64,000 nt of DNA from Pegea sp. RAD2-039 (taxonomy: Eukaryota; Chordata; Thaliacea; Salpida; Salpidae). The notes below the pieces were generated by a model. The model was not told the DNA's origin and searched no databases. It saw only the letters and a list, made by a program, of their open reading frames with translations. The DNA is taken from the NCBI GenBank assembly GCA_034620365.1, contig JAQGEQ010000305.1, forward strand, positions 1-64,000, in the 5' to 3' direction. The position numbers and the translations under genes were made by a program. Shown in pieces: positions 1 through 64,000 of this stretch. Position 1 is the first letter of the stretch. Each line of letters opens with the position of its first letter.

Positions 1-286
1 AATTAGTCGTTTTTCAATCTATTGGAATTTCTTTGCTTTTTATTAGATTATGACAATTTATGAAATTAATTAATGGACCTATAACTAAAACTAATTGTAT
101 TTAAATATATACATTTCAAATTAAATATTATATAATAGAATACTTGATTCCTATATTTTCAAAATTTATATATAGTTAAAATTATATCAAAAAATCCAGC
201 TGGAAATATAACTAAATTCTCTTTATTTTATTCTCCTATAATAAACAACACCTAGAATAGTAGCTAAAGAAGTAAGTGCAACAAAC

Positions 287-1304
287 CTTTCTGTTTACTA
301 AAAAGTATGAAATTCATCTTACAGGTAAATTCAAAATCTTGATCTGTTCCAATTTTGCTAAATAGGTAAGTTGGTGCAGACGAATGATTTAGTTGGAGAA
401 ATTCAGTGAGTCTCGTCACACAATTACTCAAAACCCATCCACCATTATTGTACACCTAAAAATAGCTACTAAATATTTTCTCATATGACTTCTATGCAAT
501 TCACTTTTTCAACACTTTCTTTGTGAAATTTTGAAACAAAATTGGATATAGTTGAAGAATCATCAACATTCAAGTCTTGTTCCTAAATGAGACAAATCAG
601 AGGATGTAAATCAAACAGACACTTACTGGTCGTTCTGGTGCTTCAAAAGGTGACATTAAATCATTTAGAACAAGATAGTTGACGAACTTCCATGCAGCTC
701 TGCTTTGAGCTTCTTTTTTGGATTTACCCTTAGCACATTCTGAATTGTCAAAGCCACTTACTGAAAGCTTTGAACAAGATTTTATTAATTAGAAAATTAT
801 GAAAGAATTGTAGCTTACACTGCAAGTAAACTGCATATCATGTGAAGACCCTTTTCCAGAGCATTCATAATGAGGTTTATAACCTCTCTGACCACACCAA
901 GCATAAAGAAAACTTTTGATCTCTTTTACTTTAATGGGTTTATAAGCTTGAGGCTGAGTAATAAAAATATTTATATAAATGAAACAGCTATTTCTAACAG
1001 TTATAAGATTTTACAAAATTTTATATTACCCACTATCAATTAAATATAAAACACTTTAATTATTAAGCTTAATTCTAATAAACCAAATATTTCAATTTAC
1101 ACATTGAACTTCATTGATGTCTCTATGGAAATCCCTGCTATCACCTTTAAATCATTGATTGTTATTTTTTCAAGTAAGAAAACAAGTCAATATTATATTA
1201 AATAATATTATTTTAATTTATTATATGTTTTACCAAAGATATAAATATCTCAAGTTTATAAATACAAAACCTTTATTTTAGTTTTCACTTACCATGTCTA
1301 CCAT
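287..1304 (-). CDS. DHX9: DHX9/maleless-like RNA helicase, 5' end (partial)
   Basis: Five exons were spliced by hand on the minus strand: 1304-1293 (MVDM), 953-819, 767-627, 582-505 and 455-287, all with GT-AG borders and matching phase. The first long exon opens a double-stranded-RNA-binding domain with IKSFLYAWCG, close to the start of DHX9/MLE. The next exon completes it with GKSKKEAQSRAAWKFVNYLV, the lysine-rich helix and C-terminal helix of dsRBD1. After a short linker the last exon starts dsRBD2 (GGWVLSNCVTRLTEFLQ, then FEFTCKMNF). In this family the two dsRBDs precede a DEAH helicase core, here expected beyond the left edge. The family unwinds RNA in the nucleus and includes the Drosophila dosage-compensation factor maleless. 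I found no convincing next exon in 1-286, so decay of this copy is not excluded. The start is the only ATG that joins in frame to dsRBD1 through a good donor. Confidence 0.75.
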
Positions 1305-4068
1305 AATAACTCATTATAGAAGCTATAAATGTTATAAGACTACAATGTACAGAAAATTCTAATAAAATAATAGAAAAATCATAATAAAATTTAAATGACA
1401 AATCTTGAGTTTAAAAAACATTCTTAAAGTATTGTTTATAAAATTGAAGTTTTTGAAAAGTATGAAAAGAGAACTTGATTGAATATTACTAAATAATAAT
1501 AAATTTATATATATCAAATAGATGAATTTTTTAATCACTATAAAGTATATAATTGTTTTGTTAAAAATAATTAGTCTAATATTAAATATGATTAGTATAA
1601 TTTAATTAAAAAAAATTAAATTAATTAATTAAAATTTTATAAACATAGAATTAGTCAAATTTCTATAAAAAACAGTTTTTAAAAACAGAATTCGAATAAA
1701 TTGATTCAGAGTAAACTTATGTTTTAAAACAACAATTAAAAAATATGATTTAAAAACTTTTAAGAGAAATAAAAAAATATAAGTAATAGTAGTGTCTAAT
1801 TAATATTCAAATGCATCGGAAAGCCATTTACTGAAGGAAACTAGATTGTACTTAGTCTAGAAAGTCATTTTTGTAAAAAAACCATTTTAGAGTTTTCTGA
1901 GAAAGTTAGATTATTTTTTTGTTTAGAATCTTTGATGATTAAATTTATTAGAAAATAAAATGATCTAGTTTTATAGGTTTTTGTAAAAATATTTGCATGA
2001 ATATACACAAATATGTGGTAATGAAGCAGCAAAGTTTTAGGATTTTTATGATATACAGTAACAGTTATTTGTTAATGTATATTCTCGTGAAAACTAACAT
2101 ATTCTCAGTAAATGAATAGATTATTATTATTATAAAGCAAAATGCTTTGCTCACTTCATGCATCAAACTAAGTGGGCTAGAAAATTTTATTTATAATGTT
2201 TATGTCTTAATACTTTTTCAACAGAACTATATCATTAACTAATTACAAAAAAGTGTAAAACCAAAAGTTAGATAAGAAACTTATATTAAACTTTATGCTT
2301 CTTTACTATGAATTTTATGAGAAATGCTAAAATCTATTTTTAAAAATGTTTCATCAACAAACTTTTGGGTATATTTATTTAATAAAAATGTTATCACCTT
2401 TTCAGGTTAAACGTATATCAACTTTTAATTAATGTTTTTAAACTGAGAAAATAATCAAAAACTGTATTGCTTAAGATTACAACTTTCAATTTAATAGCAA
2501 ACTAAAAAGAGTACTATTTAATAATTACAATGACCTATTTTGGCCGAGTATTAATTCGGCCATTTTGGGTGTGCTATAAAAATAAAGTCAAAAATAAAAC
2601 ACGGTTGAGCGCAACCAAACTAGAAAACTTGTTAGAGTTTCTTCTTGATCTTTGATGTTACTTTTTCTGTTCTTTAGTTGTTTGTAGAGTAGAAAGCGCC
2701 ATTTGAAAATATAGTCCTATTAACTGTTATCGATTTCATATCGCGCTTGCATGAACACTTAGAACAAAGACAAAGGCGGCCGATGTTATCTTTACCCTTT
2801 AAGAGTTCTCCATACAAAAGATTTTATACATGTCATCGTGCAGAGCGATAGATAATCTTGTAAGTTTTTAGATAAGGTTCATTAAGGTAAATAAAGATTT
2901 AGGATGTTAAAAATGATTGCAGAAGTAATAAGAAACGATCAGCTCAAAGCTATATGGATGTATCTTTTATTTTTATCGGAGGTAACTCACTAAATAAATT
3001 ACAGAGGCTTTCTGAAAGATTTTGAAGACTCGTCAGAGAAAAAAAATAATTTTCAGCGAACCGAAAAAAAGGATACTTTTATCAATATTGTTTATTATAT
3101 TTTTTGACAATGAAATATAAAAATATATGTTTGAAACTTGTTTAATGTATTTAATACTTTTTTTGAAATTTTTTAAACAAAATGATTTCTTTATTTTGCT
3201 TGCATTTATTTTTCTCTTTCTTATGCTACTAATAGAAACTTATTTTTGAAAATTGTATATCATGCTCAATTACAATTTCCTTCTTCTTCTTTTTCTGTTC
3301 AAAAAAATAACTTTCAAAGTTTCCCTTCCTGTTTAACTGTTTCTAGTGGTCATTGATTTTTTTGTTTAATAAATAATCTTAAATAAAATACTTATTTTTC
3401 CTAAAAATGCCAATTACTTTTTAAAAATTATTTTATCTTGTATGAAACAATTTCATTCAATTAGTTTTTTATTTTATCTGCTAATTTCTTTTAAGCAGTT
3501 CAATCTTTAAAGCAACATTAAATAGAAAACTTTTTATATAAAATTAGTTTGTCGAGAAATATCGATAACCTAATGAGTTTGAGGTTTTATGGGTAAGTTA
3601 AATTAAAAGATATAATTTACAACTTTTTAAGAGGTGATTCAAAAATAGTTTAATCTCTTAATTGATTTTTTTCAGTTTTTATTTGATTAAAAGATAATAT
3701 TAAAGTGTTTTACTTATTTATTGTTGTCGAAAGTAAAAGTTTACAAAGCTTGTTCTTAACAAATGATATTTGATTTAGCTGTACAAAATTAAAAGCAAGT
3801 TTAAAAGATGTACTCTTTATTCATGTCAAAGTAAAAATTCCATGGCACAGATATTTGTACCAATCGATTCTGTGTTTAAGGTTAAATCATCTTAAACAAC
3901 AGTTGACAAGGTAGAAACAAAAAGGTTATACAAAAGTTTTTTAACAAGAAAGAAACACCAAACAGAAACAGGTAAAAATAAATTGAAATTAGAACAAGCG
4001 CATTGGATTACAACATTCAAGTTGTAATTTACAAAGTGAAATCAGAAACTGATTAACTTTAGCAATTG
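1305..4068. other. intergenic, no gene seen
   Basis: Very AT-rich, with no splice-consistent coding signal on either strand. A less AT-rich patch at about 2530-2860 lies between two minus-strand genes and could hold the promoter or a 5' noncoding exon of the helicase gene. It contains a short hairpin at 2541-2562 (TGGCCGA, 8-base loop, TCGGCCA) and a good donor sequence near 2859 on the plus strand. No function can be assigned from sequence alone. Confidence 0.5.
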
Positions 4069-7000
4069 CTAATCATAGTAACTTATTTGTAAAAAGCAAG
4101 TTCCTATTGCTTTCTGAGAAGCCTGAAAAAAAATTAAAAATTAAATTTTTAAATTATTACCTGAAAAATTGTATCTTGTTAAACTTTACTTACAGAAATT
4201 ATCACTCCATTAGGAAGAGGCCCTTTAACTGAAATAGTTTTGTGGGTTTTCCCTTTTATTTCATAAACTACTCCATCATACTCTACTGTCACATAGCCAG
4301 TCTCCTGACAAGTATCAGTTTCGATATTCTCGTATACACCAGCACTCCCAATTGCTGAAAACAGAAAGCTATTGAACAGTTTGCTTGTGATAATTAAAAT
4401 GTTATTAAATTTGATAATTTTTTTAATAATTAAAATAGTTTGTTAAACCAGCTTAATTATTAAAGTTGGTATTTGATTTACTTAAGTGAATGGCTTTTGG
4501 AGTAGAATTTGGTAATTCAGTGATAACTAGTCCTTTTGCACCTTCAGGAATTTCAAAATTTCTTCTGAGCAGTACTCCTAATTAGAAAGAATTATTTTTG
4601 ATTTAATAAGAAATAAGAGATTTACTATCATTAGGGATATCAAGTTGATAAACTTCAGAATGGAAAGTACAGCTACTTCCATCTCCTCCGCAAACTCCAC
4701 AGACATCCTTTTTTACAAATTGATCACCATGAGAACAAACAGTGTGCTGTCAAAAAGAAAATTTGATTTTTAAGTCAAGTACTTAAATTAAGAAATTTTT
4801 GTTCATAAACTTTATTCTTTATATTAAATTAAGTTCTGTTACTTCTTGTTGTTAGAAAAGCTAAAACTAGAGATTTTAGAAGCTTAACTTACATAGCATT
4901 TTCCTTGATAACAAGTACCAGATGTTTGACCAATAAAACAAGGTTGGCCATCTTCCACAAATTCAGGAAGCAGAAAAGGATCATCACATTGAGATGTTTT
5001 ACAAAACATCAAGCAAGCCTTATTTTCTTAAGAAAAAAATGACATATGATTTGTTTAAAAATAATTTTTCAATAGTTTTTAGAATCTACAAACCATTTGT
5101 TTGGTAGGCTGGTAGCAGGCTTAATTCATTGCACCTTTGTTTACGATAATAAGGTGTTACGATGTTTTCAGAGCTGCCATCACACTTAACAAAACAAGGT
5201 GTAACTTCTGACGAATTACCTTTGCAGTCACTACCTCCATCTAAAGGCCTATAAGATCATAATAAAGCTTTGATTGCTATTGTTGTCTATTATACAAATT
5301 TAGTAGAATTCCTTAAGACTTACGAAGGTGAATCACATTTTCTAAATCTAGACTGAACTCCAGGACCACATTTTGATGAGCAGTCAGACAAAGTACTCCA
5401 GCTACCCCAATTTCCATTAACTTTGTTTTGTTGCAAAAAGTTTTGCATGCCAGCTAAACAACGCCCTCTTATACAAAACTGTAAAGCAAGAAGTTGTGAA
5501 AGTTGTTTCAGAAACTGTAGAATACATCATAGAAAGTTAAAAGTCTGTACTTACACTATTTGGTCCGCATTTAGTTCCACTTAGAACAACACTACCTTCA
5601 GAGAACACAGCTTCTTGCGAAATAAAAGTAATCGGCTTCATACACCAAAGTTTACCACAGATGTTTGTAAGCATCTAAAAGAAATCTATTTTTAGATAGT
5701 TTTACAACTGAGCCTTAACGAAATTTATATTTCTGTATAAGTTTCTTATATCAGTGTAAGAACAAAACAATTCATTAGCTGTTATCGAATTTAAGAAAAT
5801 CTGTTATTTTCTCAGTTAAGAACCTAGATATTTACCTGAGGAGCAATAACTGCACCATTACCCCACAGTCTAAAACATTGTGCATTATGTGAAAAGAATT
5901 TTCCTGGATAAGCTTCAAATTGGCCCAGAGGCTTGACTTGCTTATTAACTAAGCATGTAAGACGTCTGAAAATTGTATCAAAAATATATTTTTTTTATCA
6001 AGTATATAAGTTATTAATAAAACAATATTCTATTTGACACATTGATTTAAAAGCAATTAACTTACGAGCTTTTTTCAAGAGAAGCAATAGAACATTTTGA
6101 CCAATGCAAAGAGTTAAGTCGTGGTAGTTTCAAAATAGAGGTGACAAAGTCGTGTTGCCGAAATTTACAAGTTGTAAATTCAACTGGGACAACGTGAAGC
6201 CTACAGAAAATAGAAAAATAAAAACCATTATCTATAAATATAATCTATAAACCAAAGGTAAACATACGCAAATGCAATGCTTTGTGTCAGTCTGAGTATT
6301 GTAGATGAGCCTGAATCTTGTACGCTATAAATTGGAGTTTCTTCTTCGCAAACAAATCTTTTAAAATTCATTTCTAAAAAATGCATACAAAAGTAATGGT
6401 AATTGAACCAATCAAATTAGATATTTACTTTTCATTACGTAGTTTTCGTTTGCGAGTAGAATTACGATATCTAACTCATCTATTTCAGCTTGTGCTTCTA
6501 ATTGAAGATGTGACATCACAGCCTCTAAACCAGAATTAACTGCAACTCGATGAACGTTTTTACTCTGTTCGAAAAGTGAAATCGTTTGTAACTTACAACT
6601 GTGTTTGCACAAAATCAGCAAGTGATAGTGTTTGGATTAAAGTAAAAATGAAAGAATTTTTAATACCTGAGCAAGATCTAGCTTCATAATCTTTTCCAAA
6701 CTAATCTTTATGTCTAACCCCTTTCGTTTAAGTTGAATGTGTTGAAACAGTCTATTTGTCTTGAAAATATTTTATCAATAAGAATTTTGTAAAAAATATA
6801 TACTTTTATACTAACTTATAATTATTACTTAGTAAAATCAAATCATTAGAAAATTAATATACCTCGTAAACCAAGTAGTTGATCCAGCTATCAATACCTA
6901 TGGTTGAATGTTTTCTTATAACTTCTGCAGACACAACAACTCCAATCTTAACTGTGTATGAGTACTTTTGTGGATAATTAAATACTCGTTGAATACGTTG

Positions 7001-8820
7001 AATAGTAGCATTGAACTTATTCGGAGCAACACTATCCTCAAACATTTTAGTAACTAAAAATATTTAAATTGTTTATCAAGTTTATTCATCTTGAAAAATA
7101 ATGTTTAAAATACGTTTATATTCAAGCAAAAAATAAACTGACACAGTTTTGGTCAGTTAGATTAATTCTTTTACTTACTTGAGCTAGTTAAAATAAAGTT
7201 TCATAAAGATTTTATTAGAAGTAATTTTTAAAAGAAACCACAAAAACCATTTTACAAACAACTTCTTAACTAACTAATTGTCTTGTCGAATAGAAATTTA
7301 TGCCGGCCTGCTTCTTTGTTCATTACATAATCCAAGCCTACAATAAACAGTCAAAATTATTTCTTGCATATAACTTAGTTAAATATAATAAGTAAAGCAA
7401 ATATGTGATGGTAGGATAAGTTAGCTATTAAATTTATTTATTTTGATTATCTTAAATAATTCACTGAATACTTTTAATGAATACTTTTGATTGTAAGCAT
7501 TTTAATTAAAAAGAAAACTTACCAAGAAGGTTGTTTTTTCTTTCATTTGAGAAGGTTAACCCTGAAGAAGTTGTTTTTAATGAATCATTTTTCAATAAAA
7601 TAGAATCAAACAATGGCTACTTACAAAGTTCTGGGTCAACCCAAACCTCTGGAGTTAGCGTCAAAGTATCACTACCTGGCGTCCAATCAGTTGAATCAGT
7701 TGGAAAGTTATCATCAAATGTTGGTAGTAAAGAAACTATTAAAAATTAATATTTGAAAAAAAGCTAGAAACAACCAATTAAGCTGAAAGTATTTTCTTGT
7801 CTATTTACTTGTTAACTACTCTAATAGTATTTAAACAAAACATCTTATGAATATTTTCATCAATTAACGAGAGATATACACTTGTTAATATTTCAACAAA
7901 GTAACGAAAGGAGAAACAAGTTACATTTTAGATACAAATCTTTCAAACTTTCAAATTATAAATATTTTAAAGATACTTTAATAAGATAACAAAATTGAAA
8001 ATAGTTTCTTTAAATATAACTTTTAATGTTGATTACTTACGAGAGTGGTGAATATTTTTTAGGTATTTTTTGTATTTGTACATTACAACTTCGGCCGGAT
8101 TCCTTCGCACCAAAAAGTATCGATATTCTCCATTAATGATGAAAAAACCAAACTAAAAGTTAAATAAATTAAAAGAACTGATGCTTATATTGTCAAATAG
8201 TTGTACTAACTTTTTGGCAAACGTTGTAATTTACAAATGTCTTACTAATGGGAACTTTTTCACTTGGTAAATGTGATTCTGAATTCAGCAAATGTCCCGT
8301 TAGCATACAAGTATAATTTGATAAAACATTTGTTTCGAGCTCCATATAATATGGCTGTACACCTCTCACATTTTTGAAGAGCTTTAGGTAAACTTTTTGG
8401 GGACTGGAAGCTAATTGAGGATGCTGAGTCAAGACACGATCATAAACTGGTAATGCTGTATCTGAATATCCAAAGTTGTATTGATGATTAACGCTCTTTA
8501 CTAGAGCACCAACAACATTATCAGAAATTAAATTCATGTTAGAATCAACCACGTTGATGTGATATGAACCCATGAATTTTGGTCCAGAATCTGTTTTAAA
8601 AATATAATAAAAGTTTGTTTTCATGACTTGCTTTTAAAATGAAAACACTTACTAAGTCCTGATACCTTAAAGGGATTGGTAAGTTCAGCAATCTATAAAA
8701 AACAGTTTTGAAAAAAAATATTTACTGAATTGTTTGTTACTAAAACTAGTCGTAATTTGAACTGACTTGTACTAAGAGTAATAAACAAAAAACTCCGACA
8801 AATTTTCCTCCAACGTCCAT
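4069..8820 (-). CDS. ADAMTS-like secreted pseudoprotease, gene A (complete)
   Basis: Twenty coding exons give an 849-aa protein with no phase conflict: 8820-8767, 8692-8653, 8590-8211, 8152-8041, 7735-7625, 7561-7523, 7053-6863, 6759-6667, 6591-6429, 6373-6268, 6200-6066, 5965-5836, 5674-5555, 5478-5324, 5248-5094, 5026-4893, 4746-4626, 4577-4482, 4354-4194 and 4122-4069. Domain order: signal peptide (1-18), prodomain (to about 245), M12B metalloprotease-like region (about 250-475), disintegrin-like part with LWC and TKCG (476-565), thrombospondin type 1 repeat starting WGSWSTLSDCSSKCG (about 582-632), Cys-rich region ending DVCGVCGGDGSSC (to about 735), and a short spacer ending at residue 849. 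The order matches ADAMTS proteases, which cut extracellular matrix. Here the zinc site is replaced by TQSIAFALHVVP, so no histidine triad or catalytic glutamate remains. A scaffold or inhibitor role outside the cell is inference. Near-identical to gene C, which is inverted and truncated. Confidence 0.85.
7263..7337 (-). other. possible alternative (poison) exon inside gene A
   Basis: Between the 6th and 7th coding exons of gene A, a good acceptor opens a frame in phase with the upstream exon. It reads about 22 residues (GLDYVMNKEAGRHKF and a few more) and then stops. Skipping it joins the flanking exons in frame, so it is not needed. The same stretch and stop occur in copies B (about 39906-39973) and C (about 54472-54540). 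Inclusion would give a short secreted protein of signal peptide plus prodomain. It could equally be ordinary intron. Confidence 0.25.
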
Positions 8821-11350
8821 TGCAGCTGATAGTTATCAAACAAAATATTATTTTATTCAAGTGAAAGGCTTTTTGAAATTTCTGCAAATCAAAAATTAGA
8901 AATTGTTATAAATAATTACACAAGCCATCAAGTAACGAAAACATACAAAATCCTTTTGACTTAATAAAAGTTTTGAAAATAAAAATCTTAAAGAAACAAC
9001 TTATAAATTTGTCTACATGTTAGTAAACAGAGTCATTAATAGAGTTTTCAAGCTAGAATCTTGATTTTCGTTTTTCTTCTTCCATGAAAGGTCAGCTAAC
9101 ATAAAGATGTTTTGATGTTATTTGCAGAAAGTTTTGCTTTTTGACCGGCAAAGTACATAAATGTTAACTTAGTTTAAACTTTAACTAAGTTATTGTTAGA
9201 TCTATTTCAACCAGTAAAAAGGCAATATAAGCTTTATTCTACTTTTCTTCGGGTTAAATACTGTAAAGATAATGCTGTAAAAGGTTAAATAAGATTTTAC
9301 TTTAAATAATAAAAGTTACCAGCTGATAAACTACAAATTGCCTTAAAACTAATTTCCTAATAGAAATTGAAATTTAAAAAGTTGAATTACGGTATTAAAG
9401 AAAACATTACAACAATTACGAAAGTACTTGCTTTGTTAAACTTTCTGTAACTTTCATATAAATATCCATTAAATGAATATCTAACGAATTACACAGTTTT
9501 GAGTTGACGCAAAACGATTTCATCTATTCATGCAATATATACATACTTATTACTTTCTATAAAAAATTGATTGAGCATAGTTTTGGTTTCGCAAAGGCGC
9601 CAGCATTCATTCAATAAAAAAACAGTCGAAATTCAATTTGAAACAGTGATGCCATCTAATAATTTAATAATTGCTTGTACCACTTAACAACCGAATGATC
9701 CTGGAAATATAAGCATAATAATTATCATTGATATCATTGCTTCGCGTCGGTTCTCTTGTTTCGAAGAAATGATTCTTATCATTAACTGATGTTACAAGTG
9801 ATTAATGATACATTAATATTATTACAACATTTATAATGTACAGCACTGGAACGTTTTTAGGATAACTTTTGCGATGAAAATTTACTCAACAGCAAATTGT
9901 ACAGAGTGAGCAAATAAACACTTAAATAATTGTCTTATATTTGCTTTCTCTTTGCTTAACCTGGATATTAATTCGTGAATAAATTCTCTATATTACTTTC
10001 TATAAGACATAATGATTAAACAATAAGCTTTTTTCCTCTTATATTTGTAACTGCCTAACCATTTATGTTCAGCAAAAAATCAAAAAAATATTCAATTTGA
10101 TTTTTACAGAAGAACCTTATGCTTATCGGTCTTTGCTTCTGAAGTCTTGTAAGAAATCAAACAATTCACCCTAGAAGTGGTCGTAGAATGATTGCAACAA
10201 TTTCGAAGCTGCATTATATAGTAAAATAAGTAAATTTTTTTTCTTTCGAAACTATCACTTTTATTTCCAAACCAAACTTAAGTTAAATAAATTTATTACT
10301 TTTCTGCATTCAAATGTTTAACAGCGAAATTACACAACAACTAGCTGCTTCAAAATCGAAAGATAAAATTTTGCAATAAATTAAAACATACTTTTGTAAA
10401 TCATCTAGTTTGATTTCAAATTTTAACAAATATTTATATTTCAACATTTATCTCATCGTAATATCAGATTGCATATCTTGAAACCTAAATTGATAAAGAT
10501 CAGAAACTATAGTTGTATTTACTGTCATATGTTCGAGAAACAATTATTCATTTTCGTGTTTGATTATGAAATTCTTAGTGGCGGCAGTTTTAACATCAAT
10601 TTATCATCCTTCAAACAGTTTCTGCTAAACTTTAAATGCATTTAATCAATTCAATTTGTAATCTGTTTCTAGATCTTCATGCACAAATGTTGAATTTTTT
10701 ATTGTATCATTTAACAAATAATATTCTAATTAATTTAAACAAAATTATGCTAACTACATTTACTATTTAGCCCTCTCAAAGCTGTCATTTAGATTTCAGA
10801 TTTGGTTAATCTACATCAACTTATAATACTTTTGCCTCAATCAAATTTGTGATTGTTCAGTTTATTTGTAGGTAGAAAAGCTTAACATTGATTTTAATAA
10901 AAACAAAATTGTTTATATATTTGATGGATTAATTTTTGCACAATATGATCAGATATTTAAAGGAGTCCTATCTAGAGTAAGACTTGATTAATAACTTAAG
11001 AAGTTTTTCTTTTTACGACCATTTTTCCACCCGGAAGTATGTTTTAACGATTGAAAATAAAAACAATTCAAAATCCTTTTGCAAATCATTTTCAAATTTC
11101 TCAATCTCTTGCTTAAAACTAAATATAATTTTTAAACTTTTTATTGGTTTGTCGATTGATAAGAAACAGAAAACATAGTTGAGCAAACATTACAAATGTG
11201 TAGGGATAATTTATTAATTACAAAATATTTTTGTAAACAGTTTTATTCCGCTAAGATTACGTTACTTATTTGCACTTACGTGATGATTATCAAGAAAAAA
11301 GGCAAAATAAAGATTCAAAGATTATCGGACGTGTTTTGTAATTATATCTG
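8821..11350 (-). promoter_or_regulatory. 5' flank of gene A, conserved in the other ADAMTS-like copies
   Basis: This noncoding stretch aligns by eye with the 5' flanks of D (about 35140-36720, same orientation) and of C (about 50500-52990, inverted). Conserved blocks include GCTTGTACCACTT at about 9674 and in D at about 35151; TTATCGGTCT near 10123 and in D at about 35573; a TATA-like GCATTATATAGTA near 10210 and in D at about 35666; and a roughly 240-bp block at 10680-10925 that is about 90% identical to D 36150-36405. Similarity is patchy: 10000-10650 is clearly more diverged from C than the segments on each side. The blocks may hold the shared promoter or enhancer. A 64-codon open frame at 10984-11178 recurs in the copies only because the DNA is duplicated. 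Confidence 0.55.
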
Positions 11351-11357
11351 CAATGTT

Positions 11358-11740
11358 CGTTTTTGGTGATTATCTGTATTACCATACCTGCCTACCAAGC
11401 GGGGGGTTCCAGGCTTGATCCCAAGTGAATTAGTGGCAAGAAAAAGTTTAGATAAAAAACCCGGGTAGGAGGGACGTGCGAGTCTGGTAAAATAACAATA
11501 CTTCTAGTAAATGTAAAACTCCGAATTTAAAGCCGGTATAGGAGCCCCGTAGGCAGTTCGTCGTTGTACTCAATGTCGCTCTGGCAGCTCCTGTGACGTC
11601 AGTTGGGCACAGCTGCATCAGCCTGTCTGTTTCATTGCATAATCTGGCTGGCGTGGTGAGTAAAATCCTGCTACATGGGCAACAACTGTATATCCATAAC
11701 TTCTACTGCTGCACATATATACACATGGCCCAAGTGGGCC
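11358..11740 (+). repeat. tRNA-derived SINE, copy 1
   Basis: First of three related copies (others near 11985 and 20300). The head resembles the T-arm half of a tRNA, with a degraded polymerase III B box (GGCTTGATCCC near 11412). The shared body contains CAGCTCCTGTGACG, and the copy closes in a small hairpin (GGCCCAAGTGGGCC near 11725). The copies are quite diverged from each other, so the family is not young. Open frames of 60-70 codons across it (for example 11618-11821, minus) are not genes. Confidence 0.6.
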
Positions 11741-11984
11741 ACTATTTTTGTTGATTACAAACTTTATATTAAAATTTAGAAATACAGATAAACTGATTAA
11801 ACATTTACAAGTTTGTCTCAAAACGTTGATGGCCTTTTATGGTATTAAAGTAGTCGAATTACAATATTTAATTCGTAAAATTATTAAGGTAACACTTACA
11901 AAGTTGTAAAGTCGTCATTTGTTGTAAAATATATTTTTGAAAAATTTCATAATAATAATGGGCCTTTATAGCTTCTTGTAATGA

Positions 11985-12355
11985 TTCCGTCTCCGTAATT
12001 TCTCAGTTATCACGCCCGCCTAACACACGAAAAGCTTCGGTTTCGAGTTCAGCTTGACACATATTTGTTAGAAAAAGTCTATAAAATCCCAAATAGATGG
12101 GGCTTGTTAGTATGTTTTATGGCAACCTTTAAGGAGGTGCAAAGCTCCAAATGTAGAGCTGGATTTGAAGCCTTACAGCCAGTTCCTCACTGTGCTGAGT
12201 GTTGTTCTGGTAGCTTCTGCGATGCTGGCTGGGCGTAGCTGTATCAGTTTTTTGATTTCGCCACATAACTTGCCTGCATTGAGAGTGAAATCATATTACA
12301 TGGGTACTAACTGTTTCTCCATAATTTTTGCGCTGAATACTGCACAGTTTATGAG
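11985..12355 (+). repeat. tRNA-derived SINE, copy 2
   Basis: Aligns with the copies at 11.36 kb and 20.3 kb. It has a cccgcct head followed by a B-box-like GGTTTCGAGTTC at about 12039. The body matches over about 200 bp (aggaggtgcaaagctcc, then a CAGTTCCTCACTGTGCTGAG segment, then GCTGGGCGTAGCTGTATC). It lies about 250 bp beyond copy 1 in the same orientation. The ORF at 12165-12368 is a by-product of the element. Confidence 0.6.
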
Positions 12356-13907
12356 TTCATATTTTTGAAATTTACAATTGAGAGCATTTAAAGGATTTAT
12401 TAATGTTTGTAAGCTTGTATTATGAAATTTATAAAATTTTAAAAGTTACTAAAATGTTTATGATATTTATCTTTATTTACTAATTACATCAATAAAATAA
12501 ATAAATTACTAATTGATGAACTAACGTAAGTTTTCACTGAGTACACATTTGTAACAATTTGTGAACGACTGATTTAATGGCAGCCTAAGCTATCGATTTA
12601 TTCAGATTAAGTAATCTTTTTTAGTAAAAAGTATAATACGTGCAACTTACGGCTTGAGCAACAAACAGAATGGTGTAACAGCTAAATTATCATAAATAAT
12701 CGTCAAAGTTTTAGCTGTACTTTCAAAAAAGATACTTGTAAACGTAAAGTTAGTTTTAAGTAACTACATAATATCAAAATAAATATTACTAAAACATAAG
12801 ATTTATTAGCTTTACAAAATATGAGATTTGGTAATAATAACGAGTTTTTTGAAAAAGATTTTAAAACTTTACTTCATTCATAATATTTCAATAATTTCTG
12901 TATTATATGATGTCATTAATAGCAAAGTTTCTATTTTCATTTTAGCGTGGTCATCACCTTACAAGAAGCTATTCAACATTCGATTAATCTTCAATTAGTT
13001 TCTACTTTCATAAAACAATAAAATTGAAAATCTGCATCAACACCATTGGAGGATTTTACAGACTCTCTTTCTTGTTTAATTAGCTCATAAGAATAAAGGA
13101 TGTATGTTGTTATGCTTTTTAGGTTTAAGTCAAGTTATTTAAATTTTAAAGGTGTCATCAGCTAATCTGTTGAAGCACAAAACGCAGGTGATCAAAAGTT
13201 TACATGATTGAATTTGTTGTAGTACATTGTGATAAATTAAAAAAATAGATGAGAAAAATCGTTATGTCATCAACTTTTCTAACAGTTATTGTTGTTGCAA
13301 TTAGCAAAGTAACTCTGAACTAACTTTATATATTCTGTTTCTATAAGAATAGCATCGAAATGAGTTTTCATATTTAAAAAGAATTGTTTTATTTTTGTTG
13401 ATAATAAGATTAAAGCCTAACAAGCTTAATACCTTGGCCCATGAAATTTGTACCTTAACAAAAAGCAAATTTAGCGCTTTAAAAGCAAAATGAGTCTAAG
13501 GCTGGCATATTTCTGTAAACTGTAGTTTAGATGCTGGTCACTAGCTTTTTAGTAAATTTCGCAAATTGCAGATAAGTATCCAGATCATTTATGGTTTGTT
13601 TAGAAAGAGCTATTTAGCATAAAAAAGAACAAACATGAGTTTTGTTGAGTTCTACAATCGTATATATTAAGTGATAATTTTATTTCATGAAACTTATACG
13701 TATATTTGTGATATTCCAAATAATGAAATTAAACATTTAAATTTCAGATGAAGTAAAACCGACATTGAAGAATATCTATTAATCTAATATAAACAAATTC
13801 TTAAGTAACATTATTAACTGAAATTGAACATGATAAGTTTTTAGTGATATAATTAGTGAACAGTTTTGTTCTGACTTCTCTCCAGAACCAACAGATTCGA
13901 TATAAAT
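12356..13907. other. intergenic, nothing identified
   Basis: AT-rich sequence between a SINE and the 3' end of the DUF3504 gene. I see no exon with credible splice sites, no RNA gene and no recognisable repeat. Confidence 0.5.
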
Positions 13908-15852
13908 TTAATTATCATCAACTGATGAGCTTTGACGGGTAGCTTCATCGATTGGTCTTCTCTTCACATTTAATAGATTCTCACGAAGTCTACGATTGAA
14001 TTCTATTCCAGATTGAAACATCTGCTGAGGTGTTTGCTTTAACAAATGAATAGAATAAACTGGAACTTCATCATTATCGAAATCAGAAGAGCTACTTTTA
14101 TCCAGCCAAGTTGAAGGAATTCGAAGCTGAGAACGGATCATGAAGTTATTAAAACAACATCTAGAAGTAGGGTAACGTTTTCTAGATACATTCAGTGCTG
14201 AAAACTTTGCAACAAACTTCTTTGAAACCTCTGAGAGTTCTTCAAAGTAAGAAGTCACAGATATTTTGTGAAGAGGTTTATTAACAAGCTGGCCGTCGAT
14301 AGCGTTAGTATGCCAAACTTGGTAGAATGCTCCGTGATCTTCAAGCTCATATCCAATATCTTTTCTAGAAATCAAGTTGATGTAGCTACTAAACAAGCTC
14401 ACAATTGATACATCGTCAAATCCATCATTATACACTCGCAATAGAACCTTTTCAGAATTACACCCAACATTCTGAACTTTTTTCTTTAAGGTTTTTCTTA
14501 AACTACGAACATTTCTCGTTGTTGCAAACTCAACATACGATTTACCTTCACTATGACCAATCTTGAAGTCAGAGAGTTTTAGATTCAAATGCTCTTCAAT
14601 CGATTTCAAGTTAAAAGTGACAATACAGTGGTAGAAGACGGCTCTTACCAGATCAAAGCTTACATCTTTATTGAAATGTTTTAATAATAATAACTTTGGT
14701 TTCGCTGGAAAGCTCGGATTACAAAATTGACCAGGCAACACAATCTTAACTGAAGGTTCAGTAAGTTTGATCAAACTTTTCTTGAGTTCTTTCTTTTTGT
14801 AATCTTCGTTCTTCAACTTTTTAATTTTTTGATATTCTGTGTCAGAATCTTTCACCACTCGCTGGATAGTCTTCATAAAACTGATATTTTGTCTTCCAAC
14901 ATGTTTTTGTAAGTAACCTTGGAGACCCGACAAAATCTGCTTCAATGTGCGTGAAGTAAATATCTTATTGCTTTTTGTCAGCTTTTCCTGCAAATAAAAA
15001 CGAAATACTTTTTGACTAAAATTTGTATCAGTCATTTACCTCAATGAAATAATAAAACCAGAAATTGAGCTGTTTATCAGTAGCAAGTCCCAAATCTAAT
15101 GGGACACTCTGCTTGCCGTTGAACTGTTGATTCTACAAAACAAAAGATGTTCAGTAAAAAATAAAACACAAAAGTATCTTTAACTTACTTTTATATTTCG
15201 TTCTTTCGCCCATTCAAGCCATAAATTAAATGAAGAGAAATTTTGTTGTCTTAGTTGATCTGAAATATCATCACAATCCAGAGGCTCTACATCTTCACCA
15301 TAATTCAATGGTTGAGCTTCATTCACCAACTTCTTGTCACTTTCAAGTGGATCAATGATTTGAGCACCAGAATGAGTAGCTAAATTTTGACCTGTTTGTG
15401 AAGATATTAGAGCAGTTTAAGACACAGATGTAAACAAAACTATCCAAAAACCAACCTGCTACTATCTTGTCTGTTCGTAGCTTCATTTTCTTTTTGAATT
15501 TATAAATACCAGTAGTTGAAGTCTTAAACTTTTTAAAGTCTTCTACCCATTTATTTAAGTTTTCCATTTTTGAACGCTTACTATCTCTATGAAAAAGATT
15601 AGTTGCTGTTCTTTTCTTAATTAAATCATCTTTTCTAAGATGTTTCATTAACTTTATGCTTCTTTCCCCATCTGTTGAAGGTGGATGTTTTGAAAGAACA
15701 GTACCATTCTGATCATTTTCTTCAGCTTTTTCAAACTTCTTGTCTTTATGAGAAACTTTCTTTTCAGAAGCCTGATCAATACCTTTAAGTAGATTCTTTA
15801 ATTGGTAACCTTTCCGATTCCTTTTGCTTGATGAATCTTGTAATCGATTCAT
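13908..15852 (-). CDS. DUF3504 / Crypton-recombinase-like protein (domesticated)
   Basis: Four exons (15852-15456, 15391-15189, 15132-15040, 14987-13908) join in phase to 590 aa. The N-terminal 150 residues are lysine-rich and charged. Residues about 180-260 carry the core-binding part known from QRICH1, ZMYM2/3/4 and related proteins: FNLWLEWAKERNI, then NFWFYYFIE, then FTSRTLKQILSGLQGYLQ. The rest extends through a likely tyrosine-recombinase-like fold (for example KPLHKISVTSYFEELSE) to a serine-rich tail. In that family the domain comes from Crypton DNA transposons captured as host nuclear proteins. Three phase-consistent introns, no internal stop and no visible terminal repeats point to a host gene. 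I could not assign the recombinase Arg-His-Arg-Tyr residues by eye, so activity is unknown. The continuous frame at 13908-15035 is only the last exon read through its intron. The ATG at 15852 is the first in the open exon. Confidence 0.7.
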
Positions 15853-18840
15853 TTCTATTCACTGGAAATTAAATTACCTATTTTACAAAAAAAAAGTATT
15901 TTTAAAATTATTGATTTTACTTTAAATGGATAAAAACCAATGTTCAAAATCGTTTATATTCCTAATAAACTTAATACAAGACGTATCACCCATACTACTA
16001 GTAAAAAGTACAAATACATTTAATTTGGTGAAAAATACTGAAATTCTAAACCATCTATCAGTAAATGTAAAACCCTCTAGTCGTCTGACAAAGAAAAACT
16101 TTATATAACTACAATAGAAACTTTAAGGTAAAATAACCTCTGGTAAAGCATAGAATCGTGTATTAGTCAGTTATAGCTTTACATTTTAATATAGGTTAAA
16201 ATGTAAAGGAACTGACTTTAAACACATACGAAATATACATAAAAACAACACCATACTGATAGTAATAAGTGATAATAAAAACGTAGAATACATAATGAAA
16301 GTGCTAAAAAAGCATTTAATTTCATTTATTTGTCTACTGATTTAATCTAAGATAATCTAAAAATTGTTTTATCTGAAAGTAATATTTTTCATCTTGTTCT
16401 AATGTTCAAACTAAAATAATAAACTTTGCCCTTTTTATTGTGTTGTTTTGGCATCAAACAAATCTTGACTTTATACATCAGCAATTTTATATAACTTGCA
16501 AGTAACAATGTTCTCTAATATGAAAAATCTCAAATCAAAAATATAAAAGTCTAAAATTTAGAGACTACAAGTTTAAGTTAAACATTTCCTTATATAGTAT
16601 AAAGCAAAATAGTTAGAAATTAAATAATATATTAAAGATTTTTCGCCTTAAAAAACATAAATTCAGTAAAAACGTTTGTTCAACAATCTTTAACACGATA
16701 GACGACATCAACTAAACTTTCATATAATGGGGTGTTTCCTAAACAAATTATGCCATCCAAAATAAGTTGCAAGCTTTCTTGTTTTAATGTCAACCAAGAA
16801 AATAACTCAAATATAATGTACAGCAAATGGAAAAAATAAGTTCAATTTGTTTAAATAATAGTTAAACAATAAATAAACAAATTTAATTTAGGCTGAGTGA
16901 AATTATTGTTACTGTTGTGAATTGTTTAAATATGTTTTTCAGCCAGGTGTATAGTTTATTTTGATTGATGAAAGGCAGAAACCTTATAACTCTAAACATG
17001 AAAAAGGAGTGGGATTTAATGATAAAATTTATTTGTTTGCTAAATCTAAAATATTAGAAAAGTATATCAACAAAAATATATATTTATAACCAAATTTAAA
17101 CTTTTAATTAAGTTTTAGTTTTGGTTGTTGCCAGTTTGTTTAGCTCAAAGTTCATCATTATCAAATCATCTTATGTTTTTTTATACAAATTTGTCTATGA
17201 AGCCTCGGTTTCCTAAATTAAATTCTCAATACTGACACTTTAGTTATAAATTCACTGTTGATGAAATTGTGAAAAATAGCTTTAAAGATTTTTATTATTA
17301 ATAAGAATATATCAACTTCAAATACAAAACCTATTATCTTTTGATAGAGTCAAAAATACTCAAATAAACAACCAAATAATTGATTACCAAAAACAAGTTT
17401 TTGAAAAAAAAAGAAAAAAAAGATTAAGATTCCAACTTCGTGATGAAATTTAAGTTGTTGAAAAGTTTGAAGAAACAACTGATATTTTGACTTAGAATCA
17501 TTTTAGTTATAGCCAATTTCAAAACTGAAATTTCAAAACTGGTCAATATCAAATACTCTTATTTAAGTTATAAAAAGAAACTTTAATAGGTGGTAAGTAA
17601 AACTATACTTTGAAATATTTATAAAATTTTCATGAAAACTTACAATCTCAGTAGGTATTAGGTGAATAAATCTATTTTTGATAAGATTTAAAAATAAATT
17701 GTAACAATCAAATGATCAAAGACACATACACACACAAAGACAATCACCTTTCTTATAAATATGTGAAAATGATAGACTCTAGAGTAAATTAAAGAAGTTA
17801 AGGTTGATAATTTGATCTTGAAATACTAAAAATATTGTTGGAGAAAAATTTAGGATCACAAATTTTATAAATTTCTTTGAAAGCTGTGAAAAAAGATGGG
17901 AAAAGTAGATAAGCACTAACAGCCTAAACTGGAAAGCTGTTAACTTGAAAATCAAAACAAAAACTGATAAAAACTTGAATAACTAAAATTGTTTAAATCT
18001 TATAATAAAATCATCTTAAAACTACAAAAGTTGGAAAGTAAAATATAAAAGTTAAACAATCAAGAAATATATATAAATATTGAAATATTTTACATAGATC
18101 TAAGAAAGTGCTTTAAATAACTTTATACATTTTTCTTAAATATTAAGTCAAATCTAAATAATATCAAAAGTTTTTTAACCATTAAATAACTTATAAGATA
18201 TAATTTAATGATTTTAGTAAATTTATTATTTTTAAAATAATTATTAAAATTAAGTTAAATGATAAAGAGAAAAACAAGCTATTTATAAAATTTCACAGAC
18301 ATCAATTTTTGAAAGATTTGGTTGACCTGATAAGAGTTATCATACAAATCAGGATATAAAAACAAGAAATATTAAATGAAACAGCTTAGAATAACAAACA
18401 ACAACTCAAGTTAAGTTCAGATTATAAAAGTAACTTGAACATTTTGAAAAACAACATCTTTTTAAGTGTTAAAAATAATCTAATTTAAAAAAGTTAAATT
18501 TTTATGATAAGGTGAGTTTTAAATTATTAAATAAAAGGTTGATAATCATGCAAACGACTCTAAATAAAGAAGTTCAAATACTATTCTATTGCTAGATTGA
18601 TTTGCAACGGTTTAAATCAGTATGAAAGCAGATACTAAAACAGACGAGCTCTAAACATTTCAATTCTCAAGTATCTAACTAGTCTGTAATAGTAAATAGT
18701 AAAATAGTAAAATAAATCATTTTTTGGGTATTAATTTTGATATCAATCATTATTATTTTTTAGATGGAAGATATTTTACAGAAACTTAATTGGTGCAATT
18801 AGTTTTTACTTAAAGAATTTTATAGAAGTGTAACTAGACG
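15853..18840. other. intergenic, nothing identified
   Basis: About 3 kb of AT-rich DNA upstream of the DUF3504 gene, with many homopolymer runs. Its few short open frames (for example 15926-16108) have no similarity I recognise and no splice context. The promoter of the DUF3504 gene presumably lies at the left end, but no clear motif stands out. Confidence 0.5.
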
Positions 18841-18844
18841 AATT

Positions 18845-19144
18845 GGAAATTGTTGACAATATTATAAAACATATTATAACGGTTCAACTTCTGCTTAAAC
18901 ACAAGTGATTCTTACATGACAATGTCTGATGACAGCTGGTTCTTAGTACTAATTGTGCGGATGAGGATACAATGTTGTATAATATGTATGGATATCTGGA
19001 CGTTTGAGAATGAGAAAAAAATCGCTCTGATTAATGTACCAGGTGATATAGGCTTATTAAAATGTAATGTGTGTCGTCTGAGTTGCTATAGCTTGAGGGA
19101 AGGACTAATGGAAAAGAAAGCACCGAACTGAAGGTCAACTAAAT
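18845..19144 (+). repeat. unclassified interspersed repeat, copy 1
   Basis: Related in reverse orientation to 46612-46835 and 61178-61401, and its 3' end (gagggaaggactaatgg through ctgaaggtcaa) recurs alone at 21133-21184. Shared landmarks are gacaatatt, a GATGGCAGCTGGTT-like segment, gtaccaggcgatat, and gtgtgtcgtctgag. Copies end at a similar 3' point and differ at the 5' side, which resembles retrotransposed, 5'-truncated copies. A 71-codon frame runs through this copy (18916-19131), but the frame is not kept in the others. Family unknown. Confidence 0.5.
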
Positions 19145-19266
19145 TGTGGATGATTTTAAAAACAAGAATTAGGTGTATTTAATTCGTTTAATTTCCAAAG
19201 TTTCTAAATTTAAGAAGCTAAAACGATGCTTGTAACTATCGTATTTAATATTGAGTTTCCTGCATA

Positions 19267-19810
19267 TCAATCTCGTAAATGTGACCTGAACAGATTCGAT
19301 TTTTTTAACATCATTAACTTGACATGGCATTCATGTACTAACATTGTATTCAAGAATTGGACATACATACAATTTGAAGAGGTTGATAAAATACATGGGT
19401 CCTTAGAACTAAAGGTCTTTATAATAAGGAAGACAAGGTTGATTGATTTTCCAAAGATTTTGGAAACATAACTGCGCCATTTAAAGTCAGATGATAGAGT
19501 AATGCCAAGGTCAAGGACCGAAGATATTCGTTGAATAATGAATCCATTGATGGAGTATTGGTTCAAGGAATTTGTAGCTGGTTTACGGGAGAAAGTTATA
19601 AGTTCAGAATTTGTGGGCTGGATTCTGAGCTACCAGTTCGTAGGCCATTTCTACAGTGTGTAGTGCAGTTTGAAATTTTGAGGGATTGTAAGATAGCAAC
19701 TTGATGTCATCTGTATACACACTGACATCATCTACTGCTACTAATCGTCTGATGAGGTCTTCAATGAAAATTAAAAAGAGTTTTAGTCTATTGCGGCAGA
19801 GTCTAAACCA
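19267..19810 (-). mobile_element. non-LTR retrotransposon fragment (RT 3' part), decayed
   Basis: Reading the minus strand, the fragment covers the end of a reverse transcriptase domain. A YTDDIKLL segment stands for the catalytic YADD motif (about 19730). After a stop in about the middle of the fragment comes the thumb region, with LDLGITLSSDFKWRSYVSKI and FSSKDPC, as in Jockey/CR1-like elements. Stops and frame breaks make it inactive. The part around YTDD is about 90% identical to the relic at 37155-37885, so both belong to one family. Confidence 0.75.
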
Positions 19811-19924
19811 TCATCAAATACTGATATGTACAAAACTGATATCTCCAAACTAGTAGATTAAGATGCTATTTGTTAATTAGATTTGTTACTTAGCGACAAG
19901 ATAAACAAATAGTAGAGTCCAGTG

Positions 19925-20015
19925 GCTACTATTTCATTAAGCTTTGAACCTGTGGGCTCGAATTCCACCTCCAGAATACGGTAGGCCGCACTATTATACC
20001 ACAGATCATCATGCA
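19925..20015 (+). repeat. tRNA-like fragment, possible SINE head
   Basis: A B-box-like GGGCTCGAATTCC at about 19955 lies downstream of a TGGC start that could be a degraded A box. No full cloverleaf can be drawn. It is not clearly the same family as the three SINE copies. Most likely a tRNA-derived repeat remnant. Confidence 0.25.
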
Positions 20016-20299
20016 CAGTAAGTATTTTTTCATTTATGTGTACGATATGGCAATGATAAGAGCTCTATAAAGAAATTTTGTTTTGCTGTAAAGCATATTT
20101 AAAGTTAACGAGAATTAACCAACTGCAAGAATATAAGAAAAAAGGAACCAAGAAACTAATCAGAGGGACTTAATTTTGATATTTAGATATTTAATTTTCA
20201 ACTCGGAATTTAATTAAAACTGAAGTCAAGTATGGGTGCTAGTAATCAAGCTTATTAGCAATTAACAACCAAACCGTCAGTAGTGTAAATGAAAATTTA

Positions 20300-20665
20300 C
20301 TGTAGTTGTTATTAGGCCCGCCTTACACGTGGAAGGTCTCGCGTTCGAAATGGGGCGGAGACATACAGACCACAAAGAAAAAGTCAATGAAAAAACCCGA
20401 AGGAAAGTTTTTTGCTATCTATTTTATGACAAAGCTTCTAGGAGCTGCAAAACTCCAAATTTAAATCCTGAGTTAGAGCTTCGTATGCAGTTCGTTACTG
20501 TGCTCAGTGTCGTTTTTGCAGCTCCTGTGACGCCAGCCTGGCGTAGCTATATCTATTTCGCTGTATAATCTTGGTGTGGAGAGTGGAATCCTGCTGCATG
20601 GGCAAAAACTGGATCTCCATAATTCCTGTTCCGGCTTACAGCATGGCCGTTCTCGTTCAAAGCAG
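20300..20665 (+). repeat. tRNA-derived SINE, copy 3
   Basis: The best-preserved copy. The head ends in a near-canonical B box (GCGTTCGAAAT at about 20341). The body matches copies 1 and 2 over GGAGCTGCAAAACTCC, GCTCCTGTGACGCCAGC and tggatctccataatt. It ends in a TGGCC/GGCCA stem around 20643-20670, comparable to the hairpin of copy 1. Frames at 20329-20568 and 20473-20688 are inside the element and are not genes. Confidence 0.65.
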
Positions 20666-21132
20666 GCCATACTACTAATACATTTCATTATTATTTCTGA
20701 AGTTATTACTGTATTTTTACTTGAAAGTCAATCTAAAAGTTTAACTTTTATTAAACATTGATAGACAACTTTTAAGATATAACAAAACATGTGAAAAAAA
20801 TCTTTCGTTAATAACACTAAGCCAATAAAACTTGTTATAAATCTTGTGCTTGGTTAATAAAGGTGACGAGCACTCACCTGCTTCTAGCATTAATCTGTGA
20901 AAACTCGTCAACGAAGAAAACCTGGTTAATAAGTGTTAAAGCATTGCCAAATTCTAGGTCCTTGAAACTCTGTGTATCTATTTTCAGTGAAATGAATAAG
21001 ATGGGAACGATAATATCGCATCCGATTAACTGACAAACATCTTAAACATTTTTTGCACATTGTAACTTGTGCTAATGTACATTTAACTTATTCATCAGTA
21101 GTAAAAATAAGCGTCAAGTTTTGTATCATTAT

Positions 21133-21184
21133 TAGAGGGAAGGACTAATGGAAAAGAAATAATCAAACTGAAGGTCAATTAAAT
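21133..21184 (+). repeat. unclassified interspersed repeat, 3' end only
   Basis: About 50 bp matching the 3' end of the repeat at 18845-19144 (gagggaaggactaatgg and following), with unrelated sequence on both sides. It looks like an extremely 5'-truncated copy. Confidence 0.45.
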
Positions 21185-24169
21185 TTCTAGTTGTTAAAAT
21201 TTTAATTTGCTAATGTTAGGTTTATTGATTATCAAAAATGTACAAAATAAATTTGTAATGTTCAAAATTTGAAAATATGTTTTTGGTACAAAAATCCTTA
21301 ATAGTTATACTACAGAATAGTAGTGACTGAGAAATGTTGAAGGTAAGCAGTGTAGATCGATAAAAAATGTTTCAAAGCATGCAAATGAAGAAAAGTTTTA
21401 TGTTTACACAGAAAAAAACACATTCACTCATTATTTATGGTAATTCACGGAATCATTGCTGTTAATAATATTAGAATAATATTTGAATCATTAACAATCT
21501 AAACAATAAGTTCAGCTGTAACTCACCTAAACAAATCTAAGTAGTTTTCCATAAAAATGTTGATTAATTTTTAGTTAACTATGTTCAAAAAATAGAAGTA
21601 TGCAAAAAAGTTGTAAAAGTTAAAGAAACAAAATTATAAACATGAATAAATTCATAAGCTCTCTGAAAACTTATAAAAATTGTTTATTTAAGTACAAAAT
21701 GATTACATAAAAAGGTTGGAAAATAATAATAACAATATTAAACAATAACAAAAACATAATATATTAAGAAATGTGATCCGAAGAAAATACTTAAGAATAT
21801 CGGCTCCTGAACCAAAATAAAAGATGAAGTTTCAGTAATGACGATATTAGTGATTTAGTTATGGCGGTAAGTTTGCATCTTGCAAAAACATAGTTTTCGA
21901 ATCATCATCACAAATTGTTGAAGAGTCAAATCAAAGTTGATGTTCATCAAGTACTTGACCAATCGCTACTTAAATTTGAAAAACTTATATCTGAATGTAT
22001 AAAATTTGGTTTTTGGCTCGACGGCTTCAAACTTTAGATTGGTAGTTGAAACTGCCTGGCCATTCTCTATAATTCATTAAATAGATATTAAATTTATCTG
22101 TTTAAATTGTTAAAGTTGAAATTGAAAATGAATTTAACTTTCTTGTTCAGCTTTATTATAATTTTTGTAATTTCAAGCATTATATTTAGATAATAGCTAC
22201 AGTTTTATAAAAAATACCTCAAATTTCCAGAAGATTCCACTGAACCATAATTACTTTGCAAAATAATTGAAAAATTATAATAAAAGATAAGAAATGTGAA
22301 AGAATTTAAAGAAAAATAAATCAGAGTTTATTCAAATGTTGTTATATCAAAAACAACAATGTTTTTGTTTTGATTTGAAGCTAAAATTTTCTATAGAATA
22401 TTCAGAAACATATTTTGTTTTGATATGACAACAGACTAAATAGTTTTGTTTCAGTAAAATTTTTCAGAAAGCTAAAAGAAAAAATAATGAAGTAAACAAG
22501 GAAAGAACAACTATAAAAAATTTAATGAATAACTTCATGAAATTTTGTCTTTTATTATCAAAGAAACTTTGAACTTTCAGCTGTTGTTACGACAATAAAA
22601 CTGATAACAAGATTTCTTGTCAATACATATAATTATCACTGATCTTGCAAACTATTGAAAGTACCAAAGTTGTTCATTAGTTCTAAAGTGATTTCATCCA
22701 AAGTATGATTTAAAAAATAATCTTTTTTTACTCAATTTTTTTATGATATATTTTCTTTTGAAAATGTAAGCCTTATTCAAAGCAATTACAAAAAGTTTTA
22801 GGCTTGTTGTAATTAAGATAAAGAAGGTAAGATAATAATATATAAGATAAGTATTTTCAAGCATATATCAAAAAAAATTAGTTTTTGATAATTGTATTAA
22901 AAAATTAAAATCAATTGCAACAACCTAATCCCTAATGTTAAACAACTTTTACCGTTTATATACAAAATTTAGTGGCCTTTTTAATTGCTTTAGCTTTTGC
23001 ATGCATAATACAGTTTAAAAGCCTTACAGAAAGCTGGAAAATTCAGTTTATGCTAATTTCATGCAAAATATGTATTCAGAAGTTGTATAAATTTTTTGAA
23101 TCTTCAACAAAAACAAAAACATTCTTTCTCTTGACACATTTTTGCATAGTCTGGTTTGTTTATAAATAGATAATGTGAAGTTTTTTTCACAGTTTCCATT
23201 GTAGACATTCATTTTGGTGTTATCCAGCTCCGTATGAAAGCTGCTACCAATGGTACCTTGGTAAGATAAAAAAGTAAGTATCATCTTACTTTTTTTGAAA
23301 CGTTTTTTGAAGATAAGGAATTTAAAAAAGAGAAAACTATTGTTTAAAGAAATAGCAGCTGATGTGATAGTAGAAAAGTTGTAGGGGTAAATATCTTTAC
23401 AAAGTTTATGTGGAACTAGCTTACCGTGATTTTGAACTTAAAAAAAAATTTGAAAATGTTGCTTACTTTTTTTGAATTCTGATAAATTTCAGATAATCGA
23501 AATTTGTTTGGAGATTTAGTTGATATAGATTGATGCCTTTAAAGTATTCAGCAAGCTGTATGATCTTAACAACTTTAATAAATACAAAGTGTTAGAAATG
23601 ATTATTACTGTTATGCTTTTTAGTTAATTCAAATTACAAAATCTAAATGAGGTAATTCAAACTAAAAAAAGTTAAAATGAAACAAAGGATTGAAATTATT
23701 TCCTATATTTCTATCATTCTTTTGATATAGTTCTATATTTTAACCTTTGTATTTATTTTGTGAAGTGATTTCTGTGCAAGGTTTAAATTTGAGACCTTTT
23801 TATAAAACCGTAGCTATTATCTGAAATATGATTAGTACAAATATTTAGCTGATCTATGTATATTTTAACACACAGAAATAGGAAAGAAAAATAATTTAAA
23901 CCAACTAAATATTCATTCAAGCTTATTTGATTTTAATACTTTACCTTAAAGTTTAATAACTTTTTTGTCTTTAAGCAAACATAATTTTTTTCAATGTTTT
24001 GTAAAATCTACTAAAGTATTATTTGTTAGTAAACGTCAATACTGTTTAGCTAAAACAATATTTCTTTCAGATTTTCGAAGCTGAATTTTAAATAAACTTT
24101 TAAAGTTTACATTATTATTCATCTTAGATAAATCTTGAATAAATGAATTAAGTTTTTCATCTTAGATAA
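21185..24169. other. intergenic upstream of the zinc-finger gene
   Basis: Mostly featureless AT-rich DNA. One exon-like stretch at about 23206-23261 (plus) lies between a pyrimidine-rich tract ending in tag and a GTAAGA donor. It reads HFGVIQLRMKAATNGTL in one frame, but no neighbouring exon was found and the match to any family is unknown. The 5' untranslated region and promoter of the zinc-finger gene should lie near the right end. A tttctttcag acceptor at about 24070 may mark a 5'-UTR intron. Confidence 0.4.
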
Positions 24170-26814
24170 ATGGAGTCTTCAGGAAAAAACACTTTAACTC
24201 CTAATGGCATATCATTTAATGATAAAAGCAGAATAATTCAACAACAATCATCGAATAATGATGATTTACAGCAGCAACGGTCACACATTCCTCAAAAAGG
24301 AAAACACCAAACTGTATGTTTACTTATTCAATAATAATTTCAATTTTAATTTGAGTCTGCTTTGTTATGTTGTTTTTAAATATTTTGGAAATACACACTT
24401 TGTTGTAAACCTTGAATTTTAGATATAAAAATTATAATCAAGTCACCAGCAAAATAGCTGAATTTATTTTCATTCTAATTTCAACTCAAACAAATTAATC
24501 AATTTGATATCAAGGAACACAATGATAATGGCCAAACAGTTTCAACCAACAATCTAAATCTTGAAGCCATCAAGTCAAGAAAGAAATCTTACAGATGCAG
24601 AATTTGTGGAGTGAATTTTAACTTTAAATTTATCTCAGTAAACCTCAATCAACAATTAATGTTTTTTAACAGGCGGTATTTCCTGATAGAAGCTCCTTGA
24701 TAAGCCATTCACGCACTCATAAAGATCCAAAAGACAAACCTTATAGGTAATTCAGACTCTTGAAGTCATAATTGTAATATATTTAAATTAGTTAATAAAC
24801 GTTTTTCAAATGAAATCAAATAGTTATCTGTTTGAACAACAAGTTTTCAATCTTTTAACTTGTTCATTCTGTTTTATATAAAGGATAAGTTTGTTGTATT
24901 GCTTTAAACAATTTTAAACTAATTAAAACATTTTAGTTCCTGCTGTTTACTATTGTAATTTGTCATGTACTAAATCTAACACAGTTGCAGACATTGCGAT
25001 AAAATCTTTTTGACAAAGGCTTTGCTGGAGCAACATATGCAAACCCATAGTGATTATAAGCCATTCAAGTGCCGGTATTGTCCTCTTTCTTTCAAGCGTT
25101 TAAACCATTGCAAGCAACATCTGAGGTTCTACTTTGTATATCAAAAGATTTCTTATGATTAGATTTGTTTACTAATTTGCTGTATCTGTTTAAAATATGT
25201 TTATAAAAGGTTTTAAGTTTTAATTATGCTTGTTTTATAGTTATATAAAATATTTATAGGTCATAGTACATGATGGCCTACTTCGGGCGAAAATGTATAG
25301 ACCAAACTAGTTGTATCTTGTTCTACGTGAAATTCATCACAAACAATCATATTTTAGTTTACATACTGGAGAACGTCCGTTTAGTTGTGACTGGCCTACT
25401 TGTGGACGATCATTTAAACAGCTAGCTCACTTATTGGCCCACAAAAAGAGACACAAAAATAAGTATGTTGCAATGTTTTCCAAATTTTTAAGATCAACTA
25501 ATTACTTCTAGATATTTTTGAACTTGATGCGTTGAAATTGACATAGAAGTATTTCTTGGCATCATTTTATATATATCTTTATTTTAGTTGCTTAAGATGT
25601 CCTACTTAACATTTTTCAGTTTAACCGAAAACGGCAAATCTTATGAGGCTGGACGTAGCTTCAATTTTACAGAAAACATGCGGGAATTAAGAAGAAGCTC
25701 TAAAGAAACATTTTCCCAAGAAAATGTAAATTATTGATTGATTGTTTCTTATCAAAATAGCTGATATAACCCAAGCTTATTTTCTCTGCAGAATCCGTCT
25801 ACATCTAATTTTTCAAATACATCTTATGTAAAGGAACCAGTGATTGCTGCACAAATTGCACCAGCCCGTGTCGATCAGGATAAGGCAAAAATCGTTCCTT
25901 ATATGTGTGTAAAATGCTCAAAACTATTTGCTTGCCAAAGAAAATATTTGGAGCATCAAGCGCAGTGCATAGAAAAGTTTCAGCAATCAGCTTCAACTAC
26001 TGTCTCCGAAATTAACAATTCATTTCCAAACAAGATTGAATCAGACAAAATGGTCTCATCTGGAAATGAATTGAGTAATTCAAGCACGAAATATGTAACC
26101 ATAATTGAAAATGAGAACGCACAACAGTTAATGGACGATTTATTTAAGGTTATTTCTCCTTCAGATGTAAATACCTCTCAGAGTGACATCCAGGTTTCGT
26201 CAGGATACGAGTTTTCTGCTAGCAATATGTCCAGTAATCAAATCTCTTTGGATAACTGTTATTCTCACCAAACACCTAGTTTAACCGAGACGATGGTGAA
26301 TGATGTTGGCTACAATAACTCAAGCATTCAAAGTGAAAATCCTTTTATACAAAACTTTAACCAACAGCAACAGTTACCCAACAACTCCAACTTTCAAGAG
26401 ATGAATATTAATTTTCATGGTGATATTCAAACACCAACAAACAATGAGTTTGCTGCCAACAATACATCAAAATCTAATGACTCGAACGTTCAAAGTAGAA
26501 ATCTACTCATAAAGGATAGTAACCAACAGCAACAGCAAGTCAATCCTGTATTTAATAATGACACTTTTCGTGATGGCTCTCAAGTAACTCAAGGACATGA
26601 GTTTGCTCCCAACAATGCATTGAGCAGTCGAGCCTATTTAGTCAACACTGCTACCAGTAAACCACCAACACCAACAATAACTGAATCTGTCTCTGACTCT
26701 GAATCGTTACAATGGTTTATGTCAGAAACAGAAGCTTTAGAAGATTTCGAATATGGGCCAGAACTTATGGATATGGCCTTAAACGAATACGAACCTTTCT
26801 TTGACTCCCCATAA
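24170..26814 (+). CDS. C2H2 zinc-finger transcription factor with acidic tail
   Basis: Seven exons (24170-24313, 24515-24610, 24673-24746, 24985-25125, 25358-25462, 25620-25725, 25792-26814) join in phase to 562 aa. After a Q/N-rich start come four C2H2 fingers at about residues 74-94, 106-126, 135-156 and 160-185. Spacing is Cys-x2-Cys-x12-His-x3-His, with x4 between the cysteines of finger 4 and a HTGERPF linker before it. A fifth, C2HC-type finger sits at about 261-281. The last 260 residues are rich in Asn, Gln and Ser. The protein ends in an acidic stretch (ETEALEDFEYGPELMDM), which looks like a transactivation region. Introns split fingers 1 and 3. The finger array implies nuclear DNA binding. 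The target and orthologue are not recognisable to me. A minisatellite starts 346 bp after the stop. Confidence 0.8.
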
Positions 26815-27160
26815 ATTTTGAAGAAACATTAGAAAATTTGTATTTGCGAGATAGCTGTACCCTTTTTTAGTAATGTATTCACGATCTTCACGTCGTCTTT
26901 ACTTAAACTTTCTTTACCAGACGCCAATATTTTCGAAATTGTTCTTGAATATAAATTCTAAATCGATAGAAATTATGTTTTTCGCTTTCATTCATTATTC
27001 ATTAGTTTAATTCTTATAATGTTTAATACAACTTTACTTCTAAATTATTCCAACTCGCAGAAATTATTTGAATTAAATTATAACTGCTGTTTATTGTATA
27101 ATAGTATTCCTGTTTTTTCTAAAATGAATACGTGTACTTTTATGAACAGCAAATTTCATT

Positions 27161-27542
27161 CAGTATAAAGTGGGTTCAGTATAAAGTGGGTTCAGTATAA
27201 AGTGGGTTCAGTATAAAGTGGGTTCAGTATAAAGTGGGTTCAGTATAAAGTGGGTTCAGTATAAAGTGGATTCAGTATAAAGTGGGTTCAGTATAAAGTG
27301 GGTTCAGTATAAAGTGGGTTCAGTATAAAGTGAGTTCAGTATAAAGTGGGTTCAGTATAAAGTGAGTTCAGTATAAAGTGGGCTCAGTATAAAGTGGGTT
27401 CAGTATAAAGTGGGTTCAGTATAAAGTGGATTCAGTATAAAGTGGGTTCAGTATAAAGTGGGTTCAGTATAAAGTGAGTTCAGTATAAAGTGAGTTCAGT
27501 ATAAACTGGGTTCAGTATAAAGTGGGTTTAGTATAAAGGTGG
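27161..27542 (+). repeat. 16-bp minisatellite, about 24 copies
   Basis: Unit CAGTATAAAGTGGGTT, 23 full copies from 27161 to 27528 plus one degenerate copy. Variation is almost confined to the G-rich part (tgggtt, tgagtt, tggatt, tgggct), while AGTATAAA is almost invariant. The phase is unbroken throughout, so it is an exact head-to-tail array. It follows the zinc-finger gene and may lie in or just after its 3' untranslated region. Confidence 0.95.
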
Positions 27543-30500
27543 ATGAGTCTCGTAAATAAAAATTTGTCTAGTTTATTTATATGTCTTAAAATAATTTTTG
27601 CTTTAATCAAACTACACTGACTTGTAAACTTCACATTTATTAACTTCATTTATTATTAGATCATTCTCTGCATTAACTATTCAAGCTTTTAGCTATAAAT
27701 GTGTTGTGATATAAAGTCTTTAAGAGAACCTAATTTGATTGTTAATAACAACAGCAAGCGACAACAAATTACTCAAAGGTCAGCATACAGAATGCACTGG
27801 TAATTTTCAAGGGGATGTACTAAACTTGGCAACATATATACGCATGTAGCAAAATACTCTTCTGATTTACTATTCAAATATACCACAAAATGCTAATAAA
27901 TAATATATAGTAAACATATTACAATATTATCGACTAGGAGACCTTGACCGAAATTTTCTTAAGAGTCAAGGAGCTAAAAATAGGCGAGCCTTAAGCACTT
28001 TTATCTATTAATCACAACTTTTGTTTGTAAGATAAGTTTTAATAACTCCGTGTTATTGTTGGAAGAGCTTTTACAAGTTAAAATGTTTGAAGCAGTTAAG
28101 TCGTCAGAATTTTTGATCACAAATTTCGGTATTTTTACAAGAGCTACTTATATCTTCAGTATTCATATGAAGACTTGATGAATACTTTACATTATCAAAT
28201 TAGATTGTCAACGTGGCTGGTAGCATTTTGGAAACAATGTTTAAAAACTTTAATTTTATATGATAATAAATTTTTTCTCAAGAACTTTTATTATGTCTGA
28301 AGATCAGCTTTATATTTGATGCAATCTGCGCAAGTTGGGCTGTTATTGAGTAAGATTGTTTTAGAATTGACAACTAACAAATACCTATCTGTAATTTTGA
28401 AGTGATGTCGATGAGTTTTAGGTAAGATTGATTTTTGTATAAGTTCCGTTTTTGAAAAATTGAATTTGAACTAAAGGAATAAAATGTTACAAGAAATTAA
28501 TTACACAGAATTACTTTAACTTTGATTTCAAAAAGTTATGTTATATACCTTTAATGAATTTCACTATTCTCAAAATTTACTTTGACGAATTAGTCCCAAA
28601 TTTTAAATTTAACTTTTACCTACATCAAGAAAATTTATTTACGTTCGAGTTGTTGTTATATATCACTAGTTAATAATAAATTCTTATGGATTAAGTCATA
28701 ACAACAATAGTTTCATTTCAGAGGTCGTTTAACAAAACTTTTAATTACGTAGTAAAAGTTATACATACCAATTTAAAAAAGCTCAAATACATCTATTAAC
28801 GCTCTGAATCATCTTCCAATCTATTTATTTACGATTTAACGTTTTTGGCATATTTAATTCTAAGTTACATAGCAAAACTTGAAAGAATAGTTAGAAAAAT
28901 TAAATTTTGTTTTGCTTGATTTTAACATTTGTAATCACTGCAAATTAAAAACTATTAGATTGAAAGATTCTAACAAAATTAATCATTGATAATTATTGGC
29001 CTATTATTGATTTGTTGAAGTTCAACTTGCTATAGCTAGTAAGCAAATATTCCTTGTTCAAATCATGATTCTGTACCTAGATGAAAACAAAGATGTCACT
29101 TCTAGCATGAGTCATTCGCTTGTCATAGTTTAAAAGGAACGTTATTGGTGAATGTAGCTTATTGTAATTTGAAAATAAAAATATTTTATCCGACTTCAAT
29201 TCAAAACTTCAAAAGCTTATTAACCAGTTTGGATTTTCTTAAAAAGTAAAAAGAATCAATTAAAAAAAGTTTAATCGAAAGATGAAAAATATAGATTTAA
29301 TTATACTTTATCAAATTTCACCAACCAATCCAAAGCTCCAAAAGCATGTGGCAAGAGGTCAAAGTTCCTACATTACTCAGATTCATTTTGCTAATCATGA
29401 AAGGATATCTACAAAAACTATTTGCCTCTAAACATCAATATATTATTAAAGTCATACCCACTTAAAGTTGAGAAAATTTTGAATTCATAATCACAAACGT
29501 TTGCCAAAAGTAGAAAATATTTATTTACAATTTATCATTTTGCACCACCGTACTACTTCTCGTTAAAAAATGAAAAGTGAAATGTAAAAAACTTTAAACA
29601 AATCTAATTTTGATAATTTCAAATGATCCTTGCTTGTAAGAGCTTATTTATTGACTTTTAGAATCATGAATAGATATAAAGTTACTAGTTGTCTAGTTGT
29701 ATCAGATCCTTCTTGTTACCAGTACAAGATGAAGATTCCGCTGAAGTAACAAACTTCTGTTTTTTGGCTGATTTTTCAGACACAACAATGTCCCAGGATG
29801 TTTTTAAGCTTCGTAAACTTCTTTTGGGTCACCCACTTTATCTATCACAAACAAAATTTTGTAAACTACTTCCAATATTTTAAATATTTAACTTTTATAT
29901 TTAATATTTTTCATACATTTTAAATTTCTCAGCGCTATAGTTATGAAGTCCATTTTGTTTCTTGTCAGAAAATGTAGCTGGTAGCATGTTAGTTCCACCT
30001 TCAATCATACCTCACGTATTGCAATCACTATTTTCTTCACACATTGTAAATTTAAAATAACTTTTGGTTATTTGGTCAACTTTCTTTAAAATTAAATGCT
30101 CTTGCAAATACAATTTTAACGTTTTAATAATATCTTTTAATAGATTGCTTTATTTAAAGTTTAGCAGGCTTTTGAAATCGTCTTACTCATATATTTCTAA
30201 TTTAAACATGTCTAACAACATTAATAACACTGATTACAAAAATTAGAAGACATACAAAATATGAAATCAATTATTGTTTAACATTATTCTAAAATTGTTG
30301 CTTCGTTTCCAGATGAAGAATTTTAGGATAAAAATAACTTTTATGATAATAAATCAATTTAAGGTTCTTTCTTACAACTTTTAAATCATCATTTTATTTA
30401 AAAATAAGTAAACAAATATCTCTATGATAAATAATTATAGTTTGTTATATCAACTAATAAAAAAATGTTTTAATTTTGACAAAAAAAAAGTTGTTAACAA

Positions 30501-31576
30501 AATTAACCATCCTATCACTTTTAAAATATTTAATCATAATTTAAAATTCAATAAAATTAGGATTGAAATCAATCGACAGTCGGTAAAAAACTAATTTTAT
30601 TTGATAAATATAACTTTTGTTAAAACTGATGACAACTAATTAAACTTATCAGTATGTGATCTGTTCATTAACATCATTACTTTCAAAAACTTAATCACTT
30701 TTTAGTAAAATGATAATGTGGAAAATGCTATCATTTCAATTTCTTTGCTTAAAGTGAAATGAAAACCTGGAAATACTAAAATTCCAACATAAGTATGTAT
30801 CTCAGTCATGTGGAAATCAAACTGATGCAACTGACAATAAGGAAGACAAGCAATCATTCACATCAACTAGTTCTAATGTTTATTTATTTAGAACTATTTT
30901 GTTGTCATTTTATAACTTTGTCATAAAATAAACTATTTCAACTTACTCACTAATAGTTACACAAAACTATTGTCTAAAATAACATCTTTAAAGAATTAAG
31001 TGAAATCGATGCACTAAGACTCGAGCAGTCTTTCCTTATCTTTATTTTAACGTTTGTTAAATGATTCTTCTTCAAATATCAAAACCTTAGAATATGCTTC
31101 ACAAAAAAGTTCTCTGCAAATTTTTGCATAAATATTTTATTTTTGGATTAAAATTAATAAGCTATTGACAAACTAAAGTAATAACTTCTACTCAAAGTAA
31201 ACAGCTAAACTTACAATAGGATTGAAAAATTGTAAATAAATGAACTTAAATTGTCTTTTTAAGAAATTTAGATTTTTAATCTAATGAACCTACAACAATT
31301 AAAAGAAAAAGACAAAAGATTATCAACAACAAAAACAGATAGTTTGTCTAGAACACAGATCGGTCAGAGAAGAAAAAGTCGGTGAAAACTTCGGTTAGAT
31401 TTTATCTTTCACGAACTGTTAGAGTCTCTGTAAAATAACAAAATTTGTAAAGCTGTGAGTTGCGCAAAAACCATTCAGGTTTGAACTTAACTTTATTTAA
31501 TTTTTTAAGCTTAATTAAACTGAAACATTCAAATTAATATTTATAGGAAGTAAACCTTGTTAAAGAAAATAATTAC
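27543..31576. other. intergenic, one possible coding fragment
   Basis: Four kilobases of AT-rich DNA with no complete gene. The only coding-like stretch is on the minus strand at about 29692-29839. It reads LRSLKTSWDIVVSEKSAKK and continues for about 28 more residues to a stop. No clear acceptor or second exon was found. The 3' end and any untranslated part of gene D occupy the right end. Confidence 0.35.
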
Positions 31577-34500
31577 TTGTGGTTTTCCGTTGATACAGAT
31601 GCTGTTATGCGACCTCAAAACAAAACATTTCTCGCCGTCCATGACATACTCAGGAATCATGATGTCTGTAGCATCAGCATCATCCTTCTTGCAGTGCAAT
31701 ATACAGCATCTTCTTGCTAAATTAAAGAAAAAATATCAAATTGGTATAAAATTGTCAGATAGTTGCTTAAGATTACTGCTATTCTATCACTCATCCAAAC
31801 AAATCAAACAAAATGAGTTTAAGAACTTAGTTGGAATCAATACTTACAATCTTCAGTTAAAACAGGAACAAGACCAAACTGTCGGCAGCGAGTTAGTCGA
31901 TAATCAATTGGTGTTTCATCAATACAGTCATTAGTACAAGCCTCTTTTTCTATCGAGTTAGATAAACAATCTATTCCACCATTAGCTGGACTGAAAAATA
32001 GAAATTTGTGTTTCACAAAATGATCAGATGCAAGTTCAGGAACTCATTTTCTTACCTAGGCGAATCACATTTTCGTTTTCGATATCTCAATCCAGCTCCA
32101 CATTTCGGGAAACATTTTGACCATTTTGACCACTTACCCCAGCTCCCATTTACGACTTTGAGTTTTGGTACTGATGATTTATCAAAACATTCGTTGTCGA
32201 TACAATGCTGAAATTAGAATAGATTTTATTTAAAAATCAGTACTATCTGTAAACAAACTTTTTTCAAAAAGATAGTTTCAGGCACAGTTGTTAAACATTT
32301 TTTGTACAAACAAAGAACACTTACCTTGTTCAAGCCACATCCTGTTCCTTCCAAAACTGTCGCCATATTACTTCTAATCTTCTCTTTTCTTTCAAACTCT
32401 ACACCTTCATCCATGCACCATAAAGTTCCACAAGGGTTTTCAATCATCTTTTAGAAAAAAAATTAGGTTTTAGATTTTCATCAGCTTAAGTAATAGAGTA
32501 AAATCTTGAAATTATTTGTCTTTTAACCTTTGGAGCCATTGAATAGCTTTTTCCATATATTATTTTGCATTGTTGATCTATAGTGTATCTTCTACCAATA
32601 TAAATATCAACTACATCGTTTTGCTTCACTTCCTGATTTATAAGACAAGAAATAGATCTGAAATAAGTAAAAGTAAAATTTCGAAATAAATTCAGATAAA
32701 GTGTAAATCTTTTACGATGTGTTTCCTAAAGAACCCAAAGAACATCTTGACCAAGTGAAATCAGATAAAGAGGGAGGATGTGTCATATTCATCACATTGT
32801 TGAGTTCTAATCCAACGCAATCTGTTGATTCGATTGGTTTTACTCCAATACTGCAAATTCATTGATTTTTGTAAGTGTCTCATCTACTCAATTATTTCAA
32901 AATCATAAATAGTTTTAGATTAACAGCCACCAAAATTTTATTCTTTCTACTTGGTACTCACATCTGGGCAATTTTCTGTGCCATGATCATAATTGTTTTC
33001 TTTCCTTCATCTCTCAAACTAAACACTGGTGTTGCTTGACCACAAGCAGTGGTTGAATTTCCTAGATAACGAAATGATATGAAATAAATCTTTCAGATAT
33101 TTATTGGCTCTTATTTGTTTGTTATTCACCAACCTGTTGAAATGTTATGTGAATGATCTCCAAGATAAAAAATCACGTTGGATAAAAGATCACTTGATCC
33201 TTTCTCATCCTGAATTTTGAATATTTCAACAACCTTGTCTAATCCGTTATATTTTGCAGCAAGGTCAGCATTATAAGTCTGCGAACAAATTCTATTTGCA
33301 AATTTCTAAATAGTTGTTGTTACATTTAAAAATATTACGTATTTTAAAAAATATAAAAGAATAAAGTAAATTTAAAGAAAATTATTTAATTAAGGTGAAA
33401 GATTTAATTAAATCTAGTATTGGAAACATCTTTCAATAGAATATTTACCTCGAGTGCAGTAAGAAGATTTGTTTTCTGATGAACAACATTGATATCAAAC
33501 CCGTGTTTTTTGACATCAATGTTTTGGAAGACCTTGTTAACCTTCAACAAAAATAAAAATATCTTAGGAACAGTTTAATGGCTTAGTATGATAAGATGTC
33601 AGCAAGTTATTTACATTATAGACTAAATATTTGATCCAATCAGCAATATTCTGTATATTATGCAGGTCTGTTACGTAGTCATCAACAATAAAAGTGACTT
33701 TTATATCAAACGAAATCTTATGAGGATAATTAAAATGCTTTTGTAGAAATCTTTCAGTTTCACTGAGACCACCTAGAAAAACAATAATATTTAACTTTTT
33801 TTCGAAATTTGTTTTTAAAGTTATTGTTTACTAAATAATATATAACTAAATTAAATTAATGTCACATTTGAAAATGTTAGTTTAATAATGCATACTAGAG
33901 GATTTGTACGATAAAGATGAGATTCCATCCTCCTTTGCCAACAGAAAATCTAATGGCTTCCGTATTTCTTCAAATAAAACATTGCAAATTAGGAGTATTA
34001 TATTTTAAAAGAAAATATTAGTAAAATTGACATCACTAATAATTGTTGTTAAGTTGAAATTTGATCAATAATTTGTCTTCTACAGTTCAAAAAAACGCTG
34101 AATTACAACAGTAGCTTACTATTCAAGAGAATTCTTTTCCTTAATTTGGATTGTACAGTAGTCAATAAGACGTTTTTGGCTCCTATATAGCCAGTAATAA
34201 ACTTGTAAAACCTCAATTTGTGCAAAATGGTTCCTTGTTTCTAGAGAATAAAATTATATAAATTATACAATTACAGCGTATCAAAATATTATTTTATCTT
34301 ATGAAAATAAAAACTTGAAACTCACGGTACATATATCGTAGTTGACAATCGATTTTGAAAAATACACAAATTCCCTTCTTTGGTGACTTACTGGAAGATT
34401 AATTAATCTTCCAGTCAAGAAACATCGAGATGAATTAGATAATTCGTCGACATCATAACGATGATATGACTTTGAAACTGGGTAATCTTGAGTTTTAAAC

Positions 34501-34975
34501 TCTATATAAAAATTTTCCTCAATTTTATATGAGCCATTAATAGACATATAGATAGTATGATTTTTATTTTCTACTGCTGACTGAATTTCATTCAATTGTT
34601 CTTGGCTAAAATCTGATTCAGTTCCATTAAGTCTGCCTTGTGTTTGCAATTGGTAGATGACATTTTGTCTTATTGGGTTTTTAAGATTCGATGTAATTGG
34701 TACGAGCTGCGGTGTCAAAAGAAAGCCTTCAACCTCAGACACTTTTGGATTGGCAGAAACTATTTAAAATAAATGAGTATTTCAGGCTTAATGGATAATA
34801 TTTTATTTAATAAAACTTACAGATAGCATCAATATCTTTGCAATTTCCAACCTGAAAATAGATACAACATTTTAATTTCTAATTTAAACAAAATCTAAAA
34901 ATAGTTTGTTAAAACATAAGAACTTACCAAGATAATACTGAAGATGACAAAAACTCCAATAAGTTTTAAAAACAT
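31577..34975 (-). CDS. ADAMTS-like secreted pseudoprotease, gene D
   Basis: Fifteen exons join in phase to at least 675 aa: 34975-34928, 34851-34821, 34759-34326, 34240-34120, 33967-33896, 33772-33615, 33541-33449, 33278-33134, 33061-32962, 32850-32716, 32657-32528, 32447-32325, 32207-32056, 31990-31848 and 31716-31577. Exon sizes and phases track gene A (93, 135 and 130 nt are identical), so the two are paralogues, but the proteins are strongly diverged. Order: signal peptide (1-16), prodomain, metalloprotease-like region with FNYPHKISF and YLVYN, disintegrin-like part with LWC, thrombospondin repeat starting WGKWSKWSKC, and the start of a Cys-rich region. The zinc site reads AQKIAQIIGVKP, which aligns with AHEIGHxxGxxH with every ligand and the glutamate replaced. 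The coding end is uncertain: either read-through past 31577 or splicing to the next acceptor meets a stop within a few codons. The spacer and GVCGGDG part of gene A are missing. Confidence 0.8.
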
Positions 34976-36068
34976 TTTATTTTGATAAGTATTGGTCCTT
35001 CTCTAAGTCTATAGATAATGAAAAGTAGTGTTTACTGATTACTAATAACTTAATTTTTGTTTCTAATAGATGATTTTTATTCTCATTTTCATATCATGCA
35101 ACATTCAGGTAATATTCTAGATAGAAAGAAATGAACAGAACTAAAGTAATTGCTTGTACCACTTTACAACTAGTTGGTAGTAGTGACAAGAATATAAAAA
35201 TTATTATTATTTTATACTGATATTAACTTTTCAAGTAACTTTTGATATGTTTATATTATGACAACAGTAATAGTTTATAGTAGAAAGCCTTTACGAAAAC
35301 TTTAGTGAAGACAATAAACTTATTAATGAACAAATTAATACATTTAAAACAGGATTTATCATGAAAAAAACAAATAACAACTTATAGATTGATTCTTACT
35401 CTTCACTAAACCTTAGTACTAATTTTAAACAATAAACTTATATTATTTTCCATGAGGCATAATAACTAAATAAAACACTTTTTAATTTTTAGCAATTGTA
35501 GCTGATGAAAAATAGTAGCACTAAATAAATATTAAAGAAAAAAAATTAATCTTTCTAAAAGAATCTTGCACTTATCGGTCTAAGGTTTTGAAATCTTTTC
35601 TAATTAAAGAAAGCAAGCCATTTACCGTAAGTAAAAATTTAATATGATTTTAAAAGCGCAAGCCTGCATTATATAGTACAAAAAGTACACAATGATTTCT
35701 ATTTTGAAATTATGACTTTCATTTGCAAACCTAGCTTACATTTATAAAATGATCGTTTTTTTAACGATCCAAATATTTGAACAGTTATATCAAACAACAA
35801 AATGTTGCTAATTAATTGATAGATACGACTTTGTAATAAACTAAAATGTACATTTATAAACTATCTCAGTTTGATTTCAAATTTTAACAGATATTTTTAT
35901 ATTTCAACATTTATTTCATCTGATTGTACATCTGAAACTTCTATTGATAAAGATCAGAAACTGTGATTGCATTTACTGTAATAAAATCTATAAACAACTC
36001 CTTTTAAAGTAAAAGAGAATCCATTTCGCCTACTAGTCCTGCAACTCAAACAAATTACTAATGAGTCT
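34976..36068 (-). promoter_or_regulatory. 5' flank of gene D
   Basis: Contains the block GCTTGTACCACTT (about 35151), TTATCGGTCT (about 35573) and the TATA-like GCATTATATAGTA (about 35666), all in the same order in the flank of gene A. It continues rightward into block R, where the match to gene A's flank reaches about 90%. The segment from 35726 recurs at 62716. The promoter of gene D is probably here, but the start site cannot be fixed by eye. Confidence 0.45.
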
Positions 36069-37154
36069 TTGAATTGCTTAAAATATCTGCCTTTTTTTTA
36101 CAAAGATTGACAAGTTTTTTTTAATTATTTGAACATTTTCTTACCACAAATGTTGAATTTTTTATTGTATCACTTAACAAATAATGTTCTAATTAAGTTA
36201 AACGAAATTATGCTAGCTACATTTACAGTTTAGCCCTGTCAAAGCTGTCATTTAGATTTCAGAGTTGATTAATCTACATCAACTTATAATACTTTTGCCA
36301 CAATCAAATTTGTGATTGTTCAGTTCATTTGTAAGTAAAAAAACTAAACATTGATTATAATATAACAAAATTGTTTATATATTTGTTTGGCTAATTGTCA
36401 TACAAAATGATCGGATATCTAAAAGATGCACTTTTAAGAGTAACATTGGCTTAATTATTTAAGAAATTCAATCAAAAGGATTAATGAAATAAAAATAAAA
36501 AAAAAATGAATTAGAAATTCAAAAGTATGGCAAAAATTTGGAATTTCATGTGAGTTGGGACAATTTATTAAATACGAAATAATTTTCAAATACTTTTAGC
36601 TTAGTCCAACAAGATTACATATGGTAGGTTATTTATTTTGCTCTTAAATAGAAATTATCAAGAAATAGTGAAACGGAGACTGTATTATTATCAGACGGTT
36701 TCACAAGATTTTTGAAAATTTAGAAATACAGACAATGTTCCAACATTTATGCATTTGTGAAAGTTTGTTTAAAAAATGCAGGTAACTTTTTAAGGCTTTA
36801 AAACATTAAATATTACAATTTGTATTCTTAATGATCATTAAAGTAATTACAAAATTCTAAAAATAGTTTTTAAGAAACTTTATTGTATTAACTACCACTT
36901 AAATTTTATGATATGAAATATAATATGAAATGAATCAGTCTTTAAAATTTAATGAGAGTATAGTGTTTATGAGTTTAATAAAATTTTACGAAAGTAATAA
37001 ATAAAAGAAGTATATTTCTAAACATTGCAAGGTGGTCATTTAAGCACATTTTTATGTTTGTAAATATCTTTATAGTTTTGCAAACTGTATAAATTCTAAT
37101 AAATACTAATATGTTTACGATCTTTATCTGCTAAATTAACTGACAATACACAAA

Positions 37155-37885
37155 TTTGGAACAAAGCTATCTTTACTTTTATTCAAAAAAGAGGTCCCAG
37201 AAATACTGCACTTTACTATACACCAGTTTCATTGACCTCAGTTATCTGTAGAACTTAAGAACATCTCATTCACAATCATTTGATCAGTCTCTTGTTGGAG
37301 GACCACTTGAAATGGGATACCCAGCATTGCAATGTGAAACAGAGTTCTTCCATAAGTCAACATCTCTTTTTTCTTAATAAAGTTCTACCCCGTTATAAAA
37401 GTAATACTCCTTGTGACATTATATATCTCGGTTTTACTAAAGCTGTCCAACACAACAAACTAATTCTTGTTTGAAAAGATTTAAAAATAAACCTTCTATA
37501 GAAATAAACAAATTTATCTTTAAGTGTATTGAAGATTAATTGTGAGGTAAAACCAGCGGACGCATGAAGAAAGATCTTTATCTACACCCAGTCAAGTCAC
37601 CAGTAGTGCTCCTCAGGGTTCCGTTCTGGATCCCCTTTTGGTTTTGCTTCTTATTGAAGATCTTATCAAAGAACGTTTGTAGTAGATGATGATAGTATTT
37701 TAGTGTATGCAGATGATAGTTAGCTACTGTCTTGCAATCCTTTGCAACTTCAACCAGCTATACACGTTGTAGAAGTCTGGTTTATGAACTGGTAGCTCAG
37801 AATTCAGCCCACAAAGTCTGAACTTATATCTTTCTCTTGTCAACCAGCTGAACATTCACACATATGCAGCAAATTCTGAATTGAC
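37155..37885 (+). mobile_element. non-LTR retrotransposon relic in block R, copy 1
   Basis: Plus-strand reading shows a broken reverse transcriptase of the Jockey/CR1 type: PVSLTSVICRT near the start, LGFTKAVQHNKL in the F-D region (the usual FxKAFD is changed), then QGSVL-like codons at about 37616 and VYADDS at about 37707 for the catalytic YADD. Several stops and frameshifts are visible, so it is dead. Same family as 19267-19810. Ends are ragged and no target-site duplication was found. Confidence 0.75.
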
Positions 37886-39059
37886 TGACTTTGTGATAAG
37901 GCAAACTAAAACTAGTAACAGCTAGTACTAAATAAGTCTAGTAAAGTATTACTTTATATTTGGTGTACTTAAAAAAGTTACTTTTAAAACTACTTTTACA
38001 GGAACAACATTTATAGAAAGAAAGGTTGGAAAAAGTTATTAACAGTAAACTGCATGTATAAGAATGAACCAACTTAAACTATATCTTAAAGTAAAACTTT
38101 TATCACAAACATTACTGTTGAAAGGTTTTATGCTAGCTTGTGTCTATAGCATGTTAAAAACATTTTAAAATCTAACTATTGCCCTAACTACCACTACCAC
38201 CTTAACAGGCTCTTGTAATTAATATTAAAAATATTAATGCAATTTTCAATTATATAAAACAGATTTTTATTTGTTTGATTATAAATAGTCTAACATAAAA
38301 TAATTAGCTTATAAAATGTTTTTAGAGAACAATAAGATTATCATTTTCAGATACTTTGCTCTGCAACAGTATATCTTTTTATAATATTTTTTCTAACAGT
38401 TATTGTTTTATTTGATACTTTTACATCTAATCAAAATCAAATTGATCTTCATAATACTGACGAATTTATTAATTTTAGGTTGTAACTTATATTTTTTTGA
38501 ATTTGCAATTTCGAACGGCAATGCTTTTTTGATTAATAATATATATATTACTCTCTAAAGTGTTTTTGACCTTTCTATATTAATTCTACATTGTGATAGT
38601 TAAGACCTTTTCATTATCTGTTCGATCATAATATTTGGTTTTTGATCGCTATAAGAACGTTGAATCTGAGTTGCAGCCATTTATTGAATATGTAAATAAA
38701 TAAGTGATTTAACTGTTAAATATTCTTACATACAAAAGTAGAGTTCCTGATTTAACATTTTTATAATTCTTATTAAACTCATAAATAGCATGGTGTCAAA
38801 AAATGTTAAAACCTATTTCATTCGATGTAATCTATAATTGCTAATAAATAATATGAAATTTGTCAAAAATTGCTTTTATAACTTTGCAAGTATGTTAATG
38901 CTTTAATGATTTTACAAATTATATACTGTAATGTGACTACTTTAAAGCCTTAAAAGGTCGTCTACTTTTTGAGACAAACCTCCGCAAACTTTTTAATGTT
39001 GAAACAGTTTGTATGTATTTCTAAATTTTCAAGAAGTTTGTAATTAAGAAACACGTCTG

Positions 39060-39705
39060 GTAATCTTATAGTCTTCATCTTATTATTTCTTGATAAGTAT
39101 TTTGTAAGTACAAATAAGTAACGTAATCTTAGCGGAATAAAACTGTTTACAAAAATATTTTGTAATTAATAAATTATCCATACACATTTGTAATGTTTGC
39201 TCAACTATGTTTTCTGTTTCTTATCAATTGACAAACCAATAAAAAGTTTAAAAATTACATTTAGTTTTAAGCAAGAGATTGAGAAATTTGAAAATGATTT
39301 GCAAAAGGATTTCGAATTGTTTTTATCTTCAATCGTTAAAACATACTTCCGGGTGGAAAAATGGTCGTAAAAAGAAAAACTTCTTAAGTTATTAATCAAG
39401 TCTTACTCTAGATAGGACTCCTTTAAATATCTGATGATATTGTGCAAAAATCCATCAAATATATAAACAATTTTGTTTTTATTAAAATCAATGTTAAGCT
39501 TTTCTACCTACAAATAAACTGAACAATCACAAATTTGATTGAGGCAAAAGTATTATAAGTTGATGTAGATTAACCAAATCTGAAATCTAAATGACAGCTT
39601 TGAGAGGGCTAAATAGTAAATGTAGTTAGCATAATTTTGTTTAAATTATTTAGAATATTATTTGTTAAATGATACAATAAAAAATTCAACATTTGTAAAA
39701 AAATG
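39060..39705 (+). promoter_or_regulatory. 5' flank of gene B, inverted match to gene A flank
   Basis: Reverse complement of about 10690-11340 with a few percent differences, including the recurrent 64-codon frame on the minus strand (39205-39399) that is conserved only by duplication. It would be the distal upstream region of gene B. The proximal promoter and first exons that still follow it in copy C are deleted here. Confidence 0.5.
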
Positions 39706-40191
39706 ACAGATTTTGTGCATGAATAAGTTTTCTTTTTAATTAAAATGCTTACAATCAAAAGTATTCATTAAAAGTATTCAGTGAATTATTTAAGATAATC
39801 AAAATAAATAAATTTAATAGCTAACTTATCCTACCATCACATATTTGCTTTACTTATTATATTTAACTAAGTTATATGCAAGAAATAATTTTGACTGTTT
39901 ATTGTAGGCTTGGATTATGTAATGAACAAAGAAGCAGGCCGGCATAAATTTCTATTCGAAAAGACAATTAATTAGTTAAGAAGTTGTTTGTAAAATGGTT
40001 TTTGTGGTTTCTTTTAAAAATTACTTCTAATAAAATCTTTATGAAACTTTATTTTAACTAGCTCAAGTAAGTAAAAGAATTAATCTAACTGACCAAAACT
40101 GTGTCAGTTTATTTTTTGCTTGAATATAAACGTATTTTAAACATTATTTTTCAAGATGAATAAACTTGATAAACAATTTAAATATTTTTAG

Positions 40192-41813
40192 TTACTAAAA
40201 TGTTTGAGGATAGTGTCGCTCCGAATAAGTTCAATGCTACTATTCAACGTATTCAACGAGTATTTAATTATCCACAAAAGTACTCATACACAGTTAAGAT
40301 TGGAGTTGTTGTGTCTGCAGAAGTTGTAAGAAAACATTCAACCATAGGTATTGATAGCTGGATCAACTACTTGGTTTACGAGGTATATTAATTTTCTAAT
40401 GATTTGATTTTACTAAGTAGTAATTATAAGTTAGTATAAAAGTAATAATTTTTTACAAAATTCTTATTGATAAAATATTTTCAAGACAAATAGACTGTTT
40501 CAACACATTCAACTTAAACGAAAGGGGTTAGACATAAAGATTAGTTTGGAAAAGATTATGAAGCTAGATCTTGCTCAGGTATTAAAAATTCTTTAATTTT
40601 TACTTTAATCCAAACACTATCACTTGCTGATTTTGTGCAAACACGGTTGCAAGTTACAAACGATTTCACTTTTCGAACAGAGTAAAAACGTTCATCGAGT
40701 TGCAGTTAATTCTGGTTTAGAGGCTGTGATGTCACATCTTCAATTAGAAGCACAAGCTGAAATAGATGAGTTAGATATCGTAATTCTACTCGCAAACGAA
40801 AACTACGTAATGAAAAGTAAATATCTAATTTGATTGGTTCAATTACCATTACTTTTGTATGCATTTTTTAGAAATGAATTTTAAAAGATTTGTTTGCGAA
40901 GAAGAAACTCCAATTTATAGCATACAAGATTCAGGCTCATCTACAATACTCAGACTGACACAAAGCATTGCATTTGCGTATGTTTAACTTTGGTTTATAG
41001 ATTATAATTATAGATAATGGATTTTATTTTTATTTTTTCTGTAGGCTTCACGTTGTCCCAGTTGAATTTACAACTTGTAAATTTCGGCAACACGACTTTG
41101 TCACCTCTATTTTGAAACTACCACGACTTAACTCTTTGCAATGGTCAAAATGTTCTATTGCTTCTCTTGAAAAAAGCTCGTAAGTTAATTGCTTTTAAAT
41201 CAATGTGTCAAATAGAATATTGTTTTATTAATAACTTATATACTTGATAAAAAAACATATTTTTGATACAATTTTCAGACGTCTTACATGCTTAGTTAAT
41301 AAGCAAGTCAAGCCTCTGGGCCAATTTGAAGCTTATCCAGGAAAATTCTTTTCACATAATGCACAATGTTTTAGACTGTGGGGTAATGGTGCAGTTATTG
41401 CTCCTCAGGTAAATATCTAGGTTCTTAACTGAGAAAATAACAGATTTTCTTAAATTCGATAAAAGCTAATGAATTGTTTTGTTCTTACACTGATATAAGA
41501 AACTTATACAGAAATATAAATTTCGTTAAGGCTCAGTTGTAAAACTATCTAAAAATAGATTTCTTTTAGATGCTTACAAACATCTGTGGTAAACTTTGGT
41601 GTATGAAGCCGATTACTTTTATTTCGCAAGAAGCTGTGTTCTCTGAAGGTAGTGTTGTTCTAAGTGGAACTAAATGCGGACCAAATAGTGTAAGTACACA
41701 CTTTTAACTTTCTATGATGTATTCTACAGTTTCTGAAACAACTTTCACAACTTCTTGCTTTACAGTTTTGTATAAGAGGTTGTTGTTGGATTACTTTGGG
41801 ATTTGCTGGTTGA
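40192..41813 (+). pseudogene. ADAMTS-like gene B, truncated at both ends
   Basis: Seven exons equivalent to coding exons 7-13 of gene A remain (40192-40382, 40486-40578, 40654-40816, 40872-40977, 41045-41179, 41279-41408, 41570-41689), plus the first five codons of the next exon from 41766. Signal peptide and prodomain exons are deleted. At the 3' side the exon breaks off after FCIRG, and 10 foreign residues lead to a stop at 41811. The reading frame inside is intact, and an ATG at 40200 could start a cytosolic product of about 321 aa holding the dead metalloprotease and disintegrin-like parts. Without a secretion signal, a disulfide-rich domain would not fold normally, so I call it a pseudogene. 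It is almost base-identical to the same part of gene C. Confidence 0.75.
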
Positions 41814-42445
41814 ATTTTTTGATCAGCTGTAGCTTGTATTGGTAACAAAGATTGAGAAGTCTGTGACGTGGTAGGAATGAGGCGTACTGTGCAAGGTGCC
41901 CTTGTGTTGGTGTTTTGATTGATGGTTTGAATTGTAAAAGTTTGGTTGTTGTTGCCAACTAGCTTGTTAGTTGCTTGAGTGGTTTGAAATTGAAAATTTG
42001 CTGAAGATTTTGGTTGTTTCTTGATTGAAGTTGTAAAATTTATCGTTTTTACTAAATTATTGTTGGGTGGTAACACAGAAAGCTTGACTGGTTGCTTGTT
42101 GGGTGAAATGGGAATTTTAAAACCACTTTTAATAGGAGACAACGTAACTGAGTTTTTCGATAAAGGAATTGTCTTTATATTGCGATTTGAATTTCGAACA
42201 ATTACTTTAGTAAGAAATGGTGGCTTCTTGTTTGTTACTAATGGTACTCTGGTTGGTTGAGTGGTAACTAATGGAGATTGTTGCATCACTACTTGTACCG
42301 GTGGAGTTGCCATGACAACTTTCTCTTCTGAAATATTGATTAATGATGATGGTGTAGAAGCATGTGTTGACTCATTTTCAGCTTTGATTATTTTAATCAT
42401 CTCATTATTGCATTCTAAATCCATTTGCTCATTTGATTCAGTCAT
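41660..42445 (-). CDS. truncated LIN54-like N-terminal region, chimeric tail (copy 1)
   Basis: Open frame of 261 codons. Residues 1 to about 221 are low-complexity and rich in Thr, Gln, Pro, Asn and Val, with FKIPISPNKQPVKLSVL and CTVRLIPTTSQTS. These resemble the N-terminal half of the DREAM-complex protein LIN54 (SPLKSPNK and YVRL-type motifs), but such sequence is weak evidence. The Cys-rich CXC DNA-binding domain that would prove it is absent. From about residue 222 the frame runs into antisense of ADAMTS-like exons (RSCESCFRNC and on), so the native C-terminus is lost at a breakpoint near 41780. An acceptor just upstream of the ATG (about 42480) suggests a 5'-UTR intron. Converges with and overlaps gene B. 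Confidence 0.45.
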   Translation of the reverse strand: MTESNEQMDLECNNEMIKIIKAENESTHASTPSSLINISEEKVVMATPPVQVVMQQSPLVTTQPTRVPLVTNKKPPFLTKVIVRNSNRNIKTIPLSKNSVTLSPIKSGFKIPISPNKQPVKLSVLPPNNNLVKTINFTTSIKKQPKSSANFQFQTTQATNKLVGNNNQTFTIQTINQNTNTRAPCTVRLIPTTSQTSQSLLPIQATADQKIQPANPKVIQQQPLIQNCKARSCESCFRNCRIHHRKLKVCTYTIWSAFSST

Positions 42446-45400
42446 TTTACAATAAAGTACTTAATTATTGCTATTGTCTAAAAAATAAAACAAAATAAAA
42501 GCTGGTTATAAGTCTTATAATAATTTAAAGCTTTAAGACATAACAAGTCAAGATGAAAAATAGATAAAATTGTTGTCAACTTCAAACCTGGGTTATTACA
42601 ACATTGATTCTCAATTTCTATAGAGCGAGAGAGAGTAAATATCAAAATAAAATTGAGGGAAATTCTCTGAAAAAAAAACTTATAAAAAAAAAAAAAACAA
42701 ATAATTTGTATAATGATCAAATGAAACAGATAAGTGTTTTGTTGAATCAGATAAGTCATTAAAACTGTTTACAAGCACATGATCTATTTAGAAAACAGGT
42801 TTTGTTGACAAGGTTTGGATGGCTGAAGAGCTTTCACAGGTTTTGCAGTTGAAAGTTTACAAAACAAAAGTATAATCAAAACAAAATAGTGAATCAAAAA
42901 AAATAAAACAAAATACAAAATTTTTAGAAATCAAATACTTAAAAAGTAACAATTTTTATATTAATAAAAATGAAAATATTTAAGCTGTCAATTAAAAAAC
43001 ATAAAATATTTTAAATATATAATACTACAGAGTAAATTCAAAATATATAAAACAAAATATAACCAACAATATTACTTATTTTTCTACAAAATCATAAAAA
43101 GATAAGATTATCAAAAATTAAAATATAAATAAGAACATCATATAAACATACCAGTAAAAAGATATGAAATCACAAACAAACTTTTATGATATTTATCTAT
43201 ATCATAAAAACCTAATATAATCAGATAAATCTCATTAAACTAATAAGTTAAAAAAACTTTAGAGTAACATAAACACAAAGGGTAATAATAACAAACTAAA
43301 ATTTCTAATAAACAAATCATTTTAAAATAAATTAATTACATTTAAATAAAGAGCCAAATAGATAATTAAACACTTTCAACTACACTTTTATAAATATATC
43401 ATGCAACATTTTGTGATTATAATTATAAAATGTAAGATTAATTTTTATAAATCACAAAATCATAATTTTGAACTACTAAAAAACTAAAAAATATGAGAAC
43501 CATAAAAAATAAATTTCTATACTCAAAACATTATTAAAAATAAGAATAACTAATATATAATAAAAGTTTTAATATAAATTATTTAAAACTTAACATACAG
43601 GTAAAAACAAAAATAAAAACAAAATATAAGTTATACATTCAACATTAAAAAAAAAACTTTTATATAAGATTTTATATAAATACAATTTAATTTATATCAA
43701 ATTCAATTATTATTTAATAAATTATTCAAAAAGTTATCTAATTAAGTGCATAAAAGGTTATTTAGTAAATAAATTTTCATTTGAATAATTATAATTAAAG
43801 AAAGAATTACAAATAATATAAATAAAAAAGTGATCAATATAAAAAAAATTATAATTCAAATTCCTACAAATAGAAATAAATTGTTTATTTATCTATGAAA
43901 GGAAAATAATTCAAAATGTAAAATTATAAACTAAATTATTTTTTTGTCAATAAACTGATATCATTGTTACTTTGAAGAATTTGCAAATAAAATTTATATA
44001 GATTAAAATATTTATATGAAAAATTGAAAAAAAAATCTATTATATTCGTAAAAAATAAATTTTATTACTTTTAAAATGATTAAAAACATTTTGTCGGTCT
44101 AGGCCTAAAAGTAAAAATGCCTTAAAACCACAAATGCTACTGTAAAACAAAGTAAAATATTCAAAAAAAAAGAAAACAAACTATTTTACAAAACATTGAA
44201 AAACTTTTAACCTAATTTATATAGAAAACTTCAAACACAAAGATAATTCGAGTAAGTATATATAATGCAACAACAACAGAAGATAGAGCTTCTCACAATA
44301 TCAGAACTTCCCGCCCTAGGCTTACTTGCATTTACCGAGTATTTTTTGTCTATAATCGTAACGTAAATTTTCGCTGCAGCGATATGATATTTTTTAAAGA
44401 ACTTCAAGCTGTAGAATGATAGTTACTTAATAATATCTAGAGAAAAAAAAATACTTTTGTTACCTCCAATAAGGTGCAAATAAAATTAATTCATAAAGAT
44501 AAAATTGCCGAAAACAATATCTTATAAGGGCTTAAAATTTGTTAATAGATACTATACATATACTTAATTAATTAAAATGATTTAGTGTTTGTAATATAGA
44601 AAAAACAAACTGTATGTTGTATTATAAATAGTGAAAAGATTGGACAAAAGCATAAGTAACACATTATTAGGGTAAGCTTTGTCCTAGTTTAATCAAAATT
44701 CATGCAGACCATAATAATGACAGCTATAGTAAAAACCTTGATTTAATCTAAAAAAAAACTTAAGGTTAATTACGGTTTAAAACCAAATAGATATATCATT
44801 TATCGTTTTGGAAAATTAGACATTAGAATAAAGCGGAAACTTATTTAAAAAATTAATTTTAAAATAACTTTGTTTAAATTTGGATGTTCTATTTAAATAA
44901 ATCTTAGTTGGAAGTAACTGTTGTCAAGACTTAGAAAAGACAGCAGCAATCTTGCAACCAGATTTTTTGCGAAAATGTTTTAGTTGAAAATATCAGAATA
45001 TCTATAAAAACTAATAATAAAATGCAAAATTTTGCAAGTAAATATTTTTTTAATTTTTAAAAGTAAAAAAACAAAAGATTTTGTTGCAAAATTTTAAATA
45101 ATTCTTTGAATTACAACTTATAATCATTTGAATTATCATAAATAATACTTGAAAAATTTACAAGTTGCAAGTTACTTTTGACTAAAACTAATTCAAGATT
45201 GCACAATTAACTCTAAAGTTAGGTACGTTCCTTCCGCTTAGGTACATTTGAGTAGCATTGTCATCGAGAGTGAAACATTTAGTATCTAATGTAACCAATT
45301 CAAAGCTTATATCACTTTATTTTAAAAGTGAAAAAATATCGAATTAACTTTACTTCTTTTCGTGTTTTTTATTATTGTTTCGGATCTTTTTTAGCTGGCT

Positions 45401-46270
45401 CTATTTTTATTTTATCCTAATTTAAATAAACTATTTCTTTAGTTTTAAATTTGTTTTACTTTTCTTCCAAATTTTAGTTAAGTTTTATTTAAATATTTAT
45501 TAGTTTGGTTTATTTAATTTCCTGCTTTAAAGTGGTACAACTTCTACACTTTAACCATAGAAAGTTCTTATGTTTATTGAACTGAACTTTTTTCAAATAT
45601 TTTTTGGCATTTTTTCATTACCACGTAAAATTGTAATATTGTTCAGGAAGTAAACTTCCCGAAAACCTTTTACGCCATTTTAAGTGTAAACTTTTGTTTT
45701 TCTACTTTTTTTAACTTCTTAAAAATGTGTTACATCTGATATCGATTGTAATCTTCTTTTATTTATTTAAACATAGACAACTCAATCGTCTGATAATCAT
45801 CTTTTTTCATCCTGTAATCTACATCAATTTAGTGATGTAATTTAGTGATTAAAAATCCTTAATTGACTTTCACAAATCCTTCAATTATAAATTATTTAAG
45901 TTTCAATTATTTACATTATTCTTTTTTTAAATTAAATATATACCATTATCAAAACTATTTTTTGTATTTAATAAAATGCAAATTTCATTTTGAAATTTAT
46001 CAAAGTACTGTTCATCATATATAAAAAGACTGAGTTAAAATATTTTAATTACTTCTTTATCTTTAAAGCTTATGAATTGGAAAATCTGTTTAAGTGAAAT
46101 ATATATTTTCTGATCACGTTAATAGCTAAGACATTTTAATTATCTTTTCATAACATTTTTATAAACAAACTTCAGTTTTACTATCAGCAAATATAGAATC
46201 ACAAATAATATAAAATGATTCTCAATTATTATAAAAAACCAATGAAAAGACATAAGAGCTTTAATAAAAC
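42446..46270. other. intergenic in block G, copy 1
   Basis: Extremely AT-rich, with no coding exon found. One less AT-rich islet at about 44265-44385 contains TTCCCGCC (44308, an E2F-type site) and CTGCAGCG. It could be the promoter of the LIN54-like gene about 1.9 kb downstream on the minus strand. A 33-codon frame there (from 44272) is too short to call. The same islet is at about 58831-58951. Confidence 0.4.
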
Positions 46271-46274
46271 GAAC

Positions 46275-47030
46275 TTGGTCAGTGGTGTCACAGTCGCCGT
46301 GGCGTTATAGCATGTATTTGGTGAGCCACATGCCCAGTGACTTATTGGGTCCTATAGTTGGAAGTTTCTGTTCACGCCCCCAAACTTTCTGAGTAGGTAT
46401 AAACGCTTGAGTAAGTACTGCCGTCTTCTTTAGAGCATAGCCCATTAAGGCAGCATTTGCTTGGATTGTGGTCATCGCTATCACTGGAGATATTCTAGAA
46501 TTTTCTGATCGATCTGAGCCCAAGTACACTCCTGTCACGTGAATCAAAAGATGCAATGCTGAAGATGCTATGGCGGAGTAAGGGGATTTAGATGACAAAC
46601 AGGTAGGAGTAAAGAGTTGATTTCTTTTCCATTAGTTCTTCCCTCAAGTTATATTAGCTCAGACGACACACATTACATCTTAATAAGCCCATATCGCCTG
46701 GTACGTTAATCGTTCTCATATCACACAGTTAGTGCATGAAACCAGCTGCCATCAAACATTGCCATGTCAGAATCACTCGCATTGTTCAAAAAGAAGTTGA
46801 ACCTTTTCAATATTGTCACAATTGTCATTTCTAAACTGTGATTATATCTTTTTTTTATTATTACTATAATTCTGTGTAATTTTCCACTAATAAGTTTAGG
46901 GGACTTCCGAAATGCCACGTGTTACATCTTTTGCTTTCTATAATTTTGACTTGATAGATATTATTTTATGAGAATGTGTGTTAGCGAAAGGTGCTCTCTT
47001 CAGCTACCCTCTTTCGCATGGATTGTAATA
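46275..47030 (-). repeat. unclassified repeat in block G, copy 1
   Basis: Less AT-rich than its surroundings. On the minus strand its middle (46612-46835) matches the repeat at 18845-19144, and a 97-codon open frame follows (46305-46598, with VTGVYLGSDRSENSRISP). I do not recognise that frame. Because part of the unit is dispersed in the window, a mobile-element or processed-transcript origin is more likely than a host gene. Repeated at 60841-61596. Confidence 0.45.
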
Positions 47031-47525
47031 AATAAATTATTTTTATTATCCATCAAATAATTTCTTCAAAATTTTAATAACAAATGTTAAATCATGTTTT
47101 GTTGTAAGATTTTTAAAATCTAAACGTTTTTGAAAAAAGAAACTTTACCAGCTGTACATTTTGAAAAAAGATTGGTAGCTGAACCATTATTTCATTTCAA
47201 ATTTTTCAACTGAACAAAAAAAAAAATAGTTTTTCAAAGATTTTCAAAAATACTTGTAGTTTTTAGCAGAGAAATTTTTTTCTAACTTAAAAATTTCAAA
47301 CTCTCATTTAACATTTATATTACTTGTTTCTTCAAATAGTTTCACGAAAATGAGTTCCACGAATCTTGAATAAAAGCCTCTATTCATCAGCCTCTCACAG
47401 AATATATATGTACATACAATTTATCGCCAAATCAATTTCCGTTACGGTTTTTCACATTTTCTTCTTAATGGTTTCTCAACTTTCTAAAAGTGTATAGCAA
47501 TTGCTAAAAAGTAAAACATTTGTTG

Positions 47526-50500
47526 TTGAATTGCTTAAAATATCTGCCTTTTTTTTACAAAGATTGATAAGTTTTTTTTAATTATTTGAACATTTTCTTA
47601 CCACAAATGTTGAATTTTTTATTGTATCATTTAACAAATAATGTTCTAATTAAGTTAAACGAAATTATGCTAGCTACATTTACAGTTTAGCCCTGTCAAA
47701 GCTGTCATTTAGATTTCAGAGTTGATTAATCTACATCAACTTATAATACTTTTGCCACAATCAAATTTGTGATTGTTCAGTTCATTTGTAAGTAAAAAAA
47801 CTAAACATTGATTATAATATAACAAAATTGTTTATATATTTGTTTGGCTAATTGTCATACAAAATGATCGGATATCTAAAAGATGCACTTTTAAGAGTAA
47901 CATTGGCTTAATTATTTAAGAAATTCAATCAAAAGGATTAATGAAATAAAAATAAAAAAAAAATGAATTAGAAATTCAAAAGTATGGCAAAAATTTGGAA
48001 TTTCATGTGAGTTGGGACAATTTATTAATTACGAAATAATTTTCAAATACTTTTAGCTTAGTCCAACAAGATTACATATGGTAGGTTATTTATTTTGCTC
48101 TTAAATAGAAATTATCAAGAAATAGTGAAACGGAGACTGTATTATTATCAGACGGTTTCACAAGATTTTTGAAAATTTAGAAATACAGACAATGTTCCAA
48201 CATTTATGCATTTGTGAAAGTTTGTTTAAAAAATGCAGGTAACTTTTTAAGGCTTTAAAACATTAAATATTACAATTTGTATTCTTAATGATCATTAAAG
48301 TAATTACAAAATTCTAAAAATAGTTTTTAAGAAACTTTATTGTATTAACTACCACTTAAATTTTATGATATGAAATATAATATGAAATGAATCAGTCTTT
48401 AAAATTTAATGAGAGTATAGTGTTTATGAGTTTAATAAAATTTTACGAAAGTAATAAATAAAAGAAGTATATTTCTAAACATTGCAAGGTGGTCATTTAA
48501 GCACATTTTTATGTTTGTAAATATCTTTATAGTTTTGCAAACTGTATAAATTCTAATAAATACTAATATGTTTACGATCTTTATCTGCTAAATTAACTGA
48601 CAATACACAAATTTGGAACAAAGCTATCTTTACTTTTATTCAAAAAAGAGGTCCCAGAAATACTGCACTTTACTATACACCAGTTTCATTGACCTCAGTT
48701 ATCTGTAGAACTTAAGAACATCTCATTCACAATCATTTGACCAGTCTCTTGTTGGAGGACCACTTGAAATGGGATACCCAGCATTGCAATGTGAAACAGA
48801 GTTCTTCCATAAGTCAACATCTCTTTTTTCTTAATAAAGTTCTACCCCGTTATAAAAGTAATACTCCTTGTGACATTATATATCTCGGTTTTACTAAAGC
48901 TGTCCAACACAACAAACTAATTCTTGTTTGAAAAGATTTAAAAATAAACCTTCTATAGAAATAAACAAATTTATCTTTAAGTGTATTGAAGATTAATTGT
49001 GAGGTAAAACCAGCGGACGCATGAAGAAAGATCTTTATCTACACCCAGTCAAGTCACCAGTAGTGCTCCTCAGGGTTCCGTTCTGGATCCCCTTTTGGTT
49101 TTGCTTCTTATTGAAGATCTTATCAAAGAACGTTTGTAGTAGATGATGATAGTATTTTAGTGTATGCAGATGATAGTTAGCTACTGTCTTGCAATCCTTT
49201 GCAACTTCAACCAGCTATACACGTTGTAGAAGTCTGGTTTATGAACTGGTAGCTCAGAATTCAGCCCACAAAGTCTGAACTTATATCTTTCTCTTGTCAA
49301 CCAGCTGAACATTCACACATATGCAGCAAATTCTGAATTGACTGACTTTGTGATAAGGCAAACTAAAACTAGTAACAGCTAGTACTAAATAAGTCTAGTA
49401 AAGTATTACTTTATATTTGGTGTACTTAAAAAAGTTACTTTTAAAACTACTTTTACAGGAACAACATTTATAGAAAGAAAGGTTGGAAAAAGTTATTAAC
49501 AGTAAACTGCATGTATGAGAATGAACCAACTTAAACTATATCTTAAAGTAAAACTTTTATCACAAACATTACTGTTGAAAGGTTTTATGCTAGCTTGTGT
49601 CTATAGCATGTTAAAAACATTTTAAAATCTAACTATTGCCCTAACTACCACTACCACCTTAACAGGCTCTTGTAATTAATATTAAAAATATTAATGCAAT
49701 TTTCAATTATATAAAACAGATTTTTATTTGTTTGATTATAAATAGTCTAACATAAAATAATTAGCTTATAAAATGTTTTTAGAGAACAATAAAATTATCA
49801 TTTTCAGATACTTTGCTCTGCAACAGTATATCTTTTTATAATATTTTTTCTAACAGTTATTGTTTTATTTGATACTTTTACATCTTATCAAAATCAAATT
49901 GATCTTCATAATACTGACGAATTTATTAATTTTAGGTTGTAACTTATATTTTTTTGAATTTGCAATTTCGAACGGCAATGCTTTTTTGATTAATAATATA
50001 TATATTACTCTCTAAAGTGTTTTTGACCTTTCTATATTAATTCTACATTGTGATAGTTAAGACCTTTTCATTATCTGTTCGATCATAATATTTGGTTTTT
50101 GATCGCTATAAGAACGTTGAATCTGAGTTGCAGCCATTTATTGAATATGTAAATAAGTAAGTGATTTAACTGTTAAATATTCTTACATACAAAAGTAGAG
50201 TTCCTGATTTAACATTTTTATAATTCTTATTAAACTCATAAATAGCATGGTGTCAAAAAATGTTAAAACCTATTTCATTCGATGTAATCTATAATTGCTA
50301 ATAAATAATATGAAATTTGTCAAAAATTGCTTTTATAACTTTGCAAGTATGTTAATGCTTTAATGATTTTACAAATTATATACTGTAATGTGACTACTTT
50401 AAAGCCTTAAAAGGTCGTCTACTTTTTGAGACAAACCTCCGCAAACTTTTTAATGTTGAAACAGTTTGTATGTATTTCTAAATTTTCAAGAAGTTTGTAA

Positions 50501-51176
50501 TCAAGAAACACGTCTGGTAATCTTATAGTCTTCATCTTATTATTTCTTGATAAGTATTTTGTAAGTACAAATAAGTAACGTAATCTTAGCGGAATAAAAC
50601 TGTTTACAAAAATATTTTGTAATTAATAAATTATCCATACACATTTGTAATGTTTGCTCAACTATGTTTTCTGTTTCTTATCAATTGACAAACCAATAAA
50701 AAGTTTAAAAATTACATTTAGTTTTAAGCAAGAGATTGAGAAATTTGAAAATGATTTGCAAAAGGATTTCGAATTGTTTTTATCTTCAATCGTTAAAACA
50801 TACTTCCGGGTGGAAAAATGGTCGTAAAAAGAAAAACTTCTTAAGTTATTAATCAAGTCTTACTCTAGATAGGACTCCTTTAAATATCTGATCATTTTGT
50901 GCAAAAATCCATCAAATATATAAACAATTTTGTTTTTATTAAAATCAATGTTAAGCTTTTCTACCTACAAATAAACTGAACAATCACAAATTTGATTGAG
51001 GCAAAAGTATTATAAGTTGATGTAGATTAACCAAATCTGAAATCTAAATGACAGCTTTGAGAGGGCTAAATAGTAAATGTAGTTAGCATAATTTTGTTTA
51101 AATTAATTAGAATATTATTTGTTAAATGATACAATAAAAAATTCAACATTTGTAAAAAAATGACAGATTTTGTGCA
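47526..51176. repeat. segmental duplication block R, copy 2
   Basis: Second copy of 36069-39719. Differences include single-base changes such as that turning atcagtct to accagtct near 48739. Here the right end continues into intact gene C 5' sequence instead of the 4-base filler seen in copy 1, so this copy shows the ancestral arrangement. Its left end joins block G copy 1 at 47525. Confidence 0.9.
48612..49342 (+). mobile_element. non-LTR retrotransposon relic in block R, copy 2
   Basis: Same dead reverse transcriptase as at 37155-37885, carried by the segmental duplication and not by a separate insertion. The YADD-type motif is at about 49164. Confidence 0.75.
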
Positions 51177-52990
51177 GCAGTTCAGAGGCTTATTTGACTT
51201 GCTCAAACGTACTTTAGGTGAAATGAATTCATTTTTACACAACATGGAAAAGTTTAAAAAAATTTTACTGTAACTGCAACCACAGTTTCTGATCTTTATC
51301 ACTAGAAGTTTTAGATGTGCAATCAGATGTTAGGTTGAAATAACTGTTGAAATATAAAAATAGTTGTTAAAATTTAAAAACCAAAATAAAGTATATTTTA
51401 GTTTATTGCAAAATATCATCCTTAAATTTTTAAGCAACTATTTTTTAGCTGATGTATTTGTTAAAACATTTGAATCAAAAAAAGTGGTAAGTTACATTAA
51501 CGATGTAAGTTTGGTTTGCGAATAAAAATCAGTTTCAAAATGGAAATCATTGTGTACTTTTTTTACGATATAAAGGAGCGTCGAAACTGTGAAAATCATG
51601 TTACGACCTTGCCTAGAGTAAATGGTTTAAAGTAATGTCTAAAAAACATTACTTTGAAACCATAGATCTTTAAGTACAAAATTCCACTGTAAAGACTAAA
51701 GCTTATTTCTCAAAGGTTTTTGATGATTTTTTGTTTAGCATGAATGGTTGAGCAGTTTCAAGTTCAAAAAATTCAAAAAAAGAGATAATAAAATATGAGT
51801 TTATTTAAAGGAAGTACTTATTTTTTCAATATTGAGTTTATCGTTAGTACAGAAGTTATCATGAACACGTTCTACTACCATAAAACATTACTGCTAATAT
51901 TATTATTATTATTACTGTCATAATACTGATATTTATTTAATTAATTATTTGTATCACCAATATTACTACTAAATACCGATAATTATTCTATTCCTGTAAA
52001 TAGCATCATTCGGTTGTTAAGTGGGACAAGCAATTATTAAATTATTAGATGGCATCACTGTTTCAAATTGAATTTCGACTGCTTTTTTATTGAATGAATG
52101 CTGGCGCCTTTGCGAAACCAAAACTATGCTCAATAAATTTTCTATAGAAAGTAATAAGTATGTATATATTGCATGAATAGGTGAAATTGTTTTACGTCAA
52201 CTCAAAACTGTGTAATTCGTTAAATATTCATTTAATGGATATTTATATGAAAGTTACAGAAAGTTTAACAAAGCAAGTACTTTCGTAATTGTTGTAATGT
52301 TTTCTTTAATACCGTAATTCAATTTTCTAAATTTCAATTTCTATTAGGAAATTAGATTTAAGGCTCAAATATTTCCTCTTCAATCTTTTAAGATCATTAA
52401 CAGATAATCTTTCTAGATTTCTCCAAGTAGAATATAAGTGATTAAAAAATTGAGTAGAAAATCTAAACGACTATTTGTAGTTTATCAGCTGGTAACTTTT
52501 ATTATTTAAAGTAAAATCTTATTTAACCTTTTACAGCATTATCTTTACAGTATTTAACCCGAAGAAAAGTAGAATAAAGCTTATATTGCCTTTTTACTGG
52601 TTGAAATAGATCTAACAATAACTTAGTTAAAGTTTAAACTAAGTTAACATTTATGTACTTTGCCGGTCAAAAAGCAAAACTTTCTGCAAATAACATCAAA
52701 ACATCTTTATGTTAGCTGACCTTTCATGGAAGAAGAAAAACGAAAATTAAGATTCTAGCTTGAAAACTCTTTTAATGACTCTGTTTACTAACATGTAGAC
52801 AAATTTATAAGTTGTTTCTTTAAGATTTTTCTTTTCAAAACTTTTATTAAGTCAAAAGGATTTTGTATGTTTTCGTTACTTGATGGCTTGTGTAATTATT
52901 TATAACAATTTCTAATTTTTGATTTGCAGAAATTTCAAAAAGCTTTTAACTTGAATAAAATAATATTTTGTTTGATAACTATCAGCTGCA
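51177..52990 (+). promoter_or_regulatory. 5' flank of gene C
   Basis: Present before gene C and deleted in front of gene B. The part 51950-52990 is a close inverted match of 8821-9960 (gene A flank), including the conserved GTTGTTAAGTGGGACAAGC block near 52014. The part 51200-51900 is much less similar to gene A, with unrelated stretches. The segment 51178-51350 recurs at 62539-62711. Confidence 0.5.
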
Positions 52991-55900
52991 ATGGACGTTG
53001 GAGGAAAATTTGTCGGAGTTTTTTGTTTATTACTCTTAGTACAAGTCAGTTCAAATTACGACTAGTTTTAGTAACAAACAATTCAGTAAATATTTTTTTT
53101 CAAAACTGTTTTTTATAGATTGCTGAACTTACCAATCCCTTTAAGGTATCAGGACTTAGTAAGTGTTTTCATTTTAAAAGCAAGTCATGAAAACAAACTT
53201 TTATTATATTTTTAAAACAGATTCTGGACCAAAATTCATGGGTTCATATCACATCAACGTGGTTGATTCTAACATGAATTTAATTTCTGATAATGTTGTT
53301 GGTGCTCTAGTAAAGAGCGTTAATCATCAATACAACTTTGGATATTCAGATACAGCATTACCAGTTTATGATCGTGTCTTGACTCAGCATCCTCAATTAG
53401 CTTCCAGTCCCCAAAAAGTTTACCTAAAGCTCTTCAGAAATGTGAGAGGTGTACAGCCATATTATATGGAGCTCGAAACAAATGTTTTATCAAATTATAC
53501 TTGTATGCTAACGGGACATTTGCTGAATTCAGAAGCACATTTACCAAGTGAAAAAGTTCCCATTAGTAAGACACTTGTAAATTACAACGTTTGCCAAAAA
53601 GTTAGTACAACTATTTGACAATATAAGCATCAGTTCTTTTAATTTATTTAACTTTTAGTTTGGTTTTTTCATCATTAATGGAGAATATCGATACTTTTTG
53701 GTGCGAAGGAATCCGGCCGAAGTTGTAATGTACAAATACAAAAAATACCTAAAAAATATTCACCACTCTCGTAAGTAATCAACATTAAAAGTTATATTTA
53801 AAGAAACTATTTTCAATTTTGTTATCTTATTAAAGTATCTTTAAAATATTTATAATTTGAAAGTTTGAAAGATTTGTATCTAAAATGTAACTTGTTTCTC
53901 CTTTCGTTACTTTGTTGAAATATTAACAAGTGTATATCTCTTGTTAATTGATGAAAATATTCATAAGATGTTTTGTTTAAATACTATTAGAGTAGTTAAC
54001 AAGTAAATAGACAAGAAAATACTTTCGGCTTAATTGGTTGTTTCTAGCTTTTTTTCAAATATTAATTTTTAATAGTTTCTTTACTACCAACATTTGATGA
54101 TAACTTTCCAACTGATTCAACTGATTGGACGCCAGGTAGTGATACTTTGACGCTAACTCCAGAGGTTTGGGTTGACCCAGAACTTTGTAAGTAGCCATTG
54201 TTTGATTCTATTTTATTGAAAAATGATTCATTAAAAACAACTTCTTCAGGGTTAACCTTCTCAAATGAAAGAAAAAACAACCTTCTTGGTAAGTTTTCTT
54301 TTTAATTAAAATGCTTACAATCAAAAGTATTCATTAAAAGTATTCAGTGAATTATTTAAGATAATCAAAATAAATAAATTTAATAGCTAACTTATCCTAC
54401 CATCACATATTTGCTTTACTTATTATATTTAACTAAGTTATATGCAAGAAATAATTTTGACTTTTTATTGTAGGCTTGGATTATGTAATGAACAAAGAAG
54501 CAGGCCGGCATAAATTTCTATTCGAAAAGACAATTAATTAGTTAAGAAGTTGTTTGTAAAATGGTTTTTGTGGTTTCTTTTAAAAATTACTTCTAATAAA
54601 ATCTTTATGAAACTTTATTTTAACTAGCTCAAGTAAGTAAAAGAATTAATCTAACTGACCAAAACTGTGTCAGTTTATTTTTTGCTTGAATATAAACGTA
54701 TTTTAAACATTATTTTTCAAGATGAATAAACTTGATAAACAATTTAAATATTTTTAGTTACTAAAATGTTTGAGGATAGTGTCGCTCCGAATAAGTTCAA
54801 TGCTACTATTCAACGTATTCAACGAGTATTTAATTATCCACAAAAGTACTCATACACAGTTAAGATTGGAGTTGTTGTGTCTGCAGAAGTTATAAGAAAA
54901 CATTCAACCATAGGTATTGATAGCTGGATCAACTACTTGGTTTACGAGGTATATTAATTTTCTAATGATTTGATTTTACTAAGTAGTAATTATAAGTTAG
55001 TATAAAAGTAATAATTTTTTACAAAATTCTTATTGATAAAATATTTTCAAGACAAATAGACTGTTTCAACACATTCAACTTAAACGAAAGGGGTTAGACA
55101 TAAAGATTAGTTTGGAAAAGATTATGAAGCTAGATCTTGCTCAGGTATTAAAAATTCTTTAATTTTTACTTTAATCCAAACACTATCACTTGCTGATTTT
55201 GTGCAAACACGGTTGCAAGTTACAAACGATTTCACTTTTCGAACAGAGTAAAAACGTTCATCGAGTTGCAGTTAATTCTGGTTTAGAGGCTGTGATGTCA
55301 CATCTTCAATTAGAAGCACAAGCTGAAATAGATGAGTTAGATATCGTAATTCTACTCGCAAACGAAAACTACGTAATGAAAAGTAAATATCTAATTTGAT
55401 TGGTTCAATTACCATTACTTTTGTATGCATTTTTTAGAAATGAATTTTAAAAGATTTGTTTGCGAAGAAGAAACTCCAATTTATAGCATACAAGATTCAG
55501 GCTCATCTACAATACTCAGACTGACACAAAGCATTGCATTTGCGTATGTTTAACTTTGGTTTATAGATTATAATTATAGATAATGGATTTTATTTTTATT
55601 TTTTCTGTAGGCTTCACGTTGTCCCAGTTGAATTTACAACTTGTAAATTTCGGCAACACGACTTTGTCACCTCTATTTTGAAACTACCACGACTTAACTC
55701 TTTGCAATGGTCAAAATGTTCTATTGCTTCTCTTGAAAAAAGCTCGTAAGTTAATTGCTTTTAAATCAATGTGTCAAATAGAATATTGTTTTATTAATAA
55801 CTTATATACTTGATAAAAAAACATATTTTTGATACAATTTTCAGACGTCTTACATGCTTAGTTAATAAGCAAGTCAAGCCTCTGGGCCAATTTGAAGCTT

Positions 55901-56379
55901 ATCCAGGAAAATTCTTTTCACATAATGCACAATGTTTTAGACTGTGGGGTAATGGTGCAGTTATTGCTCCTCAGGTAAATATCTAGGTTCTTAACTGAGA
56001 AAATAACAGATTTTCTTAAATTCGATAAAAGCTAATGAATTGTTTTGTTCTTACACTGATATAAGAAACTTATACAGAAATATAAATTTCGTTAAGGCTC
56101 AGTTGTAAAACTATCTAAAAATAGATTTCTTTTAGATGCTTACAAACATCTGTGGTAAACTTTGGTGTATGAAGCCGATTACTTTTATTTCGCAAGAAGC
56201 TGTGTTCTCTGAAGGTAGTGTTGTTCTAAGTGGAACTAAATGCGGACCAAATAGTGTAAGTACACACTTTTAACTTTCTATGATGTATTCTACAGTTTCT
56301 GAAACAACTTTCACAACTTCTTGCTTTACAGTTTTGTATAAGAGGTTGTTGTTGGATTACTTTGGGATTTGCTGGTTGA
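52991..56379 (+). CDS. ADAMTS-like secreted pseudoprotease, gene C (3'-truncated)
   Basis: Thirteen exons match gene A coding exons 1-13 (52991-53044, 53119-53158, 53221-53600, 53659-53770, 54076-54186, 54250-54288, 54758-54948, 55052-55144, 55220-55382, 55438-55543, 55611-55745, 55845-55974, 56136-56255). A chimeric last exon runs 56332-56379. All phases fit, giving 573 aa. Signal peptide, prodomain, metalloprotease-like and disintegrin-like parts are kept. The thrombospondin repeat, Cys-rich region and spacer are gone, replaced after FCIRG by 10 residues read from foreign DNA and a stop. The zinc site is dead as in gene A. Protein differences from gene A are few (for example LFRNV for LFKNV). 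It could still be secreted as a short form. If unexpressed, it is a pseudogene. Confidence 0.75.
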
Positions 56380-57011
56380 ATTTTTTGATCAGCTGTAGCT
56401 TGTATTGGTAACAAAGATTGAGAAGTCTGTGACGTGGTAGGAATGAGGCGTACTGTGCAAGGTGCCCTTGTGTTGGTGTTTTGATTGATGGTTTGAATTG
56501 TAAAAGTTTGGTTGTTGTTGCCAACTAGCTTGTTAGTTGCTTGAGTGGTTTGAAATTGAAAATTTGCTGAAGATTTTGGTTGTTTCTTGATTGAAGTTGT
56601 AAAATTTATCGTTTTTACTAAATTATTGTTGGGTGGTAACACAGAAAGCTTGACTGGTTGCTTGTTGGGTGAAATGGGAATTTTAAAACCACTTTTAATA
56701 GGAGACAACGTAACTGAGTTTTTCGATAAAGGAATTGTCTTTATATTGCGATTTGAATTTCGAACAATTACTTTAGTAAGAAATGGTGGCTTCTTGTTTG
56801 TTACTAATGGTACTCTGGTTGGTTGAGTGGTAACTAATGGAGATTGTTGCATCACTACTTGTACCGGTGGAGTTGCCATGACAACTTTCTCTTCTGAAAT
56901 ATTGATTAATGATGATGGTGTAGAAGCATGTGTTGACTCATTTTCAGCTTTGATTATTTTAATCATCTCATTATTGCATTCTAAATCCATTTGCTCATTT
57001 GATTCAGTCAT
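56226..57011 (-). CDS. truncated LIN54-like N-terminal region, chimeric tail (copy 2)
   Basis: Identical open frame to 41660-42445, overlapping the 3' end of gene C in antisense. The breakpoint with ADAMTS-like sequence is near 56347, where both parent sequences share CCTCTT. The continuous open frame in both copies may only reflect how recent the duplication is. Confidence 0.45.
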   Translation of the reverse strand: MTESNEQMDLECNNEMIKIIKAENESTHASTPSSLINISEEKVVMATPPVQVVMQQSPLVTTQPTRVPLVTNKKPPFLTKVIVRNSNRNIKTIPLSKNSVTLSPIKSGFKIPISPNKQPVKLSVLPPNNNLVKTINFTTSIKKQPKSSANFQFQTTQATNKLVGNNNQTFTIQTINQNTNTRAPCTVRLIPTTSQTSQSLLPIQATADQKIQPANPKVIQQQPLIQNCKARSCESCFRNCRIHHRKLKVCTYTIWSAFSST

Positions 57012-60000
57012 TTTACAATAAAGTACTTAATTATTGCTATTGTCTAAAAAATAAAACAAAATAAAAGCTGGTTATAAGTCTTATAATAATTTAAAGCTTT
57101 AAGACATAACAAGTCAAGATGAAAAATAGATAAAATTGTTGTCAACTTCAAACCTGGGTTATTACAACATTGATTCTCAATTTCTATAGAGCGAGAGAGA
57201 GTAAATATCAAAATAAAATTGAGGGAAATTCTCTGAAAAAAAAACTTATAAAAAAAAAAAAAACAAATAATTTGTATAATGATCAAATGAAACAGATAAG
57301 TGTTTTGTTGAATCAGATAAGTCATTAAAACTGTTTACAAGCACATGATCTATTTAGAAAACAGGTTTTGTTGACAAGGTTTGGATGGCTGAAGAGCTTT
57401 CACAGGTTTTGCAGTTGAAAGTTTACAAAACAAAAGTATAATCAAAACAAAATAGTGAATCAAAAAAAATAAAACAAAATACAAAATTTTTAGAAATCAA
57501 ATACTTAAAAAGTAACAATTTTTATATTAATAAAAATGAAAATATTTAAGCTGTCAATTAAAAAACATAAAATATTTTAAATATATAATACTACAGAGTA
57601 AATTCAAAATATATAAAACAAAATATAACCAACAATATTACTTATTTTTCTACAAAATCATAAAAAGATAAGATTATCAAAAATTAAAATATAAATAAGA
57701 ACATCATATAAACATACCAGTAAAAAGATATGAAATCACAAACAAACTTTTATGATATTTATCTATATCATAAAAACCTAATATAATCAGATAAATCTCA
57801 TTAAACTAATAAGTTAAAAAAACTTTAGAGTAACATAAACACAAAGGGTAATAATAACAAACTAAAATTTCTAATAAACAAATCATTTTAAAATAAATTA
57901 ATTACATTTAAATAAAGAGCCAAATAGATAATTAAACACTTTCAACTACACTTTTATAAATATATCATGCAACATTTTGTGATTATAATTATAAAATGTA
58001 AGATTAATTTTTATAAATCACAAAATCATAATTTTGAACTACTAAAAAACTAAAAAATATGAGAACCATAAAAAATAAATTTCTATACTCAAAACATTAT
58101 TAAAAATAAGAATAACTAATATATAATAAAAGTTTTAATATAAATTATTTAAAACTTAACATACAGGTAAAAACAAAAATAAAAACAAAATATAAGTTAT
58201 ACATTCAACATTAAAAAAAAAACTTTTATATAAGATTTTATATAAATACAATTTAATTTATATCAAATTCAATTATTATTTAATAAATTATTCAAAAAGT
58301 TATCTAATTAAGTGCATAAAAGGTTATTTAGTAAATAAATTTTCATTTGAATAATTATAATTAAAGAAAGAATTACAAATAATATAAATAAAAAAGTGAT
58401 CAATATAAAAAAAATTATAATTCAAATTCCTACAAATAGAAATAAATTGTTTATTTATCTATGAAAGGAAAATAATTCAAAATGTAAAATTATAAACTAA
58501 ATTATTTTTTTGTCAATAAACTGATATCATTGTTACTTTGAAGAATTTGCAAATAAAATTTATATAGATTAAAATATTTATATGAAAAATTGAAAAAAAA
58601 ATCTATTATATTCGTAAAAAATAAATTTTATTACTTTTAAAATGATTAAAAACATTTTGTCGGTCTAGGCCTAAAAGTAAAAATGCCTTAAAACCACAAA
58701 TGCTACTGTAAAACAAAGTAAAATATTCAAAAAAAAAGAAAACAAACTATTTTACAAAACATTGAAAAACTTTTAACCTAATTTATATAGAAAACTTCAA
58801 ACACAAAGATAATTCGAGTAAGTATATATAATGCAACAACAACAGAAGATAGAGCTTCTCACAATATCAGAACTTCCCGCCCTAGGCTTACTTGCATTTA
58901 CCGAGTATTTTTTGTCTATAATCGTAACGTAAATTTTCGCTGCAGCGATATGATATTTTTTAAAGAACTTCAAGCTGTAGAATGATAGTTACTTAATAAT
59001 ATCTAGAGAAAAAAAAATACTTTTGTTACCTCCAATAAGGTGCAAATAAAATTAATTCATAAAGATAAAATTGCCGAAAACAATATCTTATAAGGGCTTA
59101 AAATTTGTTAATAGATACTATACATATACTTAATTAATTAAAATGATTTAGTGTTTGTAATATAGAAAAAACAAACTGTATGTTGTATTATAAATAGTGA
59201 AAAGATTGGACAAAAGCATAAGTAACACATTATTAGGGTAAGCTTTGTCCTAGTTTAATCAAAATTCATGCAGACCATAATAATGACAGCTATAGTAAAA
59301 ACCTTGATTTAATCTAAAAAAAAACTTAAGGTTAATTACGGTTTAAAACCAAATAGATATATCATTTATCGTTTTGGAAAATTAGACATTAGAATAAAGC
59401 GGAAACTTATTTAAAAAATTAATTTTAAAATAACTTTGTTTAAATTTGGATGTTCTATTTAAATAAATCTTAGTTGGAAGTAACTGTTGTCAAGACTTAG
59501 AAAAGACAGCAGCAATCTTGCAACCAGATTTTTTGCGAAAATGTTTTAGTTGAAAATATCAGAATATCTATAAAAACTAATAATAAAATGCAAAATTTTG
59601 CAAGTAAATATTTTTTTAATTTTTAAAAGTAAAAAAACAAAAGATTTTGTTGCAAAATTTTAAATAATTCTTTGAATTACAACTTATAATCATTTGAATT
59701 ATCATAAATAATACTTGAAAAATTTACAAGTTGCAAGTTACTTTTGACTAAAACTAATTCAAGATTGCACAATTAACTCTAAAGTTAGGTACGTTCCTTC
59801 CGCTTAGGTACATTTGAGTAGCATTGTCATCGAGAGTGAAACATTTAGTATCTAATGTAACCAATTCAAAGCTTATATCACTTTATTTTAAAAGTGAAAA
59901 AATATCGAATTAACTTTACTTCTTTTCGTGTTTTTTATTATTGTTTCGGATCTTTTTTAGCTGGCTCTATTTTTATTTTATCCTAATTTAAATAAACTAT

Positions 60001-60840
60001 TTCTTTAGTTTTAAATTTGTTTTACTTTTCTTCCAAATTTTAGTTAAGTTTTATTTAAATATTTATTAGTTTGGTTTATTTAATTTCCTGCTTTAAAGTG
60101 GTACAACTTCTACACTTTAACCATAGAAAGTTCTTATGTTTATTGAACTGAACTTTTTTCAAATATTTTTTGGCATTTTTTCATTACCACGTAAAATTGT
60201 AATATTGTTCAGGAAGTAAACTTCCCGAAAACCTTTTACGCCATTTTAAGTGTAAACTTTTGTTTTTCTACTTTTTTTAACTTCTTAAAAATGTGTTACA
60301 TCTGATATCGATTGTAATCTTCTTTTATTTATTTAAACATAGACAACTCAATCGTCTGATAATCATCTTTTTTCATCCTGTAATCTACATCAATTTAGTG
60401 ATGTAATTTAGTGATTAAAAATCCTTAATTGACTTTCACAAATCCTTCAATTATAAATTATTTAAGTTTCAATTATTTACATTATTCTTTTTTTAAATTA
60501 AATATATACCATTATCAAAACTATTTTTTGTATTTAATAAAATACAAATTTCATTTTGAAATTTATCAAAGTACTGTTCATCATATATAAAAAGACTGAG
60601 TTAAAATATTTTAATTACTTCTTTATCTTTAAAGCTTATGAATTGGAAAATCTGTTTAAGTGAAATATATATTTTCTGATCACGTTAATAGCTAAGACAT
60701 TTTAATTATCTTTTGATAACATTTTTATAAACAAACTTCAGTTTTACTATCAGCAAATATAGAATCACAAATAATATAAAATGATTCTCAATTATTATAA
60801 AAAACCAATGAAAAGACATAAGAGCTTTAATAAAACGAAC
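57012..60840. other. intergenic in block G, copy 2
   Basis: Copy of 42446-46270, no coding exon seen. It includes the GC-richer islet at about 58831-58951 with an E2F-type TTCCCGCC at 58874. Confidence 0.4.
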
Positions 60841-61596
60841 TTGGTCAGTGGTGTCACAGTCGCCGTGGCGTTATAGCATGTATTTGGTGAGCCACATGCC
60901 CAGTGACTTATTGGGTCCTATAGTTGGAAGTTTCTGTTCACGCCCCCAAACTTTCTGAGTAGGTATAAACGCTTGAGTAAGTACTGCCGTCTTCTTTAGA
61001 GCATAGCCCATTAAGGCAGCATTTGCTTGGATTGTGGTCATCGCTATCACTGGAGATATTCTAGAATTTTCTGATCGATCTGAGCCCAAGTACACTCCTG
61101 TCACGTGAATCAAAAGATGCAATGCTGAAGATGCTATGGCGGAGTAAGGGGATTTAGATGACAAACAGGTAGGAGTAAAGAGTTGATTTCTTTTCCATTA
61201 GTTCTTCCCTCAAGTTATATTAGCTCAGACGACACACATTACATCTTAATAAGCCCATATCGCCTGGTACGTTAATCGTTCTCATATCACACAGTTAGTG
61301 CATGAAACCAGCTGCCATCAAACATTGCCATGTCAGAATCACTCGCATTGTTCAAAAAGAAGTTGAACCTTTTCAATATTGTCACAATTGTCATTTCTAA
61401 ACTGTGATTATATCTTTTTTTTATTATTACTATAATTCTGTGTAATTTTCCACTAATAAGTTTAGGGGACTTCCGAAATGCCACGTGTTACATCTTTTGC
61501 TTTCTATAATTTTGACTTGATAGATATTATTTTATGAGAATGTGTGTTAGCGAAAGGTGCTCTCTTCAGCTACCCTCTTTCGCATGGATTGTAATA
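60841..61596 (-). repeat. unclassified repeat in block G, copy 2
   Basis: Copy of 46275-47030 carried by the segmental duplication, with the same 97-codon frame on the minus strand (60871-61164). Confidence 0.45.
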
Positions 61597-62090
61597 AATA
61601 AATTATTTTTATTATCCATCAAATAATTTCTTCAAAATTTTAATAACAAATGTTAAATCATGTTTTGTTGTAAGATTTTTAAAATCTAAACGTTTTTGAA
61701 AAAAGAAACTTTACCAGCTGTACATTTTGAAAAAAGATTGGTAGCTGAACCATTATTTCATTTCAAATTTTTCAACTGAACAAAAAAAAAAATAGTTTTT
61801 CAAAGATTTTCAAAAATACTTGTAGTTTTTAGCAGAGAAATTTTTTTCTAACTTAAAAATTTCAAACTCTCATTTAACATTTATATTAGTTGTTTCTTCA
61901 AATAGTTTCACGAAAATGAGTTCCACGAATCTTGAATAAAAGCCTCTATTCATCAGCCTCTCACAGAATATATATGTACATACAATTTATCGCCAAATCA
62001 ATTTCCGTTACGGTTTTTCACATTTTCTTCTTAATGGTTTCTCAACTTTCTAAAAGTGTATAGCAATTGCTAAAAAGTAAAACATTTGTT

Positions 62091-62538
62091 TGTATCTAAT
62101 AAAAACTTTCCTGAGTTTTATGTCTAAAAATGGATTTTTCAGCTTTAATATTGCCCAATTTTTTGCAAAAAACAAAAAAAACATTTTTATACATTTTTTA
62201 AAAATTTAATTATTAATTAATTATTAATTAAAATTAAAAAAAAAAAAAACATTTTTATACAAGAAGAATTATCCAAATAAATGTATAAGATACTTTTTAA
62301 AACAAATGAATTACCCATAGATTTATGAAAAGGTTTGAAAGTTATTACAAAGAGTAATTGAATTTGATAAATGGAAAAAATTAGAATTTTGTGAAATTTT
62401 AAACTAGAACTCAAAACCGTTTGACATTAGCACCGAAAAAGTAAGATTTTTTAAAACTTGTTTTCATATATTCGATTTTAGATGCAAAAGTTTAATTAAG
62501 AGAATCTATCAAACTTAAATGTTCTCAAAACAAGTTTA
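62091..62538. other. single-copy linker between duplication units
   Basis: AT-rich sequence present after block G copy 2 but absent after copy 1, where block R follows directly. It contains a short TTAATTAA-rich palindromic stretch near 62205-62235. No gene. Confidence 0.5.
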
Positions 62539-62711
62539 CAGTTCAGAGGCTTATTTGACTTGCTCAAACGTACTTTAGGTGAAATGAATTCATTTTTACA
62601 CAACATGGAAAAGTTTAAAAAAATTTTACTGTAACTGCAACCACAGTTTCTGATCTTTATCACTAGAAGTTTTAGATGTGCAATCAGATGTTAGGTTGAA
62701 ATAACTGTTGA
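62539..62711 (+). repeat. duplicated piece of gene C 5' flank
   Basis: Matches 51178-51350 base for base as far as I compared. At 62711 it switches abruptly to sequence matching the gene D flank (35726 onward). It is an inverted relative of 62890-62975, so the junction is a short foldback. Confidence 0.85.
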
Positions 62712-62715
62712 TTAT

Positions 62716-64000
62716 CAAACCTAGCTTACATTTATAAAATGATCGTTTTTTTAACGATCCAAATATTTGAACAGTTATATCAAACAACAAAAAGTTGCTA
62801 ATTAATTGATAGATACGACTTTGTAATAAACTAAAATGTACATTTATAAACTATCTCAGTTTGATTTCAAATTTTAACAGATATTTTTATATTTCAACAT
62901 TTATTTCATCTGATTGTACATCTGAAACTTCTATTGATAAAGATCAGAAACTGTGATTGCATTTACTGTAATAAAATCTATAAACAACTCCTTTTAAAGT
63001 AAAAGAGAATCCATTTCGCCTACTAGTCCTGCAACTCAAACAAATTACTAATGAGTCTTTGAATTGCTTAAAATATCTGCCTTTTTTTTACAAAGATTGA
63101 TAAGTTTTTTTTAATTATTTGAACATTTTCTTACCACAAATGTTGAAATTTTTATTGTATCATTTAACAAATAATGTTCTAATTAAGTTAAACGAAATTA
63201 TGCTAGCTACATTTACAGTTTAGCCCTGTCAAAGCTGTCATTTAGATTTCAGAGTTGATTAATCTACATCAACTTATAATACTTTTGCCACAATCAAATT
63301 TGTGATTGTTCAGTTCATTTGTAAGTAAAAAAACTAAACATTGATTATAATATAACAAAATTGTTTATATATTTGTTTGGCTAATTGTCATACAAAATGA
63401 TCGGATATCTAAAAGATGCACTTTTAAGAGTAACATTGGCTTAATTATTTAAGAAATTCAATCAAAAGGATTAATGAAATAAAAATAAAAAAAAAATGAA
63501 TTAGAAATTCAAAAGTATGGCAAAAATTTGGAATTTCATGTGAGTTGGGACAATTTATTAATTACGAAATAATTTTCAAATACTTTTAGCTTAGTCCAAC
63601 AAGATTACATATGGTAGGTTATTTATTTTGCTCTTAAATAGAAATTATCAAGAAATAGTGAAACGGAGACTGTATTATTATCAGACGGTTTCACAAGATT
63701 TTTGAAAATTTAGAAATACAGACAATGTTCCAACATTTATGCATTTGTGAAAGTTTGTTTAAAAAATGCAGGTAACTTTTTAAGGCTTTAAAACATTAAA
63801 TATTACAATTTGTATTCTTAATGATCATTAAAGTAATTACAAAATTCTAAAAATAGTTTTTAAGAAACTTTATTGTATTAACTACCACTTAAATTTTATG
63901 ATATGAAATATAATATGAAATGAATCAGTCTTTAAAATTTAATGAGAGTATAGTGTTTATGAGTTTAATAAAATTTTACGAAAGTAATAAATAAAAGAAG
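62716..64000. repeat. third copy of gene D flank plus start of block R
   Basis: Matches 35726-37010 (offset 26990) and, from 63059, also 47526 onward, up to the window edge. It starts further left in the gene D flank than copy 2 does, so its left breakpoint is different. It predicts another ADAMTS-like unit beyond the right edge. Confidence 0.9.

Follow-up and report, generated by a model that had tools for sequence, protein, structure and literature searches.

Gene A, on the minus strand at positions 4069..8820, probably encodes a secreted, full-length ADAMTS homologue that does not bind zinc; the group formed by subfamilies A, E and B would have lost the zinc site and been kept by selection since. 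The gene lies in a stretch of 64,000 nucleotides of the salp Pegea sp. RAD2-039 (contig JAQGEQ010000305.1, positions 1 to 64,000), which was analysed as a whole and is called the window below. Its protein may serve as a decoy, an inhibitor or a matrix scaffold.

Gene structure and domain organization

The computed gene model of gene A contains 21 exons and encodes 861 aa. On the minus strand, exons 1-7 are located at 8820-8767, 8692-8653, 8590-8211, 8152-8041, 7735-7625, 7561-7523 and 7337-7275, exons 8-14 at 7053-6863, 6759-6667, 6564-6429, 6373-6268, 6200-6066, 5965-5836 and 5674-5555, and exons 15-21 at 5478-5324, 5248-5094, 5026-4893, 4746-4626, 4577-4482, 4354-4194 and 4122-4069. The frame is open throughout, as the sequence-only reading had reported, but its length of 849 aa had to be corrected: 849 codons including the stop were obtained first, and 861 aa after the addition of exon 6759-6667. 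The 20 introns have a mean length of 108 bp (range 48-305 bp). All 21 exons with their splice sites are intact both in the copy C12:68k and in the paralogue on contig C380. The automatic gene finder erred in exons 12-13 of the E copies, in the first exons before B and in the last exons of several loci; these wrong exons were mended by projection from gene A or omitted.

The protein starts with a signal peptide-like sequence (judged by eye) and the first part of a prodomain, both recognized in the translation (8211..8820). A disintegrin-like (ADAMTS_CR_2) domain and then a TSP1 repeat were identified by Pfam and alignment at 5324..5965. The end of the TSP1 repeat, a Cys-rich part with the motif CGVCGGDGSSC (4698-4678) and a spacer-like end follow at 4069..5248, as seen from motif and translation. 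Pfam matches of the 861-aa model are PF17771 (ADAMTS_CR_2, 1.3e-12) and PF00090 (TSP_1, 9.3e-9), in ADAMTS order. The spacer family PF05986 is absent from the Pfam listing of gene A and gives a weak match in C380 (E 0.0062, 17.3 bits vs a cut-off of 23.6).

Residues 412-641 align with ADAMTS-5 (2rjq) in phmmer (E 3.5e-23), within which residues 412-475 belong to the M12B-type part. No Pfam match to Reprolysin was found at E<=1 in the 861-aa model or in an earlier 848-aa model, nor at E<=0.1 in B and C380, while the active paralogue C103:231k, our positive control, matches this domain at 7.6e-14. Judged by these profiles, the M12B part of gene A is too diverged for recognition by Pfam. The profile comparison proposed earlier thus recovered ADAMTS_CR_2 and TSP_1 but not Reprolysin. 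Based on its domain order, its Cys-rich motif and its shared gene structure, gene A can be assigned to the ADAMTS family by descent.

The ancillary parts had also been described as being in good order, which is correct for their succession but not for several of their features. The disintegrin-like domain has six cysteines in the alignment instead of the usual eight. In gene A, C12:68k and C380 the TSP1 repeat reads CSSKCG, with loss of the O-fucosylation motif, and none of the three contains a furin consensus (RX[KR]R). The disintegrin-domain cysteine pair and the O-fucosylation motif are lost in the group, and the furin consensus is lost in A and E.

Loss of the zinc site

The dead zinc site lies at 6066..6373 (minus strand) and spans exons 11-12 with their intron, TQSIAF-A(intron, phase 2)-LHVVPV. 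Gene A reads TQSIAFALHVVPV where AHEIGHxxGxxHD is expected, and in the phmmer alignment TQSIAFALHVVPV falls under AHEIGHLLGLSHD of ADAMTS-5. In the gapless alignment, H, E, H, G, H and D are replaced by Q, S, F, H, P and V; all three histidines are lost, together with the glutamate, the glycine and the aspartate that follows. Exon 6373-6268 ends with ...LRLTQSIAF-GC and exon 6200-6066 starts with G-LHVVPVEFTTC, joined by GT/AG splice sites. The absence of a zinc site from these two exons, claimed in the sequence-only reading, is therefore confirmed by placement, splice sites and the ADAMTS-5 alignment alike.

The intron itself provides an anchor. In C103:231k, C15 and C211 (all HEIGH) and in C284 (a remnant) it interrupts the gene in phase 2, one codon downstream of HExxH, as in gene A, and C103:164k and C46 match on the acceptor side. 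Because codon and phase are the same in four other ADAMTS-type genes, the match at the zinc site of gene A is gapless. In C28:774k and C28:742k the zinc motif is split between E and the next codon in phase 0, and these two genes do not contribute to the anchor. When the window was scanned in all six frames for HE..H, four matches were obtained (at 2075, 21641, 22525 and 26558), all outside gene A; across 4069-8820 every frame is free of unsplit HExxH. Such a scan is blind to motifs split by an intron. A different exon restoring the histidine motif, which had been named as a possible refutation, was thus not seen in the DNA in unsplit form. The gene A product is predicted to be unable to bind catalytic zinc and, with every zinc-binding residue replaced, the proteins of its group most likely bind rather than cut.

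Paralogues and ancestry of the loss

The window contains two partial copies of gene A and one paralogue. The copy at 52991..56255 (plus strand) is 99% identical and comprises exons 1-14, with the exon 7 donor changed to AT and exons 15-21 missing. The copy at 39901..41689 (plus strand) comprises exons 7-14 only, also with an AT donor at exon 7, and lies in a 99.9% identical segmental duplication. Paralogue B (31577..34975, minus strand) has no zinc site either (AQKIAQ-IIGVKPI), and no GVCGGDG or spacer exon was found near it. The window has a GC content of 27.2% and the genome assembly a size of 105.7 Mb; a tRNA scan found no tRNA. The GC content and the mean intron length of gene A are similar to values given for monogonont rotifers, with 25.5-27.6% GC in three table rows of PMC11954553 and mean introns of 118-199 bp for four species of the B. 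plicatilis group (392 bp for B. calyciflorus) in PMC6555955. Searches for COX1 and, with up to 2 mismatches, for a bdelloid spliced-leader sequence gave no match; neither an insect-type cuticle protein nor a nematode cuticle collagen was found, a negative of little weight since the controls gave no signal either.

Genome-wide, the group has 17 loci, a count that takes in fragments, possible haplotypes and assembly repeats: four A-type loci plus one contig-end piece, eight E-type and four B-type loci. The four B genes carry AQKIAQ[I/T]IGV[K/S]PI at the zinc-site position, and TQNIAF and LHVVPVEF are found in all five E copies (of eight) that retain both exon 11 and exon 12. Three of the 12 A/E copies are complete, five are cut by contig ends and four are damaged or fragments. 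The contig-end cuts affect five of the eight E pieces, as in unresolved repeats. The same genome has five or more ADAMTS-type genes that retain HExxH (C103:231k, C15, C28:774k, C28:742k and C211), with C28:742k matching ADAMTS-4, 1 and 5 in a PDB search. C284 lacks three of the four catalytic letters.

A, E and B are placed together on one side of a branch with support of 100/100, 100/99 and 100/99, and share the zinc-site loss. Most simply, the zinc site would have been lost before the three subfamilies split. C284 sits on a very long branch, and the grouping of C211 with C103:231k is weak (86/86 and 81/79). Both share cysteine losses in the alignment (C211 read by eye), which may be convergent. 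Tentatively, the 17 loci could represent a clade of natural full-length ADAMTS pseudoproteases specific to this lineage, in which the zinc site disappeared in steps (active in C211, partly lost in C284 and fully in A/E/B) and which would now be a secreted binding system diversifying in its spacer.

Selection and alternative explanations

The diverged paralogue on contig C380 was used as the partner of gene A for dN/dS. The sequence-only reading had suggested a comparison of genes A and C; should gene C correspond to the 53-56 kb copy, that test is uninformative, since this fragment is 99% identical and comprises no more than exons 1-14. A and C380 share 622/859 identical residues (72%), with a dN of 0.155, a dS of 0.537 and a dN/dS of 0.288 (bootstrap 0.23-0.37; 859 codons). 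The ratio is below 1 in every part: 0.29 in the pseudocatalytic part, 0.165 in the disintegrin-like domain, 0.19 in TSP1 and 0.44 in the spacer. The intron JC distance (0.48) is near dS (0.54), and 32/32 cysteine columns are common to both. By this measure, purifying selection has acted between A and E. Together with the loss of the zinc site at an intron-anchored position, the value of 0.29, which is not near the 1 that was to indicate neutral decay, supports the earlier prediction of a secreted pseudoprotease. The newest pair, A vs C12:68k, has 19 nonsynonymous and four synonymous changes with no constraint seen (Fisher p 0.80), so constraint is established only for the older split between A and E.

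A special case of the preferred explanation is that the gene A product regulates active ADAMTS enzymes after secretion, by occupying their substrate or forming a dead complex (dominant-negative or decoy). The HExxH genes kept in the same genome and the constraint on the disintegrin-like, TSP1 and Cys-rich parts, the highest in the protein, agree with this. However, gene A is only distantly related to these enzymes and the spacer, often an exosite, is its least constrained domain, so that we consider this role possible though somewhat doubtful.

The same weak constraint on the spacer between A and E would fit a fast-evolving reproductive adhesion family, amplified in arrays and acting at a gamete or mating surface, by analogy with the pseudoprotease ADAMs 1a, 2, 3 and 6, described as acting in mammalian sperm (PMC9114714). 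The 12 A/E-type loci and the contig-end piece would fit it too, with many E pieces cut by contig ends, as would spacer exon 20: of the 23 changes that separate A from C12:68k it holds seven, every one nonsynonymous (uncorrected p 3.7e-4). Yet this cluster could stem from gene conversion, haplotypes may be among the copies, and between A and E every part has a ratio below 1. A reproductive role is thus unlikely.

It is improbable that gene A is a decaying duplicate, a pseudogene in progress whose frame is open by chance. Truncated copies adjoin it, exon 15 of C183 has lost 34 bp, exons 3-13 are missing from C206, and the newest pair has 19 nonsynonymous against four synonymous changes. Against this stand the complete exons and cysteines and the dN/dS of 0.288, with introns about as diverged as synonymous sites. 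Neutral decay is rejected for the A-E interval, a rejection that does not extend to the newest pair. That an error of the model, computed from DNA alone, or of the repeat-rich and possibly misassembled contig hides a real active-site exon is very improbable, given the six-frame scan, the shared intron position and phase, and the same dead reading in E and B.

If gene A is a full-length ADAMTS homologue without zinc binding, as we prefer, its protein would be secreted with the prodomain still attached and would work by binding via its disintegrin-like, TSP1, Cys-rich and spacer surfaces. It may hold or shield matrix proteins or, alternatively, compete for substrates with the genome's own active ADAMTS enzymes.

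Relation to known ADAMTS proteins and their relatives

Gene A has the order of ADAMTS proteases such as ADAMTS-5 and ADAMTS-13 (prodomain-like, M12B-type, WSKCS turn, disintegrin-like, TSP1, Cys-rich with GVCGGDG, spacer-like). It differs from them by lacking zinc ligands, catalytic Glu and furin consensus, by the lost disintegrin-like cysteine pair and TSP1 O-fucosylation motif, and by a Reprolysin domain undetected by Pfam. The non-catalytic ADAMs (sperm ADAM1a, 2, 3 and 6; ADAM22) likewise keep an M12B domain without a working zinc motif and are described as having binding functions. Unlike the gene A product, they are membrane-anchored and have no TSP1 repeat or spacer; the two groups are probably of separate origin.

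The ADAMTSL proteins and papilin are non-catalytic secreted relatives of ADAMTS to which architectural or regulatory roles are ascribed (PMC4448532, PMC4885070). The predicted gene A product resembles them in this respect, but ADAMTSLs have no protease and disintegrin-like domains, and gene A keeps both regions. ADAMTS10, with a degenerate furin site, is a poor protease for which a non-proteolytic role in matrix assembly has been proposed (PMC12489390, PMC4448532). Gene A also has no canonical furin site, but ADAMTS10 is reported to cleave fibrillins once given one, so its catalytic site works, unlike that of gene A. All human ADAMTSs are predicted to be catalytic according to a review, which makes a natural full-length ADAMTS pseudoprotease group unusual. 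Among the titles and abstract beginnings listed from the open-access literature, we found no description of a naturally dead ADAMTS; two of the papers concern inactive forms, in one case an engineered mutant and in the other an ADAMTS17 of patient cells that is catalytically inactive.

What ADAMTS proteins do without cleavage is a question raised for ADAMTS10 and 17 (PMC12489390), and the gene A group bears on it: a constrained, catalytically dead ADAMTS group that keeps the whole architecture would be a natural separation-of-function experiment.

Domain organization and zinc site of gene A

The ADAMTS-type gene A (8820 to 4069, minus strand) lies in a window with a GC content of 27.2%, within a 105.7-Mb assembly, and contains short introns, three features that would fit a monogonont rotifer. 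The present model has 21 exons encoding 861 aa. The sequence-only reading had proposed an open frame of 849 aa; the frame is indeed open, with a different length in the present model. At the N terminus lies a hydrophobic segment that by eye resembles a signal peptide. Then come, in order, prodomain-like and degenerate M12B-type parts, a WSKCS turn, a disintegrin-like domain (PF17771, E-value 1.3e-12), a single TSP1 repeat (PF00090, E-value 9.3e-9), a Cys-rich part containing CGVCGGDGSSC and, at the other end, a spacer-like region. No Reprolysin domain was matched by Pfam in gene A at E ≤ 1. The approach works, since it detected the domain in the active paralogue C103:231k of the same genome (contig C103, 231 kb; E-value 7.6e-14). 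No furin consensus (RX[KR]R) is present in gene A, in the complete A-type copy just beyond the window (C12:68k) or in C380, a complete paralogue of the related E subfamily. All three carry the TSP1 motif CSSKCG, which does not match CxxS/TCG, the O-fucosylation consensus of TSP1; the corresponding site of the B subfamily is KCFPKCG.

The zinc-site residues first read from the sequence were correct: exon 11 ends with LRLTQSIAF-GC and exon 12 starts with G-LHVVPVEFTTC. This stretch was aligned by phmmer to AHEIGHLLGLSHDD of ADAMTS-5. No unsplit HExxH occurs in any frame of 4069-8820, a scan to which a motif split by an intron is invisible. The intron at the site matches, in codon and phase, the phase-2 intron one codon past the HExxH position in C103:231k (AHEIGH GT|A LGMQHD), C15 (AHEIGH AA|T FGMLHD), C211 (AHEIGH AC|A LGLRHD) and C284 (VYQIGV TT|A LGIFHE). 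Gene structure is thus a second anchor for the alignment, in which, read gaplessly, H-E-H-G-H-D are replaced by Q-S-F-H-P-V. The acceptor sides of C103:164k and C46 are consistent with this position; both keep the downstream LGxRHD, and no HExxH exon was visible in the stretch examined for them. The position is not universal, as in C28:774k and C28:742k a phase-0 intron interrupts the zinc motif immediately behind HE. This intron sets the two genes (L054 and L056) apart from the phase-2 genes.

Among the loci examined, HExxH is encoded by five ADAMTS-type genes (C103:231k, C15, C28:774k, C28:742k, C211) and by further M12B loci (C18:480k, C18:486k, C18:955k, C259, C12:688k, C246, C113, C21). 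The motif of C113 (L001, G000:C113:292237-295827), HEIGHNLGLSDD, is HExxHxxGxxD with D at the third ligand, like that described for ADAMDEC-1 in an excerpt of PMC4885070.

Loss of the zinc site

The zinc site of the E subfamily reads TQNIAFALHVVPV in five out of eight copies, those holding exons 11 and 12, and that of the B subfamily AQKIAQ[I/T]IGV[K/S]PI. At the Met-turn methionine column of the alignment, B has M and both A and E have T. In three trees of 13, 14 and 12 rows, for which the tree program gave a long-branch warning, A, E and B fall on one side of a branch (support 100/100, 100/99 and 100/99). The simplest reading of this support is that the zinc site would have been lost once, ahead of the A/E/B split.

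A second kind of zinc-site loss among ADAMTS-type genes is found in C284 (L057, G000:C284:210392-213637), which reads VYQIGVLLGIFHEG, with H, E and H replaced and the third H retained. C211 retains HEIGH and the third H. A disintegrin-like cysteine pair, formed in ADAMTS-4/5 by two cysteines that pair with each other, is absent from C284, C211, A, E and B in the alignment (C211 by eye). Judged on these sequences, C211, C284 and A/E/B look like a stepwise loss series, with an uncertain placement of C284 on its long branch (4.8-6.5 changes per column).

Copies and selection

Copy counts from the genome search are lower bounds. Besides gene A, C12, the contig of the window, carries at least three more A-type copies: two fragments inside the window (~40 kb and 53-56 kb) and the complete C12:68k (68.7-73.2 kb). 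A further A-type piece lies at a contig end of C31. E-type copies occur on at least eight contigs, and there are at least four B-type genes (one in the window at 31577-34975, minus strand, two on C31 and one on C132). Where copies lie on different contigs, they may represent haplotypes. Twelve A/E copies were assessed, 10 of them by projection onto A and C380 as the two references. The three complete copies with open frames are A, C12:68k and C380. Another five (C341, C204, C157, C223, C379) run off contig ends, and the others are the two window fragments, C183 with a 34-bp exon deletion and C206 without exons 3-13. Contig-end cuts in five of eight E-type copies (L041, L042, L044, L045, L046) are the pattern expected of an unresolved repeat array.

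Gene A and C380 share 622 of 859 residues and all 32 cysteine columns. Their dN is 0.155 and dS 0.537, with a dN/dS of 0.288 (NG86; bootstrap 0.233-0.367, 500 resamples); the JC distance of the introns (0.48) is near dS. Within borders set by the analyst, the ratio is 0.35 for signal and prodomain, 0.29 for the pseudocatalytic part, 0.165 for the disintegrin-like domain, 0.19 for TSP1, 0.23 for the Cys-rich part and 0.44 for the spacer; a 46-residue stretch spanning the dead site gives 0.47, from few changes. The newest pair, A and C12:68k, differs by 19 nonsynonymous and four synonymous changes (p 0.80 versus the neutral ratio) and thus bears no sign of constraint. Seven of these 23 changes, all nonsynonymous, lie in exon 20 of the spacer (uncorrected p 3.7e-4), a cluster that may reflect diversification or gene conversion.

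Other features of the window

Two segmental duplication pairs, 39724-47524/54290-62090 (99.94% identity, carrying the A fragments) and 36069-39719/47526-51176 (99.67%), are either very recent or an assembly effect. A tandem array at 27159-27538 (plus strand) contains ~24 copies of the 16-bp unit TTCAGTATAAAGTGGG, 95% alike. The open frame at 13908-15035 (minus strand, 375 aa) matches DUF3504 (E-value 6.7e-7, 29.9 bits versus a cut-off of 29.7), a domain linked to Crypton-type recombinase-derived genes. By eye, exons at 24980-26814 (plus strand) are C2H2 zinc-finger-like with a glutamine- and asparagine-rich tail, and 19267-19629 (minus strand) resembles a LINE reverse-transcriptase end, with no Pfam match at E ≤ 0.1.

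Predicted function

The gene A product would be secreted, unable to cut and would probably retain its prodomain. Together with constraint being highest in the disintegrin-like, TSP1 and Cys-rich parts, these properties make binding its most likely activity, with matrix proteins or the substrates of active ADAMTS enzymes as partners and with scaffold, shield and decoy as candidate roles. A role of the gene A group in gametes or mating is a live rival because of the copy number and the spacer changes, both of which count for it.

Gene A retains the protease and disintegrin-like domains, unlike ADAMTSL proteins, which have neither. In the excerpts of the respective sources, the zinc motif is lost in eight out of 21 human ADAMs with all ADAMTSs predicted to be functional (PMC4448532), and the furin site of ADAMTS10 is degenerate and its activity poor, but its catalytic site works (PMC12489390). 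Compared with these systems, gene A, as far as its sequence tells, descends from the ADAMTS family without being one of its proteases.
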